In this document: positions 1 through 64,000 of the stretch, piece by piece
Position numbering within the stretch: the stretch's first letter is position 1
Layout: every line of letters begins with the position of its first letter
DNA from: Bacteroidota bacterium
GTDB taxonomy: Bacteria; Bacteroidota; Ignavibacteria; Ignavibacteriales; Ignavibacteriaceae
Direction: 5' to 3'
Assembly: GCA_021824565.1 (NCBI GenBank)
Contig: JAKAKL010000121.1
Coordinates: forward strand, 124,001 to 188,000
DNA length: 64,000 bases
Made by a program: the position numbers and the translations under genes
Notes under the pieces: generated by a model
Seen by the model: only the letters and a program-made list of their open reading frames with translations
Database searches by the model: none
Told to the model about the DNA's origin: nothing

Positions 1-202
1 ACTATTTATAAAAAAATTTAGCTATGTTTCTAACGATACCGTCAGCTACAACAGCATAGGCAATATTCAAAGTTCTTCATACCCGTTTGCTAAAGGAGAG
101 ATCCCCGCGGAACCGTTTATTTCAAGTTTTTGGGAACCTTTAGTAGCAATTGGAGCCACAGCTACGGCAGTACTTTTGTTTTTTACAATCCGCAGTAAGT
201 AG
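1..202 (+). CDS. C-terminal end of a membrane-anchored protein (5' end outside window)
   Basis: Reading from base 2, the frame is open to a TAG stop at 200-202 and gives about 66 residues. A polar stretch is followed by a hydrophobic segment (roughly W-E-P-L-V-A-I-G-A-T through L-L-F-F-T) and a short basic tail, R-S-K. This looks like a single C-terminal membrane anchor. The gap to the next gene is 74 bp on the same strand, so it probably belongs to the same operon. The family cannot be recognised from this fragment. Only the reading frame and the terminal membrane segment are directly seen. Confidence 0.6.
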   Translation, partial: LFIKKFSYVSNDTVSYNSIGNIQSSSYPFAKGEIPAEPFISSFWEPLVAIGATATAVLLFFTIRSK

Positions 203-276
203 GTAAAATTACCTTTGAAGCCTCTGAGAAATTATTTATTATTGTACTTTATTTTTTGGAAACAAGTTAGGTAATA

Positions 277-1035
277 ATGAAATATTCCCTTTTAGCTTTT
301 GCATTCGCTTTAATACTATGGGGCTGCGCGGCTTCAGTAAATACTTCAAACATGGGTCCGGGAGAAAGACTTGGCTATGCAATGAAATTGTACGATAAAC
401 ATGACTATGAAGAAGCAGTAAAAGAATTTCAAGCAATTGTTCTTCAGTACCCCGGAAATGCCGTTGTAGACAGTGCGCAATTTTATTTGGGGCAGGCTCA
501 TTTTCAAAGAGGTGAATATATTTTAGCAGCGTTTGAATTCAGCAAGCTGATTAAGAATATGCCGTCCAGCCGCTTTGTACCTGCTGCTCAGTACCAGCTT
601 GCAGATAGCTACTATAAGCTTTCTCCTAATTACACACTCGATCAAAAATATACGAAGAAAGCCATTGAAGAATTTCAGGCTTTTATAGATTTCTTCCCTA
701 CTAATGAAAAAGTTTCAGAGGCAGAAAAGAAAATCGCTTTGCTTAACGATAAGCTTGCCGAAAAAGAATATCACACGGCTTATATTTATGAAAAGCTCGA
801 GTATTATAAAGCTGCATTGCAATATTATGATTACGTTCTTGATTCTTACCACGATACAAAATATGCTCCGATGGCGATGTATGCTAAAATTAAGCTGCTG
901 ATTCTGACTAAGAAAAATACGGATGCTTTAGCTGAAATAGCTAAGTTCATTGACAGATATCCAAACGACCAGAACTTAAAAGAGGTTGAAGAATTAAAAA
1001 CAAAATTAGAAAATAATTTAACTGTCGCTAAATGA
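277..1035 (+). CDS. bamD: BamD-like outer-membrane assembly lipoprotein
   Basis: A 252-residue lipoprotein: the N-terminus is a short hydrophobic signal ending in a lipobox-like L-W-G-C, with Cys17 the expected lipidated residue. The rest is helical tetratricopeptide repeats with the spacing of YfiO/BamD, including A-Q-F-Y-L-G-Q-A-H-F-Q-R-G-E-Y near residue 70 and later copies around 110 and 180-240. BamD family members help insert beta-barrel proteins into the outer membrane as part of the BAM complex. Length fits the family. The stop overlaps the next start by 4 bp (ATGA), so translation is probably coupled. It could instead be a general TPR lipoprotein. Confidence 0.75.
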   Translation: MKYSLLAFAFALILWGCAASVNTSNMGPGERLGYAMKLYDKHDYEEAVKEFQAIVLQYPGNAVVDSAQFYLGQAHFQRGEYILAAFEFSKLIKNMPSSRFVPAAQYQLADSYYKLSPNYTLDQKYTKKAIEEFQAFIDFFPTNEKVSEAEKKIALLNDKLAEKEYHTAYIYEKLEYYKAALQYYDYVLDSYHDTKYAPMAMYAKIKLLILTKKNTDALAEIAKFIDRYPNDQNLKEVEELKTKLENNLTVAK

Positions 1036-1505
1036 ACGACCAGCAAAAAAAAATCAGCGAGTCGGTTATTACAATGACCGAGCTTGTTCTCCCCAACAAT
1101 ACCAACCAGCTTGGAAAACTTTTAGGAGGACAGTTAATGCACTGGATAGATATTTGCGCAGCATTATGTTCGGCAAAACATTCTCAGCGGGTTTGTGTTA
1201 CAGCTTCAGTTGATAGAATAGATTTTCATCACTCTATAAATGTTGGAGACGCTGTAACTTTGGTTGCATCTATAAATAGAGTTTTTAATACTTCAATGGA
1301 AGTTGGAGTAAAAGTTTTTTCCGAATCTTTTCGGGTGGGGAAAAAAATTCATACTAACACAGCATATTTAACTTTTGTAAGTTTAGACGATGAGGGCAAA
1401 CCGGTTAAAGCAGCTCAGGCTGTGCCGGAATCCGAAGATGAAAAAAGACGTTATGAAGAAGCTTTGCAGAGAAGAGAAGCAAGACTTAAAAATAGGAATA
1501 AATAA
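1032..1505 (+). CDS. Hotdog-fold acyl-CoA thioesterase (YciA/BACH type)
   Basis: A 157-residue single-hotdog protein. The N-terminal motif N-x-x-G-K-L-L-G-G-Q-L-M-H-W-I-D, with Asn and Asp at the usual active-site positions, and the core V-D-R-I-D-F-H-H-S-I-N-V-G-D match cytosolic acyl-CoA thioesterases, which hydrolyse acyl-CoA to free acid and CoA. The charged C-terminal tail (E-x-E-D-E-K-R-R-Y-E-E-A) is also usual for this family. It overlaps bamD by 4 bp, and its 3' end overlaps the start of the next gene by about 50 bp in another frame. Its place in an envelope operon hints at lipid or fatty-acid turnover, but that is inference. Confidence 0.85.
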   Translation: MNDQQKKISESVITMTELVLPNNTNQLGKLLGGQLMHWIDICAALCSAKHSQRVCVTASVDRIDFHHSINVGDAVTLVASINRVFNTSMEVGVKVFSESFRVGKKIHTNTAYLTFVSLDDEGKPVKAAQAVPESEDEKRRYEEALQRREARLKNRNK

Positions 1506-3603
1506 ATTCTGCTTTTTTGCAATTGCATTTTTTTTATCGTCGCAAATTTTCCCGCAAGTTCCAATAAATGGTTTTTGTAAGTACGGAAGTGATGATGTTC
1601 CAGCCGATTTTAATTCCCTTTTCGCTTTAAATTATAATAATGACTCTTATACTGATTTAATTCTTTTCAGTCCTAATCAAAAAAAAATTGTTTCACTTAA
1701 CGGCGAAAGCAATGGAAATTTCGGAAAGCCGGTTACTTCCAGAATACCTCTTGAAATTACCAACATTCAAAATATAAACGATATAAACAGCCCGGTAAAA
1801 AGATATGCTTTCACAAGCAGACAAAATAGAAAGGTCGGCATATATTCTTTTGCATCATCGGGGCGGGCAGTATTAACAGGGCAAATAAAATTTGATTCCT
1901 ATCCGGAAAACATCAGCGCCGTTGATATTAACGGTAACGGCAAAGACGAGCTGCTAATTTCAGGCCCGGCTTTTAACGGTTTGTCAATTCTGTATCTAAC
2001 AAAAAAAGGAATTATTAATAAAAAGGTCGTTCAAAATCGTGTCTTTTCGGATGCCGTATTTGCAGATCTTAGCAACGATGGTCTAAATGATATTGCCGCC
2101 TTTGATGCGATGAGCAACTCGCTTATATTTTTTTATAACATGGGTGATAATAAATTTAAGGAAGTTCGTTCTTTCAGAATTAACGAAAAAATTCATTTGC
2201 TGCGAACCGTAGATTTAAATTTAGATCACCTGCCGGATTTAATGTTTTCGAGAGGCAAATCAATTGTAATTATGTACGGAGATTATACTTCTACTTACAA
2301 CAACATTGAAACAATAAATACTCTTTACACTCCTGACGAAATCATCACCGGAGATTTTAACCAGGATGGTAAAATAGATATCGCATATATCAACAAAAAA
2401 AATTCAACTCTTTCTATTTTATATGCGAACAACGATAACGGTTTTTATCCGGAAATGGTATATTTCCAAAAGGATGGGCTGCAAAATTTAATTCCATACT
2501 ACAGCAAATTTATAAATGGAATAGAAGCCATCAGCAGCAAGGGAAAAGTTTTTTCAATTTCGCGCCTGTCTTCACTCTCGGAAACAGTAAACGTGGTGTT
2601 CAGCCCCAAACCCAGAAATTTAATTTGCTTTGACCGCGGCAATAATGGAATAATCGATTTTTGTTATATTGACAGTGCGTCTCAGTCGTTAAACTTAATC
2701 GTCAGAAACAATGCGGGTACTCCAGCTTGGTACTATACGTATTCGCTTTCAGAATACCACAGTCAGGTGCTTGTCGATAATGAAGAACCGGAGATTAAAA
2801 CTTTCTATTGTTTTGATTGGGGCAAGAGATTGGTAGAAGTCCTGACAATAAATTTTAATGATAATTCAGTCAGTAAAAATTTTCTTTATTCTTTGGAACC
2901 TATTAAAGATTTAAAAGTCAGCCGGGATAATCAAGGTACACCTTCAATATATATTGCGTTCGTTAAAGAAGGAGTTTTAGGATTAAGCATTCTTGAATAC
3001 CATAACTATAGATACAATTACACTAATTACGAAAACCTCGCTCAGAATGTTGATGCCGTAAACCTCTCTCTTAAAAACGGTATCTCTTTAAACTACTGGC
3101 AAAGCACAAGCGGCAGCATTGCATTAAAGAAAATTTTCTTTAAAGATGAAAATTTTTATACGAGAACAAAGGCATCGTACTCTGTTTCCTCATTTTCGTC
3201 CATCGCTCTTTTAACAGCAGATTTCTTAAACAAAGATGAAGATGAAACTTTAAGCTTTATTAATTCCGGGAATAATTCCTTTACGGTTTTTTCTTCGGAT
3301 AGATTAACTTATGTTTCTAAGAATAAAAATTTATCCGGGCTCTTTGCGCAACCGGATGAAGCAAAACTATATTTCGGAAACGTGAGAATCGGCGGGTTAA
3401 AATTTCTTTTCGCTTCTGATGAAAAAGAAAATCAAATTGACAGAATAGATTTTTTACGTAACGGTAAGGAAATTATCCCGCAAAAAGTAACTCTTGCTGA
3501 ACATCTGCAGAGTTATTTTATAAAAAATTTAAATTTTAGAAAAACACATCTTGTTTATGTTGATCAAGAGGAAGAATGCATAAAAATAAAACGGTTATTA
3601 TGA
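1453..3603 (+). CDS. Secreted FG-GAP/VCBS-repeat protein
   Basis: The open frame begins at 1390 inside the thioesterase gene, but only from the ATG at 1453 (or 1438) does it read as a protein with a basic start and a hydrophobic signal (I-N-K-F-C-F-F-A-I-A-F-F-L-S-S) cut near F-P-Q. I chose 1453, about 716 residues. Several calcium-loop FG-GAP/VCBS motifs are visible: D-I-N-G-N-G-K-D-E-L, D-L-S-N-D-G-L-N-D-I, D-L-N-L-D-H-L-P-D-L, D-F-N-Q-D-G-K-I-D-I and D-R-G-N-N-G-I-I-D-F. Such repeats build integrin-like beta-propellers on exported proteins. No T9SS tail is evident. The stop overlaps the next start (ATGA). Ligand unknown. Confidence 0.7.
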   Translation: MKKLCREEKQDLKIGINKFCFFAIAFFLSSQIFPQVPINGFCKYGSDDVPADFNSLFALNYNNDSYTDLILFSPNQKKIVSLNGESNGNFGKPVTSRIPLEITNIQNINDINSPVKRYAFTSRQNRKVGIYSFASSGRAVLTGQIKFDSYPENISAVDINGNGKDELLISGPAFNGLSILYLTKKGIINKKVVQNRVFSDAVFADLSNDGLNDIAAFDAMSNSLIFFYNMGDNKFKEVRSFRINEKIHLLRTVDLNLDHLPDLMFSRGKSIVIMYGDYTSTYNNIETINTLYTPDEIITGDFNQDGKIDIAYINKKNSTLSILYANNDNGFYPEMVYFQKDGLQNLIPYYSKFINGIEAISSKGKVFSISRLSSLSETVNVVFSPKPRNLICFDRGNNGIIDFCYIDSASQSLNLIVRNNAGTPAWYYTYSLSEYHSQVLVDNEEPEIKTFYCFDWGKRLVEVLTINFNDNSVSKNFLYSLEPIKDLKVSRDNQGTPSIYIAFVKEGVLGLSILEYHNYRYNYTNYENLAQNVDAVNLSLKNGISLNYWQSTSGSIALKKIFFKDENFYTRTKASYSVSSFSSIALLTADFLNKDEDETLSFINSGNNSFTVFSSDRLTYVSKNKNLSGLFAQPDEAKLYFGNVRIGGLKFLFASDEKENQIDRIDFLRNGKEIIPQKVTLAEHLQSYFIKNLNFRKTHLVYVDQEEECIKIKRLL

Positions 3604-5258
3604 TTAAAACGTTGGTATTGTCTTTCTTTATACTTGCTGTTTATTTCCCTACGCAAGCACAGCAGCTTAGTAATAACCAGCTTGACTCTCTTTATTATAC
3701 AATCGTAAAAAATATAAGACCGAATCTGATTTCAAATACTGCCCTGCCGCAGTCAATCGATACCGCTCATATAAAATGCGGCTTCGGAATAATAAATGGA
3801 GCAAAAGCCAATATTAACTTATTCAGCAAACAAAAAAGAGACGTACTTCTGCAAATCCTTGACAGACCTGCTTTGCAAGCCAGCCTCGTAACACCTGGAG
3901 GATTTTTCAGAGTGCATTATGATACTTCCGGTTCTGATGTTCCTACTTACAGTCTTACTGATCTCGCTACAGCTTTAGATTCGGCTTATAATTTTGAAAT
4001 TAATTATCTTGGCTATCCGCCGCCGCCTTCCGATAATGGAGCCGGCGGTGATAATAGATATGACATTTACATTACCAACATCGGCGGTTTGTATGGCTAT
4101 ACTGAAGTCGAATCGGAAATCGGGAACAACACTTGGACATCTTTCATGGTAATAAACTGTAATTACAATAGTTTTTTCACGCAAGGAATTAATGCTGCAC
4201 GGGTAACGGTGGCTCATGAATTTCACCACAGTATCCAGGCTGGAAACTACGTATATCGTTATGATCTCGATGAGTTTTTTTATGAGCTTACTTCAACTTC
4301 AATGGAACATTTTGTTTATCCGTCGATAAAAGATTACCTTCAATATCTGCCTTCATATTTTAAGGATACACAAAACAGCATTTCATTAAACGGCACCGAC
4401 CAGGAATACGCGCTTGCAATCTGGAACATATTTCAGAAGGATAGGTTTAAAAGTTATGACATTATAAAAAAAGAATGGGAACTTATGCCGCAGATGCGCG
4501 CTATGGATGCTATCAATAATGTGCTGGAATCCTACGGCACTTCATTTGGCGCGGAGCTTAATACTTTTGGCGTTTGGATGTATTATACAAATTACAGAGC
4601 TCACCAGGGAGAATATTTTGAAGACGCTTCGCTTTACCCTTTAGTAAAACCAGTAGCATCGTTAGACTTTTCTTCAACAATCTTTCCTATTCAAATGTCA
4701 ACCGGTCCGGCGTCCAATAGTTTTATTAATATTGTAAACAACACTACGATTGATACTCTTCTAACTATAATTACAAACTCGGATGTGGAAGGAGCAGTAG
4801 ATAGTATAACATCGTCTTTCCCGTTTCAGTTTGGGCTTTATACTTCGCCGGTTGAAGGTTCGGTAAGATTATCTGAGAATTATTATGCTACGTTCCCTAC
4901 AAATCAGAATTGGAGTACGGCAGAAATATTAAATGATTCAACTTTGCAAGTTGGACAAACTATAGCAAGTCCCGTTAGTTATGCATTCCCTTCTCCTTTC
5001 TATTACAATAAAAATAGTTTTATATATATTCCTATAACTCCCGATCAAACTGCGGAAGTTCAATTAAATATTTATTCAATTTCCATGAAACTTGTATATT
5101 CAACTGAGGAAAAATTTGGTTATTTTAACAGTCAAAAAGTTGTTAAGTGGAATGCAAGAAAAACTGATAATGAAAAACTTCCCTCAGGAGTATATATATA
5201 TGTCGCTAAATCCGGTAATAATGTTGCCAAAGGGAAGTTGGTGATTTTTAATGAGTAA
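3600..5258 (+). CDS. Secreted zinc metalloprotease, MXAN_6640-like, with sorting-like C-terminus
   Basis: An in-frame start exists at 3576, but the ATG at 3600 overlaps the upstream stop as ATGA and gives a clean signal peptide (M-I-K-T-L-V-L-S-F-F-I-L-A-V-Y-F ... A-Q), so I use 3600, 552 residues. Around residue 206 lies H-E-F-H-H, the HExxH zinc-binding and catalytic motif, after a stretch with G-G-D-N-R-Y-D-I-Y-I. This layout resembles the putative metalloproteases named MXAN_6640. The last ~80 residues (L-N-I-Y-S-I ... G-V-Y-I-Y-V-A ... G-K-L-V-I) resemble a T9SS sorting domain, suggesting export and surface attachment. Substrate unknown. It overlaps ccmA by 8 bp. Confidence 0.72.
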   Translation: MIKTLVLSFFILAVYFPTQAQQLSNNQLDSLYYTIVKNIRPNLISNTALPQSIDTAHIKCGFGIINGAKANINLFSKQKRDVLLQILDRPALQASLVTPGGFFRVHYDTSGSDVPTYSLTDLATALDSAYNFEINYLGYPPPPSDNGAGGDNRYDIYITNIGGLYGYTEVESEIGNNTWTSFMVINCNYNSFFTQGINAARVTVAHEFHHSIQAGNYVYRYDLDEFFYELTSTSMEHFVYPSIKDYLQYLPSYFKDTQNSISLNGTDQEYALAIWNIFQKDRFKSYDIIKKEWELMPQMRAMDAINNVLESYGTSFGAELNTFGVWMYYTNYRAHQGEYFEDASLYPLVKPVASLDFSSTIFPIQMSTGPASNSFINIVNNTTIDTLLTIITNSDVEGAVDSITSSFPFQFGLYTSPVEGSVRLSENYYATFPTNQNWSTAEILNDSTLQVGQTIASPVSYAFPSPFYYNKNSFIYIPITPDQTAEVQLNIYSISMKLVYSTEEKFGYFNSQKVVKWNARKTDNEKLPSGVYIYVAKSGNNVAKGKLVIFNE

Positions 5259-5886
5259 TTATTCACTTCAAGTTAACAACATATCAAAATTTTTCGGACG
5301 CAGATTAATTTTCAAAGATTTGTCTTTTGAAATAAATAACAGCGGTGTCCTCGGAGTATCCGGTGCTAACGGCTCTGGCAAATCTACACTTGTAAAAATC
5401 ATAGCAGGAATCAATTCACCTTCATCCGGCAAAATTATTCACTTAAATAAGCAAGCTGAAATTATACCGGAAAAACTTCACCATTATATCGGCTTCGTAT
5501 CTCCGTATTTAGTTCTTTATGAAGAATTTTCTGCGTGGGAAAATCTAAATTATTTCGCTAAAATTAGGGGAATAAAATTTAACACCGAAAAAATTTCCTA
5601 CCTTCTCGAAAAATTTTTACTTATGCCCAGGAAAGATGACCTTATAAAGACTTATTCTTCGGGAATGAAGCAAAGATTGAAATTTGCCTTTGCTTTGATG
5701 CATAATCCCGATTTAATCATACTTGACGAGCCGACTTCAAACCTTGACGTAGCCGGGAAGGATGCTGTTTATCAAATTATAGAAGAAGAAAGCCGCACAA
5801 ATATCGTAATAATAGCCTCAAACGAAGAATCTGACCTATCACTCTGTGAAAAAGAGATAAAATTAGAAAATTTTAAGCCCATTTAA
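5251..5886 (+). CDS. ccmA: Haem-exporter ABC ATPase CcmA
   Basis: A 211-residue ABC ATPase. Walker A is G-A-N-G-S-G-K-S-T at residues 38-46, the signature is Y-S-S-G-M-K-Q-R-L, and Walker B is L-I-I-L-D-E-P-T-S-N-L-D. On its own it could be any small ABC ATPase. Being directly upstream of ccmB, C, D, E and F it is best read as CcmA, which with CcmB uses ATP to release haem-loaded CcmE from CcmC at the inner membrane. Its ATG overlaps the metalloprotease stop region by 8 bp, so cytochrome maturation may be co-transcribed with the upstream envelope genes. Confidence 0.85.
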   Translation: MSNYSLQVNNISKFFGRRLIFKDLSFEINNSGVLGVSGANGSGKSTLVKIIAGINSPSSGKIIHLNKQAEIIPEKLHHYIGFVSPYLVLYEEFSAWENLNYFAKIRGIKFNTEKISYLLEKFLLMPRKDDLIKTYSSGMKQRLKFAFALMHNPDLIILDEPTSNLDVAGKDAVYQIIEEESRTNIVIIASNEESDLSLCEKEIKLENFKPI

Positions 5887-6053
5887 GCGGCATAATAATT
5901 GTTTTAATTAAGCAAAGCATATTAGATCAATCTACTTTTGATTTAATAGTCAACTTTCATCAAATAAATGTTCTCAGATTTAGGAATAAGTTAAAGAGAA
6001 TTAAGTATTACAACTTTGCGGAAAAAATACCATTTCAGGCGTAAGAAAATAAA

Positions 6054-6719
6054 ATGAATTCAAAAGCGCTCGCATTATACCAGAAAGATTTCCACTCGGA
6101 AATGCGCACAAGATACGCTGTTAATTCGCTTGCAATGTTTGTCATTGTTGCGGTTAGTGTAATTTTATTTTCGATTGGAAATGAAACAATTACTCAAAGC
6201 TTAACTGCGGGTTTATTTTGGGTTGTAATTTTCTTCTCAGCTATGTCTGGACTTTCAAGAGCATTTGTATCTGAAGAAGAAAGAGGAACAACCTTAGCTT
6301 TACAGCTTGTTGCTGCCCCATCAACTATCTTCTCAGGAAAGCTGCTCTTTAACTTAATTTTAGTTTTTTGTATGAACGTTGTAATTACTGTGCTTTATTC
6401 TGCTTTATTTGATAGTTTTGCTGTAAAGAATTTCGCCTTATTTGCAGTATCATTTTTCTTTGGGAATGCTGGGCTAGCAATTGCATCAACTATAATTGCG
6501 GCAATTATTTCAAAAGCCGGCGCAAAAGGAACACTTTACCCGGTGCTGTCTTTTCCGATTTTATTGCCTTTAATTTTAACGTCGGTACAGTTAACTTTGA
6601 TGTCGTTTGAAGGATCAACATTCTTAGATGCAAAATTTGAACTGGCGATTATAATTTGTTACGACATTATAATGCTGACGGCATCGTATATGCTTTTCGA
6701 TTTTGTATGGAAAGATTAA
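6054..6719 (+). CDS. ccmB: Haem exporter membrane subunit CcmB
   Basis: A 221-residue protein with about six hydrophobic segments. The early motif S-G-L-S-R-A-F-V-S-E-E-E-R-G-T, followed by L-Q-L-V-A-A-P, is characteristic of CcmB, the membrane partner of CcmA. It sits between ccmA (167-bp gap) and ccmC (28-bp gap). The length matches the family, and the ATG start agrees with the normal CcmB N-terminus. Confidence 0.9.
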   Translation: MNSKALALYQKDFHSEMRTRYAVNSLAMFVIVAVSVILFSIGNETITQSLTAGLFWVVIFFSAMSGLSRAFVSEEERGTTLALQLVAAPSTIFSGKLLFNLILVFCMNVVITVLYSALFDSFAVKNFALFAVSFFFGNAGLAIASTIIAAIISKAGAKGTLYPVLSFPILLPLILTSVQLTLMSFEGSTFLDAKFELAIIICYDIIMLTASYMLFDFVWKD

Positions 6720-6747
6720 TAATTTTAGTCAACTTTTAGGATAATAT

Positions 6748-7449
6748 ATGGCCTGGAAAATATTTTTATTTATTCTTCTCACCTTTGTTTGTGTTGCTGG
6801 AATTGCTTTCCCAATCGTTCCTGTCCCAACTAAATGGTACGAGTTTCCTTTTATTCCAGGACTAAAAGAAAATGCTAAAATTATTTTCTTCCATGTACCA
6901 ACCGCATGGCTTTCCGTAATAGCTTTCTTAATGTCCACAATTTACAGCTTCAAATATTTAAAGAATAAAAATTTAGACGACGATGCAAAGTCTTACGCAG
7001 CCGCTCAGCTTGGAATTATTTTTTGCGTACTAGCCACTGTAACCGGTGCTGTGTGGGCTAAATTTGCATGGGGTTCATACTGGAGCTGGGACCCGCGGCA
7101 GACAAGCATCTTTGCTTTGCTACTTATTTACGGCGCCTGGTTCGCTTTAAGATCTTCGATAGAATCTGAAGAAAAACGCGCTGCACTCTCATCTGTTTAT
7201 TCCATAATTGCTTTTGTAACCGTTCCTTTCTTCGTGTTTATAATGCCGAGAATTATGAAAGGATTGCATCCCGGTTCTGCAGATGATACTAATTCCGGTC
7301 CGGTTGTAGATTTTAAGATGAACGCAAACATGGAACTTGTGTTCTTTCTATCTTTAATCGGTTTTACAATTTTATATTTTTGGATGTGGAATATCGGTTA
7401 CAAGTCAATTATTTACAAAGATAAAATCAATAAACAAATCCGAGGTTAA
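6748..7449 (+). CDS. ccmC: Haem-handling protein CcmC (WWD domain)
   Basis: A 233-residue six-segment membrane protein. It contains the tryptophan-rich WWD motif W-G-S-Y-W-S-W-D-P-R-Q-T near residues 110-121, the first periplasmic histidine in F-F-H-V-P-T-A-W, and the second in G-L-H-P-G. In known System I pathways CcmC binds haem through these histidines and WWD surface and attaches it to CcmE. The neighbours on both sides are ccm genes, and the ATG is preceded by an AGGA-like site. Nothing in it looks degenerate. Confidence 0.95.
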   Translation: MAWKIFLFILLTFVCVAGIAFPIVPVPTKWYEFPFIPGLKENAKIIFFHVPTAWLSVIAFLMSTIYSFKYLKNKNLDDDAKSYAAAQLGIIFCVLATVTGAVWAKFAWGSYWSWDPRQTSIFALLLIYGAWFALRSSIESEEKRAALSSVYSIIAFVTVPFFVFIMPRIMKGLHPGSADDTNSGPVVDFKMNANMELVFFLSLIGFTILYFWMWNIGYKSIIYKDKINKQIRG

Positions 7450-7450
7450 A

Positions 7451-7603
7451 TTGCAAGGCTTATATCAATTTTTAAATCAGAACGCAATTTTTATTGTAAT
7501 GATTATCGTCCTAATAGTTTGGGCGGGAATTTTCCTTTATTTATTAAACTTAGACAAAAGAATTAAACTTGTTGAAAAAGAAATTAATGGAGATAAAAAA
7601 TGA
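7451..7603 (+). CDS. ccmD: CcmD-like small membrane peptide (TTG start)
   Basis: A 50-residue frame in the gap between ccmC and ccmE, starting at TTG 7451 one base after the ccmC stop, with GAGG six bases upstream. It has one membrane helix (A-I-F-I-V-M-I-I-V-L-I-V-W-A-G-I-F-L-Y-L) followed by a charged tail, L-D-K-R-I-K-L-V-E-K-E-I. This is the normal CcmD form: a short N-terminus, one transmembrane helix and a basic coil. CcmD helps release holo-CcmE from CcmC. The stop overlaps the ccmE start as ATGA. Minimum ORF length and the TTG start make it easy to miss. Confidence 0.85.
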   Translation: MQGLYQFLNQNAIFIVMIIVLIVWAGIFLYLLNLDKRIKLVEKEINGDKK

Positions 7604-7998
7604 AAAAGAAATATCTTTTTGGAGCATTCATAATCGTAGTTTTCTTAGGATTAACTGCTTACCTATTTACTCAAAGCAATATTAAATACGTCAGCGACTT
7701 TTCCGAGGTTATGGCAAAAGAAAAAACTGTTAAGGCTACCGGAAGCTGGGTACGGGATAAAAGCTACGTCATCAATAAAGAAGACAGAACGTTTTCATTT
7801 TATATGACTGACAACCACGGCAACCAAATGAAAGTAGTTTATAACGGCACTATCCCGAATAATTTTGATACCGCTCCTTCGGTTGTCGTCACTGGAAAAT
7901 ATTATGACGGCAGTTTCCATGCCACAAGCATTTTAACAAAATGCCCGAGCAAGTATGAAGGACAAAAAATTCAAGCCGTGAAAACTTCTGCTTTGTAG
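7600..7998 (+). CDS. ccmE: Haem chaperone CcmE, C-x-x-x-Y variant
   Basis: A 132-residue protein with an N-terminal membrane anchor (residues ~5-24) and an OB-fold domain (V-K-A-T-G-S-W-V-R through V-V-V-T-G-K-Y). In classical CcmE the haem is bound covalently by a histidine in H-x-x-x-Y. Here the aligned motif is C-P-S-K-Y, with Cys115 (codon 7942-7944) and Tyr119. C-x-x-x-Y CcmE proteins are known from Desulfovibrio and archaea and go with ccm systems lacking CcmH. Translationally coupled to ccmD. Confidence 0.9.
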   Translation: MKKKYLFGAFIIVVFLGLTAYLFTQSNIKYVSDFSEVMAKEKTVKATGSWVRDKSYVINKEDRTFSFYMTDNHGNQMKVVYNGTIPNNFDTAPSVVVTGKYYDGSFHATSILTKCPSKYEGQKIQAVKTSAL

Positions 7999-8051
7999 AT
8001 TAACTTTAAAAGCGTTTGTATAATTACAAATAGATCGTGTGAGGAAGAATT

Positions 8052-10445
8052 ATGATAGGTAGTATAATATTAACAGTTGCACTTGCAAGCAGCATCATCT
8101 CAATGGTAATGTATTACCTTGCATATAGAGGTTACAATTCTTTGAATTACGGAAGAATTGCTTATCATACCATGGCAATGCTCGTGATCGTAGCCGCCGC
8201 TTTACTGGAATACCTGATAATAACTCATAACTACAGCTTCAAATATGTTTATGAGTACAGCAGCAACGAGTTGGCTAAAGGAATTTTAATGGCTTCATTC
8301 TGGGGCGGACAGGAAGGAAGCTTCATGCTCTGGCTCTTCCTGACAACGATTATCGGACTAATTCTTCAGAATTATTCTTCTAAGCGAGGTGACCTTGAGC
8401 CGCGCGTTATGGCTGTTTTTTCGCTTGCCACTTCTTTTATTTTGTTAATGGTTTCTCCGCTGTTCAAAAATCCTTTTGTAAATATTTGGGCTGAGCCTTT
8501 CTTTATCTCTGTTAAAAGCATCAACCAGTCAATGCTTAATCTTCCAATCCTTCAGAATTTTATTTTCAGCGACGGTCAATCCGGACAGAATTTCGTCAAA
8601 ATGAATTCTGACCTTTATGCATTGCTTACTTCAAACGGTATAAACATAAAGAATTTTATAATTGATGGACGAGGTCTAAATCCTCAATTGACAAATTTCT
8701 GGATGCAGATACATCCGCCGATTTTGTTTACCGGCTTTTCTATGTCAACGGTGCCTTTCACATTTGCTATGGCTGCAATGATGAAGAACGATTATAAAGA
8801 TTGGGTGAGACAATCTTTTCCATGGCTTCTTGCTGCTTGCGGAATTTTAGGTCTCGGTATTATGCTTGGCGGTTACTGGGCTTATGAAATGCTCGGCTGG
8901 GGCGGTTATTGGGCCTGGGATCCGGTTGAAAATTCAAGTTTCATTCCATGGCTTGTAGGCGTCGCAGGTATTCATACTTTGCTTGTGCAGAGAAAAAGTC
9001 AAAATAAAGGTGATACTATCGGCAAGTACGCTAAAACAAATTTAATCCTCTGCCTGATGATGTATGTACTCGTTATATACAGCACTTTCCTTACAAGAAG
9101 CGGCGTGCTTGGAGATGCATCAGTTCATTCGTTCGTTGATCCCGGCATGATTGTGTATTTGTTCCTTGTAATTTTCGTCGGTACATTTTTGCTGCTTGGA
9201 CTCGGCACTCTCGCTTACCGCTGGAAATATTTAAGCCTTCACGTTAAAACAGATGAAGGTCTGCTTTCGAGAGAACTGTCGCTTTTTACAGCAGCAATTG
9301 TTTTAAGCGCTACATCTTTAATTGTTCTTGTAGGAACGTCCGCACCGATCTTCGGACATTCGGTCGACAAGGCTTTTTATAACGGTATGACTTTGCCGAT
9401 AGTAATTATTATCGGATTACTGAACGGCTTAAGTATACTAATGAAATGGAAAACCAACAGCACTCAGGAAATTCTTAAGAAGTCTCTTTATTCTGTAGGC
9501 ATTACAATTGTTTTGTCGGTATTGGTAATTATTCTTTCGGGCATGACGGACATTATGATTATGCTGATGACTTTATCTGCAATGTTCGCTCTTGTAGTAA
9601 ACGCAGAAATTGCTATTAGAATTATTCGCGGCAACAAAACTATGCTCGGCGCATATATTGCGCATATAGGCATTTCCCTCTTCCTTCTTGGCGTAATCGG
9701 CTCAACAGTATTCAGCCGGGAAAAAGACATTGATCTCACAAAGAATGTTCCTAAAGAAGCGTTCGGTTATCAAATGACTTTTACAGGATATGAGCCGATT
9801 GATAATAATACTAAATATGCCTTCAATGTCCGCTTAAAGAAAGGCGATAACGTTTATAAGGTAAGCCCGGTAATGTATATAAGCGATTTCAACAACGGCT
9901 TGATGAGAGAGCCTGCTATATTAAACCTCGGCACAAATGACTTTTATGTCTCTCCGATGGGTTATGATAATGGAACGGAAGCTAAGACCGAAGGTCAAAC
10001 AATTTCCCTAGGACTTGGAGATAATACTACAATAGACGGCGCAACTATCGATTACAAAAACTTTGTCGCCCCAGATATGAGTGTTATGATGAATGGAGGG
10101 GATTTCAAAATGGGCGCACAGCTTACTATAACGAAGGATGGCAAATCTTTCAACGGAGAAGCTATTATGGAAAAACACGGAAGAGACGTTAAGTTCGATC
10201 CTATTGAATTTAAAGATGCTAATCTAAAAATCCAGCTTCAAAAGATTGATCCGGCATCCAAGCAGGCGCAGTTTATCGTATCTAAACTTCAAGAAGAAAA
10301 TACTTCCAGCGCAGCGCCGAAAGAAGTCCTTTCAATTTCCGCAAGCACCAAGCCGTTTGTTAATTTAGTCTGGACCGGCATTCTTATAATGGTATTCGGA
10401 TTTTTTATATCTGTAGCAAGAAGATTAAAAGAATCTATGGTTTAA
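8052..10445 (+). CDS. ccmF: Cytochrome c haem lyase CcmF
   Basis: A 797-residue polytopic membrane protein and the last gene of the ccm run. It has the WWD motif W-G-G-Y-W-A-W-D-P-V-E-N near residue 285 and further family segments (W-M-Q-I-H-P-P-I-L-F-T-G-F and F-L-T-R-S-G-V-L with D-A-S-V-H-S-F). CcmF takes haem from holo-CcmE and joins it to the C-x-x-C-H site of apocytochrome c. It is longer than the ~650-residue proteobacterial form because of a large soluble region (about residues 560-770) before the last membrane helix. In known pathways it pairs with CcmH, which is not next to it here. Confidence 0.95.
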   Translation: MIGSIILTVALASSIISMVMYYLAYRGYNSLNYGRIAYHTMAMLVIVAAALLEYLIITHNYSFKYVYEYSSNELAKGILMASFWGGQEGSFMLWLFLTTIIGLILQNYSSKRGDLEPRVMAVFSLATSFILLMVSPLFKNPFVNIWAEPFFISVKSINQSMLNLPILQNFIFSDGQSGQNFVKMNSDLYALLTSNGINIKNFIIDGRGLNPQLTNFWMQIHPPILFTGFSMSTVPFTFAMAAMMKNDYKDWVRQSFPWLLAACGILGLGIMLGGYWAYEMLGWGGYWAWDPVENSSFIPWLVGVAGIHTLLVQRKSQNKGDTIGKYAKTNLILCLMMYVLVIYSTFLTRSGVLGDASVHSFVDPGMIVYLFLVIFVGTFLLLGLGTLAYRWKYLSLHVKTDEGLLSRELSLFTAAIVLSATSLIVLVGTSAPIFGHSVDKAFYNGMTLPIVIIIGLLNGLSILMKWKTNSTQEILKKSLYSVGITIVLSVLVIILSGMTDIMIMLMTLSAMFALVVNAEIAIRIIRGNKTMLGAYIAHIGISLFLLGVIGSTVFSREKDIDLTKNVPKEAFGYQMTFTGYEPIDNNTKYAFNVRLKKGDNVYKVSPVMYISDFNNGLMREPAILNLGTNDFYVSPMGYDNGTEAKTEGQTISLGLGDNTTIDGATIDYKNFVAPDMSVMMNGGDFKMGAQLTITKDGKSFNGEAIMEKHGRDVKFDPIEFKDANLKIQLQKIDPASKQAQFIVSKLQEENTSSAAPKEVLSISASTKPFVNLVWTGILIMVFGFFISVARRLKESMV

Positions 10446-10470
10446 TTCTTATAGATTACCTATATGATAA

Positions 10471-10500
10471 AAATGCCCTCGCTTGAGGGCATTTTTATTT
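10471..10500 (+). terminator. Intrinsic terminator of the ccm operon
   Basis: Ten-base arms AAATGCCCTC and GAGGGCATTT flank a 4-nt loop and are followed by a T-rich tail. It lies 25 bp after the ccmF stop and upstream of a convergent gene, so it marks the 3' end of the long + strand operon. Confidence 0.88.
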
Positions 10501-10518
10501 TTGTCATTCGATACCGCC

Positions 10519-11166
10519 TCAATATTGAAATCCCAGAGTTATTGCAAAGCCGGTTGGATTTACAATAAAGTTATTCCCGCCCGTGTTGTCCTGCTTCTTA
10601 GTCGCAAAATAATATCTTGGTTCGACAAAAATTTTTCCGATCAATACTCTTGCAAAAATCGAAAAGAAAAAATTGCCTCCGTTCTTTTGATCTGAAGATG
10701 ATGTTAAGTTTGGACCGAGCAGTATTCCGCCGGAGTTTTGATTATTATAAGTAACGCTGTAAAAATATAAATAATATCCTGCACCGGCGCCTGCATAGAA
10801 CTTTGTATCGGCATCTTTAACCTGCGCAAGCATGTATCCAAAATTTATGTGAAGAGGAAGCAGTATCATTTGCTGATCGCTTATGTCGGGCTTAGGCTCC
10901 TGGAATATATCAATCGATTTTTTCAGGTACAGATCAATATCTCCGCTTAAAAAGAAATTATATCTATTGAACTCCGTTATGCCGTCAACTCCAAGAAGGA
11001 GACCGTTATTAAGACCGTCGCTCGGATTATAAAAACCAAATTTGCCGCTGTAATATTGTGAAATATTAGAAGATGTATCTGCTTTTGCGCTCTTCTCAGC
11101 AGCAAAAGTATTAAGAGAGTAAAATATTAGACAAACCGCGCCAAGTATAATAAAGTTTCGCAACAT
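10519..11166 (-). CDS. Predicted outer-membrane beta-barrel protein
   Basis: A 215-residue protein with a signal peptide (M-L-R-N-F-I-I-L-G-A-V-C-L-I-F-Y ... T-F-A-A). Alternating polar and aromatic strands follow, such as F-Y-A-G-A-G-A-G-Y-Y-L-Y-F-Y and F-F-S-I-F-A-R-V-L-I-G-K-I-F-V-E-P-R-Y, and the protein ends in G-F-A-I-T-L-G-F-Q-Y, a terminal aromatic strand of the type recognised by the BAM complex. It is a small OmpA/OmpW-sized barrel. No family was recognised and the function is unknown. The gene is monocistronic and convergent with the ccm operon. Confidence 0.65.
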   Translation of the reverse strand: MLRNFIILGAVCLIFYSLNTFAAEKSAKADTSSNISQYYSGKFGFYNPSDGLNNGLLLGVDGITEFNRYNFFLSGDIDLYLKKSIDIFQEPKPDISDQQMILLPLHINFGYMLAQVKDADTKFYAGAGAGYYLYFYSVTYNNQNSGGILLGPNLTSSSDQKNGGNFFFSIFARVLIGKIFVEPRYYFATKKQDNTGGNNFIVNPTGFAITLGFQY

Positions 11167-11425
11167 ATTTTTTCCTTCGATTATTAGTACTTTAAATAAT
11201 TATCACTTCGTCATTAAATAAGTCATTAAAGGCAAATAAGCCAATTAGCTAAGTCACACAGTTTGTCATTTCTTTCATAACCCAAATAGCCGCAATAATA
11301 TTATGCTCTTTCGCACTATAAATTATATTTCGTTGATGTACACTTGTTTTAAGAGTATTTAGTTATACTTAATAAATCTATGCGGATCAAATTTTCTCTC
11401 TTTCAAATTTTTAGATGGTGATAAA

Positions 11426-12148
11426 ATGTTTTATGCAATCGTCCTTTCGTTATTAATATTTTCCTCTTCTCCTGTTCGCTCTTACTTTTCAAATTATGAT
11501 ATTAGCCGCAGTTCCGACCAGGAGGAAATTTCGGGCAGCAATGAAAACAGTGCGCCGTTGAATAAACAAATAGCTGCCGCTTACGGAATTGATTCATTTT
11601 CAAATATTAAATCAATTACATACACTTTTAATGTTGAATTCAACGGCAAAAAATTCAGCCGCAAATGGCAATGGAATCCGAAAACAAACGATATTACTTA
11701 TTGGGGCAAGGACAGTGCGAATAAGGAAATCACTCTAAGCTACAATCGCAATAAACCTATGGATGACGCTACAAAGAAAATCGACGCCGGTTTTATTAAC
11801 GACAATTACTGGCTTCTGTTCCCTTTCCACCTTGTTTGGGACGCCAATGTAAAGTTTACGGACGAAGGCGTTAAAAAGTTCCCGTTCGGGAATGAAAAAG
11901 GTCGCGCGCTGATGGTTAAATATTCCGACAAAGTCGGCTACACGCCGGGTGACGCCTTTGAATTATTCCTCGGCAAGGACAATATGATAAAACAATGGAT
12001 ATATTTTCATAAAGGTAATTTAAGCAATCCACGTCCTGCTATGTGGCAGGGAAATAAAAATTTTGACGGCGTTATAATTTCCACGCTACATACTACACCG
12101 GCAAATAAATTCAAACTGTGGTTCAGCGATGTGAAGGTAACGGAGTAA
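11426..12148 (+). CDS. Secreted protein of unknown function
   Basis: A 240-residue protein with a hydrophobic start (M-F-Y-A-I-V-L-S-L-L-I-F) typical of a signal peptide. The mature part is rich in aromatic residues and mostly beta (S-I-T-Y-T-F-N-V-E-F-N-G-K, N-D-N-Y-W-L-L-F-P-F-H-L-V-W-D), with a lipoprotein-carrier-like feel. I recognise no domain. It stands alone: 259 bp of non-coding sequence precedes it and a likely terminator follows. Start chosen as the only ATG giving a signal peptide. Confidence 0.6.
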   Translation: MFYAIVLSLLIFSSSPVRSYFSNYDISRSSDQEEISGSNENSAPLNKQIAAAYGIDSFSNIKSITYTFNVEFNGKKFSRKWQWNPKTNDITYWGKDSANKEITLSYNRNKPMDDATKKIDAGFINDNYWLLFPFHLVWDANVKFTDEGVKKFPFGNEKGRALMVKYSDKVGYTPGDAFELFLGKDNMIKQWIYFHKGNLSNPRPAMWQGNKNFDGVIISTLHTTPANKFKLWFSDVKVTE

Positions 12149-12187
12149 AAAAGAAGTATTAATTATGCTCTTCCGTGCTTCTTTTTA
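12147..12187 (+). terminator. Probable terminator after the secreted-protein gene
   Basis: AAAAAGAAGTA pairs with TGCTTCTTTTT around a ~16-nt loop immediately after the stop codon, and the 3' arm is T-rich. The stem has one G-T pair and a long loop, so it is weaker than the ccm terminator. Confidence 0.5.
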
Positions 12188-12305
12188 CTTTCTATTTATC
12201 TTTAAGCTTAAATGTTTTGAATATCATTCTTAGTCCCGTTATTCCTTTTTTTTCAAAGCGTGATTTCATATATTTGTACACTTAAATTTGCAAGGAGTAT
12301 AAAAA

Positions 12306-12470
12306 ATGGCAAAACAACAAACGTTCGCCGACAAGGCTAAAGCTAAAAAGAAAAGCGAAGGCGTCAACGTAAAGCTTATCAAAACTGTTAAGACTTCAAA
12401 GGGAAGCTATAAGTTTAATGAAAGATTTGTTAAGCTTGACGACATCAGTAAGGTTGGCGATATAAAATAA
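12306..12470 (+). CDS. Small basic protein, DUF4295-like
   Basis: A 54-residue frame with a strong ribosome-binding site (AAGGAG, 8 bases before ATG) and a clear terminator directly after it, so it is almost certainly expressed. It is very basic: M-A-K-Q-Q-T-F-A-D-K-A-K-A-K-K-K at the start, then V-K-L-I-K-T-V-K-T-S-K-G-S-Y-K-F. The A-K ... V-K-S-x-K-T-G-x-Y-x-F pattern recalls the ~50-residue DUF4295 proteins of Bacteroidota. The composition suggests nucleic acid or ribosome association; that is inference. Confidence 0.75.
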   Translation: MAKQQTFADKAKAKKKSEGVNVKLIKTVKTSKGSYKFNERFVKLDDISKVGDIK

Positions 12471-12475
12471 TTTTT

Positions 12476-12500
12476 AAGCGGTTCTTAACCGCTTTTTTAT
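12476..12500 (+). terminator. Intrinsic terminator after the small basic gene
   Basis: Perfect 8-bp arms AAGCGGTT and AACCGCTT around CTT, followed by a T-rich run, start 5 bp after the stop codon at 12470. Confidence 0.88.
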
Positions 12501-12513
12501 TTTAAAACCAAAA

Positions 12514-13029
12514 TCATTTTGAAAACAATTCTAAACTAAGCCCGCCTTCTGTTTCAAGAAGCTTTTCTTTAACGTCTAACCCGGCAGAATAACCTCCCAG
12601 CTTTCCGTCGGCATTTATAACGCGGTGGCACGGTATTATGACAGGTACCGGATTGGAACCGTTGGCTTTACCAACTGCCCTAACAGTTTTAACATCACCA
12701 ACCATTTCGGCAAGCTTAATATAGCTTATCGTCTTTCCGTAAGGAATTTTTAATAATTGTTTCCAGACTTTCTTCTGAAACTCCGTTCCAATAATATCAA
12801 GAGGTACTGAAAATTCCTTTCTCTCTCGGTTAAAATATTCCGACAGCTCTTTAAAGACATTCATCATGTATGGATCGTCGGGATGAAGCGCAGTTGCTGT
12901 TATGTTATCCGGCTTGTAATCTCTTTTATTAATGAAAATCGATCTTACGCCTTTATGCGAAGTAATAACTTTGAAGTTTATGCCGGAGATTTTTAACGAG
13001 GCAAAATATAGATTTTCTTTTTCTTCCAT
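12514..13029 (-). CDS. ogt: Methylated-DNA-protein-cysteine methyltransferase
   Basis: A 171-residue alkyltransferase. The active-site motif I-I-P-C-H-R-V-I places the alkyl-accepting cysteine at residue 134, within the conserved context G-K-A-N-G-S-N-P-V-P-V-I. Upstream is the helix-turn-helix region F-Q-K-K-V-W-K-Q-L-L-K-I-P-Y-G-K-T. The enzyme removes O6-methylguanine and O4-methylthymine lesions by moving the alkyl group to its own cysteine. Length and layout fit Ogt rather than Ada. It appears monocistronic. Confidence 0.93.
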   Translation of the reverse strand: MEEKENLYFASLKISGINFKVITSHKGVRSIFINKRDYKPDNITATALHPDDPYMMNVFKELSEYFNRERKEFSVPLDIIGTEFQKKVWKQLLKIPYGKTISYIKLAEMVGDVKTVRAVGKANGSNPVPVIIPCHRVINADGKLGGYSAGLDVKEKLLETEGGLSLELFSK

Positions 13030-13130
13030 TATGCAGCTTGTTCTTTCAATGGAAATTTATGAAAAGAATATAAAAATGGGAAGAACTATTTTTTTAATTC
13101 TTCCCGTTAAAAAATAATATAAATTATTAT

Positions 13131-13673
13131 CTAAGCCGATTCAACTTCAATAGCTGGATGGACATCTCTTTTTAGCAGCCCTTCGATTGCCATCAGAGTG
13201 CCGCTTATCGCAGTTGGACAGCTTCCGCAAGCGCCTTGATAATGTATTTTAACTTTGAAACCATCAAGCCCTAACACCTGTAAACCGCCGCCGTCGCCTG
13301 CTAATGCGGGTCTTACTCTTTCATCAAGTATGCTGTTTATTTGTTTAAGCATCTCGCCCGAGTTTTCATCGCTCAACTGAACTTCCTTCTCCGCCGGAAT
13401 TAATGACTTATCAAAAGTTTTTAAAAAATTAATAAACGGTCTTTGAATTTGTCCCCAGTTTGTCTGCTTGCTTTTTTCAATCGTTACAAACTTGTCCATG
13501 TAAAATATAGAAACCACTCCCTCGATTTCAAAAATGCCTTTTGCCAAAGGATCGCTTTCCGCTTCCAGCTTATTATGGAATTGCCTCGTCTCAATATTTA
13601 ATATTTTCTCATTCAAAATGAATTTTAACGCGTGAGGGTTCGGCGTTAAATCCACATCGGTCACTGACAACAT
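13131..13673 (-). CDS. Nfu-type iron-sulfur scaffold protein
   Basis: A 180-residue, two-domain protein. The N-terminal ~90 residues are an Nfu N domain (T-P-N-P-H-A-L-K-F near the start, then G-I-F-E-I-E-G-V-V-S-I-F-Y). The C-terminal part is a NifU-C domain, with R-P-A-L-A-G-D-G-G-G-L-Q and the C-x-x-C motif G-A-C-G-S-C-P-T-A that carries the cluster between two subunits. Such proteins deliver Fe-S clusters to target enzymes, of which this window has several (NifJ, for example). Monocistronic by spacing. Confidence 0.9.
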   Translation of the reverse strand: MLSVTDVDLTPNPHALKFILNEKILNIETRQFHNKLEAESDPLAKGIFEIEGVVSIFYMDKFVTIEKSKQTNWGQIQRPFINFLKTFDKSLIPAEKEVQLSDENSGEMLKQINSILDERVRPALAGDGGGLQVLGLDGFKVKIHYQGACGSCPTAISGTLMAIEGLLKRDVHPAIEVESA

Positions 13674-13870
13674 ATATAATCTCCAAAAAATTTCAAAGCA
13701 AAAATATTACAAGTGAAGCGCCTATTCAAGGTAAAACATTTATGCTGCTATCAATGTATTTTATACAACACATGAGATGTGCGTCTTTCAATAATTATTC
13801 CGAATTCTACATTTTACACTCTAAATTATAAATTGCTTTTGTTATATTTTGCGTCAAAAAAAATCCGAGT

Positions 13871-14845
13871 ATGAAAAATATATTAATTGTTTTTACAGGC
13901 GGCACTTTTTCGATGATGATCGATAAGTCAACAGGCGGAGCAGTCCCGCGCTATTCCGGCGAAGAGCTTCTTGAGAAAATTCCGGAAGCTAAAAATCTTG
14001 CAAGTATTACTTGCTTCGATTTCGGAAAATATCCGGGTCCACACATGACTCCGGAATTAATGTTCCAGCTTTCAAAAAAAATCAAAGAGCTTATTTCTAA
14101 CGATCGCTATGACGGCGTAATTGTAACTCACGGTACCGATACGCTGGAAGAAACGGCTTACTTTTTAGACTTAACAATTAGAACGCCGATTCCGATTGTA
14201 GTTATTGGTTCTATGAAAAACAGCTCCGAACCGGATTGGGATGGACCGCGGAATCTACTCGATGCTATGCACGTCTGCCTGAACGACAATTGTAAAAACA
14301 TCGGAGTACTCGTCTGCCTTAACGGTGAAATTAATGCCGCAAGCGAGGTGACTAAAACTTACACCGAAGAAATCGACAGCTTCCACAGCCTTGATTTCGG
14401 CGCGCTTGGCTTCGTCCAATACGGAAGAGTAATCTTGAATAGACTGCCGCGCAAACTTGAAACAATCGAGACGGAAAAAATAATTTCAAACGTAGATATG
14501 CTTACGGTTTATGCCGGAATGAATGAAAAGTTTTTTAAATTTTCCGCCGACAGCAATGTTGAAGGAATTGTTGTCGAAGCGCTTGGAGTTGGAAATGTTC
14601 CTCCTGCTGCGTTTGAAGGAATAAAATACGCCGTTGAAAAAAACATTCCCGTTGTTTTGGTATCCAGATGCCCTGCCGGAGAAACTCTTGATATCTACGG
14701 TTATCCCGGCGCCGGGAAGTGGCTGCACAGCATAGGAGTAATCTTTGCAGATTATTTGAATGGACAGAAAGCAAGAATAAAATTAATGCTTGCGCTTGGG
14801 GTCAGTAAGGATCAAAACGAATTAAGAAAAATCTTCGAGGATTAA
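13871..14845 (+). CDS. ansA: Type I (cytoplasmic) L-asparaginase
   Basis: A 324-residue asparaginase/glutaminase. The first catalytic threonine is in F-T-G-G-T-F-S-M (Thr12) and the second in V-T-H-G-T-D-T-L-E-E-T-A. There is no signal peptide, which argues for the cytoplasmic type I enzyme hydrolysing asparagine to aspartate and ammonia. A related Glu-tRNA amidotransferase subunit (GatD) is less likely because the N-terminal extension is missing. Convergent with murI, 16 bp apart. Confidence 0.88.
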   Translation: MKNILIVFTGGTFSMMIDKSTGGAVPRYSGEELLEKIPEAKNLASITCFDFGKYPGPHMTPELMFQLSKKIKELISNDRYDGVIVTHGTDTLEETAYFLDLTIRTPIPIVVIGSMKNSSEPDWDGPRNLLDAMHVCLNDNCKNIGVLVCLNGEINAASEVTKTYTEEIDSFHSLDFGALGFVQYGRVILNRLPRKLETIETEKIISNVDMLTVYAGMNEKFFKFSADSNVEGIVVEALGVGNVPPAAFEGIKYAVEKNIPVVLVSRCPAGETLDIYGYPGAGKWLHSIGVIFADYLNGQKARIKLMLALGVSKDQNELRKIFED

Positions 14846-14861
14846 TTTTTTTGAAGATGAA

Positions 14862-15686
14862 CTATACTGATAACAATTCTAAATCTACTTTTTGGACTGA
14901 TTGAATTTCCCGCCCTAAAAATAATTCCGCGACTTCTTTAAACTTTGTTGGAATATCGCTTACATAGAATTCCTGGCTGCCCAAAGAATTTTTATTTGTA
15001 TGCAGCCCGATGCGGTCTAATTCATTGTAAACAACCTCGGCTGAAGCTACGCCTGAATCAATCAGCTTAACGTCGCTTCCAATTACCTGCTGAATTACAT
15101 CCGCTAAAATTGGATAATGAGTGCATCCGAGAACAAGCGTATCTATTTTTAATTCTCTCAATTCTTTTAAGTATTCTTCGGCTATTTCAAAAGTCGCCTT
15201 GTGGCTGATCCAGCCTTCTTCTGCCAGCGGAACGAAAAGAGGACATTCTTTCTCAAAAACTTCCAGACCGGAATTGATTTTTTTTATTTCACTTGAATAA
15301 GCTCTGTTGCTTACGGTCGCTCTTGTACCGATAACGCCGATTCTCCCGTTCTTAGTTTCTCTCGCTGCTTTCTTTGCACCCGGTTCGATCACGCCGATTA
15401 CAGGCACATTAAAATTATTTCTTATCTCTTTTAACGCCACTGATGAAACCGTGTTGCAAGCTACTACAATCGCCTTTACATTTTTGTTGATCAGGAAACG
15501 AGCGTCCTGCAAACCATATTCTATAACAGTTGAGTTGGACTTTGATCCGTAAGGAACTCGCGCAGTATCGCCGAAATAAATTATGTTCTCTTTAGGTAAT
15601 GTTGATGCAACTCTTTTTACAACAGTTAATCCGCCGATGCCCGAATCAAACACGCCAATCGGTTTTTCTTTTTCCATAAAATTCAA
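14862..15686 (-). CDS. murI: Glutamate racemase
   Basis: A 274-residue enzyme making D-glutamate for peptidoglycan. It shows F-D-S-G-I-G-G-L-T-V near the start, the first catalytic cysteine in V-V-A-C-N-T-V-S-S and the second in L-G-C-T-H-Y-P-I-L. The start could be ATG 15686 or 15677 (M-E-K-E-K-P); both keep the fold. It lies 10 bp after glnD on the same strand, so the two are probably co-transcribed. Confidence 0.95.
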   Translation of the reverse strand: MNFMEKEKPIGVFDSGIGGLTVVKRVASTLPKENIIYFGDTARVPYGSKSNSTVIEYGLQDARFLINKNVKAIVVACNTVSSVALKEIRNNFNVPVIGVIEPGAKKAARETKNGRIGVIGTRATVSNRAYSSEIKKINSGLEVFEKECPLFVPLAEEGWISHKATFEIAEEYLKELRELKIDTLVLGCTHYPILADVIQQVIGSDVKLIDSGVASAEVVYNELDRIGLHTNKNSLGSQEFYVSDIPTKFKEVAELFLGREIQSVQKVDLELLSV

Positions 15687-15696
15687 TTTGACTTCC

Positions 15697-18267
15697 TCAT
15701 AACATTAAAGTGATTGTAGCTATTAATTCCGACTTAACAAAATCATAATCGCTTTGCGAAATCTTTTTACCGTTGCGGTTAAGAACGTAGAACGAGTCGA
15801 CAATATCGTCTCCCTTGGTCGATATCTTCGCAAGATAAATGATTAAACCCAGCTCGCTCATCTTTGACGTGACCTGGTATAAAAATCCAAGGCGGTCGGG
15901 AGAAAAGACATCTATGATCGTATATTTTTTATGCTTCTCAAATTCTATTTTTATCTTGCCTGTGCGCTTAAAGAACTTGCTTTCAATCCGCCACCACTTC
16001 GATTTCATTCTTGCGATTTCCTGGTTAATCTGAAGCAAGCCTGACACAACCGCTTTCAAATCCTTTTCTATCTTGTCGTAGCGTTCGGCTTCGATCTTTT
16101 CGTTAGTTCTGAAATCCGTTACGTTGAAAGTGTCGATGATTATTCCGTCTTTGCGAGTGAAGATTTTTGCGTCGTGGATGTTGGCGTCGTTAATTGAAAG
16201 TACGCCGCAAAGCTTGCTTAATAACGACGGATAATCTTTCGTAATAACCGTAATATTAGTAAAGCCTTCAAACTCTTTGAACAAAGCGGAAAGCGTAACG
16301 CCCTTCTGTATTTCTTCAACATGCTTTGCAATTTCCTTTTCGGAAAACTGCTGTGTGTAGCCGAGATCGTTTATCGATGCAATATGTTCTTGCACGTGAG
16401 TCTCTGAAATAAGCGGAGAATGCTTGCTTATCTCTTTAGGCACGACATAAACGCTTGAGATTAATAATTCCTCTCCGGTGATCTGCTCATCGATCATCGC
16501 GTGAGATTTTTGATAAAGCTCTGCAAGCAAATCGCTTTTCCATGAGGTCCAAACGGCAGTGTTAACAGCCGAAAGATCGGCGTATGTTACAAGATACAGG
16601 AGATCGAGCTTTTCAAGAGAGTCGAAACGCGAGGTAAAATTATTTAAAGTCTCCGGATCATTTAAATTTCTTCTGAAGGCTATCTGCTCCATTACTAAAT
16701 GATTTCGTACAAGGAATGCAACGTGGTCGATTTCATCCTCGCTGTATCCAAGGCGGTTCATAATTGATGAAGCCATCTCAGCGCCGATAATTTCATGACC
16801 GCCAATGTTGATCGGCTTTGCAATATCGTGGAACAGCAATGCCAAGTGAAGTATTTCCCTGTCCTTCATATTGTTATAAATCTTGCCGAGAGGTGAAATA
16901 TCTTTTTCCAATCTTTCCAGGTTCTGAATTGTCATAAGAGTATGTTCGTCTGCAGTGTAGCAGTGATAAACTCCGTGCTGCAGGAACCCGATCAGATCAC
17001 CGAACTCGGGCATAAAAGCTTTTAGTACGCCAAGCTCGTTCATTGAAGACAACGTCTGTCCGACGTTTTTAGGGAGCTTCAATATTTCTCTAAAAAAAGT
17101 AGACGACTCGTTTTCCTGCTTTGAGAAGCCGTCGTAATTCTCCACCGTTTCTATTATTGTAGTACGGAGATTTTCGTCGAAGTGAGCGCTGTGAAGCCCG
17201 CGGTAGTAGAAGGCGCGCAGTATATCCGAAAAAGAAAGATCCTTTTTTTCATTAAGAGAAATTGTCTTCCCTTTCATTTTAAAGTTGTCGTCAAGGACTA
17301 TTGCAAGAGAATCGGGCAAAGGATTATAAATTTCTTCATGAAATTTTTTTAACATCGATTTGGAAAAGCGGTGAATGATATTTGCCGCGGTAAAATACTC
17401 GCGCATGAATACCGGCAGCGCATCTTTCTGGCTGTGGAACATCGACGAAATTCTCTTCTGCGCGCTGAATTCGAAACGGTCGTTCTTCTGGTTGGAAATC
17501 AAATGAAGAAGGTTTCTTACAGTTAAAATAATTTTGTAGCTGTTCAGAAGTCTCTTGCATTCACCGGAAGTTGTATAATTATTTTCTCTCAGCAGGCCGA
17601 CAAAGGATTCCGCCTGCGTCGTTTCGACCTGTTTGTTTAGCAGCGTCTTATTTTTTAAAATGTAAATCCATTCAATCGTCTGAAAATCGCGCAAGCCGCC
17701 GGCAGAACTTTTAACATTAGGTTCAAGGACTTTCGCAGAGTCGCCGAATTTATCATAGCGGGCTAAAACGTCTTCGTTTAATTCCTGTAATAATTTCGCC
17801 GTGACGTTCGCATCGATTGCGCTGAATAAATTATGATTCCATTCGTTATATATCTTATCGGAACCTAAAAGAAATCTTGTTTCAAAAAATTGTGTAAAGG
17901 TATGAAGATCTTCATCAAGATATTTTTTTATATCGGCAAAATCCCGGACGGTATGCGATGCCTCCAGCCCGTTATCCCAGAATTTCGTTACGAGTGCGCC
18001 GATCTCGTTTTGATTTTCTTCAACCTTATCCGTTATAAACATTAAATCAATATCCGAATAAGGCGACAATTCCCTCCTGCTGAAGCTGCCTGCTGAAGCA
18101 AGCACAAAGTTAAATTTCTTATTCCCGGAAAGCGCTCTTATATATTCTTCAACAAGCAGGCTGTAATCCATGCTGAACCTAAATGCATCCATCCTTTTCA
18201 TGTGGTCATGGAAAAGCTTGTCGCGTTTGCGAATGAATTCATGCTTAACGTTTACGGAAAATGTCAT
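15697..18267 (-). CDS. glnD: PII uridylyltransferase/uridylyl-removing enzyme
   Basis: An 856-residue protein with the full GlnD architecture: an N-terminal nucleotidyltransferase (A-G-S-F-S-R-R-E-L-S-P-Y-S-D-I-D, residues ~59-74), a GlnD-PII region with L-E-P-N-V-K-S-S-A-G-G-L-R-D, an HD hydrolase domain (L-L-F-H-D-I-A-K-P), and two C-terminal ACT domains (around 680-760 and 785-856). It senses glutamine and modifies PII signalling proteins. No PII gene or glutamine synthetase lies in the window, so its target is elsewhere. Confidence 0.94.
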   Translation of the reverse strand: MTFSVNVKHEFIRKRDKLFHDHMKRMDAFRFSMDYSLLVEEYIRALSGNKKFNFVLASAGSFSRRELSPYSDIDLMFITDKVEENQNEIGALVTKFWDNGLEASHTVRDFADIKKYLDEDLHTFTQFFETRFLLGSDKIYNEWNHNLFSAIDANVTAKLLQELNEDVLARYDKFGDSAKVLEPNVKSSAGGLRDFQTIEWIYILKNKTLLNKQVETTQAESFVGLLRENNYTTSGECKRLLNSYKIILTVRNLLHLISNQKNDRFEFSAQKRISSMFHSQKDALPVFMREYFTAANIIHRFSKSMLKKFHEEIYNPLPDSLAIVLDDNFKMKGKTISLNEKKDLSFSDILRAFYYRGLHSAHFDENLRTTIIETVENYDGFSKQENESSTFFREILKLPKNVGQTLSSMNELGVLKAFMPEFGDLIGFLQHGVYHCYTADEHTLMTIQNLERLEKDISPLGKIYNNMKDREILHLALLFHDIAKPINIGGHEIIGAEMASSIMNRLGYSEDEIDHVAFLVRNHLVMEQIAFRRNLNDPETLNNFTSRFDSLEKLDLLYLVTYADLSAVNTAVWTSWKSDLLAELYQKSHAMIDEQITGEELLISSVYVVPKEISKHSPLISETHVQEHIASINDLGYTQQFSEKEIAKHVEEIQKGVTLSALFKEFEGFTNITVITKDYPSLLSKLCGVLSINDANIHDAKIFTRKDGIIIDTFNVTDFRTNEKIEAERYDKIEKDLKAVVSGLLQINQEIARMKSKWWRIESKFFKRTGKIKIEFEKHKKYTIIDVFSPDRLGFLYQVTSKMSELGLIIYLAKISTKGDDIVDSFYVLNRNGKKISQSDYDFVKSELIATITLML

Positions 18268-18285
18268 ATAATTTTATACAACTGT

Positions 18286-18651
18286 TTACTTTATAAATTT
18301 TTCTTTTTTATATTCGGCGTGAACCACCGAAGAAATACCGCCGCGTACGTTGAACTCCGCCGTGATAAGCATGTAGCGCGGCTTGCATGCTTCTACAAGA
18401 TCATCCAATATTTTATTTGTTACGCTTTCAAAATAAATTCCGTCATTCCGGTAAGAGTTGAAATAAAATTTCAGCGATTTAAGCTCGATGCACAATTTAT
18501 CCGGGATATAATTAACAATGATCTTTGCAAAATCCGGCTGGCCTGTCTTTGGACAAACGGAAGTAAATTCCGGCGCAGTATGAATTACCGTATAATCTCT
18601 CTCGGGATATGCGTTATCAAAGACTTCAAGTAATTTTATTTTATCGCTCAA
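18286..18651 (-). CDS. queF: NADPH-dependent preQ0 reductase QueF
   Basis: A 121-residue unimodular QueF. The catalytic cysteine is in F-T-S-V-C-P-K-T-G-Q-P-D, followed by the family motif E-L-K-S-L-K-F-Y-F-N-S-Y-R, and the C-terminal part has R-G-G-I. It reduces the nitrile preQ0 to the amine preQ1 in the pathway to queuosine-modified tRNA. queC, which makes preQ0, lies about 50 bp upstream on the same strand, so the two form a short pathway unit. Confidence 0.95.
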   Translation of the reverse strand: MSDKIKLLEVFDNAYPERDYTVIHTAPEFTSVCPKTGQPDFAKIIVNYIPDKLCIELKSLKFYFNSYRNDGIYFESVTNKILDDLVEACKPRYMLITAEFNVRGGISSVVHAEYKKEKFIK

Positions 18652-18702
18652 TGAAACCTCGCGTTTATTTAAAATAATTTTTTTTAATTCGAACTTAACA
18701 AA

Positions 18703-19398
18703 TCAAATGTACACCGGTCTTGCAGCATATTTTATCGGATCGTCAACACCGGCAATTTGAAAGCCTCTAAGTCTTAATGCGCAGCTATCGCAGATGCCGC
18801 ATGCTTCCTCTTCATTTTGATAGCACGACCACGTAAGATTCAAAGGCGCGCCAAGCTGAATTCCTTTCTTAACTATTTCCGCTTTGGAAAAATTTATTAT
18901 CGGCGTTTCAATTTTAATTTTCGTGGAGGGCTTTGTTCCTTCGACTATCATCTTTTCAAATGCTTCGAAAAAGCTTGGACGGCAGTCGGGATAGCCGGAA
19001 GAATCTTCATAAACGGCGCCGATAAAAACTGCCTTCGCGTTCAATACTTCCGCCCAGCTTACGCACGCCGAAAGAATATTCGCATTCCTAAAAGGAACAT
19101 AAGAAGTTGGTATCTCTTTGTTTGCTAAATCTGCTTTTGTTACTTCTATATTTTTATCGGTTAAAGATGATCCGCCGATCTTTGCAAGGTGTGTATAATC
19201 TATTACTAACCTTTTGTCTACATTATAAAAGTCGGCAATATCGTTAAAAGATTTTAATTCTCTCTTCTCGGTACGCTGCCCGTAATTTATATGAGCGAAT
19301 GCAAGCTCAAAATTAAGCCCGGCAATAGCGGCGGTAACACAGCTGTCCATGCCCCCGCTGACCGCAATTACTGCAATATCTTTTTTATCCTTAGACAC
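18703..19398 (-). CDS. queC: 7-cyano-7-deazaguanine (preQ0) synthase QueC
   Basis: The open frame reaches 19446, but the extra 16 residues (M-R-C-Q-F-Y-Y-F...) are unlike QueC. A GTG at 19398, preceded by GGAG with 4-bp spacing, gives M-S-K-D-K-K-D-I-A-V-I-A-V-S-G-G-M-D-S, so I use it (231 residues). S-G-G-M-D-S is the PP-loop that binds ATP. The zinc-binding cysteines are in W-S-C-Y and A-C-G-I-C-D-S-C. The enzyme turns 7-carboxy-7-deazaguanine into preQ0. I saw no preQ1 riboswitch in the short region upstream. Confidence 0.93.
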   Translation of the reverse strand: MSKDKKDIAVIAVSGGMDSCVTAAIAGLNFELAFAHINYGQRTEKRELKSFNDIADFYNVDKRLVIDYTHLAKIGGSSLTDKNIEVTKADLANKEIPTSYVPFRNANILSACVSWAEVLNAKAVFIGAVYEDSSGYPDCRPSFFEAFEKMIVEGTKPSTKIKIETPIINFSKAEIVKKGIQLGAPLNLTWSCYQNEEEACGICDSCALRLRGFQIAGVDDPIKYAARPVYI

Positions 19399-19459
19399 TA
19401 TACTCCAAAAATTTAACGGGTAAAAATAATAAAATTGGCAGCGCAAATAAATGTGAAAA

Positions 19460-20644
19460 TCAATTGGCGCTTTGTATTGCGGCTTTCTTCACACGCTTAA
19501 ATAGTATGAATCCGAATGCAACTAAAAGCGACACTATAGACGATACTAAAAATGGAACCGCCGAGCCGAACTTGTCCCACAGTACTCCTGTAAGAAATGA
19601 ACCGAGCATTACCGCAAAGCTCGAAAGCATAGTTAATAGTCCTATCGCAGAGCCGCGGTTCTCGTCGTGAATAAGATCCGATACCCATGCCTTCGCGACT
19701 CCTTCCGTTGACGCCGCGTATATACCGTATAAAATGAACAAGCCCCACAGCATCTGGAAATCAGGCGCGACTGCAAATCCGAAATAAACGACGGAGAAAA
19801 CAAACAAACCGATTATAAATATTTTTGCTTTGCTGAATCTATCTGCAAGTTTCCCGACCGGGTACGAGGCTGCGGCATAAACGAGGTTGTAAAAAATATA
19901 TCCCGCTATCGCAAGCGTACTCGAATGAGAAATATTCCTTGACTTAAGTATCAAGAATACGTCGCTGCTGTTGACTAAAGAGAATATCGTAATCAAATAA
20001 ATTAATTGCTTGTACTGAGCCGGCGCAGTCTTCCAGAATTCGATATACTTAAACTTAGGTGCAGCTTTCTTCTCGACTATTTTATCTTTCACAAATGAAG
20101 TGAACGTAACTGCAATTACCGAAGGAACAAATGCGACAAGAAATACCAGCTTGTAATCATGCGGGTAAATGTGAAGAAGTATCAGCGCGGCGATTGGACC
20201 TATAGCCGCTCCCAATGTATCCATTCCTCTGTGAAATCCGAACACGGCTCCCGTATTTCCGTCTGCGTTCGCTGCAAGAAGCGCGTCGCGCGGCGCAGTC
20301 CGCATTCCTTTTCCTATGCGGTCGCCGACTCTTGAAACGACTACGGTTGAAACGAAAGGAAATAATCCGGGCAGCGGCTTTGATAACGCTGAAAGCCCAT
20401 ATCCGGCGGTTACAAATATCGAGCGCTTTTTCAGCTTGTCTGAAAGACGCCCGAAGTACCCTTTTAAAAACCCGGCGATGAATTCCGCGAGACCTTCGAT
20501 AATGCCCACGGTCGCCATTGATGCGCCGAGCGCCGCCGTTAAGAATATCGGTGTAACCGGGTAAAGCATTTCGCTTGCTATGTCCGTAAATAAACTTACG
20601 AAGCCGAGTATTAAAACTTGTTTTGAAATATTCTTTAGCGTCAT
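19460..20644 (-). CDS. Major facilitator superfamily transporter
   Basis: A 394-residue protein with about twelve hydrophobic segments. The loop motif G-Y-F-G-R-L-S-D-K-L-K-K-R between helices 2 and 3, and V-G-K-L-A-D-R-F-S-K in the second half, are the MFS A-motifs. The start S-L-F-T-D-I-A-S-E-M-L-Y-P resembles a branch of MFS proteins annotated as general efflux or YbfB/YjiJ-like carriers. Substrate unknown. It lies 61 bp upstream of queC on the same strand; no functional link is implied. Confidence 0.85.
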   Translation of the reverse strand: MTLKNISKQVLILGFVSLFTDIASEMLYPVTPIFLTAALGASMATVGIIEGLAEFIAGFLKGYFGRLSDKLKKRSIFVTAGYGLSALSKPLPGLFPFVSTVVVSRVGDRIGKGMRTAPRDALLAANADGNTGAVFGFHRGMDTLGAAIGPIAALILLHIYPHDYKLVFLVAFVPSVIAVTFTSFVKDKIVEKKAAPKFKYIEFWKTAPAQYKQLIYLITIFSLVNSSDVFLILKSRNISHSSTLAIAGYIFYNLVYAAASYPVGKLADRFSKAKIFIIGLFVFSVVYFGFAVAPDFQMLWGLFILYGIYAASTEGVAKAWVSDLIHDENRGSAIGLLTMLSSFAVMLGSFLTGVLWDKFGSAVPFLVSSIVSLLVAFGFILFKRVKKAAIQSAN

Positions 20645-20743
20645 CAGGATTAATTTATTTTTTCTTCAAAGATAAGCATGAAACTTTTAATTCCATGTTG
20701 ACCTGCAGTTATATTTTTCCGTTTACTGCCTTGCGAAAAATTT

Positions 20744-21415
20744 TTATTTAATCCCCGAAAGTGAAACAATGTCTCTGCTTTCAAGTATATTTTTTTTATA
20801 ATTCGTTGACACAGAGTTAATCATTGTTAGGCTTAGCTGTTTAAGTGTGCATACATAATTTGGAAACAGAGCCTTAATTATCGGATACATCCGGCTTATA
20901 TACTTATAAACAGAATGCGCGTTCTTCAGTTCTTTAGTCGGATGAATATAACCGGGTCTAAATGCATAAACTTGTTTGAAGGGCAATTTCATCAGATCAT
21001 TTTCGGTTTTCCCTTTTATACGCGCCCACATTGATTTGCCCTTCTCGCTGCTGTCCGTTCCCGCACCCGAGACATAGCAAAAGGTCATACCGCTATTGCG
21101 CGCGCTTAAGGTTCGTGCAAAATTCATTGTTAATGTATATGTAAGCTTATAGTAGTCCTCTTCGTTTTTTCCAATCGAAGTAACGCCGAGACAAAAGAAG
21201 CACGCGTTGCAGCCTCCGAGCAAATTTTCTATTGAAGATAAATCAAAAAAATCATTATGGATAATTTCTTTCAGCTTCGGATGGACAACACCGCAGGGTT
21301 TCCTATTGATTACCAAAACCGATTCCACAAGAGGATGTTGAAGACATTCATGCAGCACTCCCTCGCCTACCATACCGGTTGCGCCCGTAATTATTGCTTT
21401 TATTTTTTCATCCAT
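20744..21415 (-). CDS. NAD(P)-binding Rossmann-fold oxidoreductase
   Basis: A 223-residue short-chain/epimerase-like protein. The N-terminal G-A-T-G-M-V-G-E-G-V-L is the dinucleotide-binding glycine motif, and F-C-Y-V-S-G-A-G-T-D-S-S is the family's central strand. The tyrosine and lysine expected for SDR catalysis are not in the usual Y-x-x-x-K form, which fits the TIP30/HTATIP2-like and NmrA-like group. Substrate unknown. Monocistronic. Confidence 0.75.
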   Translation of the reverse strand: MDEKIKAIITGATGMVGEGVLHECLQHPLVESVLVINRKPCGVVHPKLKEIIHNDFFDLSSIENLLGGCNACFFCLGVTSIGKNEEDYYKLTYTLTMNFARTLSARNSGMTFCYVSGAGTDSSEKGKSMWARIKGKTENDLMKLPFKQVYAFRPGYIHPTKELKNAHSVYKYISRMYPIIKALFPNYVCTLKQLSLTMINSVSTNYKKNILESRDIVSLSGIK

Positions 21416-21664
21416 GATTATTCCATGCGATATTAATAATTTATTCTTTCAATAAATCTTTTATTTAAGTAAATATAATATTATACAACCATAAACTCGT
21501 AAATTTTTTAAAACAATCTTGACATCAGTTTCCCTTTCTTCTTCAAAAAAAATTTCTTTATTTAACCGTTAGAAAATTTAACTTATTTCATTTTGTCTTC
21601 CTTCAAAGCCGGAAGATTAAATTTAGACCGAAACTTGTTCTCTATTTTCTTTAAAGGAATAAAT

Positions 21665-22894
21665 ATGAAACAGAGACTTACCGCTTGCTTATTATTTTTT
21701 TCGATCATAATTTTTTTCAATAACTCTTTTGCCCAGTGGAAGCTTACACCGCTGTATAACCAATACATCTGGTCGTTCGCCGTTGTCGATACGAACATAT
21801 TCGCAGGCTCAAGCGGCGGCGGCGTTTATCTCTCCACCAATAACGGCGCAAGCTGGACTGAAATGGACAGCGGTCTGACCAACATGGGAATCTCTGCTTT
21901 AACTTACATTCCTAACGGAAACGGCGGCGTTATATTATTTGCGGGTACCTTCGGCAGCGGTGTTTTTAAATCTACCAACCTCGGCAAAAGCTGGGACTCA
22001 ACTGCAATGACTAAGGAAGACGTGTGGACCCTTGCCGTTAACGGCACTAATATTTTCGCGGGCACGCAGAACGGTATGTATCTGTCTACTAACAGCGGCG
22101 CTTCATGGACTGAAATTAATTCCGGATTTACTAATCCGGCTTTGCCTATTGTTAATACGCTTCTTGGAAACGGTCAGGATATTTTAGCCGGCACTACAAC
22201 CGGAGTCTATCTTTCAACCGACAATGGAACTAAATGGACTTCCTCAAGCTCCGGTCTTCCCGCCGCCGACGTCTGGGCATTATCAAAATACGCCTCTAAG
22301 ATTTATGCCGGCACTGCCTCCGGTTTATATGAATCAACAAACAACGGCTCTTCTTGGAAATCCTCCGCGCTTAATGATCAGAATGTTTGGGCTTTAGCCG
22401 GGAAGGATACCATGCTCTTTGCTGCTACACGGGATTCCGGCGTCTACATCTCGACTGATACCGGCGCGGCATGGATTAAAATAGATTCCGGTCTCGTCAG
22501 CTACAATGTTACAACTCTAGCAGTCAACGATTCAAACATTTTCGCGGGCTCGCTCGGCGTTTACGTGCTTCCGTTCAATTTAATTTTCGCCGTGCCGACC
22601 GGTATTAAACAGATCGATAATAATATCCCGAAAGATTTTGTATTATACCAGAACTATCCTAATCCTTTCAATCCAACCACAACAATAAATTTCTCCGTGC
22701 GCAAAGAAAGCTTTGTAACCGTAAAAGTTTTCAATGTGCTCGGCAGCGAGGTCGCGACTCTTGTCAACGAAGAAAAGCCGTCCGGCAATTATAAAGTTCA
22801 GTTCAACGGCGGCAGCCTTTCCAGCGGAATATATTTCTACAGGATGTCCGCCGGCAGCTTTACGGATACGAAGAAATTAATCCTTCTGAAATGA
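21665..22894 (+). CDS. Secreted beta-propeller protein with T9SS sorting domain
   Basis: The frame is open from 21593, but the ATG at 21665 follows AAAGGA and begins a signal peptide (M-K-Q-R-L-T-A-C-L-L-F-F-S-I-I-I-F-F ... F-A-Q), giving 409 residues. The body holds about seven repeats of the YCF48/BNR type (G-V-Y-L-S-T-N-N-G-A-S-W-T-E, then F-A-G-T), i.e. a sialidase-like propeller. The last ~85 residues form a type A sorting domain: N-Y-P-N-P-F-N-P-T-T-T-I-N ... S-S-G-I-Y-F-Y-R-M ... K-K-L-I-L-L-K. It is expected on the cell surface or outside the cell. Confidence 0.88.
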   Translation: MKQRLTACLLFFSIIIFFNNSFAQWKLTPLYNQYIWSFAVVDTNIFAGSSGGGVYLSTNNGASWTEMDSGLTNMGISALTYIPNGNGGVILFAGTFGSGVFKSTNLGKSWDSTAMTKEDVWTLAVNGTNIFAGTQNGMYLSTNSGASWTEINSGFTNPALPIVNTLLGNGQDILAGTTTGVYLSTDNGTKWTSSSSGLPAADVWALSKYASKIYAGTASGLYESTNNGSSWKSSALNDQNVWALAGKDTMLFAATRDSGVYISTDTGAAWIKIDSGLVSYNVTTLAVNDSNIFAGSLGVYVLPFNLIFAVPTGIKQIDNNIPKDFVLYQNYPNPFNPTTTINFSVRKESFVTVKVFNVLGSEVATLVNEEKPSGNYKVQFNGGSLSSGIYFYRMSAGSFTDTKKLILLK

Positions 22895-23022
22895 AAAGCA
22901 GTTTACTATGATTGATATTTTTCGTATTAATTAATCGGATAAAATTTATAAATAATTTTTTCGGAAACATTTTTTGACGTAATAAAAAGTTTTCTAACGA
23001 CCAATTTAAAGGCGAGGTAGTT

Positions 23023-23655
23023 ATGAAAAATATAGTCATTGTTATCTGTGCGCTTCTTATATCCTGCTGCTCCACGATGAACCAATTCGACAGCGAGATT
23101 AGTTCACCGGAGTTGCTTAAGCAATATCCGCTTCCATCTGTGCCGCTGTCTATTTATTCTCCAAACTTCGCGCTGAATCTTCGACTGCTTATACTGGAAG
23201 ACGGTACGGTTAGGCGAGCCGTTATTCTAAACAGAACCGGCAATGCTGAATGGGATTCCTTAGCGCGGGAATCTATTCTAAAATGGAAATATCTTCCTGC
23301 GCGTATTAACAACAAGCCTGTCAGCATGTGGGTTAGCCAGCGGGTCTGCGTTCAATTTACCGACCCCGTTTACGTTAACCTTGCGGAAATATTGTTAGAC
23401 AGCCTCGAGACCGCACAGGCGGTTTACGATGCGCTTATTCATAATGAAGATTTCGGCGCGCTTGCTGCAAAGTTCTCGGTCGATCCCTCACGGGATTATA
23501 ACGGCATTCTCGGCAAGGTTGATATAAGGCTGTTCCCGGATTATATTCAGCAGGAAATTTTAAAGCTTGGCATTAATGATTATACGAAGCCGGTTAAGTA
23601 CGGCAATCAATACGTGATTTTTAAGAAGCTGAGCGGCGAATCGTTCAGAAGCTGA
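23023..23655 (+). CDS. Lipoprotein joining a TonB-C-like domain to a parvulin-like domain
   Basis: A 210-residue protein with a short signal and Cys-containing lipobox region (C-A-L-L-I-S-C-C-S). Residues ~50-120 resemble a TonB C-terminal domain: L-I-L-E-D-G-T-V-R-R-A-V-I-L, W-D-S-L-A-R-E-S-I-L-K-W-K-Y-L-P-A, and V-S-Q-R-V-C-V-Q-F. Residues ~120-208 resemble a PpiC/parvulin rotamase: A-E-I-L-L-D-S-L-E-T-A, N-E-D-F-G-A-L-A-A-K-F-S-V-D-P-S, G-L/K-V-D ... Y-V-I-F-K-K-L. It probably sits in the periplasm on a membrane. Function unknown. Confidence 0.65.
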   Translation: MKNIVIVICALLISCCSTMNQFDSEISSPELLKQYPLPSVPLSIYSPNFALNLRLLILEDGTVRRAVILNRTGNAEWDSLARESILKWKYLPARINNKPVSMWVSQRVCVQFTDPVYVNLAEILLDSLETAQAVYDALIHNEDFGALAAKFSVDPSRDYNGILGKVDIRLFPDYIQQEILKLGINDYTKPVKYGNQYVIFKKLSGESFRS

Positions 23656-23664
23656 TCTGAAGCT

Positions 23665-24807
23665 TTACATGAAGTTTATTTTAATGTTTACGATTTCCGA
23701 ACGGCTTGCAATTCTAACCGGCGGTCCCCAGGTTCCCGCTCCGCATGAAACGTAATATTGCGTGTTATTCTTTTTCAAATAACCGAAACTGATTTCGTAA
23801 ACCATCTTGGTTATCAAGTTACCGGGAAACATTTGCCCGTGATGCGTATGCCCGGACAGTTGAAGATCGATACTGTTTTTCTCCGCTTCATCAAGTCCGA
23901 GCGGCGTATGATCCATTAAAATTAAAGGATAGTTTTTATCAACGTCTGGCAAAATTTCTTCAAGAGATTTCCTGCTTCTGCCGTCGAATTGTTTTACCGC
24001 TCTGTCGTTTCTCCCTATAATGTAAAAGTCATCGTTGATCTTCACCGCGCTGTCCTGCAGTACTTTCAGTCCAAGCTCTTTCATGTAATCCACACACTCG
24101 TCTCCTCCGTTTATATATTCATGATTGCCGGTGCATGCATAAATTCCGTATTTTGATTTTAACTTCAGCAATGCCGGACCAATATTATTTTTCTTAAGAT
24201 GGGAGGCTCTATCGTCAACAAGGTCACCGGCTACGAAGATAATATCGGGATTCAATGCATTTACTTTATCAACGATATTCTTTAAAAACTTTTCTCCGTT
24301 GATCGGCGATAAATGTATATCCGAAACCAGCACCGCATTTAGCTTGCTAATACCGCTCTTCTTTTTAGGAAGGTTTATATCGAGTTTCTTTGTAACAACA
24401 TTTCTCGTATTTATATAGCCGCCTAAAATTATTGTCAATGAGATTAAGAAAACTGCAAGCCCGGTAACGTGTTTTGCGTGGAGATAATTACTAGTAACTA
24501 CCGCAGGAAAGAAATGAACCTGGTAATTTATTAATCTCAGAATATCAATTAAGAAAACAGACAATAAAAGATAAACGAAGAACGCGAACCAGAAGGAGCC
24601 GATCCAGACCAAAGCGTCGTAAATTACGGAAGGCAGGTATCTAAATAAAATTCTGGAAACTATGTAAGACGTTGAAGCAAATATGAATATAACGGTATAA
24701 AATATTCTTAAATGCGGGTAACCTTCAAGAGCCTGCCAGCCGCGGATAAATATATAATAATTTATCGCAGCGTATATCGAGAAAAAGATCGAAAAGAATA
24801 TAGCCAT
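23665..24807 (-). CDS. Membrane-anchored metallophosphoesterase
   Basis: A 380-residue protein. Roughly 140 residues with four or five membrane helices precede a calcineurin-like phosphoesterase domain. The metal-binding motifs are S-D-I-H-L-S, G-D-L-V-D-D, G-N-H-E-Y and G-H-T-H-H-G-Q-M-F. The YkuE/YaeI-type layout is common in this group, and some of its members act on phospholipids or nucleotides at the membrane. The substrate here is unknown. It converges with the TonB-C/parvulin gene, 9 bp apart, and is followed by carB in the same direction upstream. Confidence 0.88.
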   Translation of the reverse strand: MAIFFSIFFSIYAAINYYIFIRGWQALEGYPHLRIFYTVIFIFASTSYIVSRILFRYLPSVIYDALVWIGSFWFAFFVYLLLSVFLIDILRLINYQVHFFPAVVTSNYLHAKHVTGLAVFLISLTIILGGYINTRNVVTKKLDINLPKKKSGISKLNAVLVSDIHLSPINGEKFLKNIVDKVNALNPDIIFVAGDLVDDRASHLKKNNIGPALLKLKSKYGIYACTGNHEYINGGDECVDYMKELGLKVLQDSAVKINDDFYIIGRNDRAVKQFDGRSRKSLEEILPDVDKNYPLILMDHTPLGLDEAEKNSIDLQLSGHTHHGQMFPGNLITKMVYEISFGYLKKNNTQYYVSCGAGTWGPPVRIASRSEIVNIKINFM

Positions 24808-24832
24808 ATATTTAACTTAGCGCCGGAGTTCT

Positions 24833-27800
24833 TTAATTGTATTCATCCCAGCTTTTAATATCAAGCTGATCAAGCTTGTGCCGGTAAAGTGATTTTACAA
24901 ATCTTTTGGCAACTTGAATATTTGTTATCAAGTTAACATTCATGTCAACAGCTTTTCTTCTTATAAGATAATCGTTATCGAGTTCATCTTTCTCAGCGTT
25001 CTTAGGAATGTTTATAACAAGATCGATCTTGCCTTCATTTAAGTAAGTGATAACGTTAGGTTCATCTTTTTCAAGAGGCCATGAAAGTATTTCGGCATTT
25101 ATTCCATTCTGCCTTAAGAACATCGCGGTTCCTTTTGTCGCATAGATTTTTAAACCGAGGCTGAATATTTTTTTGCTTTCTTCAAGGAACTCTGCTTTTT
25201 CTTTCGCCGTACCGGTTGAAAGCATAACGCCTTTTTTCGGAACCCTAAATCCGGTTGAAATGAAGCTCTTCAAAAATGCCTCGTTAAAGTCGTCGCCGAG
25301 ACATGCGACTTCTCCGGTAGAAGCCATCTCAACGCCGAGAACCGGGTCAGAGCCTTTTAATCTTGTAAAGGAAAACTGCGGCGCTTTTACTCCAACGTAA
25401 TCAACATCGAAGGAAGACTTATCAATCTTCGGAAGCTTCTCGCCCATCATCAGCTTTGTGGCTATGTCTATGAAATTAATTTTCAAAACTTTAGACACAA
25501 ACGGGAAACTTCTTGAAGCGCGGAGGTTGCATTCGATAACTTTAACTTCATTATCTTTTGCGATGAACTGAATATTAAAAGGTCCCGTTATCTGAAGTTC
25601 CTTTGCAATAGCTTTGGTTACCATTTTCACCCGGCGCATAGTTTCAAGATAAGTACGCTGCGGCGGTAGAACAATAGTAGCATCGCCCGAATGCACGCCG
25701 GCATTTTCCACGTGCTCCGAGATTGCGTAGCAAAATAAATTTCCATTTTCAGCAACTGCATCAACTTCTATTTCGCGCGCTTCGGTAATAAATTTGCTGA
25801 TGACTACCGGATGTTCTTTGCTGATGCTTGCCGCCTTTGCAAGATATTCTTCAAGCTCGTTATCGGTAAGAACAATGCTCATTGCTGCGCCGCTTAAAAC
25901 ATAACTCGGTCGTATCAAAACCGGGTATCCGGCTTTCTTAGCAAATTCTTTTGCATCATTTAAGCTTGTAAGTTCTTCCCAATCCGGCTGATCGATTTCA
26001 AGCCGGTCAAGTATTTGAGAAAATTTATGACGGTCTTCTGCATTATCAATTTGTGTTGGAGAAGTTCCAAGAATTTTTATTCCCGCATCATTTAATTTTA
26101 CAGCAAGGTTATTGGGAATTTGTCCGCCCATTGAAATAATAACTCCCTCAGGATTTTCCTTATCATAAATATCGAGAACTCTTTCATAAGTCAGCTGCTC
26201 AAAATAAAGCTTGTCGCAGATGTCGTAATCTGTGCTGACTGTTTCCGGATTGCAGTTTATCATGATTGTTTTGTAATCAAGCTTATTGCATGTAAGCACC
26301 GCGTTAACGCAGCACCAGTCGAACTCAACCGACGAGCCGATTCTGTATGCGCCGCTGCCAAGGACTACAATCTGATTTTTATCTCCGAATTTTATATCGT
26401 CTTCTTTACCGTGATAAGTCAAATAAAGATAATTTGTCTGCGCAGGATATTCTGCGGCAAGAGTATCAATTTGTTTTACAACCGGAATTACATTTAGATT
26501 TTTGCGATAGCTTCTTACTTCCATTTCTTTGGAATGAGTCAGCATCGCAATTTGTAAATCGCTGAAACCGTTTTGTTTTGCTTCTTCCATTAATTCTTTG
26601 GAAATTTTTTGCAGCTTTGCCCCTTTTAATTTTTTTTCCGTGTCGATAATATTCTTCATCTTGTAGATGAACCAAGGAGTAATTTTAGAAAGCTGATGAA
26701 TCTTATCGACAGAATAGCCTTCCTGGAGGGCTTTGGCGATTGCATAAATTCTTTTGTCAGTCGGCTTTGAAAGCTCTTCATCTAAATTATCAAACTTAAG
26801 TTCATTGCTGGTAAATCCTTTCATCCCTATGTCGAGCATACGAATTGCTTTCTGCAAAACTTCTTCAAAGCTTCTGCCGAGCGACATTACTTCGCCTACG
26901 GATTTCATCTCGGAACCAAGCTGCGTGCTTACCTGCCGGAATTTTTGTAAATCCCACCTAGGAAATTTAAGAGCGACATAATCCAGCGCAGGCTCAAACA
27001 TCGCAGAAGTTTCTCTTGTTATAATATTTTCAACTTCATTTAAAGCATAGCCGAGCGCAAGTTTAGCGGCTATGAAAGCGAGCGGATAGCCGGTAGCTTT
27101 CGATGCGAGGGCAGAGCTTCTGCTAAGTCTTGCATTAACTTCAATAATTCTGTAGTCATCGGATTTAGGATCGAGCGCGTATTGAATATTGCATTCTCCG
27201 ATAACGCCGAGATGACGGATTAACTTTATTCCGATTGAACGCAGCTTAAAATTTTCATGCGCCGATAAAGTTTGAACGGGAGCAATTACAATGCTGTCGC
27301 CGGTGTGAATTCCCATCGGATCAACATTTTCCATCGAACAAATTGTAATACAGTTATTGAACTTGTCGCGGACAATTTCGTATTCAACTTCTTTCCAGCC
27401 GTAAAGAGATTCTTCAATCAAAATTTGGCTTGTAAATGAAAAAGCCCGGCGTGCTTTCTCAATCAGTTCTTCTTCATTATTCACAATGCCGGAGCCGAGT
27501 CCGCCTAACGCATAGGCAATGCGAACCATTACCGGGAACCCAATTGCTTTTGCCGCATGTATCGCTTCATCAACATTTGCCGCTGTTTTACTTACAGCAA
27601 CCTTTAATCCGATTTCAGAAACCTTGTTTGCGAACAAAAGTCTGTCTTCAGTTGCTTCGATTGCTTCGACCGGAGTTCCTAAAACTTTCACTTTATATTT
27701 TTCGAGGATTCTTTTCTCGTAAAGCTCAACGCCGACGTTAAGCGCCGTCTGTCCGCCGAACTGCAGCAAGATGCTGTCTGGTTCTTCTTTCTGAATTATT

Positions 27801-28027
27801 TTTTCTACGAACTCTGCTTTGATCGGAAGGAAGTAAACTTTATCAGCAAAATTTTCTGATGTCTGTATAGTTGCAATGTTTGGGTTAATTAATACAGTTT
27901 CTATTCCATCTTCTTTAAGCGCTTTGATTGCCTGGCTGCCGGAGTAATCAAATTCCCCAGCTTGTCCGATTTGTAATGCGCCTGATCCAAGTATTAAAAC
28001 TTTTTTTGGTTTGCCTCGTTTAATCAT
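24833..28027 (-). CDS. carB: Carbamoyl-phosphate synthase large subunit
   Basis: A 1064-residue enzyme with two ATP-grasp halves. G-S-G-A-L-Q-I-G-Q-A-G-E-F-D-Y-S-G appears near the start and G-S-G-A-Y-R-I-G-S-S-V-E-F-D-W opens the second half. The last ~130 residues are an MGS-like allosteric domain (I-Y-A-T-K-G-T-A). It makes carbamoyl phosphate for pyrimidines and arginine from ammonia supplied by CarA. Its start overlaps the carA stop by 3 to 4 bp (ATGA), so the two subunits are translationally coupled. Length is normal. Confidence 0.97.
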   Translation of the reverse strand: MIKRGKPKKVLILGSGALQIGQAGEFDYSGSQAIKALKEDGIETVLINPNIATIQTSENFADKVYFLPIKAEFVEKIIQKEEPDSILLQFGGQTALNVGVELYEKRILEKYKVKVLGTPVEAIEATEDRLLFANKVSEIGLKVAVSKTAANVDEAIHAAKAIGFPVMVRIAYALGGLGSGIVNNEEELIEKARRAFSFTSQILIEESLYGWKEVEYEIVRDKFNNCITICSMENVDPMGIHTGDSIVIAPVQTLSAHENFKLRSIGIKLIRHLGVIGECNIQYALDPKSDDYRIIEVNARLSRSSALASKATGYPLAFIAAKLALGYALNEVENIITRETSAMFEPALDYVALKFPRWDLQKFRQVSTQLGSEMKSVGEVMSLGRSFEEVLQKAIRMLDIGMKGFTSNELKFDNLDEELSKPTDKRIYAIAKALQEGYSVDKIHQLSKITPWFIYKMKNIIDTEKKLKGAKLQKISKELMEEAKQNGFSDLQIAMLTHSKEMEVRSYRKNLNVIPVVKQIDTLAAEYPAQTNYLYLTYHGKEDDIKFGDKNQIVVLGSGAYRIGSSVEFDWCCVNAVLTCNKLDYKTIMINCNPETVSTDYDICDKLYFEQLTYERVLDIYDKENPEGVIISMGGQIPNNLAVKLNDAGIKILGTSPTQIDNAEDRHKFSQILDRLEIDQPDWEELTSLNDAKEFAKKAGYPVLIRPSYVLSGAAMSIVLTDNELEEYLAKAASISKEHPVVISKFITEAREIEVDAVAENGNLFCYAISEHVENAGVHSGDATIVLPPQRTYLETMRRVKMVTKAIAKELQITGPFNIQFIAKDNEVKVIECNLRASRSFPFVSKVLKINFIDIATKLMMGEKLPKIDKSSFDVDYVGVKAPQFSFTRLKGSDPVLGVEMASTGEVACLGDDFNEAFLKSFISTGFRVPKKGVMLSTGTAKEKAEFLEESKKIFSLGLKIYATKGTAMFLRQNGINAEILSWPLEKDEPNVITYLNEGKIDLVINIPKNAEKDELDNDYLIRRKAVDMNVNLITNIQVAKRFVKSLYRHKLDQLDIKSWDEYN

Positions 28028-29100
28028 TTTAGTGCCCTCAAAAACATATCAAAAATAAATTCGGTATCATCAGGTCCCGGTGAAGCTTCGGGATGAAACT
28101 GTGCCGCAAAAAATGGCTTGGAGATATGAATGATTCCTTCGTTAGTTCCGTCGTTATCATTGACAAACCACTCGCGCCAATCTTCAGGTAGAGTTTCCGT
28201 CTCAACTGCAAAGCCGTGGTTCTGCGAAGTTATGTAACATCTTTTTGTGCCCATCTCATTGCACGGCTGATTGTGCCCGCGGTGACCGTATTTTAATTTG
28301 TAAGTATTCGCTCCGGCGGCAAGCGCCATAATCTGACTTCCAAGGCAGACGCCGAGAATTGGAGTTCCTTTCGCCATCGTTTTTTTTGTGTGCTCGATTG
28401 TTTCCGTACACATTTTGGGATCGCCGGGTCCGTTTGAAATTAAAATTCCGTTTGATTTTTCTTTTGAAAAATCAAAATTGTACGGAACTCTCAAAACCGT
28501 AATGTCTCTCCTCAAGTATGCTTGAATAATGTTGTTCTTTGTTCCGCAATCTACAAGGACAATTTTTTTTGCGCCTCGTTTAAATTCAACCGGTTCTTTT
28601 ACACTTACTTCGCCGACGAGGTTTAATTTATTCACGTCTTCAAAATCTATTTTTTCACTTTCGTCGATTATGATTTTACCAAGCATTGTTCCTTTGTCGC
28701 GGAGTCTTCTTGTAAGCATTCTCGTATCAATGCCGGTAATGCCGGGAATTTTCTGCTCGATCATCCAATCCGATAAAGAACGTTTGCCGTTCCAGTGGGA
28801 AAAGTCTCCGGAATAATCAGAGACTATTAGTGCCCTGCAATGAATCTGTTCCGATTCAAAATATTTTAATAAATTATTTTCGCGTTCATAGCCGGGAACG
28901 CCGTAATTTCCTATCAGCGGATAAGTACTGACTAGAATTTGCCCGCGGTACGACGGATCGGTCATTGTTTCAGGATAGCCAACCATGCCGGTATTAAACA
29001 CTACTTCGCCGTTTGTGTTTTTTTCATATCCGAAGCTGAAGCCGGTAAATTCGCTTCCATCCTCTAAAATAAGTTTTGCGGTTTTTCTTTCTTTCATCAT
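28024..29100 (-). CDS. carA: Carbamoyl-phosphate synthase small subunit
   Basis: The frame is open to 29151, but the upstream part overlaps a terminator-like hairpin, while the tandem ATGs at 29100/29097 follow a GGAG and give the family start (M-K-E-R-K-T-A-K-L-I-L-E-D-G-S-E-F-x-G). I use 29100, about 358 residues. The class I glutamine amidotransferase domain has the nucleophile in L-G-V-C-L-G-S-Q and the His-Glu pair in F-H-P-E-A-S. It releases ammonia from glutamine for CarB. The unusual leader just upstream suggests attenuation. Confidence 0.94.
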   Translation of the reverse strand: MMKERKTAKLILEDGSEFTGFSFGYEKNTNGEVVFNTGMVGYPETMTDPSYRGQILVSTYPLIGNYGVPGYERENNLLKYFESEQIHCRALIVSDYSGDFSHWNGKRSLSDWMIEQKIPGITGIDTRMLTRRLRDKGTMLGKIIIDESEKIDFEDVNKLNLVGEVSVKEPVEFKRGAKKIVLVDCGTKNNIIQAYLRRDITVLRVPYNFDFSKEKSNGILISNGPGDPKMCTETIEHTKKTMAKGTPILGVCLGSQIMALAAGANTYKLKYGHRGHNQPCNEMGTKRCYITSQNHGFAVETETLPEDWREWFVNDNDGTNEGIIHISKPFFAAQFHPEASPGPDDTEFIFDMFLRALK

Positions 29101-29137
29101 TCTAAATATTACTCCAAAAACTCTTTCTTTTTCAGAC

Positions 29138-29166
29138 AAAAAAATAGCCACTCATTGAGTGGCTAT
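29138..29166 (-). terminator. Intrinsic terminator in the carAB leader (candidate attenuator)
   Basis: On the minus strand an 11-bp inverted repeat (ATAGCCACTCA / TGAGTGGCTAT) is followed at once by seven T. It lies about 38 nt before the carA ATG and downstream of a likely promoter, and nothing on this strand between that promoter and the hairpin is a gene that would need terminating. It therefore probably acts as a conditional terminator for carAB. Confidence 0.65.
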
Positions 29167-29212
29167 ACTTATAGACTCTTTATTAAGATCGCTTTTTGTC
29201 TTTGGTCGGATA

Positions 29213-29240
29213 ATTTTAATCTCGCTAAAAATCTTTTCAA
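29213..29240 (-). promoter_or_regulatory. Candidate carAB promoter
   Basis: On the minus strand TTGAAA (29240-29235) and TAAAAT (29218-29213) are separated by 16 bp. Transcription would start near 29205 and give a leader of about 105 nt that contains the hairpin at 29144-29166. The match is to a sigma-70-like consensus only; the promoter consensus of this organism is not known to me, and AT-rich DNA gives chance matches. Confidence 0.35.
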
Positions 29241-29462
29241 AAAAATTTTAGGCAAATATAATCTAATGACTTTATAGTTTCAATTTATCTTAATTAATTT
29301 TTAGTGATAGGCTTCACTTTGTCGCAAAAATTTACGGATTCTTTTATTTAATAAATAAATTATTAGAATTATTAATAAAAATTTAATTTTAAACAGAACT
29401 TAGGGACTTGTTACAGGAACTAAATTTCCTAATATTTGCAAAACAACAATTGAGCATCTTGA

Positions 29463-30833
29463 ATGAAAATAAAAAAATCTAACCTTCCGCAGAAGCCAAT
29501 CAAAAAAACAAAAACTTTTATACTTGACACAAATGTGATTTTACACGATGCTACTTGCATAAACCAGTTCCAGGAACACGACGTTGTAATACCGCTGACT
29601 GTAATCGAAGAATTGGATCATTTTAAAAGAGGCAGCCAGGTAATAAATCTTAATGCAAGAGAATTTGCGAGGACGTTGGATTCAATGACCGGCACGGCGC
29701 TGTTTAACGGCGGCGTTCCAATGGGAAAAGGCAGAGGAAAAGTTAGAATCGCTATCTCACGCGGAATTTCTACGGAGATAAAAGATATTTTTAAAGAAGA
29801 TACTCCTGATCATAGAATACTTTCAGTCGCTTTGGAATGGAACAAAAAAGCTAATAATAAAACTACCGTCATTCTTGTTACAAAAGACGTCAATCTAAGA
29901 ATGAAGGCTAAAGCAATCGGAATACTAGCCGAAGATTACACTACCGACCGAATTAACAGCGTGGAAGAATTATACAGCGGCAAGGAGATAGTCGAAGACT
30001 TTGACGATGAAATGATTGTAAGATTATTTCAGCCGCCTTATGAAATTCCGGCAAAAGTTATCTTAAAAAAATTAAATGAGGAAGCCGTTCCGAATAAATT
30101 TTATATAATAAGAAATTCTAACAGATCGGTGCTTGCCTATCTTGACCAGGAATCAGAAAATTTTAGGAAGGTTGATAAGAACATTATATACGGAATTAAG
30201 CCGCGCAACGCCGAACAAACTTTTGCAGTTGACGCTTTAACAAATTTAAATATTCCTTTAGTTACTTTAACAGGAAAAGCGGGAACAGGAAAAACGCTGC
30301 TCGCGCTTGCAAGCGCTTTGAACGTGAGGAAAAATTACAGGCAGATTTTCATTGCGCGCCCGATAATTCCCTTGAGCAACAGAGATATCGGCTATCTCCC
30401 AGGCGACGTACAAAGTAAAATAGAACCTTACATGCAGCCGCTGTGGGATAATCTACGAGTAATTCAAGATCAATTTACAGAAACTGATAAGCAGAGTATG
30501 CTGATAACAAACATGGTCAAAGATGAAAAACTTGTGATCGAACCGCTTTCTTATATCCGCGGAAGAAGCCTGCAAAGAATTTTTTTCATTGTTGACGAAG
30601 CACAGAATTTGACACCGCATGAAATCAAAACAATTATTACGCGTGCCGGTGAAGGTTCCAAAGTTGTGTTTACTGGAGATATTTACCAGATCGATCATCC
30701 TTACCTGGATTCGCAATCAAACGGACTTTCGTATTTGATTGATCATTTCAAGGGACAAAAGCTTTACGCGCATATCAACCTTGAAAAAGGCGAACGTTCG
30801 GAACTTGCAGAGTTGGCAAGCAATCTATTATAA
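29463..30833 (+). CDS. PIN-PhoH fusion ATPase (PhoH2/YlaK type)
   Basis: A 456-residue protein. The N-terminal ~140 residues are a PIN nuclease domain (F-I-L-D-T-N-V-I-L-H-D, then V-I-E-E-L-D, D-H-R-I-L-S-V-A and V-T-K-D-V-N). The C-terminal half is a PhoH P-loop ATPase (T-G-K-A-G-T-G-K-T-L-L-A-L, then Walker B F-F-I-V-D-E-A-Q-N-L). PhoH2 proteins of this form are reported as RNA helicase/nucleases. All PIN acidic residues appear to be present. It diverges from carA and is followed closely by a small membrane-protein gene. Confidence 0.92.
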   Translation: MKIKKSNLPQKPIKKTKTFILDTNVILHDATCINQFQEHDVVIPLTVIEELDHFKRGSQVINLNAREFARTLDSMTGTALFNGGVPMGKGRGKVRIAISRGISTEIKDIFKEDTPDHRILSVALEWNKKANNKTTVILVTKDVNLRMKAKAIGILAEDYTTDRINSVEELYSGKEIVEDFDDEMIVRLFQPPYEIPAKVILKKLNEEAVPNKFYIIRNSNRSVLAYLDQESENFRKVDKNIIYGIKPRNAEQTFAVDALTNLNIPLVTLTGKAGTGKTLLALASALNVRKNYRQIFIARPIIPLSNRDIGYLPGDVQSKIEPYMQPLWDNLRVIQDQFTETDKQSMLITNMVKDEKLVIEPLSYIRGRSLQRIFFIVDEAQNLTPHEIKTIITRAGEGSKVVFTGDIYQIDHPYLDSQSNGLSYLIDHFKGQKLYAHINLEKGERSELAELASNLL

Positions 30834-30840
30834 TTGCAAC

Positions 30841-31380
30841 ATGGAAGACAAAAATATTTCTGCGACGTTCACTTACTCTCATTTCTACAAATTTCTGTAC
30901 AGGTACGGAAATATCCCGGGAACTATTGTATTGTCGGCTTTTCTAATTACAGTAGCAACCAGCCTTAACTATTCTCTTTGGTATTTATTTCCTTTCATTA
31001 TAACTGCTCTGATGATATACTTCGTCAATAAGCAGTATTTGACGATGTATAAAATCTTAGCTTATAAAATCAGTGCAGATAATGAAAAGCTAACGGGGAC
31101 AAATTTTTTATCTCCCAAAAAGAAAGTAACAATTTATTACTCGGATATTGAAAAAATTGAAGGCGGCATTTTCGATGGGAAAGTAAATGGTCTGACAAAA
31201 GTTTGGGATTCAAAAAGCAGAATGTGTATCGGGTTTTTCAACAAAATTAAAAACTCAAAAGACCTGGTCAGAATCATACTTTTAAATGTTAGTGAACCTG
31301 TTTATAATAAAGCCATGAGCCGCGCAAGAATTGATTTGAAAGAAATAAAGCCCTCTCAAAAAAATAAGGAAGCTAAATAG
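30841..31380 (+). CDS. Two-helix membrane protein with PH-like domain
   Basis: The ORF is open from 30739 inside phoH, but the ATG at 30841, 7 bp after the phoH stop, is the likely start (179 residues). Two hydrophobic helices (I-V-L-S-A-F-L-I-T-V-A and W-Y-L-F-P-F-I-I-T-A-L-M-I-Y) form a hairpin near residues 25-70. A small beta-rich cytoplasmic domain follows (Y-K-I-S-A-D-N-E-K-L ... V-T-I-Y-Y-S-D-I-E-K-I-E-G-G) and resembles bacterial PH domains. Function unknown; probably co-transcribed with phoH. Confidence 0.65.
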   Translation: MEDKNISATFTYSHFYKFLYRYGNIPGTIVLSAFLITVATSLNYSLWYLFPFIITALMIYFVNKQYLTMYKILAYKISADNEKLTGTNFLSPKKKVTIYYSDIEKIEGGIFDGKVNGLTKVWDSKSRMCIGFFNKIKNSKDLVRIILLNVSEPVYNKAMSRARIDLKEIKPSQKNKEAK

Positions 31381-31456
31381 CTTACCTAAAATTTAACCGA
31401 TAAAATTACACGGTCTTTGTGTATTTTTACAATCGTAATTTTAACAAAAAGTATAA

Positions 31457-32506
31457 ATGAAAATTGCTGTATTACTATCCGGCGGCGTTGACAGTTCGGT
31501 AGCTATGCGTTTGTTAAAGAATGAAGGTCACGATCTTACCGCATTTTATTTAAAGATTTGGCTTCAGGATGAATTTTCTTTTTTAGGCGAATGCCCGTGG
31601 GAAGAAGATTTAAGATACGCTCGCGCCGCATGCAAGCAAGCCGGAATCCCGTTAGAAATCATTCCGCTTCAGACTGAATACTGGGAAACCGTAGTTACCT
31701 ACACTATCTCCGAAATCAAAGAAGGAAGAACGCCTAACCCGGATATGTTCTGCAACAGCTTAATAAAGTTCGGGCAGTTTTATGATAAAATAGATTCTTC
31801 GTTTGAAAAGGTCGCAAGCGGACATTATGCTAAAGTAGAAATGAACGACGGAATATATAGATTAAAAATGTCGCCAGATCCTATTAAGGATCAAACTTAT
31901 TTTCTGGCGTACCTAACGCAGCAGCAGCTATCGCGGGCGTTGTTCCCAATCGGTTCATTCAAAAAAAATGAAGTTAGAGAATTAGCTCATCAATTTGATC
32001 TTCCGACGATGGACAGAAGAGACAGCCAGGGAATTTGCTTTCTCGGTCAAATTAAGTTTAACGAATTTGTCAAACATCATCTCGGCGAAAACAAAGGCGA
32101 TATAATTGATGCCGACTCAAACAAAAAATTAGGCACCCACAATGGATATTATTTTTACACAATTGGGCAGCGCTCAGGGCTTGGTTTGTCCGGAGGTCCA
32201 TGGTATGTTGTAAAAAAAGATGTGAAAGAAAATCTCGTCTTTGTTTCAAGAGAAGATAAATCACTTAGAGAAAAAAAATCTTTTAACGCTGGCAAGTTTA
32301 ATTGGATTGCTGAAGAAAAACCTTCTGCAAAAAACTTAAAAGTAAAAATAAGGCACGGTGCAAAATTGTTCAATGCTGAAATCGCTTTTATCGGTGAAGA
32401 TGAGGCTATTGTTAATTTGGATCAACCCGATCAGGGAATTGCGCCGGGTCAGTTTGCTGTTTTTTACCTGGATGACATTTGCCTCGGCAGCGGAATTATT
32501 TTGTAG
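31457..32506 (+). CDS. mnmA: tRNA 2-thiouridylase MnmA
   Basis: A 349-residue enzyme with the PP-loop L-L-S-G-G-V-D-S-S-V at residues 7-16. Its catalytic cysteine pair is recognisable in N-P-D-M-F-C-N and Q-G-I-C-F-L-G. It thiolates U34 of tRNA for Lys, Glu and Gln using sulfur relayed from a cysteine desulfurase and ATP. The C-terminal beta-barrel (V-K-I-R-H-G ... I-A-P-G-Q-F-A-V-F-Y) is present. Length normal. Monocistronic by spacing. Confidence 0.95.
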   Translation: MKIAVLLSGGVDSSVAMRLLKNEGHDLTAFYLKIWLQDEFSFLGECPWEEDLRYARAACKQAGIPLEIIPLQTEYWETVVTYTISEIKEGRTPNPDMFCNSLIKFGQFYDKIDSSFEKVASGHYAKVEMNDGIYRLKMSPDPIKDQTYFLAYLTQQQLSRALFPIGSFKKNEVRELAHQFDLPTMDRRDSQGICFLGQIKFNEFVKHHLGENKGDIIDADSNKKLGTHNGYYFYTIGQRSGLGLSGGPWYVVKKDVKENLVFVSREDKSLREKKSFNAGKFNWIAEEKPSAKNLKVKIRHGAKLFNAEIAFIGEDEAIVNLDQPDQGIAPGQFAVFYLDDICLGSGIIL

Positions 32507-32714
32507 CATCCGGTAATTTCTCTTTTTGACTCCTATTTTAACGTCATCAAATTTTGCCGCTGATAAAAATTGTTTTCCCTTTCATCAATAATCCTTTTAA
32601 AGTACAATAAGAATTTTTAAGCTTTGCCGGTAGAAATACTGACTGTCCACGGAAGAGCAGTAACCTTATAATTAATTCTTAGTCTAATTAAAACAAATTA
32701 TAGAAAGACGCTGA

Positions 32715-34901
32715 ATGAAGAAAACCTTACCGCTGTTTATATTTTTATTTTGTGCTTTAATTTACTCAAAGACTGATAATCCCGGCAAGAAACTAATTTT
32801 AAAAAAAACAAACGCTCAAATTAAAATTGACGGCGTTATTGATTCGGTATGGAGTACCGCAGATTCTGCAACAGATTTTTTTCAGCTTAATCCATATTAT
32901 GGTCAAAAGCCCACTTGGCCTACCGTGGCTAAAGTTTTAACCACCGATGATGCGCTCTACGCACTTATAATCTGCTATGAAGACAAAAAATTTATTCAGC
33001 CTTTTACCGGGACGCTCGATAACACGAACGGCGAATATGTTTCGATAATGCTTGATACTTTCGACGATAACAAAACAGCCTATAAGTTTATCGTCTCGGT
33101 TTCCGGTGCGAGAAGCGATGCTATTCTGTTAGACGATGCGCGAAACCGGGATTATACGTGGGACGGTATTTGGTTCGCAGCAACTAAAATTTATAATTGG
33201 GGATGGGTCGCGGAAATAAAAATTCCGTACAAATCAATCCAATATAACAAAGATTTAAAGTACTGGGGATTGGATTTCGACCGCTGGATTCCCGCGGCTA
33301 ACTCCGAGGATCTTTACTGGAATAAATATGAAAAGAATGAAGGACAAAGAATTTCTAAATTCGGCGAATTGGTCTTTCAAGATTTTAAACCGTCGGTCAA
33401 AGGTTTAAATCTTGAAATCTATCCCGTGGCTCTTGCTAAGGCAAGCTATCTTGAAAATAACAAATATAAAATTGATCCCAACGCCGGATTGGATATTATG
33501 TTCAATCCGTCGTCGGCATTAAAATTTTTGCTGACTGCAAACCCGGACTTCGCGCAGATTGAAGCCGATCCTTACCAGTTCAACATTTCCCGCTACGAAA
33601 CTTATTATAATGAACGCAGACCTTTCTTCACCGAAGGCAACGAAGTCTTCATGGCTTCGGGAAAAGAAATGAACACGGGTTTTTATTCACCGCTTGAATT
33701 ATTCTATTCAAGAAGAATTGGGAAAAAGCTGCCTGATGGAAGCGAAGTTCCGTTAATACTCGGGACTAAAGCTTACGGCAGAATCGGAACTTGGGAGTAT
33801 GGCGGGTTTCTGGCTGAGACGGATCAAAAAACTTATATGGATGACACTACACAACAAACCGAGCCGCGCGCATTATTCGGCTCTGCAAGAATCAAAGAAC
33901 AATTTGGAGAAAACTCTTCCGTAGGTACTCTCGTTGTTGCCAAACAAACTAAAGACACAACTTACGGCGTTGTAGATATTGACGGCGCTTTCCGTCAATC
34001 CGATTGGCAGCTATCATATCAATTTGCCCGCTCATTCCAAAATTCACTCGGAGATTACTCGTCATCTATCGGGCTCGTTTCTCTTGGGAAAAAATGGTGG
34101 GTCCTGGGCAGAAGCAAATATGTCGGCAACAATTTCGATGTCAGTCAAGTTGGATACGTACCGTGGATAGGCACATGGGAATTTACCTGGCTCACCGGTC
34201 CAAACTGGTATTTTGAAAACGGCTGGGTTAGTCAAATCCTTCTTCTCGGAGGCTTCTTTACAAATTATAAACACGTTGAGGGCTACACTGACCGTTCTGC
34301 CGTTGTAGATTTTAATATGAACTTTAGAGACAACTGGCGCTATGAAATTACAATGATCATCGGCAGGTCCAAAGATCAAGGAATAGAATATAACTCGTAC
34401 GAAGTAGATTATAACGGAAATTTTAACATAAGCACGAAATGGTATGCGGATTTCTACGGCGGCTTTTCAAAAACTTATAACTTTGACAGAAACTACCTTG
34501 CATTTTATACATGGTTCGGAGCAGACTTTCAGTGGAACGCCGGAGATATTTTGCAGCTTGGAACTTCGTACAACATGTGGGTAGAAGGAAATCCAGCCGG
34601 CAGCGTTGAAGACATTACCTATGACGCACGTCCGTATTTTTCTTTAACTCCGGTTAATGATCTAAATGTTAGAGTTTATGTTGATAATCTTTACGACTCA
34701 TCTTCCGATCATCTTGAACAATTAATAAGCGGATTACTATTTTCATATAACTTCCGTCCCAAGAGCTGGATATACTTCGCTTATAACGAGCTCGATAACA
34801 GAGATCAGCAATACGACGGCATGGGAAACCCGCTTCCTATAAGAATGCACGTAGCAGCGCGCGAAGGAGTATTCAAACTAAAATATCTTTATTATTTTTA
34901 G
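32715..34901 (+). CDS. CBM9-like plus DUF5916 outer-membrane protein
   Basis: A 728-residue protein with a signal peptide (M-K-K-T-L-P-L-F-I-F-L-F-C-A-L-I-Y). Residues ~30-225 form a carbohydrate-binding-family-9-like fold (I-K-I-D-G-V-I-D-S-V-W, then W-G-L-D-F-D-R-W). The remainder is the DUF5916 region: N-P-D-F-A-Q-I-E-A-D-P, E-R-R-P-F-F-T-E-G, then many aromatic beta strands ending in F-K-L-K-Y-L-Y-Y-F, a typical outer-membrane terminal strand. It probably spans the outer membrane. Substrate unknown. A hairpin follows it at 34903-34930. Confidence 0.82.
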   Translation: MKKTLPLFIFLFCALIYSKTDNPGKKLILKKTNAQIKIDGVIDSVWSTADSATDFFQLNPYYGQKPTWPTVAKVLTTDDALYALIICYEDKKFIQPFTGTLDNTNGEYVSIMLDTFDDNKTAYKFIVSVSGARSDAILLDDARNRDYTWDGIWFAATKIYNWGWVAEIKIPYKSIQYNKDLKYWGLDFDRWIPAANSEDLYWNKYEKNEGQRISKFGELVFQDFKPSVKGLNLEIYPVALAKASYLENNKYKIDPNAGLDIMFNPSSALKFLLTANPDFAQIEADPYQFNISRYETYYNERRPFFTEGNEVFMASGKEMNTGFYSPLELFYSRRIGKKLPDGSEVPLILGTKAYGRIGTWEYGGFLAETDQKTYMDDTTQQTEPRALFGSARIKEQFGENSSVGTLVVAKQTKDTTYGVVDIDGAFRQSDWQLSYQFARSFQNSLGDYSSSIGLVSLGKKWWVLGRSKYVGNNFDVSQVGYVPWIGTWEFTWLTGPNWYFENGWVSQILLLGGFFTNYKHVEGYTDRSAVVDFNMNFRDNWRYEITMIIGRSKDQGIEYNSYEVDYNGNFNISTKWYADFYGGFSKTYNFDRNYLAFYTWFGADFQWNAGDILQLGTSYNMWVEGNPAGSVEDITYDARPYFSLTPVNDLNVRVYVDNLYDSSSDHLEQLISGLLFSYNFRPKSWIYFAYNELDNRDQQYDGMGNPLPIRMHVAAREGVFKLKYLYYF

Positions 34902-34902
34902 A

Positions 34903-34940
34903 AGCATTATAATATGCCCCCCATAATGCTCTTTATATTT
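34903..34940 (+). terminator. Possible terminator after the DUF5916 gene
   Basis: AGCATTAT pairs with ATAATGCT around a 12-nt loop, followed by a short T-rich tail (CTTTATATTT). It begins at the stop codon region. The tail is weak, so termination is only likely. Confidence 0.45.
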
Positions 34941-35027
34941 CTTCATACATGAGTTCAAAGTAAAAAAGCAAAAAATAATTTGACACGTCTATAAATATTA
35001 GTTATTTTATTGCTGAACTAAATAATA

Positions 35028-35351
35028 GTGGCGGGGTTTCTTCTGAAGAAATTTATACGGTGTCTATTTTCGTTATGCTTAATATTCCGCGGCATAGAGA
35101 GCAAAGCGCGGGAACGGCAGATTTTAGAAAAGGAAATCTGCTCAAAAATTTCGGCGAATAAATATTTCTACTTTCCAGATGTAGAAACAGGCGGCTGTAT
35201 ATTGCAGTATTATTTGCCTGCTAGGTTCTCTTCATTCATTTTTGCCAATTCAAAGAATATAAAAATCAATTTAAGATCAATCGCTTCTGTATCCTATATG
35301 ATCACAGAAGTAATTTTATTTATAGAAAATCATAGAGATGAGGTAATATGA
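35028..35351 (+). CDS. Doubtful small ORF upstream of the sigma-54 regulator
   Basis: A 107-residue frame beginning at GTG 35028 whose stop overlaps the start of the next gene as ATGA. It has a hydrophobic N-terminus (F-L-L-K-K-F-I-R-C-L-F-S-L-C-L-I-F) and no domain I recognise. Against it: GTG start without a clear binding site and unremarkable composition. For it: the exact 4-bp overlap, usual for coupled genes here. If it is not real, 34901-35347 is a non-coding stretch in which I see only the hairpin at 34903-34930. Confidence 0.3.
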   Translation: MAGFLLKKFIRCLFSLCLIFRGIESKARERQILEKEICSKISANKYFYFPDVETGGCILQYYLPARFSSFIFANSKNIKINLRSIASVSYMITEVILFIENHRDEVI

Positions 35352-36694
35352 TAAATCTATTAATCATTGATGATAATCTTTCCTTCTTTAGGGATATGGA
35401 AATACAATTTGGGAAAAATTATAAAATACTTAAGGCGGAAACCGGGAAAAAAGGGTTAAGCATTTTAAAGGAAGAAAACGTTGCCGCAGTTCTTTTAAAC
35501 CTTCAGCTTCCCGATGTATCCGGCATTGAATTGTTAAAACAAATTCATTCCGAAATTGACCCTTACAAGCCTGTAATAATTATTACGGATTACGGTAACA
35601 TAGAGAATGCGGTAACTGCAATGAAATCAGGAGCCTATGATTTTATACAAAAGAGTTTCAGCAGGGATTTGCTGATTGAAAAAATTAATAAAGCTCTCGA
35701 AAAAAGAGAGCTTGATATCGGAATAAAAGTTCTAAAAGACTCTGTTGATCAGCAGCATGATTATTTCGTATGCACAAGCAGAGCTATGAAAAACCTGGAT
35801 AACGAGATAACTAAAGTTGCAAGGCAGGATGTAGATATTTTAATCTCGGGTGAAACCGGAACCGGTAAAGATGTAGTTGCCTACGAAATACATAAACGAA
35901 GCCGGCGAAAGGACAAGCTCTTTGTTCATGTGCCGCTAAACAGCTTGAGTGATACATTAATCGAATCTGAATTATTCGGTTATGAGAAAGGGGCTTTCTC
36001 AGGCGCTTACAGCGCGAAGATTGGAAAGTTTGAAGCCGCTAATGGAGGAACAATATATCTTCCTGAAATTTCTGAAATTAGTGAAAGGGTTCAGCTTAAG
36101 CTTCTTTCCTTTATGCAGTACAAAGAAATTATAAAAGTTGGGCAAGGCAGCGCTAAAAAAATCAACCTTGATGTTAGAATAATAATGGCTACAAACGCCG
36201 ACCTTAAAAAGTTATTGGCGCAAGGGAAAATCCGCGAAGATTTTTACTACAGGATAAATGTAATCAACATTGCTATTCCGCCCCTGCGTGAAAGAAAAGA
36301 CGGCATAAAAGCGTTCGCAAATTATTTCCTAAATTTTTATTTATACAAGCACAACAAAAAAGGAATCTCTTTTGACAACGAGCTGTTGGATCAAATAGAA
36401 AGATTTAGATGGAACGGCAATATAAGAGAATTAAAAAACGCGGTCGAGCGTGCGGTTGTTTTATCTGAAGATGATAATATCTTAACAATTGATAACTTCC
36501 CTGTTCTAATGGACTTTGCTTGCAGCGATAATCAGAATGACGGCACTCTGAAATTCTATTTGGATAATTGTAAACGGGAATATTTTTTGTCCTTGTTAGC
36601 AGAAACAAACGGCAACAGATCAAAAGCTGCCGAAAAAGCAGGATTGTCAAGACAGGGTCTTTTGAAAATGCTAAACGAACTCGATATAAAGTAA
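35348..36694 (+). CDS. Sigma-54 activator (NtrC type) with degenerate receiver
   Basis: A 448-residue regulator with three domains: receiver (~1-115), AAA+ sigma-54 interaction domain (~135-375) and a Fis-type helix-turn-helix (R-S-K-A-A-E-K-A-G-L-S-R-Q-G-L). The acidic pair D8-D9 is present, but the phosphorylation site reads L-L-N-L-Q-L-P, so Asp is Asn51 (codon 35498-35500). The AAA+ part has Walker A G-E-T-G-T-G-K-D and G-A-F-S-G-A in place of G-A-F-T-G-A. Walker B reads G-G-T-I-Y-L-P-E-I, with Pro where Asp is usual. No histidine kinase is adjacent. It opens the accessory region. Confidence 0.88.
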   Translation: MINLLIIDDNLSFFRDMEIQFGKNYKILKAETGKKGLSILKEENVAAVLLNLQLPDVSGIELLKQIHSEIDPYKPVIIITDYGNIENAVTAMKSGAYDFIQKSFSRDLLIEKINKALEKRELDIGIKVLKDSVDQQHDYFVCTSRAMKNLDNEITKVARQDVDILISGETGTGKDVVAYEIHKRSRRKDKLFVHVPLNSLSDTLIESELFGYEKGAFSGAYSAKIGKFEAANGGTIYLPEISEISERVQLKLLSFMQYKEIIKVGQGSAKKINLDVRIIMATNADLKKLLAQGKIREDFYYRINVINIAIPPLRERKDGIKAFANYFLNFYLYKHNKKGISFDNELLDQIERFRWNGNIRELKNAVERAVVLSEDDNILTIDNFPVLMDFACSDNQNDGTLKFYLDNCKREYFLSLLAETNGNRSKAAEKAGLSRQGLLKMLNELDIK

Positions 36695-36936
36695 CTGAAG
36701 TTACGCAAAGAGGTCGTAGGTGTAATTACATTTCATAAGGTAATAAGGTTTGGTTTTAAAGTGCATAAGTGTTACTAATGTTATAACAAAAAATAAGGTT
36801 CATTCCCAAATTAAAACCTTATAATATGGCAAACCTTAGTAACAGACTAAATGCCAAGTAAAATTAACCTTATTACCATATCCCAAATTTGTATAAACAT
36901 TTTTTTAGACCCAATATCAATTCTGCGTAACTTCAG
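36695..36936. mobile_element. MITE-like element 1 (242 bp)
   Basis: A non-coding block bounded by a 13-bp perfect inverted repeat, CTGAAGTTACGCA at 36695-36707 and TGCGTAACTTCAG at 36924-36936. AAAGTAA occurs on the left (36688-36694) and, one base beyond the right end, at 36938-36944; this may be a target duplication. Inside lie nested inverted repeats, including GGTAATAAGGTT (36739-36750) and AACCTTATTACC (36866-36877). It carries no ORF and abuts the stop of the sigma-54 regulator. It fills the whole gap between that gene and the next. Confidence 0.6.
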
Positions 36937-37009
36937 CAAAGTAAAAAAGATTAAGAAAAGTATTATATTTCAACCACATTAATAAAATCCTGAAGTAAGA
37001 ATAAATTCT

Positions 37010-37273
37010 ATGAGAGCATTATCTGATACAAATCCTGAAGCTGAAAAAATTTTAATAAAACTTATCAGGCAAAAAAGCATTCCGGAAAGACTAGCGCAAA
37101 TGGAGAGCTTGACTTCCCTGGTAATACAGCTTTCAAAAAGAGCAATTGCCAGGAATAATATAAATAAAGGAAAGCGCGAGCTGGATTTACTATTTTTAGA
37201 GCTTCATTACGGCGAGGAATTAAGCAATAAAGTCCGTCAGTATTTTGAAAAGATTTCAAATGAAAAAGAATGA
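37010..37273 (+). CDS. Small helical protein, partner of the nucleotidyltransferase
   Basis: An 87-residue, mostly helical, charged protein (P-E-A-E-K-I-L-I-K-L-I-R-Q-K-S-I-P-E-R-L-A-Q-M). Its stop codon lies 13 bp inside the next gene, so the two overlap and are co-translated. Size, charge and coupling to a nucleotidyltransferase are typical of the first gene of a toxin-antitoxin-like pair. I recognise no DNA-binding motif. The ATG has no strong ribosome-binding site. Confidence 0.6.
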   Translation: MRALSDTNPEAEKILIKLIRQKSIPERLAQMESLTSLVIQLSKRAIARNNINKGKRELDLLFLELHYGEELSNKVRQYFEKISNEKE

Positions 37274-37853
37274 AATAATATCTGCTCTTGAACCTCTAAT
37301 ACAAGCCTTTGACGAATCCGGAGTTTTATATTACATAAGCGGCTCAATTGCAAGTTCCGCGCTTGGAAAAGCAAGAGCCACTATGGATGTTGATATGGTG
37401 TCAAACCTACAACCTTTTCAAATAAAAGCCCTGTCTGAAAAATTGAATAAGATTTATTATTTAGATGAAGAAATGATACTAGACGCTGTAAAAACAAAGT
37501 CATCATTTAATCTTATCCATCTCGAGTCAATGTTGAAGATAGATATTTTTGTTTTGAATGATTCGCCTTACCAGCAAGCTGCATTTGAAAGGAAAATTAA
37601 AGATAAGCTTGAAAATGAACCGGACTCAATAAATGTATTCTTATGCTCATCAGAAGATATAATTTTGAATAAGCTAGTTTGGTTCAAAGACGGAGGAGAA
37701 ATTTCTGAAAGACAATGGCTTGATGTTATCGGAGTAATAAAAGTACAAGCGAACAACCTGAATAAAGATTATTTGAAAAAGTGGGCTGAGCATTTAGGGA
37801 TTGCTCCGCTTTTGAATAGAGCATTTTCTGAATGCGAATTAACCGGTCTATAA
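37260..37853 (+). CDS. Nucleotidyltransferase-fold protein (AbiEii/MNT-like)
   Basis: The frame could start at TTG 37245, but ATG 37260 (M-K-K-N-E-I-I-S) is preferred; 198 residues. The N-terminal half has the nucleotidyltransferase signature in relaxed form: Y-Y-I-S-G-S-I-A-S-S-A, then A-T-M-D-V-D-M-V (the two acidic residues of the metal site), and later K-I-D-I-F-V as the third acidic strand. This is the pattern of AbiEii/DUF1814 and MNT-like toxins or antitoxins that transfer nucleotides to tRNA or to a partner. With its small upstream partner it is a candidate toxin-antitoxin module. Function inferred only. Confidence 0.65.
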   Translation: MKKNEIISALEPLIQAFDESGVLYYISGSIASSALGKARATMDVDMVSNLQPFQIKALSEKLNKIYYLDEEMILDAVKTKSSFNLIHLESMLKIDIFVLNDSPYQQAAFERKIKDKLENEPDSINVFLCSSEDIILNKLVWFKDGGEISERQWLDVIGVIKVQANNLNKDYLKKWAEHLGIAPLLNRAFSECELTGL

Positions 37854-38070
37854 CTGCCTCAATTAATAAATCTGTGTAATCCGTGTCTTACTTCCTGAAT
37901 ACTTTCAATTTCAAATATTTTCCATCGGTATGTAATGCTTATTATTAGGATAAACCTTACAGACTGATGAATTGACTGTTACTATTTCATAGACATCAAC
38001 AGATCAATGCTTGCTTCCTAAGTTCTTTTATACATCGTTAATGCACATCGACTTTAAACCTATACCCTAA

Positions 38071-38283
38071 TTAATTAAGCATTGATGACAAATCTTCATA
38101 ACTGACTTCAAAATTTGCTGTGTCCATTAAGCCGATACGTCCGGCTATCCGCTGGACATTCTCGTTCTCAAAAGAATCTTCCATCATTGCATGTTCGCAC
38201 CAATCTACTAATTCTTCTTTCGAGATTTTGTTGTTTAAATAATCCGAAAGTTTATTTGCTAATAACTTTTTTAAAATTGTCAT
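38071..38283 (-). CDS. Small acidic protein (possible antitoxin-like)
   Basis: A 70-residue helical, acidic protein (L-S-D-Y-L-N-N-K-I-S-K-E-E-L-V-D-W-C-E-H-A-M-M). It begins 2 bp after the stop of a decayed gene on the same strand, so it was the second gene of a pair. The full frame is open and shows no damage. Such small acidic proteins are common second genes in two-gene modules, but no family was recognised. Lacking its partner it may be an orphan. Confidence 0.55.
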   Translation of the reverse strand: MTILKKLLANKLSDYLNNKISKEELVDWCEHAMMEDSFENENVQRIAGRIGLMDTANFEVSYEDLSSMLN

Positions 38284-38285
38284 TC

Positions 38286-38524
38286 TTACCTCAGCTTCTT
38301 ATGACCTTCATCTTCGGGATACTTTTTATGAATTTCTATTAATTCGATATTTGCATTATAAATTTCTTGATAGAATGAAATTGTTACCTCATCGGCATTT
38401 ACTCTTTAACATACCTTGCCTGTCAACCGTGTTTGCCGTGAACTAGATACCAGTATGTTCTGGAACCATCCCGGTGTTCTGTCCAGTTTCCAAATTTCTT
38501 TTCATTATTTTTTCTTGCCGACAA
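38286..38524 (-). pseudogene. Decayed small gene (DUF7718-like)
   Basis: Reading the minus strand across two frames gives a coherent ~78-residue protein: K-K-F-G-N-W-T-E-H-R-D-G-S-R-T-Y-W-Y-L-V-H-G-K-H-G, then Q-A-R-Y-V-K-E, then N-A-D-E-V-T-I-S-F-Y-Q-E-I-Y, ending Y-P-E-D-E-G-H-K-K-L-R. It is broken by a TGA where Trp is expected after H-G-K-H-G and by a one-base deletion after Y-V-K-E. The conserved R-Y-V-K-E ... F-Y-Q-E-I-Y ... I-H-x-K-Y-P core recalls a small family I know as DUF7718. MITE 2 ends 13 bp upstream. Confidence 0.6.
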
Positions 38525-38536
38525 GACCTATTTTAT

Positions 38537-38906
38537 TAACTCATGTTACGCAGACTTGCACAGAATAGTCCCGCCATTTATGGCGGGGTCTGACAAAATC
38601 CATCGAAATTGATGGGCTTTAGCCCATTGATAAATGCTAATATGGGCTAAAGCCCGGATTTGCCGGGGACTCTTTTCCCCACGCCATGTAGAGGCTGTGT
38701 TAAAACTCTAAGTCGAGAGGAAAACTCATCCCCCGACCCCTTCTCTTATAAAGAGAAGGGGCTTAAAATACGCTGCTAATGCAGTTTCTTAAAGTCCCTC
38801 TCTTGTTAAGAGAGGGATTTAGGGTGAGTTCTTTAACTGCAACTAAATTTTCACACAGTCTCTAAATGGCGCGGCTATTCTGTACAAGTCTACGTAACGT
38901 GAGTTA
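38537..38906. mobile_element. MITE-like element 2 (370 bp) with nested palindromes
   Basis: Two 44-bp arms, 38537-38580 and 38863-38906, are inverted copies with 39 of 44 matches; each begins TAACTCA[T/C]GTTACG. Inside are further inverted repeats: a ~24-bp pair at 38682-38705 and 38848-38871 (GAGGCTGTGTTAAAA-like), CCCGCC/GGCGGG near 38571, GGGCTTTAGCCC and GGGCTAAAGCCC, CCCCTTCTC/GAGAAGGGG and CCCTCTCTT/AAGAGAGGG. No ORF. The outer 16 bases match those of element 1 at 14 of 16 positions, so the two are related. Confidence 0.7.
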
Positions 38907-38964
38907 TTTAATATTTATTAATCAAACCTAAAGAACAATTTCAAATTACAAATTCCGCAATTAC

Positions 38965-39051
38965 CTGCTGCCAACCGGCAACAAACTGTAAACCGTGGTT
39001 TACATTGCTGTAAAGAGCAGTTTACACCCGCCAACAACTACATCTGGAAAA
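38965..39051. repeat. Short ~22-bp palindromic repeat cluster upstream of the zinc-ribbon gene
   Basis: About four degenerate units of 21-22 bp, each starting near CTG (38965, 38986, 39008). Two are clear palindromes: TGTAAACCGTGGTTTACA at 38987-39004 and TGTAAAGAGCAGTTTACA at 39009-39026. The first unit holds a weaker TGCC...GGCA pair. The remaining sequence of 38907-39129 shows nothing else recognisable. Confidence 0.55.
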
Positions 39052-39129
39052 CTTATCATAATGGAATTAAAATTTTGTGGAATAAGTATTGTATAAATAA
39101 AAGCAAAACTATTTTCATCGAGCAAAACA

Positions 39130-39360
39130 GTGACGCCAAATTTAAATGAATCAAAACCGGAACAGCCGGTTATTAACACGTACAGACTGTGCCCCTCGTG
39201 CGGTAATTTCTGCCATATCAACGAGACGCAAATATTTTGTATCATCTGCGGAGAGATGATGATACATGAATGCCCTAACTGCAAAGAACCGATTTTATAT
39301 CCAACGGCTAAGCACTGCCATAAGTGCGGTAAACAATATAAAAATAAATTTAATTCTTAA
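39130..39360 (+). CDS. Small double zinc-ribbon protein
   Basis: A 76-residue protein from GTG 39130; no in-frame ATG gives a better start. Two zinc ribbons are visible: L-C-P-S-C-G ... F-C-I-I-C-G and E-C-P-N-C-K ... H-C-H-K-C-G. This double ribbon is used for protein or nucleic-acid contacts in many small adaptor proteins. It lies 18 bp upstream of the next gene, so the two are probably one transcript. It has no catalytic domain. Confidence 0.7.
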   Translation: MTPNLNESKPEQPVINTYRLCPSCGNFCHINETQIFCIICGEMMIHECPNCKEPILYPTAKHCHKCGKQYKNKFNS

Positions 39361-39378
39361 AAAAAAGGAGATAGAATT

Positions 39379-39852
39379 ATGTCAACACAAAACTTAATTT
39401 CAGCGAGCATTACGCCGGAACAAAAAGCGGCGATAGAAGAAAAGTTGAATGGTCTAAAAACAGACCTCGGCTTCGTTATCTCTATGGTAACCGGAGAAAG
39501 GCTTGAGTATATAAGAATAGGTAACTTGATGCTGCCGTTTCTGGATAAGGCGCATCGTGTAGCAACCGCTCATCCGGAAATACTACCCGGCGTTTTCGAT
39601 AAGACGGAGTATGATAAAGATTATCAGTTAACTAAAGACCTTTTTGAAATAGGATCCAAAATAGCTGAATTACACTCATCCGTTCAGGCAACCTTATTTG
39701 CAGCCAACAGCGATACAATGATGGAATCACTCGAGGTTTATGCTTTTGCACAGGCTAACGAGAAAAAAGTTCCAGGGCTTGAGGTTGACGTTGCAGAAAT
39801 GAGAGCGTTCTTTAAAAAAGGTCCTAAACCGCCGAAACCACCGGCACAATAA
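39379..39852 (+). CDS. Small helical protein next to the 21-bp repeat array
   Basis: A 157-residue protein with a good ribosome-binding site (AAAGGAG). It is almost wholly helical: S-I-T-P-E-Q-K-A-A-I-E-E-K-L-N-G-L, an L-P-F-L-D-K-A-H-R-V-A segment, and V-Y-A-F-A-Q-A-N-E-K-K-V-P-G-L-E near the end, then a proline-lysine tail (K-K-G-P-K-P-P-K-P-P-A-Q). I believe this is a recurring but uncharacterised Bacteroidota-type family (M-G-x ... F-V/L-x-K-A ... V-P-G), often beside short tandem repeats; that is from memory. The array begins 77 bp downstream on the same strand. Function unknown. Confidence 0.65.
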   Translation: MSTQNLISASITPEQKAAIEEKLNGLKTDLGFVISMVTGERLEYIRIGNLMLPFLDKAHRVATAHPEILPGVFDKTEYDKDYQLTKDLFEIGSKIAELHSSVQATLFAANSDTMMESLEVYAFAQANEKKVPGLEVDVAEMRAFFKKGPKPPKPPAQ

Positions 39853-39928
39853 TTACTGTGTCTTTGAGCCTTAAGAGAGAAAAAATCTGCCACTAAGTCA
39901 CCAGGACACTAAGAAATATCGGTTTTTA

Positions 39929-40180
39929 ATATTGTCGCAAGGGTTTGGCAAATTATACTGACCATTAAATAAATCCTCCGGAGGGTTTTGAAAGCTATAC
40001 GCAGGATTACCGAAATGATTCGGAGTATTTACAAAACTCTTCCGGGAGTTCTTTGAATGGTACTGAGGGTTTGTGAAACCGGCGGGAGAATTTAACAAAC
40101 CCTCCCGACCATTTAATAAACCCGGTAGAGGGTTTCAAAGACCCTCTGGAGGGTTCTGTTAACCCTCGCGAGGGCTTAAA
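39929..40180. repeat. Array of twelve 21-bp palindromic units
   Basis: The 252-bp block divides exactly into twelve 21-bp units with no spacer. The frame is AAA at positions 1-3 and TTT near 16-18, and the core is variable. Units with self-complementary cores include 39971 (AAATCCTCCGGAGGGTTTT), 40034, 40118, 40139 and 40160. Others, such as 40055 (GAATGGTACTGAGGGTTTG) and 40097 (AAACCCTCCCGACCATTT), are complementary to each other rather than to themselves. It does not encode a protein: reading frames in both directions hit stops or lack starts. It is not a CRISPR, since there are no separate spacers. Confidence 0.8.
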
Positions 40181-40324
40181 TAATGCTAATGAGCACAGAA
40201 TTAATGATTGATAACACATTTGAAGTTTTCGAAAGAACTTTAGAAGTTCTTTTGATATTTACAGAGGCTGCTAGAAAATTTATAAGTGCTTAAGTTTTAA
40301 TAAACTTATAGAAAGGATAAACAC

Positions 40325-40585
40325 ATGGATACGCAGGATCAAAAACAAGTTGTAATTGTTAAAACTGAAAAAAGTATGGGTATAACAATACTCTTAACTT
40401 TTTTCTTCGGACCTATCGGGATGTTTTATTCAACAATTACAGGCGCTATAGTTATGCTTGTTATAAGTTTGATTGTCGGAATCTTAACACTGGGCTTGGG
40501 TCTTTTTATCACACAGCCTATTTGTGTTATCTGGGCGGCAATAGCAACGAATAATTATAATAAGAACTTGACAGGGAAACTATAA
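40325..40585 (+). CDS. Small two-helix membrane protein
   Basis: An 86-residue protein. After a charged start (M-D-T-Q-D-Q-K-Q-V-V-I-V-K-T-E-K) come two hydrophobic helices, I-T-I-L-L-T-F-F-F-G-P-I-G-M-F-Y and I-V-M-L-V-I-S-L-I-V-G-I-L-T-L-G-L-G-L, then I-C-V-I-W-A-A-I-A-T-N-N-Y-N. The G-P-x-G-x-F-Y motif and the helix order are like small TM2-type membrane proteins. A GAAAGGA site precedes the ATG. Function unknown. Confidence 0.65.
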   Translation: MDTQDQKQVVIVKTEKSMGITILLTFFFGPIGMFYSTITGAIVMLVISLIVGILTLGLGLFITQPICVIWAAIATNNYNKNLTGKL

Positions 40586-40743
40586 CTAATTTTTATAAGC
40601 TAACATTTACTTGATAGGAACTTACGATTTGCAGTTGAAATATTCCTAATAAAGAAAAAAAATATCAGGCACATCATAACATGACAATGCTGGTTTGCCT
40701 GGTTCAATTCTATTCGCATTGTCAATAAAATTTAGGAGTTGTT

Positions 40744-41514
40744 ATGAAATCATTTTTGTACAGTTTGTTATTATTACCAATATGTGTTGTATTATTTTAT
40801 GGTTGCGGTGGCGGGTTAAAAGTAGCCCAAACACCTTTAATTGTTCCTGATTTCAATTATTCACCACCAAGTCCTGTAGCACCGGGAAGTGCTGATATAA
40901 AAGTGGCACTTCTTGAACCTGTTTATTTGGGAACCTTTACTTATACAAATCAATCACCTTTTAAGCAATTTCGTGAAAGTATGGGAAACGATTTCCAGCA
41001 AATTTTAACTGCACACGGATATATTCTTAAGGGACCATATGACTCATATGATTTGATGACATATTCTGATAAAAATGAATGTAAATTGGGGCTTAAAATA
41101 GAGATTGATTTAAACATAGCTCAAACTTCAGGCGGTTGGACTTATGTCCCGTTAACTTCATATGGTTATGGAATTACAAGTGGTAATTATTCCACTTATG
41201 AGGGTGTATTAAACCTTAGCGGTAAAATTACAATTTCCGTATTTGAAACTTTTACTCAACAAAAATTACTAGTAAAAAGCGTATCAGTTCCGCAAGAAGA
41301 TATTAATGTGAAAGCGGAAGCACAATTTGCATTCGGCTCCACAGGTATTCCAATAGGAGATCCAGGAGTACACAATCCTATCGCAATTTCATTAGCTAAG
41401 TTTTATAAATCTGTGATGAAGCTTGGATGGGATATGCTTTCAGAAGACGAATTAAAACATGTGCAAGATCAGGTCCCGGCAATCAGAGAGAATGCTGGTT
41501 TTATAAAAAGGTAG
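40744..41514 (+). CDS. HpaA/NLBH-like lipoprotein
   Basis: A 256-residue lipoprotein: hydrophobic signal then L-F-Y-G-C-G-G-G, with the lipidated Cys near residue 21. The middle (F-R-E-S-M-G-N-D-F-Q-Q-I-L-T-A-H-G-Y, L-K-G-P-Y-D-S-Y-D-L-M-T-Y-S-D-K) and the later G-K-I-T-I-S-V-F-E motif are like the Helicobacter neuraminyllactose-binding haemagglutinin HpaA family. HpaA binds sialic acid-containing glycans in Helicobacter; here the ligand is unknown. A GGAG lies before the ATG, and a probable outer-membrane gene follows in the same direction. Confidence 0.62.
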   Translation: MKSFLYSLLLLPICVVLFYGCGGGLKVAQTPLIVPDFNYSPPSPVAPGSADIKVALLEPVYLGTFTYTNQSPFKQFRESMGNDFQQILTAHGYILKGPYDSYDLMTYSDKNECKLGLKIEIDLNIAQTSGGWTYVPLTSYGYGITSGNYSTYEGVLNLSGKITISVFETFTQQKLLVKSVSVPQEDINVKAEAQFAFGSTGIPIGDPGVHNPIAISLAKFYKSVMKLGWDMLSEDELKHVQDQVPAIRENAGFIKR

Positions 41515-41567
41515 TTATTAATTGTGTATCTAATAGTATTATAACACAAATTTTACACGGAGTCGAA

Positions 41568-42335
41568 ATGAAAAGAATTATTATCCTTTTTATTATGCTT
41601 TGTTTTTTCTCTATTACAAATGTTTTTTCACAGCAACAGGAGGAAACTATATTTTTAAAAGATGGCTCAATTATACATGGGATATTAATTGAGCAGATGT
41701 CAGGTGGGTCGCTTAAAATTAAAACACATGATGGAAATATTTTCGTTTATAAGATGGATGATATTGAAAAGATTTCAACTTCTTCTGAACAAAATTCTAT
41801 TTATAACACTAGGAGAACAGGTTTATTTTATTTGTGGCATGCAGGAATTATGACAGCAGGTGCTATTGCGGGAGATGGAATAAATGAATCAGTAGGTCAA
41901 TCTGTATTTGCTGTAGGCTCCATCGTTGGCGATAGAATTAATGATATAATCCGAATAGGTGTAGGCGCCGAATATAACAATTATCCCAATGGAACAACCG
42001 TCCCTGTTTATGTTGACTTTAGAATTAATGCGTTACAAAGCCGAGTTTCGCCAATATTTTTTCTGGATGTTGGTTATTCATTAGCATGGATAAATAATCT
42101 CGCAGGTATAAACGGAGACGGATTATTTCTGAGTGTGGGCAGTGGTGCTGAATTTGGACTAGATAACGGAAATGTCTTATTTGTTGAATTATGTTATAGA
42201 AGACAATGGTCAGAGTTGATTAATTCAGCCTATGCTTATTATTGGAATGGTTACACCTATGATTATTATTCATACTCTAATAACACAAAAATTTCTTATG
42301 GCTTCTTAAGCATAATGTTTGGTTATGGATTCTAA
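41568..42335 (+). CDS. Predicted outer-membrane protein with N-terminal beta domain
   Basis: The frame is open from 41427, but ATG 41568 follows ACGGAG and opens a signal peptide (M-K-R-I-I-I-L-F-I-M-L-C-F-F-S ... V-F-S), giving 255 residues. Next comes a small beta unit, I-F-L-K-D-G-S-I-I-H-G-I-L-I-E-Q ... V-Y-K-M-D-D-I-E-K-I, of the kind found in Lsm/SH3-like domains of Bacteroidota surface proteins. The rest is aromatic beta strands ending in G-F-L-S-I-M-F-G-Y-G-F, an outer-membrane terminal strand. Function unknown. It may be co-transcribed with the HpaA-like gene, 53 bp upstream. Confidence 0.6.
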   Translation: MKRIIILFIMLCFFSITNVFSQQQEETIFLKDGSIIHGILIEQMSGGSLKIKTHDGNIFVYKMDDIEKISTSSEQNSIYNTRRTGLFYLWHAGIMTAGAIAGDGINESVGQSVFAVGSIVGDRINDIIRIGVGAEYNNYPNGTTVPVYVDFRINALQSRVSPIFFLDVGYSLAWINNLAGINGDGLFLSVGSGAEFGLDNGNVLFVELCYRRQWSELINSAYAYYWNGYTYDYYSYSNNTKISYGFLSIMFGYGF

Positions 42336-42361
42336 TGATAACTTAAAAAATATATTGAAAA

Positions 42362-43117
42362 ACCTGTTGTGCGAAAAAAAAGAAACAGTCTGAAAATTGT
42401 AAAGTGTTTAAAACCAAAAAACACAATACAAAATTTTGGATTCCGTTCGTGCACAATAAAGAAATTTCGACAAAGTCTATAGTATCGTTAAAAAGTTATT
42501 TAAAGATCAAATACTCAGTGAAGGTAATTTTCTTAGATATGGCGTCATGTCTAAGTTCTCAAACATCGAGATAATCACACTTTCTTTGGTAAGCAAAGCT
42601 CTTGGATCGACAGTGAGAATCATTTATTTGGGCAATTGAAAACAGAATTTATTAATGACTTTCCAAATCTAATTGATTGGATTCAGTACAATGTCAGACG
42701 AGGAAAACTTTTTGATAAGATCGAAAAAGTCAGTGGATTAATGACTAAAGAAATCATAGAAGAAGAATATATTCATATTGTTGACTATATGCCTGCGGAA
42801 GTATGTAAATTATCTAGTGCGGGAAGATCAAGAGTTTGCAAAGAATTCTTTGAAACATCCCTGGATAAAGGATATTCTGTTGCGCCGAAGAGTTTTTACT
42901 TTGGATATATGTTTCATGGCCTTTGCACAAGAAGCAAAACTTTCATATCAGAAAAGCCATGAAAAGAATTGAAGTAGTCTTTTTCTCTGCTTTCCGATGG
43001 GTTATGATCAGAAGGAACTATGCTAATTCTTTCATGGTCTTAAAACCAGAGTGTTTTCTAAGATTACTGCCTGATTATTTTACGAGATCAATAAGTTTTT
43101 CGCTAACAAAATTTAAA
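42362..43117 (+). pseudogene. Decayed IS982-family insertion sequence
   Basis: A degenerate transposase is spread over two or more frames. The first part (42456-42602) reads F-D-K-V-Y-S-I-V-K-K-L-F then L-S-L-V-S-K-A-L-G, shifts by one base, and continues as D-S-E-N-H-L-F-G-Q-L-K-T-E-F. The DDE-region motif V-D-Y-M-P-A-E-V-C-K-L-S-S-A-G-R-S-R-V-C is clear at ~42780. A large middle part is lost, and the tail L-K-T-R-V-F-S-K-I-T-A, stop, L-F-Y-E-I-N-K-F-F-A-N-K-I is recognisable at 43030-43117. A left-end repeat ACCTGTTGTGCGAA lies at 42362-42375; the right end is missing. Confidence 0.75.
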
Positions 43118-43137
43118 TAGTCTAAAGGAAAATATTT

Positions 43138-45303
43138 ATGAAAAATTTTTTTCTTACCATTTTTCTATTAGTGTGTTGCTATCTCAAGATAGAAGCACAG
43201 ACCTGGCAGCAATTGCCCGGTCCTTATGGGGGATATGTAATATCATTAGAGATCAATCCTCAGAATCAAGCCATTATGTATGCCGGAACCCGTGGCGGTG
43301 ATTTATATGAGTCGACCACCAGCGGCAATCAATGGTCTAAGCTTTATTCGTTTGGAAGCAACATCTGGTCAGTTACCCTTGATCCTATTACGCCAAGTAA
43401 TGTATATGTCGGAACAGAATCAGGCGGATTGTTTCAATCGACTGACAACGGAGGGAACTGGAATAACATCAGCCCCACAAGCAAACAAATAACCGACATT
43501 GTCATTGATCCGAAAAATAATTCTATCCTTTATGCGAGCGTGAACGGGGACGGCATTTACAAATCAACGAACCAAGGAAGTTCGTGGTCGCTCGTTACAG
43601 TCGGACTCAATAATAATCAAATTTACTCGCTTGCAATCGATCCCTCAAACTCTCAAATCCTCTATGCCGGAGGAAGCGGGACGGTGTACAAAAGCCAATC
43701 CGGCGGTCTTACGTGGTCCGCACTCTATTCTCCTTACAGCCACATAACTTCCATTGTGATTGATCCGAACAATACGAACAATTTATTCATAGGAACATTG
43801 GGCGGCATTTATAAATCGATTGATAAAGGAAGCAACTGGAATTCGATGAATAATGGTCTCACAAACACCAAGGTACATTCGCTTATTCTGTCATCCTCCA
43901 ATTCCTCAATATTGTATGCGGGCACTGAAGGAGGACTCTTTAAATCGATTACCGGCGGCTCAAGCTGGACGCTGAATCTCAGCCCTGCCGGACAGACTAC
44001 CGTCAATTCACTTTGTATAAATTCTTCAAACTCTAATTCGGTATTTGCCGGCTGCGATGGAGACGGAATATTTGAGACAACGAATGGAGGAAGTGTGTGG
44101 ACTGCAACTAATTCGGGGCTTACTAATTTGAATATATGGAAAATTGTAGCCGATCCCCAGCATGCAAATATACTTTACGTCGGTACGGAAGTAGGAGGAA
44201 TTTTCAAAACAACTGACTGGGGAAATACCTGGACGTTGATGAAACAATTGCAGAATGTATACACGCTTGCTGTCGATAACTTTAATCCAAATATTGTCTA
44301 TGCTGGAACAAATGGCAATGGTATCTATAAGTCTCTTGACGGAGGAAAAACCTGGAGTCAGTTCAATAACGGATTATCAAATCCCCAAGTGTGGGACATA
44401 GCGATCGATCCGACTAATACCACGGTGCTTTATGTGGCAACCCAAGGGGGAGTGTATAAATCAGCTGATGGTGCTGCAAGCTGGGTGCTTGCCTACAGTC
44501 CATTTCTTGAAGGTTGTTATTCGGTCGCAATTGATCCCTCAAACACGAATACTGTTTACATGGGCTCAGGCGTGTATGATGGCCCCATAAAACAGAGTAC
44601 CGATGGCGGCTCTTCATGGAGTTCTTTTGGGAGCGGAATTGATTTCGAGAATATCTTTGCACTAAAGGTAATTCCTACTAACCCAAGTACGGTGTATGCC
44701 GGCGGCTTTGGAGGTTCCTTTACTACGTATTCAGGGCTCTTTAGCCTTCCGTATGGTTTTTCAAATTGGACAAAAGACATTGATAATTTCTATACATCGG
44801 AAGTTGCTTTTAATCCAGCAAATGTATCTGAGATTTATGCCTCATCATTTAATGAGGGCATATCCCGTTCTACCGATGGAGGAAATTCATGGAATGGGAT
44901 AAGCAATTCATTGTCATATTCTACTTCTGATGCAGTGTGTTTTGACAGTAATGAAGTATTTGCGGCTTTTCGCTATGGCGGCATGTGGGAAACAAACTCG
45001 CTCATTACAGAAATAAAAAATCAAAATAAAAAAATACCAACAACATATTTATTGAGCCAAAACTATCCCAATCCATTCAACCCAACAACGACAATAAACT
45101 ATTCAATTCCTAAATCAAGTTTTGTCACAATAATTGTATATGACATATTAGGAAGAGAAGTTGAAAATTTGGTTAATGAAGAAAAGAAGGCGGGCAATTA
45201 TTCTTTAAACTTCAACGCAAGCAGCCTTGCAAGCGGCGTGTATATCTATAAAATGCAAGCCGGGAAATTTATAGATACGAAGAAATTGATATTAATGAAG
45301 TAA
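43138..45303 (+). CDS. Large secreted beta-propeller with T9SS sorting domain
   Basis: A 721-residue protein with a signal peptide (M-K-N-F-F-L-T-I-F-L-L-V-C-C-Y-L). It carries a dozen or more BNR/sortilin-like repeats of ~45 residues with the core G-G-S-S-W, I-L-Y-A-G and V-A-I-D-P-S-N-T, so it forms one large or two tandem propellers. The C-terminus is a type A sorting domain: N-Y-P-N-P-F-N-P-T-T-T-I-N-Y-S-I-P ... S-G-V-Y-I-Y-K-M ... K-K-L-I-L-M-K. It would be exported by T9SS. It starts 21 bp after the IS982 remnant. Confidence 0.9.
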   Translation: MKNFFLTIFLLVCCYLKIEAQTWQQLPGPYGGYVISLEINPQNQAIMYAGTRGGDLYESTTSGNQWSKLYSFGSNIWSVTLDPITPSNVYVGTESGGLFQSTDNGGNWNNISPTSKQITDIVIDPKNNSILYASVNGDGIYKSTNQGSSWSLVTVGLNNNQIYSLAIDPSNSQILYAGGSGTVYKSQSGGLTWSALYSPYSHITSIVIDPNNTNNLFIGTLGGIYKSIDKGSNWNSMNNGLTNTKVHSLILSSSNSSILYAGTEGGLFKSITGGSSWTLNLSPAGQTTVNSLCINSSNSNSVFAGCDGDGIFETTNGGSVWTATNSGLTNLNIWKIVADPQHANILYVGTEVGGIFKTTDWGNTWTLMKQLQNVYTLAVDNFNPNIVYAGTNGNGIYKSLDGGKTWSQFNNGLSNPQVWDIAIDPTNTTVLYVATQGGVYKSADGAASWVLAYSPFLEGCYSVAIDPSNTNTVYMGSGVYDGPIKQSTDGGSSWSSFGSGIDFENIFALKVIPTNPSTVYAGGFGGSFTTYSGLFSLPYGFSNWTKDIDNFYTSEVAFNPANVSEIYASSFNEGISRSTDGGNSWNGISNSLSYSTSDAVCFDSNEVFAAFRYGGMWETNSLITEIKNQNKKIPTTYLLSQNYPNPFNPTTTINYSIPKSSFVTIIVYDILGREVENLVNEEKKAGNYSLNFNASSLASGVYIYKMQAGKFIDTKKLILMK

Positions 45304-45379
45304 GTTCTTAATAGATTCTCCGTATTTTTATAATGTGTTGCATAATTAATATTTTGTAATTAGTTTTTAATATACAAAT

Positions 45380-45532
45380 ACTCGTTGTGTGAATTAACTT
45401 GTAAACCGTTGAAACGGTTATGATCTTATATGTTAACCCACGGATTAATCCGTGGGTTAATAAAAAACAATATGCTTCTTTTTAACTGTTTTTAACAGCT
45501 TATTAAATGCATTTCTAATTCACACAACGGGT
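45380..45532. mobile_element. MITE-like element 3 (153 bp) with 8-bp target duplication
   Basis: Inverted ends ACTCGTTGTGTGAATTA (45380-45396) and its near-complement at 45516-45532 match at 16 of 17 positions. The direct repeat ATACAAAT lies on each side (45372-45379 and 45533-45540), a classic 8-bp target-site duplication. Inside are the palindrome AACCGTTGAAACGGTT (near 45405) and a 28-bp perfect palindrome at 45433-45460. No ORF. The terminal 14 bases match the left end of the IS982 remnant at 12 of 14 positions, which suggests mobilisation by an IS982-type transposase. Confidence 0.78.
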
Positions 45533-45580
45533 ATACAAATATCTTTATCAGTCCATTTATAATTATTATATGAGGTACTT

Positions 45581-45814
45581 ATGCCAGCTACAATTAATTT
45601 CGATCTCGAACAAATAAAGTCTTTAATACTGCAATTCAGCACTGAAGAAAAAATTGAGCTGGCAAGATACATGGACAGCCTCACTTTAAGGAACAGGTTT
45701 GAAAAATTTTTTAACTCATTCAAAGAAATTCCTATATCATTTAACGATATAACTGCTGAAGTTGAGGCAGTAAGAGAAGAGAGGCATAAATATCATTCAC
45801 AGAATAATAAATGA
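45581..45814 (+). CDS. Antitoxin-like partner of the PIN toxin
   Basis: A 77-residue helical protein (L-E-Q-I-K-S-L-I-L-Q-F-S-T-E-E-K-I-E-L-A-R-Y-M) that overlaps the next gene by 4 bp (ATGA). Small size, an acidic and basic mix, and tight coupling to a PIN-domain gene support an antitoxin role. The F-x-x-E-E-K-I-E-L-A-R-Y pattern resembles small helix-turn-helix antitoxins paired with COG1569 PIN proteins. It begins 48 bp after MITE element 3. Confidence 0.6.
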   Translation: MPATINFDLEQIKSLILQFSTEEKIELARYMDSLTLRNRFEKFFNSFKEIPISFNDITAEVEAVREERHKYHSQNNK

Positions 45815-46218
45815 AAATTATAATTGATACGAATATCTGGATAAGTATTTTTATCAATAAAGAATTTCAATTCTTCATTGAAAAGATTTTAAGAAATGAT
45901 ATAAAAATAGCTTCATCGATACAACAAATAGCGGAAATATCAGCAGTATTAAAACATCCGAAACTTTCTTCATACATAAATAAAACATTTGCTGAAGAAT
46001 TTTTATTGTTATTTCTAAAAGCCGTTGAAATAGTAGAACCAAAAATAAAAATTACAGATTGCAGGGATGTAAAAGATAATTTTATTTTAGAAGCAGCCTT
46101 TAGCGGTAATATTGATTTCATAGTTACTGATGATGAAGATTTACTTGTGCTGGACCCATATAAGCAAATCAGAATTGTAAAAGTAAGAGATTTTTATAAT
46201 TTGGCTAAATTAAGATGA
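45811..46218 (+). CDS. PIN-domain toxin (COG1569 family)
   Basis: A 135-residue PIN protein: the first acidic residue is in I-I-I-D-T-N-I-W-I-S (Asp6), the next acid in A-E-I-S-A-V-L, then R-D-V-K-D-N-F-I-L-E-A-A and F-I-V-T-D-D-E-D-L-L. All expected metal-binding acids of the ribonuclease site are present, so it is probably active. PIN toxins cut RNA until neutralised by the partner. Its stop (46216-46218) is directly followed, in the same frame, by a T9SS tail remnant. Confidence 0.82.
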   Translation: MKIIIDTNIWISIFINKEFQFFIEKILRNDIKIASSIQQIAEISAVLKHPKLSSYINKTFAEEFLLLFLKAVEIVEPKIKITDCRDVKDNFILEAAFSGNIDFIVTDDEDLLVLDPYKQIRIVKVRDFYNLAKLR

Positions 46219-46485
46219 AGAAGCTGGTCCTACCCTTTTAATCTTACAACAATATACTACTCCGTTCTAAAACCAACCTTACTATCATACATGTATGTCT
46301 CTGCCTTAAAAATTTTTAATGTATTAGGAAACGAGATTGCTGCCCTCGTGAATGAGGAAAAGGGAGCGGGAAATTACAGCGTTCAGTTTTCAGCAGGCAG
46401 CCATCAGCTTGCAAGCGGCGTGTATTTTTATAAAATGCAAGCCGGGAAATTTGTGGAGACGAAGAAATTAATGTTGTTGAAATAA
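46219..46485 (+). pseudogene. Orphan T9SS sorting-domain fragment
   Basis: Directly after the PIN stop codon and in the same frame, 88 residues resemble only the end of a T9SS cargo protein: degraded Y-P-F-N-L-T-T-I-Y-Y-S-V, then L-K-I-F-N-V-L-G-N-E-I-A-A-L-V-N-E-E-K, S-G-V-Y-F-Y-K-M-Q-A-G-K-F and K-K-L-M-L-L-K. The first part has lost the intact N-P-F-N-P motif. No signal peptide or body is attached. A free-standing start at 46291 is possible but implausible. It looks like the tail of a lost propeller gene. Confidence 0.7.
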
Positions 46486-46559
46486 ATTGTGTAGTGATAA
46501 TTACATTAAGAATACTTATATTTTAGTGAAATAAAATTGCTTATAATAAATGTGAGTCG

Positions 46560-46796
46560 ATGATGTTTGAGCTAGATAGAATAACAGTCAACCCGCTTGT
46601 AATGGGAGGCAAACCATGTATTCGAGGAATGAGAGTAACTGTTGGTACGGTTGTCGGATTAGTTGCTGCAGGCCATTCTTTTGAGAAGATATTGGAATCT
46701 TATCCGTATCTTGAACTAGAAGATATAAAGCAGGCGCTGGCTTATGCGGCATGGCGTTCAGAAGAATTTGAAGTGCCAGTGAAATATGGGACTTAA
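46560..46796 (+). CDS. DUF433-family antitoxin
   Basis: A 78-residue protein with the DUF433 pattern: D-R-I-T-V-N-P-L-V-M-G-G-K-P-C-I-R-G-M-R, then L-V-A-A-G-H-S-F-E-K-I-L-E-S-Y-P-Y-L and D-I-K-Q-A-L-A-Y-A-A. DUF433 proteins are winged-helix antitoxins for PIN-like DUF5615 toxins, and one follows, overlapping by 11 bp. ATG 46560 or 46563 are both possible starts. Confidence 0.9.
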   Translation: MMFELDRITVNPLVMGGKPCIRGMRVTVGTVVGLVAAGHSFEKILESYPYLELEDIKQALAYAAWRSEEFEVPVKYGT

Positions 46797-47157
46797 AATA
46801 CTAATTGACATGAATATGTCGCCGGCATGGATAAACTTTTTCAAGTCAAATAAAATAGAATCTGTTCACTGGTCAAATGTTGGCAATATTAATGAAGAAG
46901 ATTCAGAGATATTAAATTACACAAAAGAAAATGGATACATTTTATTTACTAATGATTTGGATTTTGGCGCTTTATTAGCTGCTGGCAAGTTAAATTTACC
47001 GAGTGTAATTCAAATCCGGGCTCAAGACGTTCTTCCAGGGAATATTGGAGACCTGGTTATTGCTTCCTTAAGACAGTACGAAACATTGCTTAAAACGGGC
47101 GCTCTTATCAGCATTGACGAGGCTAAACAAAGGGCAAGGATATTACCGATTAAATAA
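46786..47157 (+). CDS. DUF5615-family PIN-like toxin
   Basis: A 123-residue protein of the PIN-like/Mut7-C group: I-L-I-D-M-N-M-S-P-A-W at the start, the acidic residues in E-D-S-E-I-L-N-Y and F-T-N-D-L-D-F-G, and R-A-Q-D-V-L-P-G-N-I-G-D. It is the toxin partner of the DUF433 antitoxin upstream. The pair is complete and looks intact, unlike the decayed pair at 38.1-38.5 kb. It marks the end of the accessory region. Confidence 0.85.
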   Translation: MGLKILIDMNMSPAWINFFKSNKIESVHWSNVGNINEEDSEILNYTKENGYILFTNDLDFGALLAAGKLNLPSVIQIRAQDVLPGNIGDLVIASLRQYETLLKTGALISIDEAKQRARILPIK

Positions 47158-47336
47158 AACTATTTACCTGGCTCCCTTTGAAACTTAAATGAGATTTACC
47201 CTACCCTGCAACATTTTATTTCTATGCCGCTTCCTTAATTGATTACTAAAAACTTTTTAGGTATGTTCATTATTGTATAATGATAAACCTGTGGTCTTAT
47301 CTAAAATTATTTTTTCAACTTTTTTGAAATTCACAG

Positions 47337-48677
47337 ATGATAAAAGAAAACCAGTCTGAAAAAGGAAGCCTGAAAAAATTTTTAGGCGTTGGTTTTGGTG
47401 TGGCTGTTACTATCGGCGGTACTATCGGCGTAGGCATTTTAAGAACTCCCGGAATTGTTGCTGCACAATTAGGAAATTCTTATATGATCATGGCTGCATG
47501 GATAGCCGGGGGAATATTTGCGCTGCTCGGGACAATATCAATTATTGAGTTAGGAACAATGATTCCAAAAGCCGGAGGCTGGTATGTATACGTAAGAAGA
47601 GCTTTCGGCGATTACGGCGGGTTTGCAATCGGCTGGAGCGATTGGATCGCAACGAGCGCTTCTATAGCTTCAATCGCAATTGCTTTAGGTGAATTTTCCA
47701 CTTCATTTTTTTCTAATCAGCTAATTAACGCCAAAGAAGTTGCCGTGCTGTCTGTAATTATTTTAACTTTGCTTCAGTGGATTGGATTAAAATCCGGCAG
47801 TCGCACCCAGGCAATTACAAGTTTAATAAAAGCGCTTGCCTTCTTAGCATTAGTATTTGCTTGCTTTTATTTTGGAAAGAATTCCGTAACCGGTTATTCA
47901 AATAATGAAAACTTTATAAGAGCAAATTCTTCACAAAGCTTATTTGCGGCATTTATAATAGCGCTTCAGTCGATAATATTTACTTACGACGGCTGGTACA
48001 GCGCAATTTATTTCACGGAAGAAGATAAAAATCCGGGCAAAAATTTGCCGCGTTCAGCAATAGGCGGAGTATTAATTACAATTGCTATTTATGTTCTTGT
48101 TAATTTAGGATTGCTTTACGTATTGCCGTTGTCGAAGTTAGCCGCATCCACGGCGCCTGCAACCAGCGCGGCTGTAATTATTTTTGGTAATAACGGCGGC
48201 AGAATTATTACTTTGCTTTCTATCGCTGCTTTAATCAGCATTTTAAATGCAGTTCTGTTAATTGCTACAAGAATATTATTCGGCTTAGGAAGAGATAAAC
48301 TTTTTTCAACAAAAATTATTTCAGTAAGCAAAGGCGGAACGCCCCGCTCCGCTCTTTTAATATGCTCTGCCTTCGTAGTTTTTCTTATTATATCCGGCAC
48401 GCTGGAAATACTGATTGCTATCTCCGCCTTATTCTACGTGATAAATTATCTTGCAGGCTTTTCATCATTATTTTATTTAAGAAAAAAAGAACCCAAGCTG
48501 AAAAGACCGTATAAAACTTTTGGTTATCCATGGACGCCGATTCTTTTTCTTGCAGGAGCAGTAACTTTTTTTATCGGAGATATATTCAGCGAACCTATGA
48601 ACGCCGTTTTCGCAATAGCATATCTTCTCCTTAGCTATCCTGCTTTTAAACTGATTAATAAATTAAATTCAAATTAG
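47337..48677 (+). CDS. Amino acid permease (APC family)
   Basis: A 446-residue membrane protein with about twelve helices. The N-terminal G-V-G-F-G-V-A-V-T-I-G-G-T-I-G-V-G-I-L-R-T-P-G is the substrate-binding unwound helix of the APC superfamily. A second helix, P-K-A-G-G-W-Y-V-Y-V-R-R-A-F-G, matches the family. Such proteins take up or exchange amino acids in symport. The substrate cannot be read from sequence. Converges with the universal stress gene 8 bp away. Confidence 0.88.
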   Translation: MIKENQSEKGSLKKFLGVGFGVAVTIGGTIGVGILRTPGIVAAQLGNSYMIMAAWIAGGIFALLGTISIIELGTMIPKAGGWYVYVRRAFGDYGGFAIGWSDWIATSASIASIAIALGEFSTSFFSNQLINAKEVAVLSVIILTLLQWIGLKSGSRTQAITSLIKALAFLALVFACFYFGKNSVTGYSNNENFIRANSSQSLFAAFIIALQSIIFTYDGWYSAIYFTEEDKNPGKNLPRSAIGGVLITIAIYVLVNLGLLYVLPLSKLAASTAPATSAAVIIFGNNGGRIITLLSIAALISILNAVLLIATRILFGLGRDKLFSTKIISVSKGGTPRSALLICSAFVVFLIISGTLEILIAISALFYVINYLAGFSSLFYLRKKEPKLKRPYKTFGYPWTPILFLAGAVTFFIGDIFSEPMNAVFAIAYLLLSYPAFKLINKLNSN

Positions 48678-48685
48678 ATTCATAT

Positions 48686-49615
48686 TTATTTTTTAAGACC
48701 ATTTTGAACGGGAACAAGAAGCAGCGGAACCTTGCTGGCTTTGCTTATTTTAGGAGTAATACTGCCCGCCCAAAACGCTTCTGCGCCTTTTGTTCCGTGA
48801 GTAGCGAGAACTATTAAATCCGAGCGCAGAACTTTTGCGGTTTCAATTATCGCAGCGTCGGGATCATTCCTTGAAGCGCTGACTGTTATGCTTAATTCTT
48901 TTTGTTCGTATTTCACTTTTAGATTTTCTAAATATTCTTTTGCGTCCGGGACAAGCATATCCATCATTCTTGTAGTTGTTGCCGGAAGCAGTCTATTTGC
49001 AGCCGAGACTTCGCCGGACATAGTTCCAAAATTCGGTATCGCAGTAAGTAGATGCATCTTTGCAGAACATAATTTCGCCAGACCCGAAGCGTACTCAAGA
49101 GCTTGCTCATGATCGGGATTGCCGTCCAGCGGTATTAAAAAATTTTTGAACTGGAATTCGTAGTTCAAATTTTTCGTCTCGGAATTTATTAACAATACCG
49201 GCGTACTACCTCGAGATATAACTTGCTGGGCTACCGAGCCGAATATCATTCCATGAAGCCTGACATTGCCGTGCATGCAAAGCAAAACTATGTCCTGATT
49301 TAATTCTTTAATATGATCTGCAATGCTTTTAGGAACATCTTTAACTTTTTCTTCGTGAACATGGATCTCTGTTGTTATTCCGTTAAATATTTTCTTTGCT
49401 GCAATTGCATTTAAATATTCTTCAGCCTGCTTTGAATGCTTTAGGTGCCGCTGTCCGTGCACTTTTTCAGGAGCATCTTTCTCGATTATGTGAATCAGCG
49501 TTACGGATGTATTTAATTTCTTAGCAAGATAAGATGATGCAGGCAAAACTGATTCGGCTAAAGAAGAACCGTCAAGCGGAACTAACAAACGCTTAATTAA
49601 TAATTTATCCAACAA
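48686..49615 (-). CDS. Tandem universal stress protein
   Basis: A 309-residue protein of two Usp domains in tandem. The first (~1-150) ends in M-H-G-N-V-R-L-H-G-M-I-F-G-S-V-A-Q-Q-V-I and the second (~160-305) in T-H-G-T-K-G-A-E-A-F-W-A-G-S-I-T; both carry the G-x2-G-x9-G-S/T-type loop used for ATP binding. It overlaps mntH by 11 bp and is third in the mntR-mntH-usp operon, suggesting a stress response tied to manganese status. Its precise role is unknown. Confidence 0.9.
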   Translation of the reverse strand: MLDKLLIKRLLVPLDGSSLAESVLPASSYLAKKLNTSVTLIHIIEKDAPEKVHGQRHLKHSKQAEEYLNAIAAKKIFNGITTEIHVHEEKVKDVPKSIADHIKELNQDIVLLCMHGNVRLHGMIFGSVAQQVISRGSTPVLLINSETKNLNYEFQFKNFLIPLDGNPDHEQALEYASGLAKLCSAKMHLLTAIPNFGTMSGEVSAANRLLPATTTRMMDMLVPDAKEYLENLKVKYEQKELSITVSASRNDPDAAIIETAKVLRSDLIVLATHGTKGAEAFWAGSITPKISKASKVPLLLVPVQNGLKK

Positions 49616-50909
49616 ATATTACCTGATAGATTAAATAGATATTTAATAAGATGATCAAAGCCGCAATAATTGACACAATAAAAGTAGTAATTTTTTTGTT
49701 AACAAGAATTCCCATTATTTCTTTTTTCTTTGTAAAAGAAATTAAAGGTATGATGGCAAACGGAAGACCAAAACTAAGCACAACCTGACTGATAACGAGA
49801 GTTCTTGTAGGATCAAGCCCTATCATAATAACAACAAGCGATGGAACGATTGTAATTATTCTTCTAAGCCAAACGGGAATATGTTTATGAATGAAACCTT
49901 GCATCATTACCTGTCCTGCGCTCGTCCCGACGGTAGAAGAAGATAATCCGGAAGCAAGAAGCGAAATTGCAAAAATCCAGCTGGCGGCTTTCCCAAGCAG
50001 CGGCTGAAGAGTTAAATGCGCCTCTTCAATTGTGGCTATATTGGTAAAACCATGCTTGTAAAAAGTTGACGCAGCCATTATAAGCATAGCCATATTAACA
50101 AGGCTTGCAATTCCCATTGCGATTGTTACATCAAGAATTTCAAACCTAAAAAGCTTGCGAAGCTTGCTGGGATTTTTTACAATTATTCTTTGCTGTGTCA
50201 GCGCTGAATGTAAGAAAATCGCATGAGGCATTACAGTAGCTCCAAGTATTCCTGCCGCCAATAAAACGCTCTCGGTTCCGTTAAAATGCGGAACAAAAGT
50301 ATAATACATAAGTGATTTAAATTCAGGTTTATCAAGGATTGTTTCAATAAGATAGCTAGCTGCTATTATTGTCAGCATAATTGTAATTGCAATTTCGAGT
50401 GGACGGAAACCGTAGCGTTCCAGACCAAGTATTAGGAATGTACAAAACGCAGTAAGTATTCCGCCGATTATTAATGGAAATCCGAATAAGAGATTGAACC
50501 CCACCGCGGCTCCTAAGAACTCTGCAAGATCGGTAGCCATCGCAACTATTTCCATAAGAGCCCACATTCCATATACCACAGGTTTGCTAAAATTATTTCT
50601 GCAATGTTCGGCTAAATTTTTTCCTGTAGCAATTCCAAGTTTTGCAGATAGGGTTTGCAGCAGCATTGCCATTATATTGCTGACTAAAATTACCCATAAC
50701 AAAGTATAGCCAAACTCGGAGCCTCCTTGAATATTTGTAGCAAAGTTTCCCGGATCTACATAGGCAATGCTTGCAATAAAAGCCGGACCAAGAAAAGGAA
50801 TAAGTTTCTTAAAAAGCCCAACCTTGTTTTTCCCGGACAAGGCGATCTCAGCCGAATCACGGGTTCTTCCGTCCGATTGCTTTATAGATGTGTTTATTAA
50901 ATTCTTCAT
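49605..50909 (-). CDS. mntH: Divalent metal (Mn/Fe) transporter of the NRAMP family
   Basis: A 434-residue protein with about eleven membrane helices. Helix 1 has the metal-site motif D-P-G-N-F-A-T-N, and helix 6 has M-P-H-A-I-F-L-H-S. These residues coordinate the metal in solved NRAMP structures. NRAMP proteins import manganese or iron by proton symport. A DtxR-family regulator lies 14 bp upstream on the same strand, so the pair is probably a manganese-responsive unit, though iron is possible. Confidence 0.93.
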   Translation of the reverse strand: MKNLINTSIKQSDGRTRDSAEIALSGKNKVGLFKKLIPFLGPAFIASIAYVDPGNFATNIQGGSEFGYTLLWVILVSNIMAMLLQTLSAKLGIATGKNLAEHCRNNFSKPVVYGMWALMEIVAMATDLAEFLGAAVGFNLLFGFPLIIGGILTAFCTFLILGLERYGFRPLEIAITIMLTIIAASYLIETILDKPEFKSLMYYTFVPHFNGTESVLLAAGILGATVMPHAIFLHSALTQQRIIVKNPSKLRKLFRFEILDVTIAMGIASLVNMAMLIMAASTFYKHGFTNIATIEEAHLTLQPLLGKAASWIFAISLLASGLSSSTVGTSAGQVMMQGFIHKHIPVWLRRIITIVPSLVVIMIGLDPTRTLVISQVVLSFGLPFAIIPLISFTKKKEIMGILVNKKITTFIVSIIAALIILLNIYLIYQVIFVG

Positions 50910-50923
50910 GTGGAATAACTTAT

Positions 50924-51583
50924 TTACTTTTTAACTTCTACAAAAACATTCTCAGCTAGTTTCTCACTGATATTCCACTGCTTGCCTTTAATTGTTATGA
51001 GCATAGATTTATCAAAATCCCTTTTCTCTAAAAGTTTTATTGTTTCATTCAGTTTAATACCGATGCCGGCGATGTATGAAAGAAATTTTTCATCAAAATC
51101 ATTCACTCGAACTACGACTGATGAATCACCTTCCTTTAGTTTTGAAAGGGCAATATATTTTTTTTGTTTGGGCATTTTGCCCTCTTTTGATGGAATAGGA
51201 TCGCCATGGGGATCATACCGGGGAAAGCCAACTAATTCATCGAGTCTGTTTATCAGTTCATCGGAAGAAGAATGCTCAAGTCTGTTTGCTTCATCATGAA
51301 CTTTATCCCACGGAATCCCAACAACTTGGTTTAAGAATATTTCCCAAATCCTATGTCGTCGAACCATATTGCGTGCATAAGTTTCACCGGAATTGGTGAG
51401 ACTTATTCCTTTGTACTTTTGGTAATTTGTGTAGCCTTCATGCGAAAGCTTTTTGATCATATCGGTCACCGCAGCGTTGGAAACCGAAAGTTTTTCAGCG
51501 ATCAAATTTGGCTTTATCTCTCCATCGCTGTTCTTATGCTTAAAGATTATCCGCAGATAATCTTCTTTTGATATATTTTTCAT
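50924..51583 (-). CDS. mntR: DtxR/MntR-family metal-responsive repressor
   Basis: A 219-residue regulator: an N-terminal helix-turn-helix (I-A-E-K-L-S-V-S-N-A-A-V-T-D-M-I-K-K-L), a dimerisation domain with the metal-binding H-R-I-W-E-I-F-L ... H-D-E-A-N-R-L-E-H pattern, and a C-terminal FeoA/SH3-like domain (V-N-D-F-D-E-K-F-L-S-Y-I-A-G-I-G-I-K). Three-domain DtxR proteins of this kind control metal uptake. It is the first gene of mntR-mntH-usp. Two inverted-repeat boxes lie just upstream, so it is likely autoregulated. Confidence 0.92.
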   Translation of the reverse strand: MKNISKEDYLRIIFKHKNSDGEIKPNLIAEKLSVSNAAVTDMIKKLSHEGYTNYQKYKGISLTNSGETYARNMVRRHRIWEIFLNQVVGIPWDKVHDEANRLEHSSSDELINRLDELVGFPRYDPHGDPIPSKEGKMPKQKKYIALSKLKEGDSSVVVRVNDFDEKFLSYIAGIGIKLNETIKLLEKRDFDKSMLITIKGKQWNISEKLAENVFVEVKK

Positions 51584-51608
51584 TTTTTAAGATTATTTTT
51601 ATAAAAAA

Positions 51609-51646
51609 TTTAAGTAAGCTTAAATTTAAATGCAAGTATGCTTAAA
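51609..51646. promoter_or_regulatory. Pair of DtxR/MntR-type operator boxes
   Basis: Box 1 (51609-51624) is TTTAAGTAAGCTTAAA, an inverted repeat TTTAAG-n4-CTTAAA. Box 2 (51632-51646) is GCAAGTATGCTTAAA, a related but less symmetric copy. They lie 26-63 bp upstream of mntR and in front of the divergent small membrane peptide. Size and symmetry fit DtxR/MntR sites; binding is inferred. Confidence 0.55.
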
Positions 51647-51829
51647 CAGTTAATTAAAGAGTGCGATTAATGTCAAATTAAAGAAAAGATAAAATTTTTA
51701 CTTGATGAAAAACGCTGAGAAATGAATCACAGATGAAGATTACACATGTATTTATTATTAACGATAGAAATAAGAATTTTATTTATAAAGTCATTTTTAT
51801 TTGTCAAAAAAAACAATTAGGAATTTTTA

Positions 51830-51937
51830 ATGGAACCAGTCGTTATCATAATCTTAGTCAGTGTTTTTACAATTGTCCTGCTTCTACAGCTTTTTAGCTT
51901 CAAAAAATATTTAAAAGAAGTTCGCTCAAAGAAATAA
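51830..51937 (+). CDS. 35-residue membrane peptide divergent from mntR
   Basis: A 35-residue frame with AGGA ten bases before ATG: M-E-P-V-V-I-I-I-L-V-S-V-F-T-I-V-L-L-L-Q, then F-S-F-K-K-Y-L-K-E-V-R-S-K-K. It is one membrane helix with a basic tail. A 10-bp stem hairpin follows directly. Small size and a hydrophobic frame alone would not be convincing; the binding site and terminator raise confidence. Function unknown. Confidence 0.6.
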   Translation: MEPVVIIILVSVFTIVLLLQLFSFKKYLKEVRSKK

Positions 51938-51965
51938 TATTCTTCGTGAGTATTATTTCTTATAT
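51930..51965 (+). terminator. Probable terminator after the small membrane peptide
   Basis: AGAAATAATA (51930-51939) pairs perfectly with TATTATTTCT (51951-51960) around an 11-nt loop. The hairpin overlaps the stop codon; the T-tail is short. The remaining sequence to 52076 shows nothing recognisable. Confidence 0.5.
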
Positions 51966-52076
51966 GTTATGTACTGACAAGAATTCTATGCATATTTTTG
52001 ACTAAGTAACAAATTTTGTATTTTGAAATCAATAATAAATTAAAGTTTTTCATACCCTATTTAAAATATTTTTACC

Positions 52077-52727
52077 ATGATTAAAAAATTATTTGCTATC
52101 GCTGCGATTTTTATCTTATTGATTTGTGGAAATTCGTTTGCGCAAAAAAAAATCAAAGTTAAGGAATATCGGGGACCGCTAATCGGGAAATGGGAAACTC
52201 CAAATCTGGAAATGAATACTTCACACTTAACCATGCAGTTCGAACCAAAGTATAAATTTTCTTATGATCTAAAATCTATATGGAATGGTAATTATAAATT
52301 TGAAGGCACCAGGCTTGCCTCAAGTTATTATATTCCTTTTATGAACAAATGGGTTAAGGATACAAGCACAGTATTAATAAATACCGATACTCTTGTCATT
52401 GAATCAAACAAAGATACCACACACACTGCCTATAAGTTTTTTAGAATAAAGGATACTTTAAATACAAATGTCGGGATCTATGGCAAGTGGGAATCAAAAA
52501 ATTACATGGGTAATTCTGCAATTTTTAATTTTAATAAAGACGGCAGCATGAGTATTCAGAAAACCTTAAATAAATATAACGGTTACTTTACTGTTCAGAA
52601 AAATATTTTTTCTGTTTTCGCCCATAGACAAATGGTAATGGAATTAAAATTTCAAATTATAAGGGACGAGTTATATTTATATAAAATCGGCAACTCAGAT
52701 GTCTTGAAGCTTGTTAGGGTAAAATAA
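52077..52727 (+). CDS. Secreted lipocalin-like protein
   Basis: A 216-residue protein with a signal peptide (M-I-K-K-L-F-A-I-A-A-I-F-I-L-L-I ... S-F-A). Two units begin alike, G-K-W-E-T-P-N near residue 38 and G-K-W-E-S-K-N near 138, each followed by beta strands. This duplicated G-x-W pattern recalls lipocalin-like DUF proteins in Bacteroidota. No catalytic residues visible. Function unknown. Monocistronic. Confidence 0.6.
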   Translation: MIKKLFAIAAIFILLICGNSFAQKKIKVKEYRGPLIGKWETPNLEMNTSHLTMQFEPKYKFSYDLKSIWNGNYKFEGTRLASSYYIPFMNKWVKDTSTVLINTDTLVIESNKDTTHTAYKFFRIKDTLNTNVGIYGKWESKNYMGNSAIFNFNKDGSMSIQKTLNKYNGYFTVQKNIFSVFAHRQMVMELKFQIIRDELYLYKIGNSDVLKLVRVK

Positions 52728-52901
52728 TATAAGCCCAAAAGCGCTTTTTATAATTTTAAGAAGAAACTTCAAAATCGACACTCTAATTTAACTATCGGGT
52801 ATATTCCCAAGATTAAGAAAATCAATCCCTTTCAGGTAATCCTTTTATTTTTTTTGAAAAAAAAACATTAAAAAAACAGCGTTTTAGCTTAAATCAATTG
52901 G

Positions 52902-52907
52902 TATAAT
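52902..52907 (+). promoter_or_regulatory. Possible -10 element of nifJ
   Basis: A perfect TATAAT lies 49 bp before the nifJ start in a T-rich 228-bp gap. No convincing TTGACA-like partner sits 16-18 bp upstream, so this is suggestive only. Confidence 0.25.
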
Positions 52908-52955
52908 TTTAGAATTCCCTAATCCACTTATTTAGATAAAAATATAGGAAAGAAG

Positions 52956-55900
52956 ATGGATAGGAAAAAAGTAACTATTGATGGCAACGAAGCGGCTGCT
53001 TATGTGGCTTATCAAACAAACGAAGTAATAGCGATATACCCGATAACGCCTTCGTCTAACATGGGCGAATGGTGCGACGCATGGTCGGCTGTAGGCAGAA
53101 AGAATATATGGGATGAAGTACCTTCTGTAAGCGAACTTCAAAGTGAAGGCGGAGCTTCCGGCAGCGTTCACGGCGCTCTTCAAACCGGTGCTCTTACAAC
53201 AACATTCACCGCATCTCAAGGCTTGCTTTTGATGATTCCAAATATGTTTAAAATTGCCGGAGAATTAACATCTACGGTGTTTCATGTTTCGGCTCGGTCC
53301 CTTGCAGCTCAGGCGCTTTCAATTTTCGGCGACCACAGTGACGTAATGGCAACCCGTTCAACCGGCTTTGCAATGCTTGCTTCAAACTCAGTTCAAGAAG
53401 TTATGGACTTTGCATTAATTGCTCAAGCGGCTACGCTTGAAGCTCGAATACCTTTTTTACATTTCTTTGATGGTTTTAGAACGTCGCACGAGGTGATGAA
53501 GATTGAACAATTGACAGTTGAAGACATACGCAGCATGATTGATGATGAACTCGTAATTGCTCATCGCAAAAGAGCCTTATCCCCAGAACATCCTGTCCTT
53601 CGCGGAACGGCTCAAAACCCGGATGTTTATTTCCAGGGCAGAGAGACCGTCAATAAATATTATAACACTTGCCCTGAGATCGTTCAAAAGCACATGGACA
53701 GGTTTGCAAAGCTTGTAGGAAGACAATATCACTTATTTGATTATGCGGGTGCTCCTGATGCAGAAAAAGTTATTGTTATTATGGGCTCCGGCTCCGGTGC
53801 CGTTGAAGAGACAATAAATTATATGACAGCAAAAGGAGAAAAAGTCGGCGTTTTAAAAGTAAGATTATACAGGCCGTTCTCTATAAATCATTTTGTCGAT
53901 GCTTTACCCAAGACGACAAAAGGAATAGCTGTCCTTGATAGGACAAAAGAACCTGGCGCGTCCGGCGAGCCTTTATACCTTGATGTCGTAAATGCTATTT
54001 CCGAAAAGTTTAATAACAGTGAGCTTCCATTTGCATATCCTAAGATGATCGGCGGAAGATACGGTTTATCATCAAAAGAATTTACTCCTGCAATGGTTAA
54101 GGCTGTCTTCGAAAACTTAACAATAAGTCTGGAGGCGGGTAATAAAGAAAAATATAAAAACCATTTTACAGTTGGAATAAATGATGACGTCACTAATTCA
54201 AGTCTTGAATTTGATCCGTCATTCTCTGTAGAAGCTTCCGAAACTTTTAGAGGGAAGTTCTATGGACTTGGTGCAGACGGAACAGTTGGAGCTAATAAAA
54301 ATTCAATTAAGATTATAGGCGAAGGAACTGACTTTTTTGCGCAAGGCTATTTTGTTTATGATTCTAAAAAATCCGGTTCTACTACAATCTCTCACTTAAG
54401 ATTCGGACCAAAAGAAATTAAATCAACATATCTCATCGATAAGGCAAACTTCATAGCTTGTCACCAAACTACATTTTTAGAAAAGATGGACCTTCTTGAA
54501 GATGCAGTTGAAGGAGCAACTTTCTTGCTCAATACCATTCATTCTAAAGATGAAGCATGGGATTCATTGCCGGAAAAAATTCAGCATGACTTAATCACTA
54601 AGAAAATGAAATTCTACGTGATCGACGCATACAAAGTTGCTGCTGAAACAGGCATGGGACAAAGGATCAATACAATCATGCAGACTTGCTTCTTCGCTAT
54701 TTCAAAGATTCTTCCTAAAGACGAAGCAATTGAAATGATAAAAAAGACAATCAAAAAAACCTACGGTGCAAAAGGTGATAAGATTGTTCAAATGAACTTC
54801 AACGCAGTTGACCAAACACTCGCAAATTTATTTGAAGTTGAAATACCTTCGAGAGTTACAAGCAAATTTCAATTTCTTCCGCCGGTCTCAGAAAGTGCTC
54901 CAGAGTTTGTTAAATCGGTTCTCGCGCCGATGATTGCAGGCAAAGGAGATCTAATTCCTGTAAGCAAAATGCCAATCGATGGAACTTATCCGACCGCAAC
55001 AGCTCAATGGGAAAAGAGAAATATTGCGCTTGAAGTACCAGTGTTTGACCCTGAAATTTGCATTCAGTGCAACAAGTGTGTTGCGGTTTGTCCGCACGCA
55101 TCAATCCGCGCGAAAATTTACGATGAGAAACTTCTGTCTAATGCGCCTGCAACATTTAAGCACATGAAGTTTAAGGGAAAAGATTATGGCGACGGCTTGG
55201 CTTATACAATTCAAGTTGCAGTTGAAGATTGTACTGGATGTGGAATCTGTGTAGATATTTGCCCGGCAAAAAATAAGAAGGAAACAAAGCTGAAAGCTAT
55301 CAATATGATGCCTCAGCTGCCTCTAAAAGAGCAAGAGAGAGTGAATTGGGACTTCTTCCTAACTCTTCCAGAAGTTGACAGAAAATTAGTTTCAACATCA
55401 GCAATAAAAGATTCGCAGTTTTTACAACCTCTGTTTGAGTTCTCAGGTGCTTGCTCAGGCTGTGGTGAAACTCCATATGTTAAATTAGTCAGCCAGTTAT
55501 TCGGCGATAGATCGGTAATTGCAAACGCAACAGGCTGCTCTTCAATTTACGGCGGAAATTTACCGACAACTCCTTGGGCTGTAAACAAAGACGGAAGAGG
55601 ACCCGCATGGTCGAATTCATTGTTTGAAGATAATGCTGAATTTGGATTAGGATTTCGCTTAGCAATAGACAAACATACAAAGCAAGCGGCAAATTTACTT
55701 CATAAATTCTCAGCTGAACTCGGAAGTGAATTAATCGACGCATTATTAAATGCGGATCAAAAAGATGAAACCGGAATTTATGAACAAAGAGAACGAGTTA
55801 AAGTTCTAAATCAAAAACTAGAAGATATATTGAAAGCAGGTGCCAACGGAAAATCTGACGACATAAAACATCTCCTAAGCCTTGCGGACTATCTTGTAAA

Positions 55901-56567
55901 AAAATCTGTCTGGATTATGGGCGGAGATGGATGGGCTTATGATATCGGGTACGGCGGATTGGATCACGTACTGGCATCTGGAAAAAATGTTAACATATTG
56001 GTTCTCGATACTGAAGTCTATTCTAACACCGGCGGGCAAATGTCGAAGTCTACACCGCGCGGTGCAGTAGCAAAATTCGCAGCCGGCGGAAAACCGATGG
56101 CAAAGAAAGATCTTGGTCTAATGGCAATGTCTTACGGAAATGTTTATGTTGCTAAAGTGGCAATGGGCGCGAGCGATGCACAAACTGTGAAAGCTTTTAT
56201 TGAAGCGGAAGCTTACGATGGTCCTTCATTAATTATCGCATATTCCCATTGCATAGCTCACGGCATTGACATGGCAAAAGGAATGCAAAACCAAAAAGCC
56301 GCCGTAGACTCAGGGCACTGGCAGTTGTACCGCTATAATCCTGACTTAGCAAAAGATGGGAAAAATCCTTTCAAGCTTGAATCGAAGGGATTGAAGATTC
56401 CTCTTAAAGATTATGCTTATCTTGAAACCAGGTACAAGATGCTTACTAAATCTCATCCTGAAGAAGCTGCTAAATTAATGGAAGAAGCTCAAAAGGATGT
56501 TCAGGAGAAATGGAAAGTTTACGAACAGCTTGCTGCTGTATCTCCTGCTGAACAAATAAAAAAATAA
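52956..56567 (+). CDS. nifJ: Pyruvate:ferredoxin (flavodoxin) oxidoreductase
   Basis: A 1203-residue single-chain enzyme that splits pyruvate to acetyl-CoA and CO2 and reduces ferredoxin, or runs in reverse. Domain order is classic: pyruvate-binding domain (Y-P-I-T-P-S-S-N-M-G-E), gamma domain, two 4Fe-4S clusters (C-I-Q-C-N-K-C-V-A-V-C-P and C-T-G-C-G-I-C-V-D-I-C-P), and a C-terminal TPP domain (S-G-A-C-S-G-C-G-E-T-P, then G-G-D-G-W-A-Y-D-I-G-Y-G-G). The proximal cluster cysteines are in that TPP region. Length normal, no truncation. Typical of anaerobes and facultative bacteria. Confidence 0.97.
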   Translation: MDRKKVTIDGNEAAAYVAYQTNEVIAIYPITPSSNMGEWCDAWSAVGRKNIWDEVPSVSELQSEGGASGSVHGALQTGALTTTFTASQGLLLMIPNMFKIAGELTSTVFHVSARSLAAQALSIFGDHSDVMATRSTGFAMLASNSVQEVMDFALIAQAATLEARIPFLHFFDGFRTSHEVMKIEQLTVEDIRSMIDDELVIAHRKRALSPEHPVLRGTAQNPDVYFQGRETVNKYYNTCPEIVQKHMDRFAKLVGRQYHLFDYAGAPDAEKVIVIMGSGSGAVEETINYMTAKGEKVGVLKVRLYRPFSINHFVDALPKTTKGIAVLDRTKEPGASGEPLYLDVVNAISEKFNNSELPFAYPKMIGGRYGLSSKEFTPAMVKAVFENLTISLEAGNKEKYKNHFTVGINDDVTNSSLEFDPSFSVEASETFRGKFYGLGADGTVGANKNSIKIIGEGTDFFAQGYFVYDSKKSGSTTISHLRFGPKEIKSTYLIDKANFIACHQTTFLEKMDLLEDAVEGATFLLNTIHSKDEAWDSLPEKIQHDLITKKMKFYVIDAYKVAAETGMGQRINTIMQTCFFAISKILPKDEAIEMIKKTIKKTYGAKGDKIVQMNFNAVDQTLANLFEVEIPSRVTSKFQFLPPVSESAPEFVKSVLAPMIAGKGDLIPVSKMPIDGTYPTATAQWEKRNIALEVPVFDPEICIQCNKCVAVCPHASIRAKIYDEKLLSNAPATFKHMKFKGKDYGDGLAYTIQVAVEDCTGCGICVDICPAKNKKETKLKAINMMPQLPLKEQERVNWDFFLTLPEVDRKLVSTSAIKDSQFLQPLFEFSGACSGCGETPYVKLVSQLFGDRSVIANATGCSSIYGGNLPTTPWAVNKDGRGPAWSNSLFEDNAEFGLGFRLAIDKHTKQAANLLHKFSAELGSELIDALLNADQKDETGIYEQRERVKVLNQKLEDILKAGANGKSDDIKHLLSLADYLVKKSVWIMGGDGWAYDIGYGGLDHVLASGKNVNILVLDTEVYSNTGGQMSKSTPRGAVAKFAAGGKPMAKKDLGLMAMSYGNVYVAKVAMGASDAQTVKAFIEAEAYDGPSLIIAYSHCIAHGIDMAKGMQNQKAAVDSGHWQLYRYNPDLAKDGKNPFKLESKGLKIPLKDYAYLETRYKMLTKSHPEEAAKLMEEAQKDVQEKWKVYEQLAAVSPAEQIKK

Positions 56568-56640
56568 TATTAACTCAATCCGGTGTCTCTGTGAAAATTT
56601 CATAGAGACAAAGCCGGATTAAAAAATAGGAGAAGAAGAA

Positions 56641-57630
56641 ATGGATATATCAACAAATTATTTAGGATTAAGGCTTACAAGCCCGATAGTCCCTTCTGCC
56701 GGTCCGCTTTCAGCAGACTTGGGCAACATAAAAATGATGGAAGACTCCGGTGCAGGCGCTATAGTTTTGTATTCAATTTTTGAAGAGCAAATTGAAAACG
56801 AAGCCTTAGAGTTTTATCACCATACTACCGAGCATACTGAAAGCCATGCTGAAGCTCTTTCTTATTTTCCGCATTCTTCCGATTTCAGAATCGGACCTGA
56901 AGAATACCTGGAGCATATACGAAAGGCAAAAGAAGCTGTTAATATGCCAGTTATCGCAAGCCTGAATGGAAAATCTCTTGGCGGATGGATTGATTATGCT
57001 AAAAAAATAGAACAAGCAGGGGCTGATGCTCTTGAGTTAAATATTTACAGGCTTGCAACTGATATTGAGACTTCGGGACAAGATATAGAAAAAGATTATA
57101 TCGAAATTGTTAAATCTGTTAGAGCTTCGATTAATATTCCTGTGGCTGTTAAAATCGGACCTTTCTTTAGTTCGATAACATGGATGGCTGACCAATTAAC
57201 AAAAGTCGGTGCAAATGGCTTAGTTCTATTTAACAGGTTTTATCAGCCTGATATTGATCTCGAAAGATTAGAAGTAGTTCCAAACGTTTTATTAAGCACT
57301 CCCATGGCAATGCGCCTTCCTTTAAGATGGATAGCAATATTATATGGAAGAATTAAAGCTGATCTCGCCGCTACTAGCGGTATTTATAATGAGAAAGATG
57401 TTTTGAAAATGATTATGGCAGGCGCCAGCATTACGCAAATGTTATCCAGCTTACTGAAGTTCGGAATCGGACATATTGCGGATGTGAATACGCAGCTTAT
57501 CTATTGGATGGAGACAAATGAATATGATTCTCTAGATCAAATGAGAGGAAGCATGAGCTATAAAAGTGTTGCCGATCCTTCTCAGTTTGAAAGAGCAAAT
57601 TATATGAAAGTTTTGAACTCTTATAAGTAA
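56641..57630 (+). CDS. Dihydroorotate dehydrogenase-like protein
   Basis: A 329-residue FMN-type TIM barrel with the DHOD pattern: S-P-I-V-P-S-A-G-P-L-S, then A-S-L-N-G-K-S-L-G-G-W, A-L-E-L-N-I-Y, and V-K-I-G-P-F-F. It is shorter than, and different from, class 1 PyrD at the catalytic-base loop. A dihydroorotate dehydrogenase-like protein right after nifJ is a recurring pair in this group, which suggests a role in electron transfer rather than pyrimidine synthesis. Starts 73 bp after nifJ, with GGAGAAG before the ATG. Confidence 0.85.
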   Translation: MDISTNYLGLRLTSPIVPSAGPLSADLGNIKMMEDSGAGAIVLYSIFEEQIENEALEFYHHTTEHTESHAEALSYFPHSSDFRIGPEEYLEHIRKAKEAVNMPVIASLNGKSLGGWIDYAKKIEQAGADALELNIYRLATDIETSGQDIEKDYIEIVKSVRASINIPVAVKIGPFFSSITWMADQLTKVGANGLVLFNRFYQPDIDLERLEVVPNVLLSTPMAMRLPLRWIAILYGRIKADLAATSGIYNEKDVLKMIMAGASITQMLSSLLKFGIGHIADVNTQLIYWMETNEYDSLDQMRGSMSYKSVADPSQFERANYMKVLNSYK

Positions 57631-57651
57631 TTTCTTCTTTCTCCTTTCTGT

Positions 57652-57701
57652 TGCGGGTTTAGGCATTTAGTAATTAAACAGCCGAAGCCCGCATTTTTTT
57701 T
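57652..57701 (+). terminator. Intrinsic terminator of the nifJ operon
   Basis: TGCGGGTTTAGGC pairs with GCCGAAGCCCGCA (two mismatches or wobbles) around a ~17-nt loop, followed by eight T. It lies 22 bp after the DHOD-like stop. Confidence 0.82.
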
Positions 57702-57838
57702 ACTTTCCCTTATCATTCTTAACGGCAAATTTTATAATCCTTTCAACTAAATTTTTTTTTTGATAATCCTCACCAATAATTAATACATTCATTATTAGAA
57801 TTGCTTTGCAAATTACGAATATCTGAACAAGTAATTGA

Positions 57839-59728
57839 ATGAACAACAAAAGACCAATAACAGATTCAACAACAGATGGTTTACCTGTTGCACCTTCTAT
57901 GCAGTATGCAATTAATTCCTCGCACCTGGGAAAAAGAAGCGGCGCATTTGGAAAGCGTACTGTAATAATTTCTGCTATCTCATTATTTCTTGGAATAGCA
58001 GGTGGACTGATTGCACAGGGACTTACGAGATTAATCGGATTGATAACCAATATTTCTTTCTACGGAAAATTTTCAACGACATTTTCGTCCCCTGCAAATA
58101 ATCATTTAGGAATATATGTAATATTTATTCCAATAATTGGAGCAGTAATAGTCGGCTTGATGGCACGCTACGGTTCGAAAGGAATTCGCGGACATGGTAT
58201 ACCTGAGGCTATGGAACAAATTCTTTTAAACGAGAGTAAAATTCCGCCGCGTCTTACTTTTTTAAAACCTATTTCAGCCGCAATATCTATTGGAACCGGC
58301 GGTCCTTTCGGAGCTGAAGGACCTATTATAGCTACTGGTGGAGCGCTTGGTTCCTTGGTCGGTCAACTAATAAAAACAACAGCAGATGAGAGAAAGACTT
58401 TGTTAGCAGCAGGCGCAGCGGCAGGGATGGCCGCTACTTTTGGAAGTCCAATTTCGGCGGTGCTATTAGCTGTTGAATTGCTGCTTTTTGAATTCCGTCC
58501 TCAATCATTAATTCCCGTAGCACTTGCAAGCGGCTGCGCCGCAGCAGTAAGAATTATCTTTATGGGAAGCGCACCGATTTTTTCAATACCAAACTTACAA
58601 GCAGCAAGCGGAGCCGCGCTGTTTTTTTATTTAGTACTTGGAGCGTTAGTTGGGTTCGCATCTGTTTATGTTACTCGCGCAGTTTATTTTATTGAAGATC
58701 ATTTTGAAAAACTTCATGTGCACTGGATGTGGTGGCCTGCTATAGGAGCGGTAGCTGTTGGGGTGATAGGATTTTTTTCTCCGCATACAATGGGAGTTGG
58801 GTACGATAATATTGATAATATACTTTCAGGAAATATTACCGGAGAAATTCTAATTTCTTTATTCATTCTGAAGTTTTTGTCATGGAGCATTTCACTCGGA
58901 AGCGGCACTTCCGGCGGAACACTTGCGCCTTTATTTACAATAGGCGGCGGGCTTGGGTCAGTAATTGGAGCGGCAGCAATTTTAATTTTGCCCAAAGCAG
59001 GGATTGATATTCGAGTAGCAGCGCTTGTAGGCATGGCGGCAATGTTCGCGGGTTCGGCAAGAGCGTTGCTTGCGTCAGTTATTTTTGCATTTGAAACAAC
59101 ACTGCAGCCGTTCGGTTTGCTTCCTCTTTTAGGCGGATGCACAACGGCATATTTAATCTCCGGCTTATTAATGAAACATACTATTATGACAGAAAAAATT
59201 GCCAGAAGAGGTATTGCCGTACCGGATCAATATTTGGCAGATTTCTTAGAACAAATATTCGTGAAGGATTGTTTTTCAAAAGACGTTATAAAAATCGGCG
59301 CTGACGATACAATTGAAAAAGTCCGCAAATGGTTTAATGATGGCTCGAAAGAGAGTAAACATCACAATTACCCGGTTGTGGAAGAAGAAGATAAATTGTT
59401 AGGAATGATCTCAAGGTATGAAATATTGGATCCGATGAACGCCAATAAAAAGACCATCCGAGAGATAATATATCAGCCATTGGTAACAACATATGAAAAT
59501 AGTACGATACGAGAGACTGCCGATCTAATGGCGGTTGAACATTTGACAATACTTCCTGTCGTTGACATAAAAAATAATTCCAGAATAGTAGGTATAATTG
59601 CTCAAAGCGATGTTCTTAAGGCGCGAAGACAGAGAATTGAAAAAATTGCCGATGCTAAAAAGAGTATTTCTTTTTCAGAATTATTAAGTTTAAAAAACTC
59701 GAAAGAAAACACTTTGTCAGACGAATAA
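57839..59728 (+). CDS. ClC-type chloride channel or transporter with CBS domains
   Basis: A 629-residue protein. The membrane part has the ClC motifs G-H-G-I-P-E-A, G-T-G-G-P-F-G-A-E-G-P (with the gating Glu) and S-G-G-T-L-A-P-L-F. The C-terminal ~150 residues hold two CBS domains (from V-K-D-C-F-S-K-D-V and I-R-E-I-I-Y-Q-P), which often bind adenine nucleotides. With the gating Glu present it could be a Cl-/H+ exchanger; F replaces the proton Glu position only by inspection, so channel versus exchanger is open. Confidence 0.9.
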   Translation: MNNKRPITDSTTDGLPVAPSMQYAINSSHLGKRSGAFGKRTVIISAISLFLGIAGGLIAQGLTRLIGLITNISFYGKFSTTFSSPANNHLGIYVIFIPIIGAVIVGLMARYGSKGIRGHGIPEAMEQILLNESKIPPRLTFLKPISAAISIGTGGPFGAEGPIIATGGALGSLVGQLIKTTADERKTLLAAGAAAGMAATFGSPISAVLLAVELLLFEFRPQSLIPVALASGCAAAVRIIFMGSAPIFSIPNLQAASGAALFFYLVLGALVGFASVYVTRAVYFIEDHFEKLHVHWMWWPAIGAVAVGVIGFFSPHTMGVGYDNIDNILSGNITGEILISLFILKFLSWSISLGSGTSGGTLAPLFTIGGGLGSVIGAAAILILPKAGIDIRVAALVGMAAMFAGSARALLASVIFAFETTLQPFGLLPLLGGCTTAYLISGLLMKHTIMTEKIARRGIAVPDQYLADFLEQIFVKDCFSKDVIKIGADDTIEKVRKWFNDGSKESKHHNYPVVEEEDKLLGMISRYEILDPMNANKKTIREIIYQPLVTTYENSTIRETADLMAVEHLTILPVVDIKNNSRIVGIIAQSDVLKARRQRIEKIADAKKSISFSELLSLKNSKENTLSDE

Positions 59729-59743
59729 TTTTGACTCGCAATT

Positions 59744-60112
59744 ATGAAAATAATAATTAAGACAAAGCGAATCTATAATGGCTACGATAAATCCGATGGG
59801 TTCAGAATTTTGGTAGACAGACTATGGCCGCGCGGCTTGAAGAAAGAAGAAGCAAAAATTAATTTGTGGATGAAGGACATTGCTCCGTCAAATGAGCTTA
59901 GAAAGTGGTTTCATCATGAGTCTGAAAATATGAGCGAGCAAGATAGATGGGATGTGTTTGTAAAAAGATACAACGCCGAGCTTGCCATGAAGAAAAATCT
60001 CTGCGAAGAGCTAATTAGCAAGAGCGATACTATAACATTATTGTTCTCTTCTAAGGAAACAGATCATAATCAGGCAATCGTCCTAAAAAATTTTTTAGAA
60101 AAGAATTTATAG
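59744..60112 (+). CDS. DUF488 family protein
   Basis: A 122-residue protein with the DUF488 signature: T-K-R-I-Y-N-G, then R-I-L-V-D-R-L-W-P-R-G-L-K-K-E, and F-V-K-R-Y-N-A-E-L near residue 78. The family is widespread and small, of unknown function; some members are thought to be single-domain stress or uric-acid-linked proteins, but I cannot assign a role. Only 15 bp follow the ClC stop and 10 bp precede the next gene, so it lies in one operon. Confidence 0.9.
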   Translation: MKIIIKTKRIYNGYDKSDGFRILVDRLWPRGLKKEEAKINLWMKDIAPSNELRKWFHHESENMSEQDRWDVFVKRYNAELAMKKNLCEELISKSDTITLLFSSKETDHNQAIVLKNFLEKNL

Positions 60113-60122
60113 AGAGGAAAAA

Positions 60123-60632
60123 ATGAGCACAAATAATAATTCGATCGGACAAGAATATTTAAATGCAATGAGGCATGACTTTACAAGATACAAAACTTTA
60201 GGCGATAAGACTTTTGCCCAGCTTAACGACGAGGACTTTTACTTTAAGCCTAACGAGGAGTCCAACTCGATTGCAATTTTAGTTCAACATATTTCTGGCA
60301 ATCTTATTTCACGCATGACGGATTTCTTAACCACAGACGGCGAGAAGTCTACACGCAATCGCGACGCCGAGTTTGAAGAAGGCGGACGAACGAAGGACGA
60401 GCTTATAAAAAAGTGGAATGAAAGCTGGAGCATATTGTTTGGAGCACTGGACAAATTAACAGAGAATGATCTGTTAAAAAATATTACAATACACAATGAA
60501 CCGCATACTGTAATTGATGCGCTAATTCGCTACGATGGACATTATGCCAGCCACGTCGGGCAAATACTTATGCTGGGCAAAATAATTAAAAATAAAAATT
60601 GGAATAACCTGTCCGTTCCTAAAAAGAAATAA
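60123..60632 (+). CDS. DinB/DUF1572-like four-helix protein
   Basis: A 169-residue helical protein. The conserved I-L-V-Q-H-I-S-G-N-L-I-S-R and the C-terminal Y-D-G-H-Y-A-S-H-V-G-Q-I-L-M carry the histidines expected for the metal site of the DinB/YfiT four-helix bundle. N-S-I-A-I-L-V-Q-H is a typical DUF1572 motif. Members are thought to be metal-dependent thiol transferases or hydrolases. AGAGGA precedes the ATG. Third gene after ClC and DUF488. Confidence 0.85.
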   Translation: MSTNNNSIGQEYLNAMRHDFTRYKTLGDKTFAQLNDEDFYFKPNEESNSIAILVQHISGNLISRMTDFLTTDGEKSTRNRDAEFEEGGRTKDELIKKWNESWSILFGALDKLTENDLLKNITIHNEPHTVIDALIRYDGHYASHVGQILMLGKIIKNKNWNNLSVPKKK

Positions 60633-60641
60633 ATTTTGCTC

Positions 60642-60998
60642 TTAAAATTCCTTTTGATTCTTGAGTTCTTCAAAAGCAACGTCGGTATTTTCGGTTATCG
60701 TCAACACGCGGTCAAGGTGGGTAATTTTAATAAGAGTATAGACTTTTTCAGAAGGCGAAGAAATTCTTAAACTGCCTCCCGTTGACTCCAAGATTCTGTT
60801 TGCGACAAGCAGCGCGCTCAAGCCGGAACTATCGCATGATTCAACTTCGCTTAAATCAACTATCAGCTTTGAAACATTTTCAACTTTCAGCAGAAGAGTA
60901 AATTCGCCTTTAACCAAACCGGAAATATTAGTATCGAGCCTTTTCTCATTAAGCTTAAATATCGCTATGTCGTCTACTCTTTTAATTTCGAAGTTCAT
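60642..60998 (-). CDS. STAS-domain anti-sigma factor antagonist
   Basis: A 118-residue STAS protein. The phosphorylatable serine is in the loop E-S-C-D-S-S-G-L-S-A-L, and L-I-V-D-L-S-E-V precedes it as the conserved strand. Such proteins bind and release anti-sigma factor kinases according to phosphorylation, linking stress to gene expression. No kinase or phosphatase is adjacent. Last gene of the rodZ-like, ligA, 176-residue protein, STAS run. Confidence 0.9.
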   Translation of the reverse strand: MNFEIKRVDDIAIFKLNEKRLDTNISGLVKGEFTLLLKVENVSKLIVDLSEVESCDSSGLSALLVANRILESTGGSLRISSPSEKVYTLIKITHLDRVLTITENTDVAFEELKNQKEF

Positions 60999-61007
60999 GG
61001 AATTCCT

Positions 61008-61537
61008 TTAAAACATCTTTAGACAATTTATGAAATTTTTATAAAAAAACTCAGCGCTATCTTCACTGTTATCGAACTGCAAGTTATAAAATTTATCAGA
61101 ATCATTTTTTCTAAACCCTATTCTAAGCTCTGAAACAACGAGGTTAGAAACGTAACTGAAGAATAAATTGTCTTTCCTATTAAGATCGATAACCACATCA
61201 GAGTTTATTTCCGATAGTTTTTTTATAAGATTTTTTCCAGGGAGATTTACAAATGTCATTTCTTTAAGGCTAAAACTTAATGTAATATTGCGCAGCTTAG
61301 CCGGCAGAAGACTTATTTTATAATCATGAGTAAAGATAGAAAAAGTCTTTTCGTAGCTCTCAAAAAAGCTAAGCAATTTTATAGAATGATTAAAGTCCGT
61401 CTCATCCTCAGGAAGAATAATAAAAAATGATTTCGAATTCTTAAAAACCGACTTGAAAGACTGCGTCTTATTAGATTTTTTTTTCAATCTGGAATCAATT
61501 ATAAAACCGGCAATCTTGTTCTTGAGGCTTTCAAGCA

Positions 61538-61538
<1 letters not shown>
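61008..61538 (-). CDS. Uncharacterised protein, DUF6913 or glycosyltransferase-like
   Basis: A 176-residue protein starting one base inside the ligA stop (TAATG), so co-translated. The end of the sequence, S-D-V-V-I-D-L-N-R-K-D-N-L-F-F-S-Y-V-S, then L-R-I-G-F, looks like the beta-alpha segment of heptosyltransferase-like proteins and of the small DUF6913 family in Bacteroidota. No catalytic half is present, so enzymatic activity is unlikely. It probably shares a transcript with ligA. Confidence 0.55.
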
Positions 61539-63565
<2,027 letters not shown>

Positions 63566-64000
63566 TTACTTTTGGGTTTGCGTTTGAGAAAGTGATAGAT
63601 ATTTCAGACCGGTGCTGTCTATTAAAACTTCTTTTACTTCATGTTTGCCGCCGGAAAAATTTAAAGGCTTATTATCAAGCGCCAACTTGATTGCCGCGGC
63701 ATTGCCTATTGTTAATTGATAGCTCGATTTAGTCTTAAGTATTTTTTTTGAATTAGGAAACAACGTAAAAGTATTTTCACCTTTGCCGTCAAGAATAATT
63801 TTAATCCACGAAGTATCATCTGCTACAATCAGCAGGGACAAACTGTCCGAAGGAGCAGACACAAATGTAGAATCCGCAGCGGCAGGCTTTGGCTTATTAA
63901 GATCATACTGCTTTTCATTTTCTTTAATTACTTCGCTGATAGGCTTTTCAGTAACAATAATATCAGAACTACCTTTGATGAATGCAAAATAGATAATAAC
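63566..64000 (-). CDS. C-terminal half of a RodZ-like protein (cut by window end)
   Basis: The frame is open from the right edge: V-I-I-Y-F-A-F-I-K-G is the end of a membrane helix, followed by a polar linker and a beta domain (T-S-W-I-K-I-I-L-D-G-K-G ... Y-Q-L-T-I-G-N-A-A-A-I-K-L-A-L-D-N-K) matching the C-terminal DUF4115 domain of RodZ. RodZ links the MreB cytoskeleton to the cell wall. The helix-turn-helix part lies outside the window, so it is a partial CDS. A GTG at 63862 is internal, not the start. It is followed directly by ligA (TAAATG). Confidence 0.75.
   Translation of the reverse strand, partial: VIIYFAFIKGSSDIIVTEKPISEVIKENEKQYDLNKPKPAAADSTFVSAPSDSLSLLIVADDTSWIKIILDGKGENTFTLFPNSKKILKTKSSYQLTIGNAAAIKLALDNKPLNFSGGKHEVKEVLIDSTGLKYLSLSQTQTQK

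Follow-up and report, generated by a model that had tools for sequence, protein, structure and literature searches.

Why should the gene for a small helical protein be followed by a row of about a dozen short palindromic units, and do the two belong together? The question is raised by a locus in a 64,000-nucleotide stretch of a Bacteroidota bacterium contig, which we call the window. Its features are listed below, with the strand given where one applies.

39130–39360: open reading frame for a zinc ribbon, upstream of the founder gene (matches to PF13248 and PF12773)
39379–39852, + strand: founder gene of the family, coding for a 157-residue helical acidic protein (pI 5.4), from the open reading frame and ribosome-binding site
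39814–39849, + strand: code for the C-terminal tail KKGPKPPKPPAQ, following a conserved aromatic residue (tail set by alignment)
39853–39919, + strand: linker from the stop codon to the array, with no terminator-like hairpin found in it
39920–40195: array of about 13 palindromic 21-bp units, consensus AAACCCTCC.GGAGGGTTT plus 3 bp (cyclic-profile fit)
39971–39988: best single palindromic unit, with 8/9 pairs
40118–40177: palindromic units at 40118–40135, 40139–40156 and 40160–40177, each at most 2 mismatches from AAACCCTCNNGAGGGTTT

The original prediction had described twelve contiguous 21-bp units at 39929–40180, downstream of a small helical protein gene with a good ribosome-binding site. 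The cyclic-profile fit places the array at approximately 39920–40195, or 13.1 units, so that the twelve lie inside it and were right to within one unit; the gene does have a GGAG ribosome-binding site, and its stop is 76 nt from 39929. Self-identity at a shift of 21 is 0.554 over 231 bp at the array, which is the maximum of the whole window (mean 0.282, standard deviation 0.037; second-best place 0.416). Neither TRF, at its threshold, nor a direct-repeat finder detected the array, because its units have drifted too far apart. The AAA...TTT frame, described as fixed, proved to be a tendency: in the same phase, exact AAA opens 7/12 units and exact TTT closes 7/12. The consensus is palindromic (p = 0.005, the permutation floor), and the four units singled out as self-palindromic, starting at 39971, 40118, 40139 and 40160, are so, as listed above. 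The upstream frame was correctly called a zinc ribbon, but nothing indicates that it belongs to the locus, and zinc ribbons are absent from the 14 largest recurrent neighbour clusters (116 loci). Upstream of the locus, between genes at 38573–38700, the window also has palindromic sequence of dispersed appearance, with CCCGCCATTTATGGCGGG and a GGGCTTTAGCCC pair.

The original prediction had also put forward that genes of this family are repeatedly accompanied by such arrays, and a check of homologues bears it out. The 3′ flank (500 bp after the stop) is periodic in 87/118 family loci, compared with 2/109 family 5′ flanks and 10/388 flanks that follow other open reading frames of those loci; at least one of the ten hits is a family array approached from a different frame. 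Periodicity was called at a period of 20–22 or 41–44 bp and a self-identity of at least 0.52, and 3/121 loci were too short. By profile score (at least 75), arrays are found at 132/165 family loci as against 7/150 control flanks, leaving out L069, a spurious 1-kb low-information fit that would make the count 133; at 33/165 family loci no array passed the profile score. When periods from 12 to 60 were allowed to compete, all 78 loci with self-identity of at least 0.55 chose 21, 41, 42, 43 or 44, and the array period in passing 3′ flanks is 21 or 22 bp. The median number of units per array is 12, and the median distance from the stop to the array is 82 bp. Arrays accompany 130/151 loci whose protein combines the aromatic residue with a tail of three or more residues, versus 2/14 of the others, which are mostly distant or truncated members. 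The gene with its dedicated array is thus a real recurrent locus, because the family recurs beside palindromic arrays of about 21 bp in distant genomes.

In two loci of one Bacteroidota subfamily (L078 and L080) the array lies on the 5′ side instead, that of L078 being built on AAAATTTT palindromes. L051 also has, about 2.6 kb before the stop of the family gene, a near-exact tandem repeat with a 43-bp period (self-identity 0.97) that is separate from the family array and has no relation to it.

Several different copies of the gene can share one genome. The window's genome has six at full length, with a 21–43-bp period in the 3′ flank of five (the exception being L045b); four of the six pass the profile score, the failing copies being L041 (48) and L045b (43). 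DNA search of this genome found no second copy of the window array. A profile built from five of these copies located the family in 26/296 genomes and 19/140 genera of a phylum sample, and later profiles in 33/148 genomes of one family and 23/72 of one genus. A single scan covering 84,980 species genomes turned up 320 relatives, and the 80 best were fetched; altogether, 166 distinct family proteins were fetched, with 165 loci testable for arrays. Relatives are spread over a number of environmental bacterial groups: Ignavibacteria, Melioribacteraceae, Cytophagales (Algoriphagus, Aquiflexum, Cyclobacterium, Marinoscillum), Chitinophaga, Maribellus, KSB1, Marinimicrobia, Caldithrix and one Pyrinomonadaceae bin; one genome considered below (G070, contigs matching Ignavibacteriae isolate NAT134) is of the same order as the window's. 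The loci are mostly on large contigs of chromosomal size. We rejected phage or plasmid cargo, as there is no relative among 50,697 phage records (one query) or in viral contigs (two profiles), and one on a plasmid, in Candidatus Thiodictyon, with no array there by eye.

The only widely recurring neighbours are T9SS-sorted proteins (17/116 loci), which are common in the taxa carrying the family. The array was rejected as a promoter of the next gene, the next open reading frame being on the same strand in 64 cases and the opposite strand in 42. Genome G202 has the same frame of about 120 residues 3′ of three gene–array modules (L060, L061, L063; L269:919–1353); it looks helix-turn-helix-like by eye, and has been copied together with one array.

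The 157-residue protein has no convincing relative in Pfam, NCBIfam, PADLOC, PHROG or PDB, and a Pfam scan of 40 members matched no known DNA-binding family, Rep family or Y1 transposase. Weak single-member Pfam matches (best 0.00024, Gag_p15) and the best hit of a PDB profile search (E 0.0017, the TPR protein IFT70) were taken as chance. Fold searches gave a best PDB match of E 1.1, a best viral-library match of E 0.8 and a best VIA Z of 4.5. The AlphaFold2 model (pLDDT 94.2, pTM 0.75) is all helical and includes one helix of 52 residues; at 1.5 Å per residue its length is about 78 Å, arithmetically close to the 71 Å of 21 bp. Net charge is −3.83 for the acidic body and +1.69 for the first 8 residues of the basic tail. 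Tail charge is positive in 106/127 array-bearing proteins, and 22 of about 127 have tails with fewer than 2 K/R.

What kind of sequence is the array? The consensus is palindromic in 80/97 arrays, as would be expected if the array were transcribed and folded into hairpins bound by the protein, possibly like the RNA array of a type III toxin–antitoxin system. Type III systems likewise carry a terminator between array and gene, and in the window, where a terminator-like hairpin between gene and array was sought and none found, read-through transcription is therefore possible. The units at 40055 and 40097 are complementary, as the original prediction observed, but the folding deduced from this is not borne out: in the 80 palindromic arrays, bases pair no better, inside a unit or from one unit to another, than the column frequencies would lead one to expect, and reverse-complement identity between units is 0.48 at every near lag. 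Paired positions in these arrays show an observed/expected ratio of 1.005 at distances 1–20 (n = 19502) and near 1 at other distances, where a simulated positive control with compensation at 10% of positions around one dyad gives 1.033; G–T and A–C mismatches are both at expectation. Strand skews are near zero (AT 0.08, GC 0.05 on average), a hairpin with a T-run lies between stop and array in 60/96 loci (22/96 on the opposite strand, used as a yardstick), and an Rfam scan of the window gave no match. ToxIN, the type III example, has near-identical RNA repeats upstream of the toxin gene with an intrinsic terminator between them; the present loci resemble it in having tandem array and gene parted by a terminator, but the array is 3′ (87/118, as against 5′ in 2/109), diverged and without RNA covariation. 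No ToxN-type endoribonuclease was matched by Pfam (40 members) or by fold, although a missing fold match does not exclude one. The structured, transcribed array originally envisaged is thus not supported, and we regard an RNA of this kind as improbable.

The decaying minisatellite, put forward as the alternative, fares no better. A neutral repeat beside the gene by chance might gain and lose whole units, as minisatellites do, and some close pairs show this: L126 and L137 differ by +21 and −21 bp, and L128 and L133 by −63 bp. Differences of whole units only are clean in 2/12 close pairs, with L136/L140 in addition if 19+2 is one unit, the remainder having smaller or mixed gaps in their arrays; and some such periodicity is seen in the 7/150 control flanks. 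Mean identity between units is however only about 54%, and since the period is kept despite this divergence of about 46%, the array is not an ordinary decaying minisatellite. The register fit, which penalises indels, has 69 indel steps in 1212 units, and none in 67/96 arrays. One narrow period recurs beside one gene family (all 78 strong cases fall within 21–22 or 41–44 bp), arrays beside unrelated genes are rare (10/388 and 7/150 flanks), and neither the palindromic consensus nor the tail–unit correlation described below favours neutral drift, which makes this explanation very improbable. A third reading takes 21 bp as 7 codons of a heptapeptide-repeat protein. More arrays are open throughout in a frame (35/96) than the 22.9 expected from column shuffles, but 61/96 have no open frame, as suits the earlier judgement that coding was unlikely; periods of 22, 43 and 44 bp occur; and a three-base rhythm of conservation reaches p < 0.05 in 1/91 arrays. 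We give it hardly any credence. What survives of the original interpretation is therefore a gene with a dedicated recurrent array, while neither structured RNA nor a decaying minisatellite is supported.

The arrays have the look of double-stranded DNA sites set in phase, one every two helical turns. Unit identity is higher at even lags (0.575, 0.565 and 0.550 at 2, 4 and 6) than at odd lags (0.528, 0.544 and 0.532 at 1, 3 and 5), and this excess is a true 42-bp super-period.

Some arrays include, or end with, a G-rich unit of 21 bp resembling TGAAGTGGGAGGGGGTACTTC, in phase and sometimes as an inverted pair. It is alike across phyla, which the other units are not, and a loose pattern finds it in 27/97 arrays, some of the matches being weak; the loci include L055, L057, L058, L090, L113, L126, L128, L141, L142 and L155. 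Its exact form occurs in 1/296 phylum genomes, both occurrences being at an array.

An indication of what may read these sites comes from the tail. Among the relatives compared, near-identical bodies with different tails have different units. Over 120 loci with 21-bp arrays, the partial correlation of tail with unit, given body, is 0.61 for 143 pairs at 70–97% body identity, 0.21 for 1534 pairs at 50–70% and 0.13 for 5460 pairs below 50% (p = 0.002, the permutation floor; the pairs are not independent). The idea arose on relatives that were reused in the tests, 33 of the 120 loci in the main test being new. An unbiased scan of close pairs with 10-residue windows gave 0.51 and 0.61 for the tail windows, and 0.30 for the best other window (46–55); coding windows 126–140, just before the tail, gave r of about 0. 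No close pair combines tail similarity above 0.6 with unit similarity below 0.45. Eleven close pairs have similar units and tails scored as different, some through alignment offset, the chief of them being L103/L123 (common unit, 0.97; dissimilar tails). Where the tail has [NQ]G, the unit tends to have ACTG/CAGT and AACT/AGTT (20 versus 56 phylogeny-collapsed groups, familywise p = 0.0007). The first hold-out of this association was not blind, other [NQ]G tails being already known; under the stricter removal of the 22 previously noticed loci, the familywise p is 0.037 (9 versus 56 groups), and 0.0002 for ACTG alone. The nearest relative of the window locus, L046, has only 47% body identity, too distant for a tail–unit comparison, and we propose the window tail KKGPKPPKPPAQ as a DNA-reading segment by its likeness to relatives. 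The idea that the array stores alternative codes for the tail was rejected, since the last 57 nt of the gene score 12.20 of 18 against their own array and 12.13 against others (80 loci).

A correlation of this kind could also arise by joint recombination, if the array were bound by some other conserved DNA-binding protein encoded elsewhere. Tail and array are adjacent, and sharing of lead DNA itself correlates with unit similarity (r = 0.37, or 0.20 after tail); L126 and L128, both in the genome of Aquiflexum gelatinilyticum, have bodies 94% identical and different units; L103 and L123 have one unit and different tails; and the G-rich unit is kept across phyla, as if for one common reader. Against this, tail r is 0.54 after controlling for body, synonymous sites and lead DNA, GC content changing nothing, and 0.51 in the 58 pairs without shared lead 8-mers. 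Synonymous sites of codons 120–145 have r = 0.06 with the unit, the windows adjacent to the tail show no correlation, and the tail effect persists below 0.55 body identity (r = 0.15, n = 6447, p = 0.001). We therefore consider another reader unlikely, while exchange of tail and array as one cassette keeps some weight because the two adjoin on the DNA.

Because the tail changes in step with the unit, we suggest a DNA-binding protein of an undescribed kind with a private row of sites, and think it reasonably probable that the locus is a two-part DNA–protein system in which the palindromic units are read by the tail of the protein encoded beside them. About a dozen palindromic double-stranded sites would make up the array, spaced at 21 bp, or two helical turns, which would put them all on the same face of the helix. 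The protein of the neighbouring gene would bind them, to judge from the tail–unit correlation: its short basic C-terminal tail would read the unit, and its acidic helical body would probably form an oligomer along that face. The unit sequence would then differ from one family member to the next and depend largely on the tail. The acidic body and the lack of a match to any known DNA-binding fold or family speak against the predicted DNA binding.

A fuller version, which we put forward tentatively and think rather less than even in its chances, is a self-addressed coating of DNA: the basic tail of 8–12 residues would be a swappable DNA-reading peptide, the in-phase private array would be coated as a filament on one face, and several such orthogonal landmarks per chromosome could be bridged to second arrays at other sites. 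That the complex acts as a centromere, anchor or bridge and not as a transcription switch is a guess, and a doubtful one. A landmark, anchor or bridge is preferred to a switch because the orientation of the next gene is not fixed and because, unlike a transcription factor with a regulon, the window's genome lacks scattered operators, the window unit occurring at one other place with at most 2 mismatches; private specificities, several per genome, and the second arrays in trans point the same way. If the proposal is right, the family would be an undescribed one of DNA-binding proteins whose sequence preference is set by a short tail instead of a folded domain, its hundreds of natural protein–site pairs (320 relatives in one genome collection) would be material for learning a recognition code, and the locus would be a new chromosomal landmark, several per genome, with possible roles in segregation, anchoring and genome organisation. 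A full-text literature search found no description of such a gene–array locus.

Several known systems invite comparison. Plasmid partition systems (ParR/parC, TubR/tubC, ParB/parS) have a small DNA-binding adaptor beside phased short repeats, with private specificities, and here too a row of helically phased repeats adjoins a gene. Unlike them, the 14 largest neighbour clusters (116 loci) include no ParA, ParM or TubZ NTPase, and nothing like ParR, TubR or ParB matches the protein; a terminator precedes the array in 60/96 loci, contigs are mostly of chromosomal size, and there are several copies per genome. Iteron-type plasmid origins combine a Rep gene with iterons of about 20–22 bp, and the direct repeats here are likewise about 20–22 bp (two helical turns) apart beside a gene, but the units are palindromic and much more diverged, there are many copies per chromosome, and 40 members gave no replication-initiator match in Pfam. 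REP palindromes and BIMEs are alternating palindromic units beside genes, associated with a RAYT transposase; palindromic units adjoin a gene here as well, although no Y1 transposase was found in the family (Pfam, 40 members) and the units are not dispersed in the window's genome. Like CRISPR, the locus places a row of short units next to a dedicated gene. As the original prediction held, these are not CRISPR repeats: the units are contiguous, with a mean identity of 0.54, no constant repeat with unique spacers and no cas-type match.

Three other genomes (G070, G166 and G202) each contain one or two further whole arrays of one family unit; one array type was queried per genome. G070 has an array with the units of L047 and the same G-rich end at C3, with no family gene there. 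G166 has, 1.5 Mb away from the gene, nine to ten units with a similarity of 0.94 to those of L054 and of 0.24 to the other array of that genome. The array of L063 recurs twice in G202: at C7, in a 94% identical duplicate that retains only the last 40 nt or so of the gene, and at C11, where the terminator is present and the gene is not. Searches found no second copy of L057's array, no further array in G194 and isolated words only in G137. One gene-less array copy lies approximately 350 bp downstream of a gene for a ParA-like ATPase (L270:1039–2091 and 2440–2700), probably by chance.
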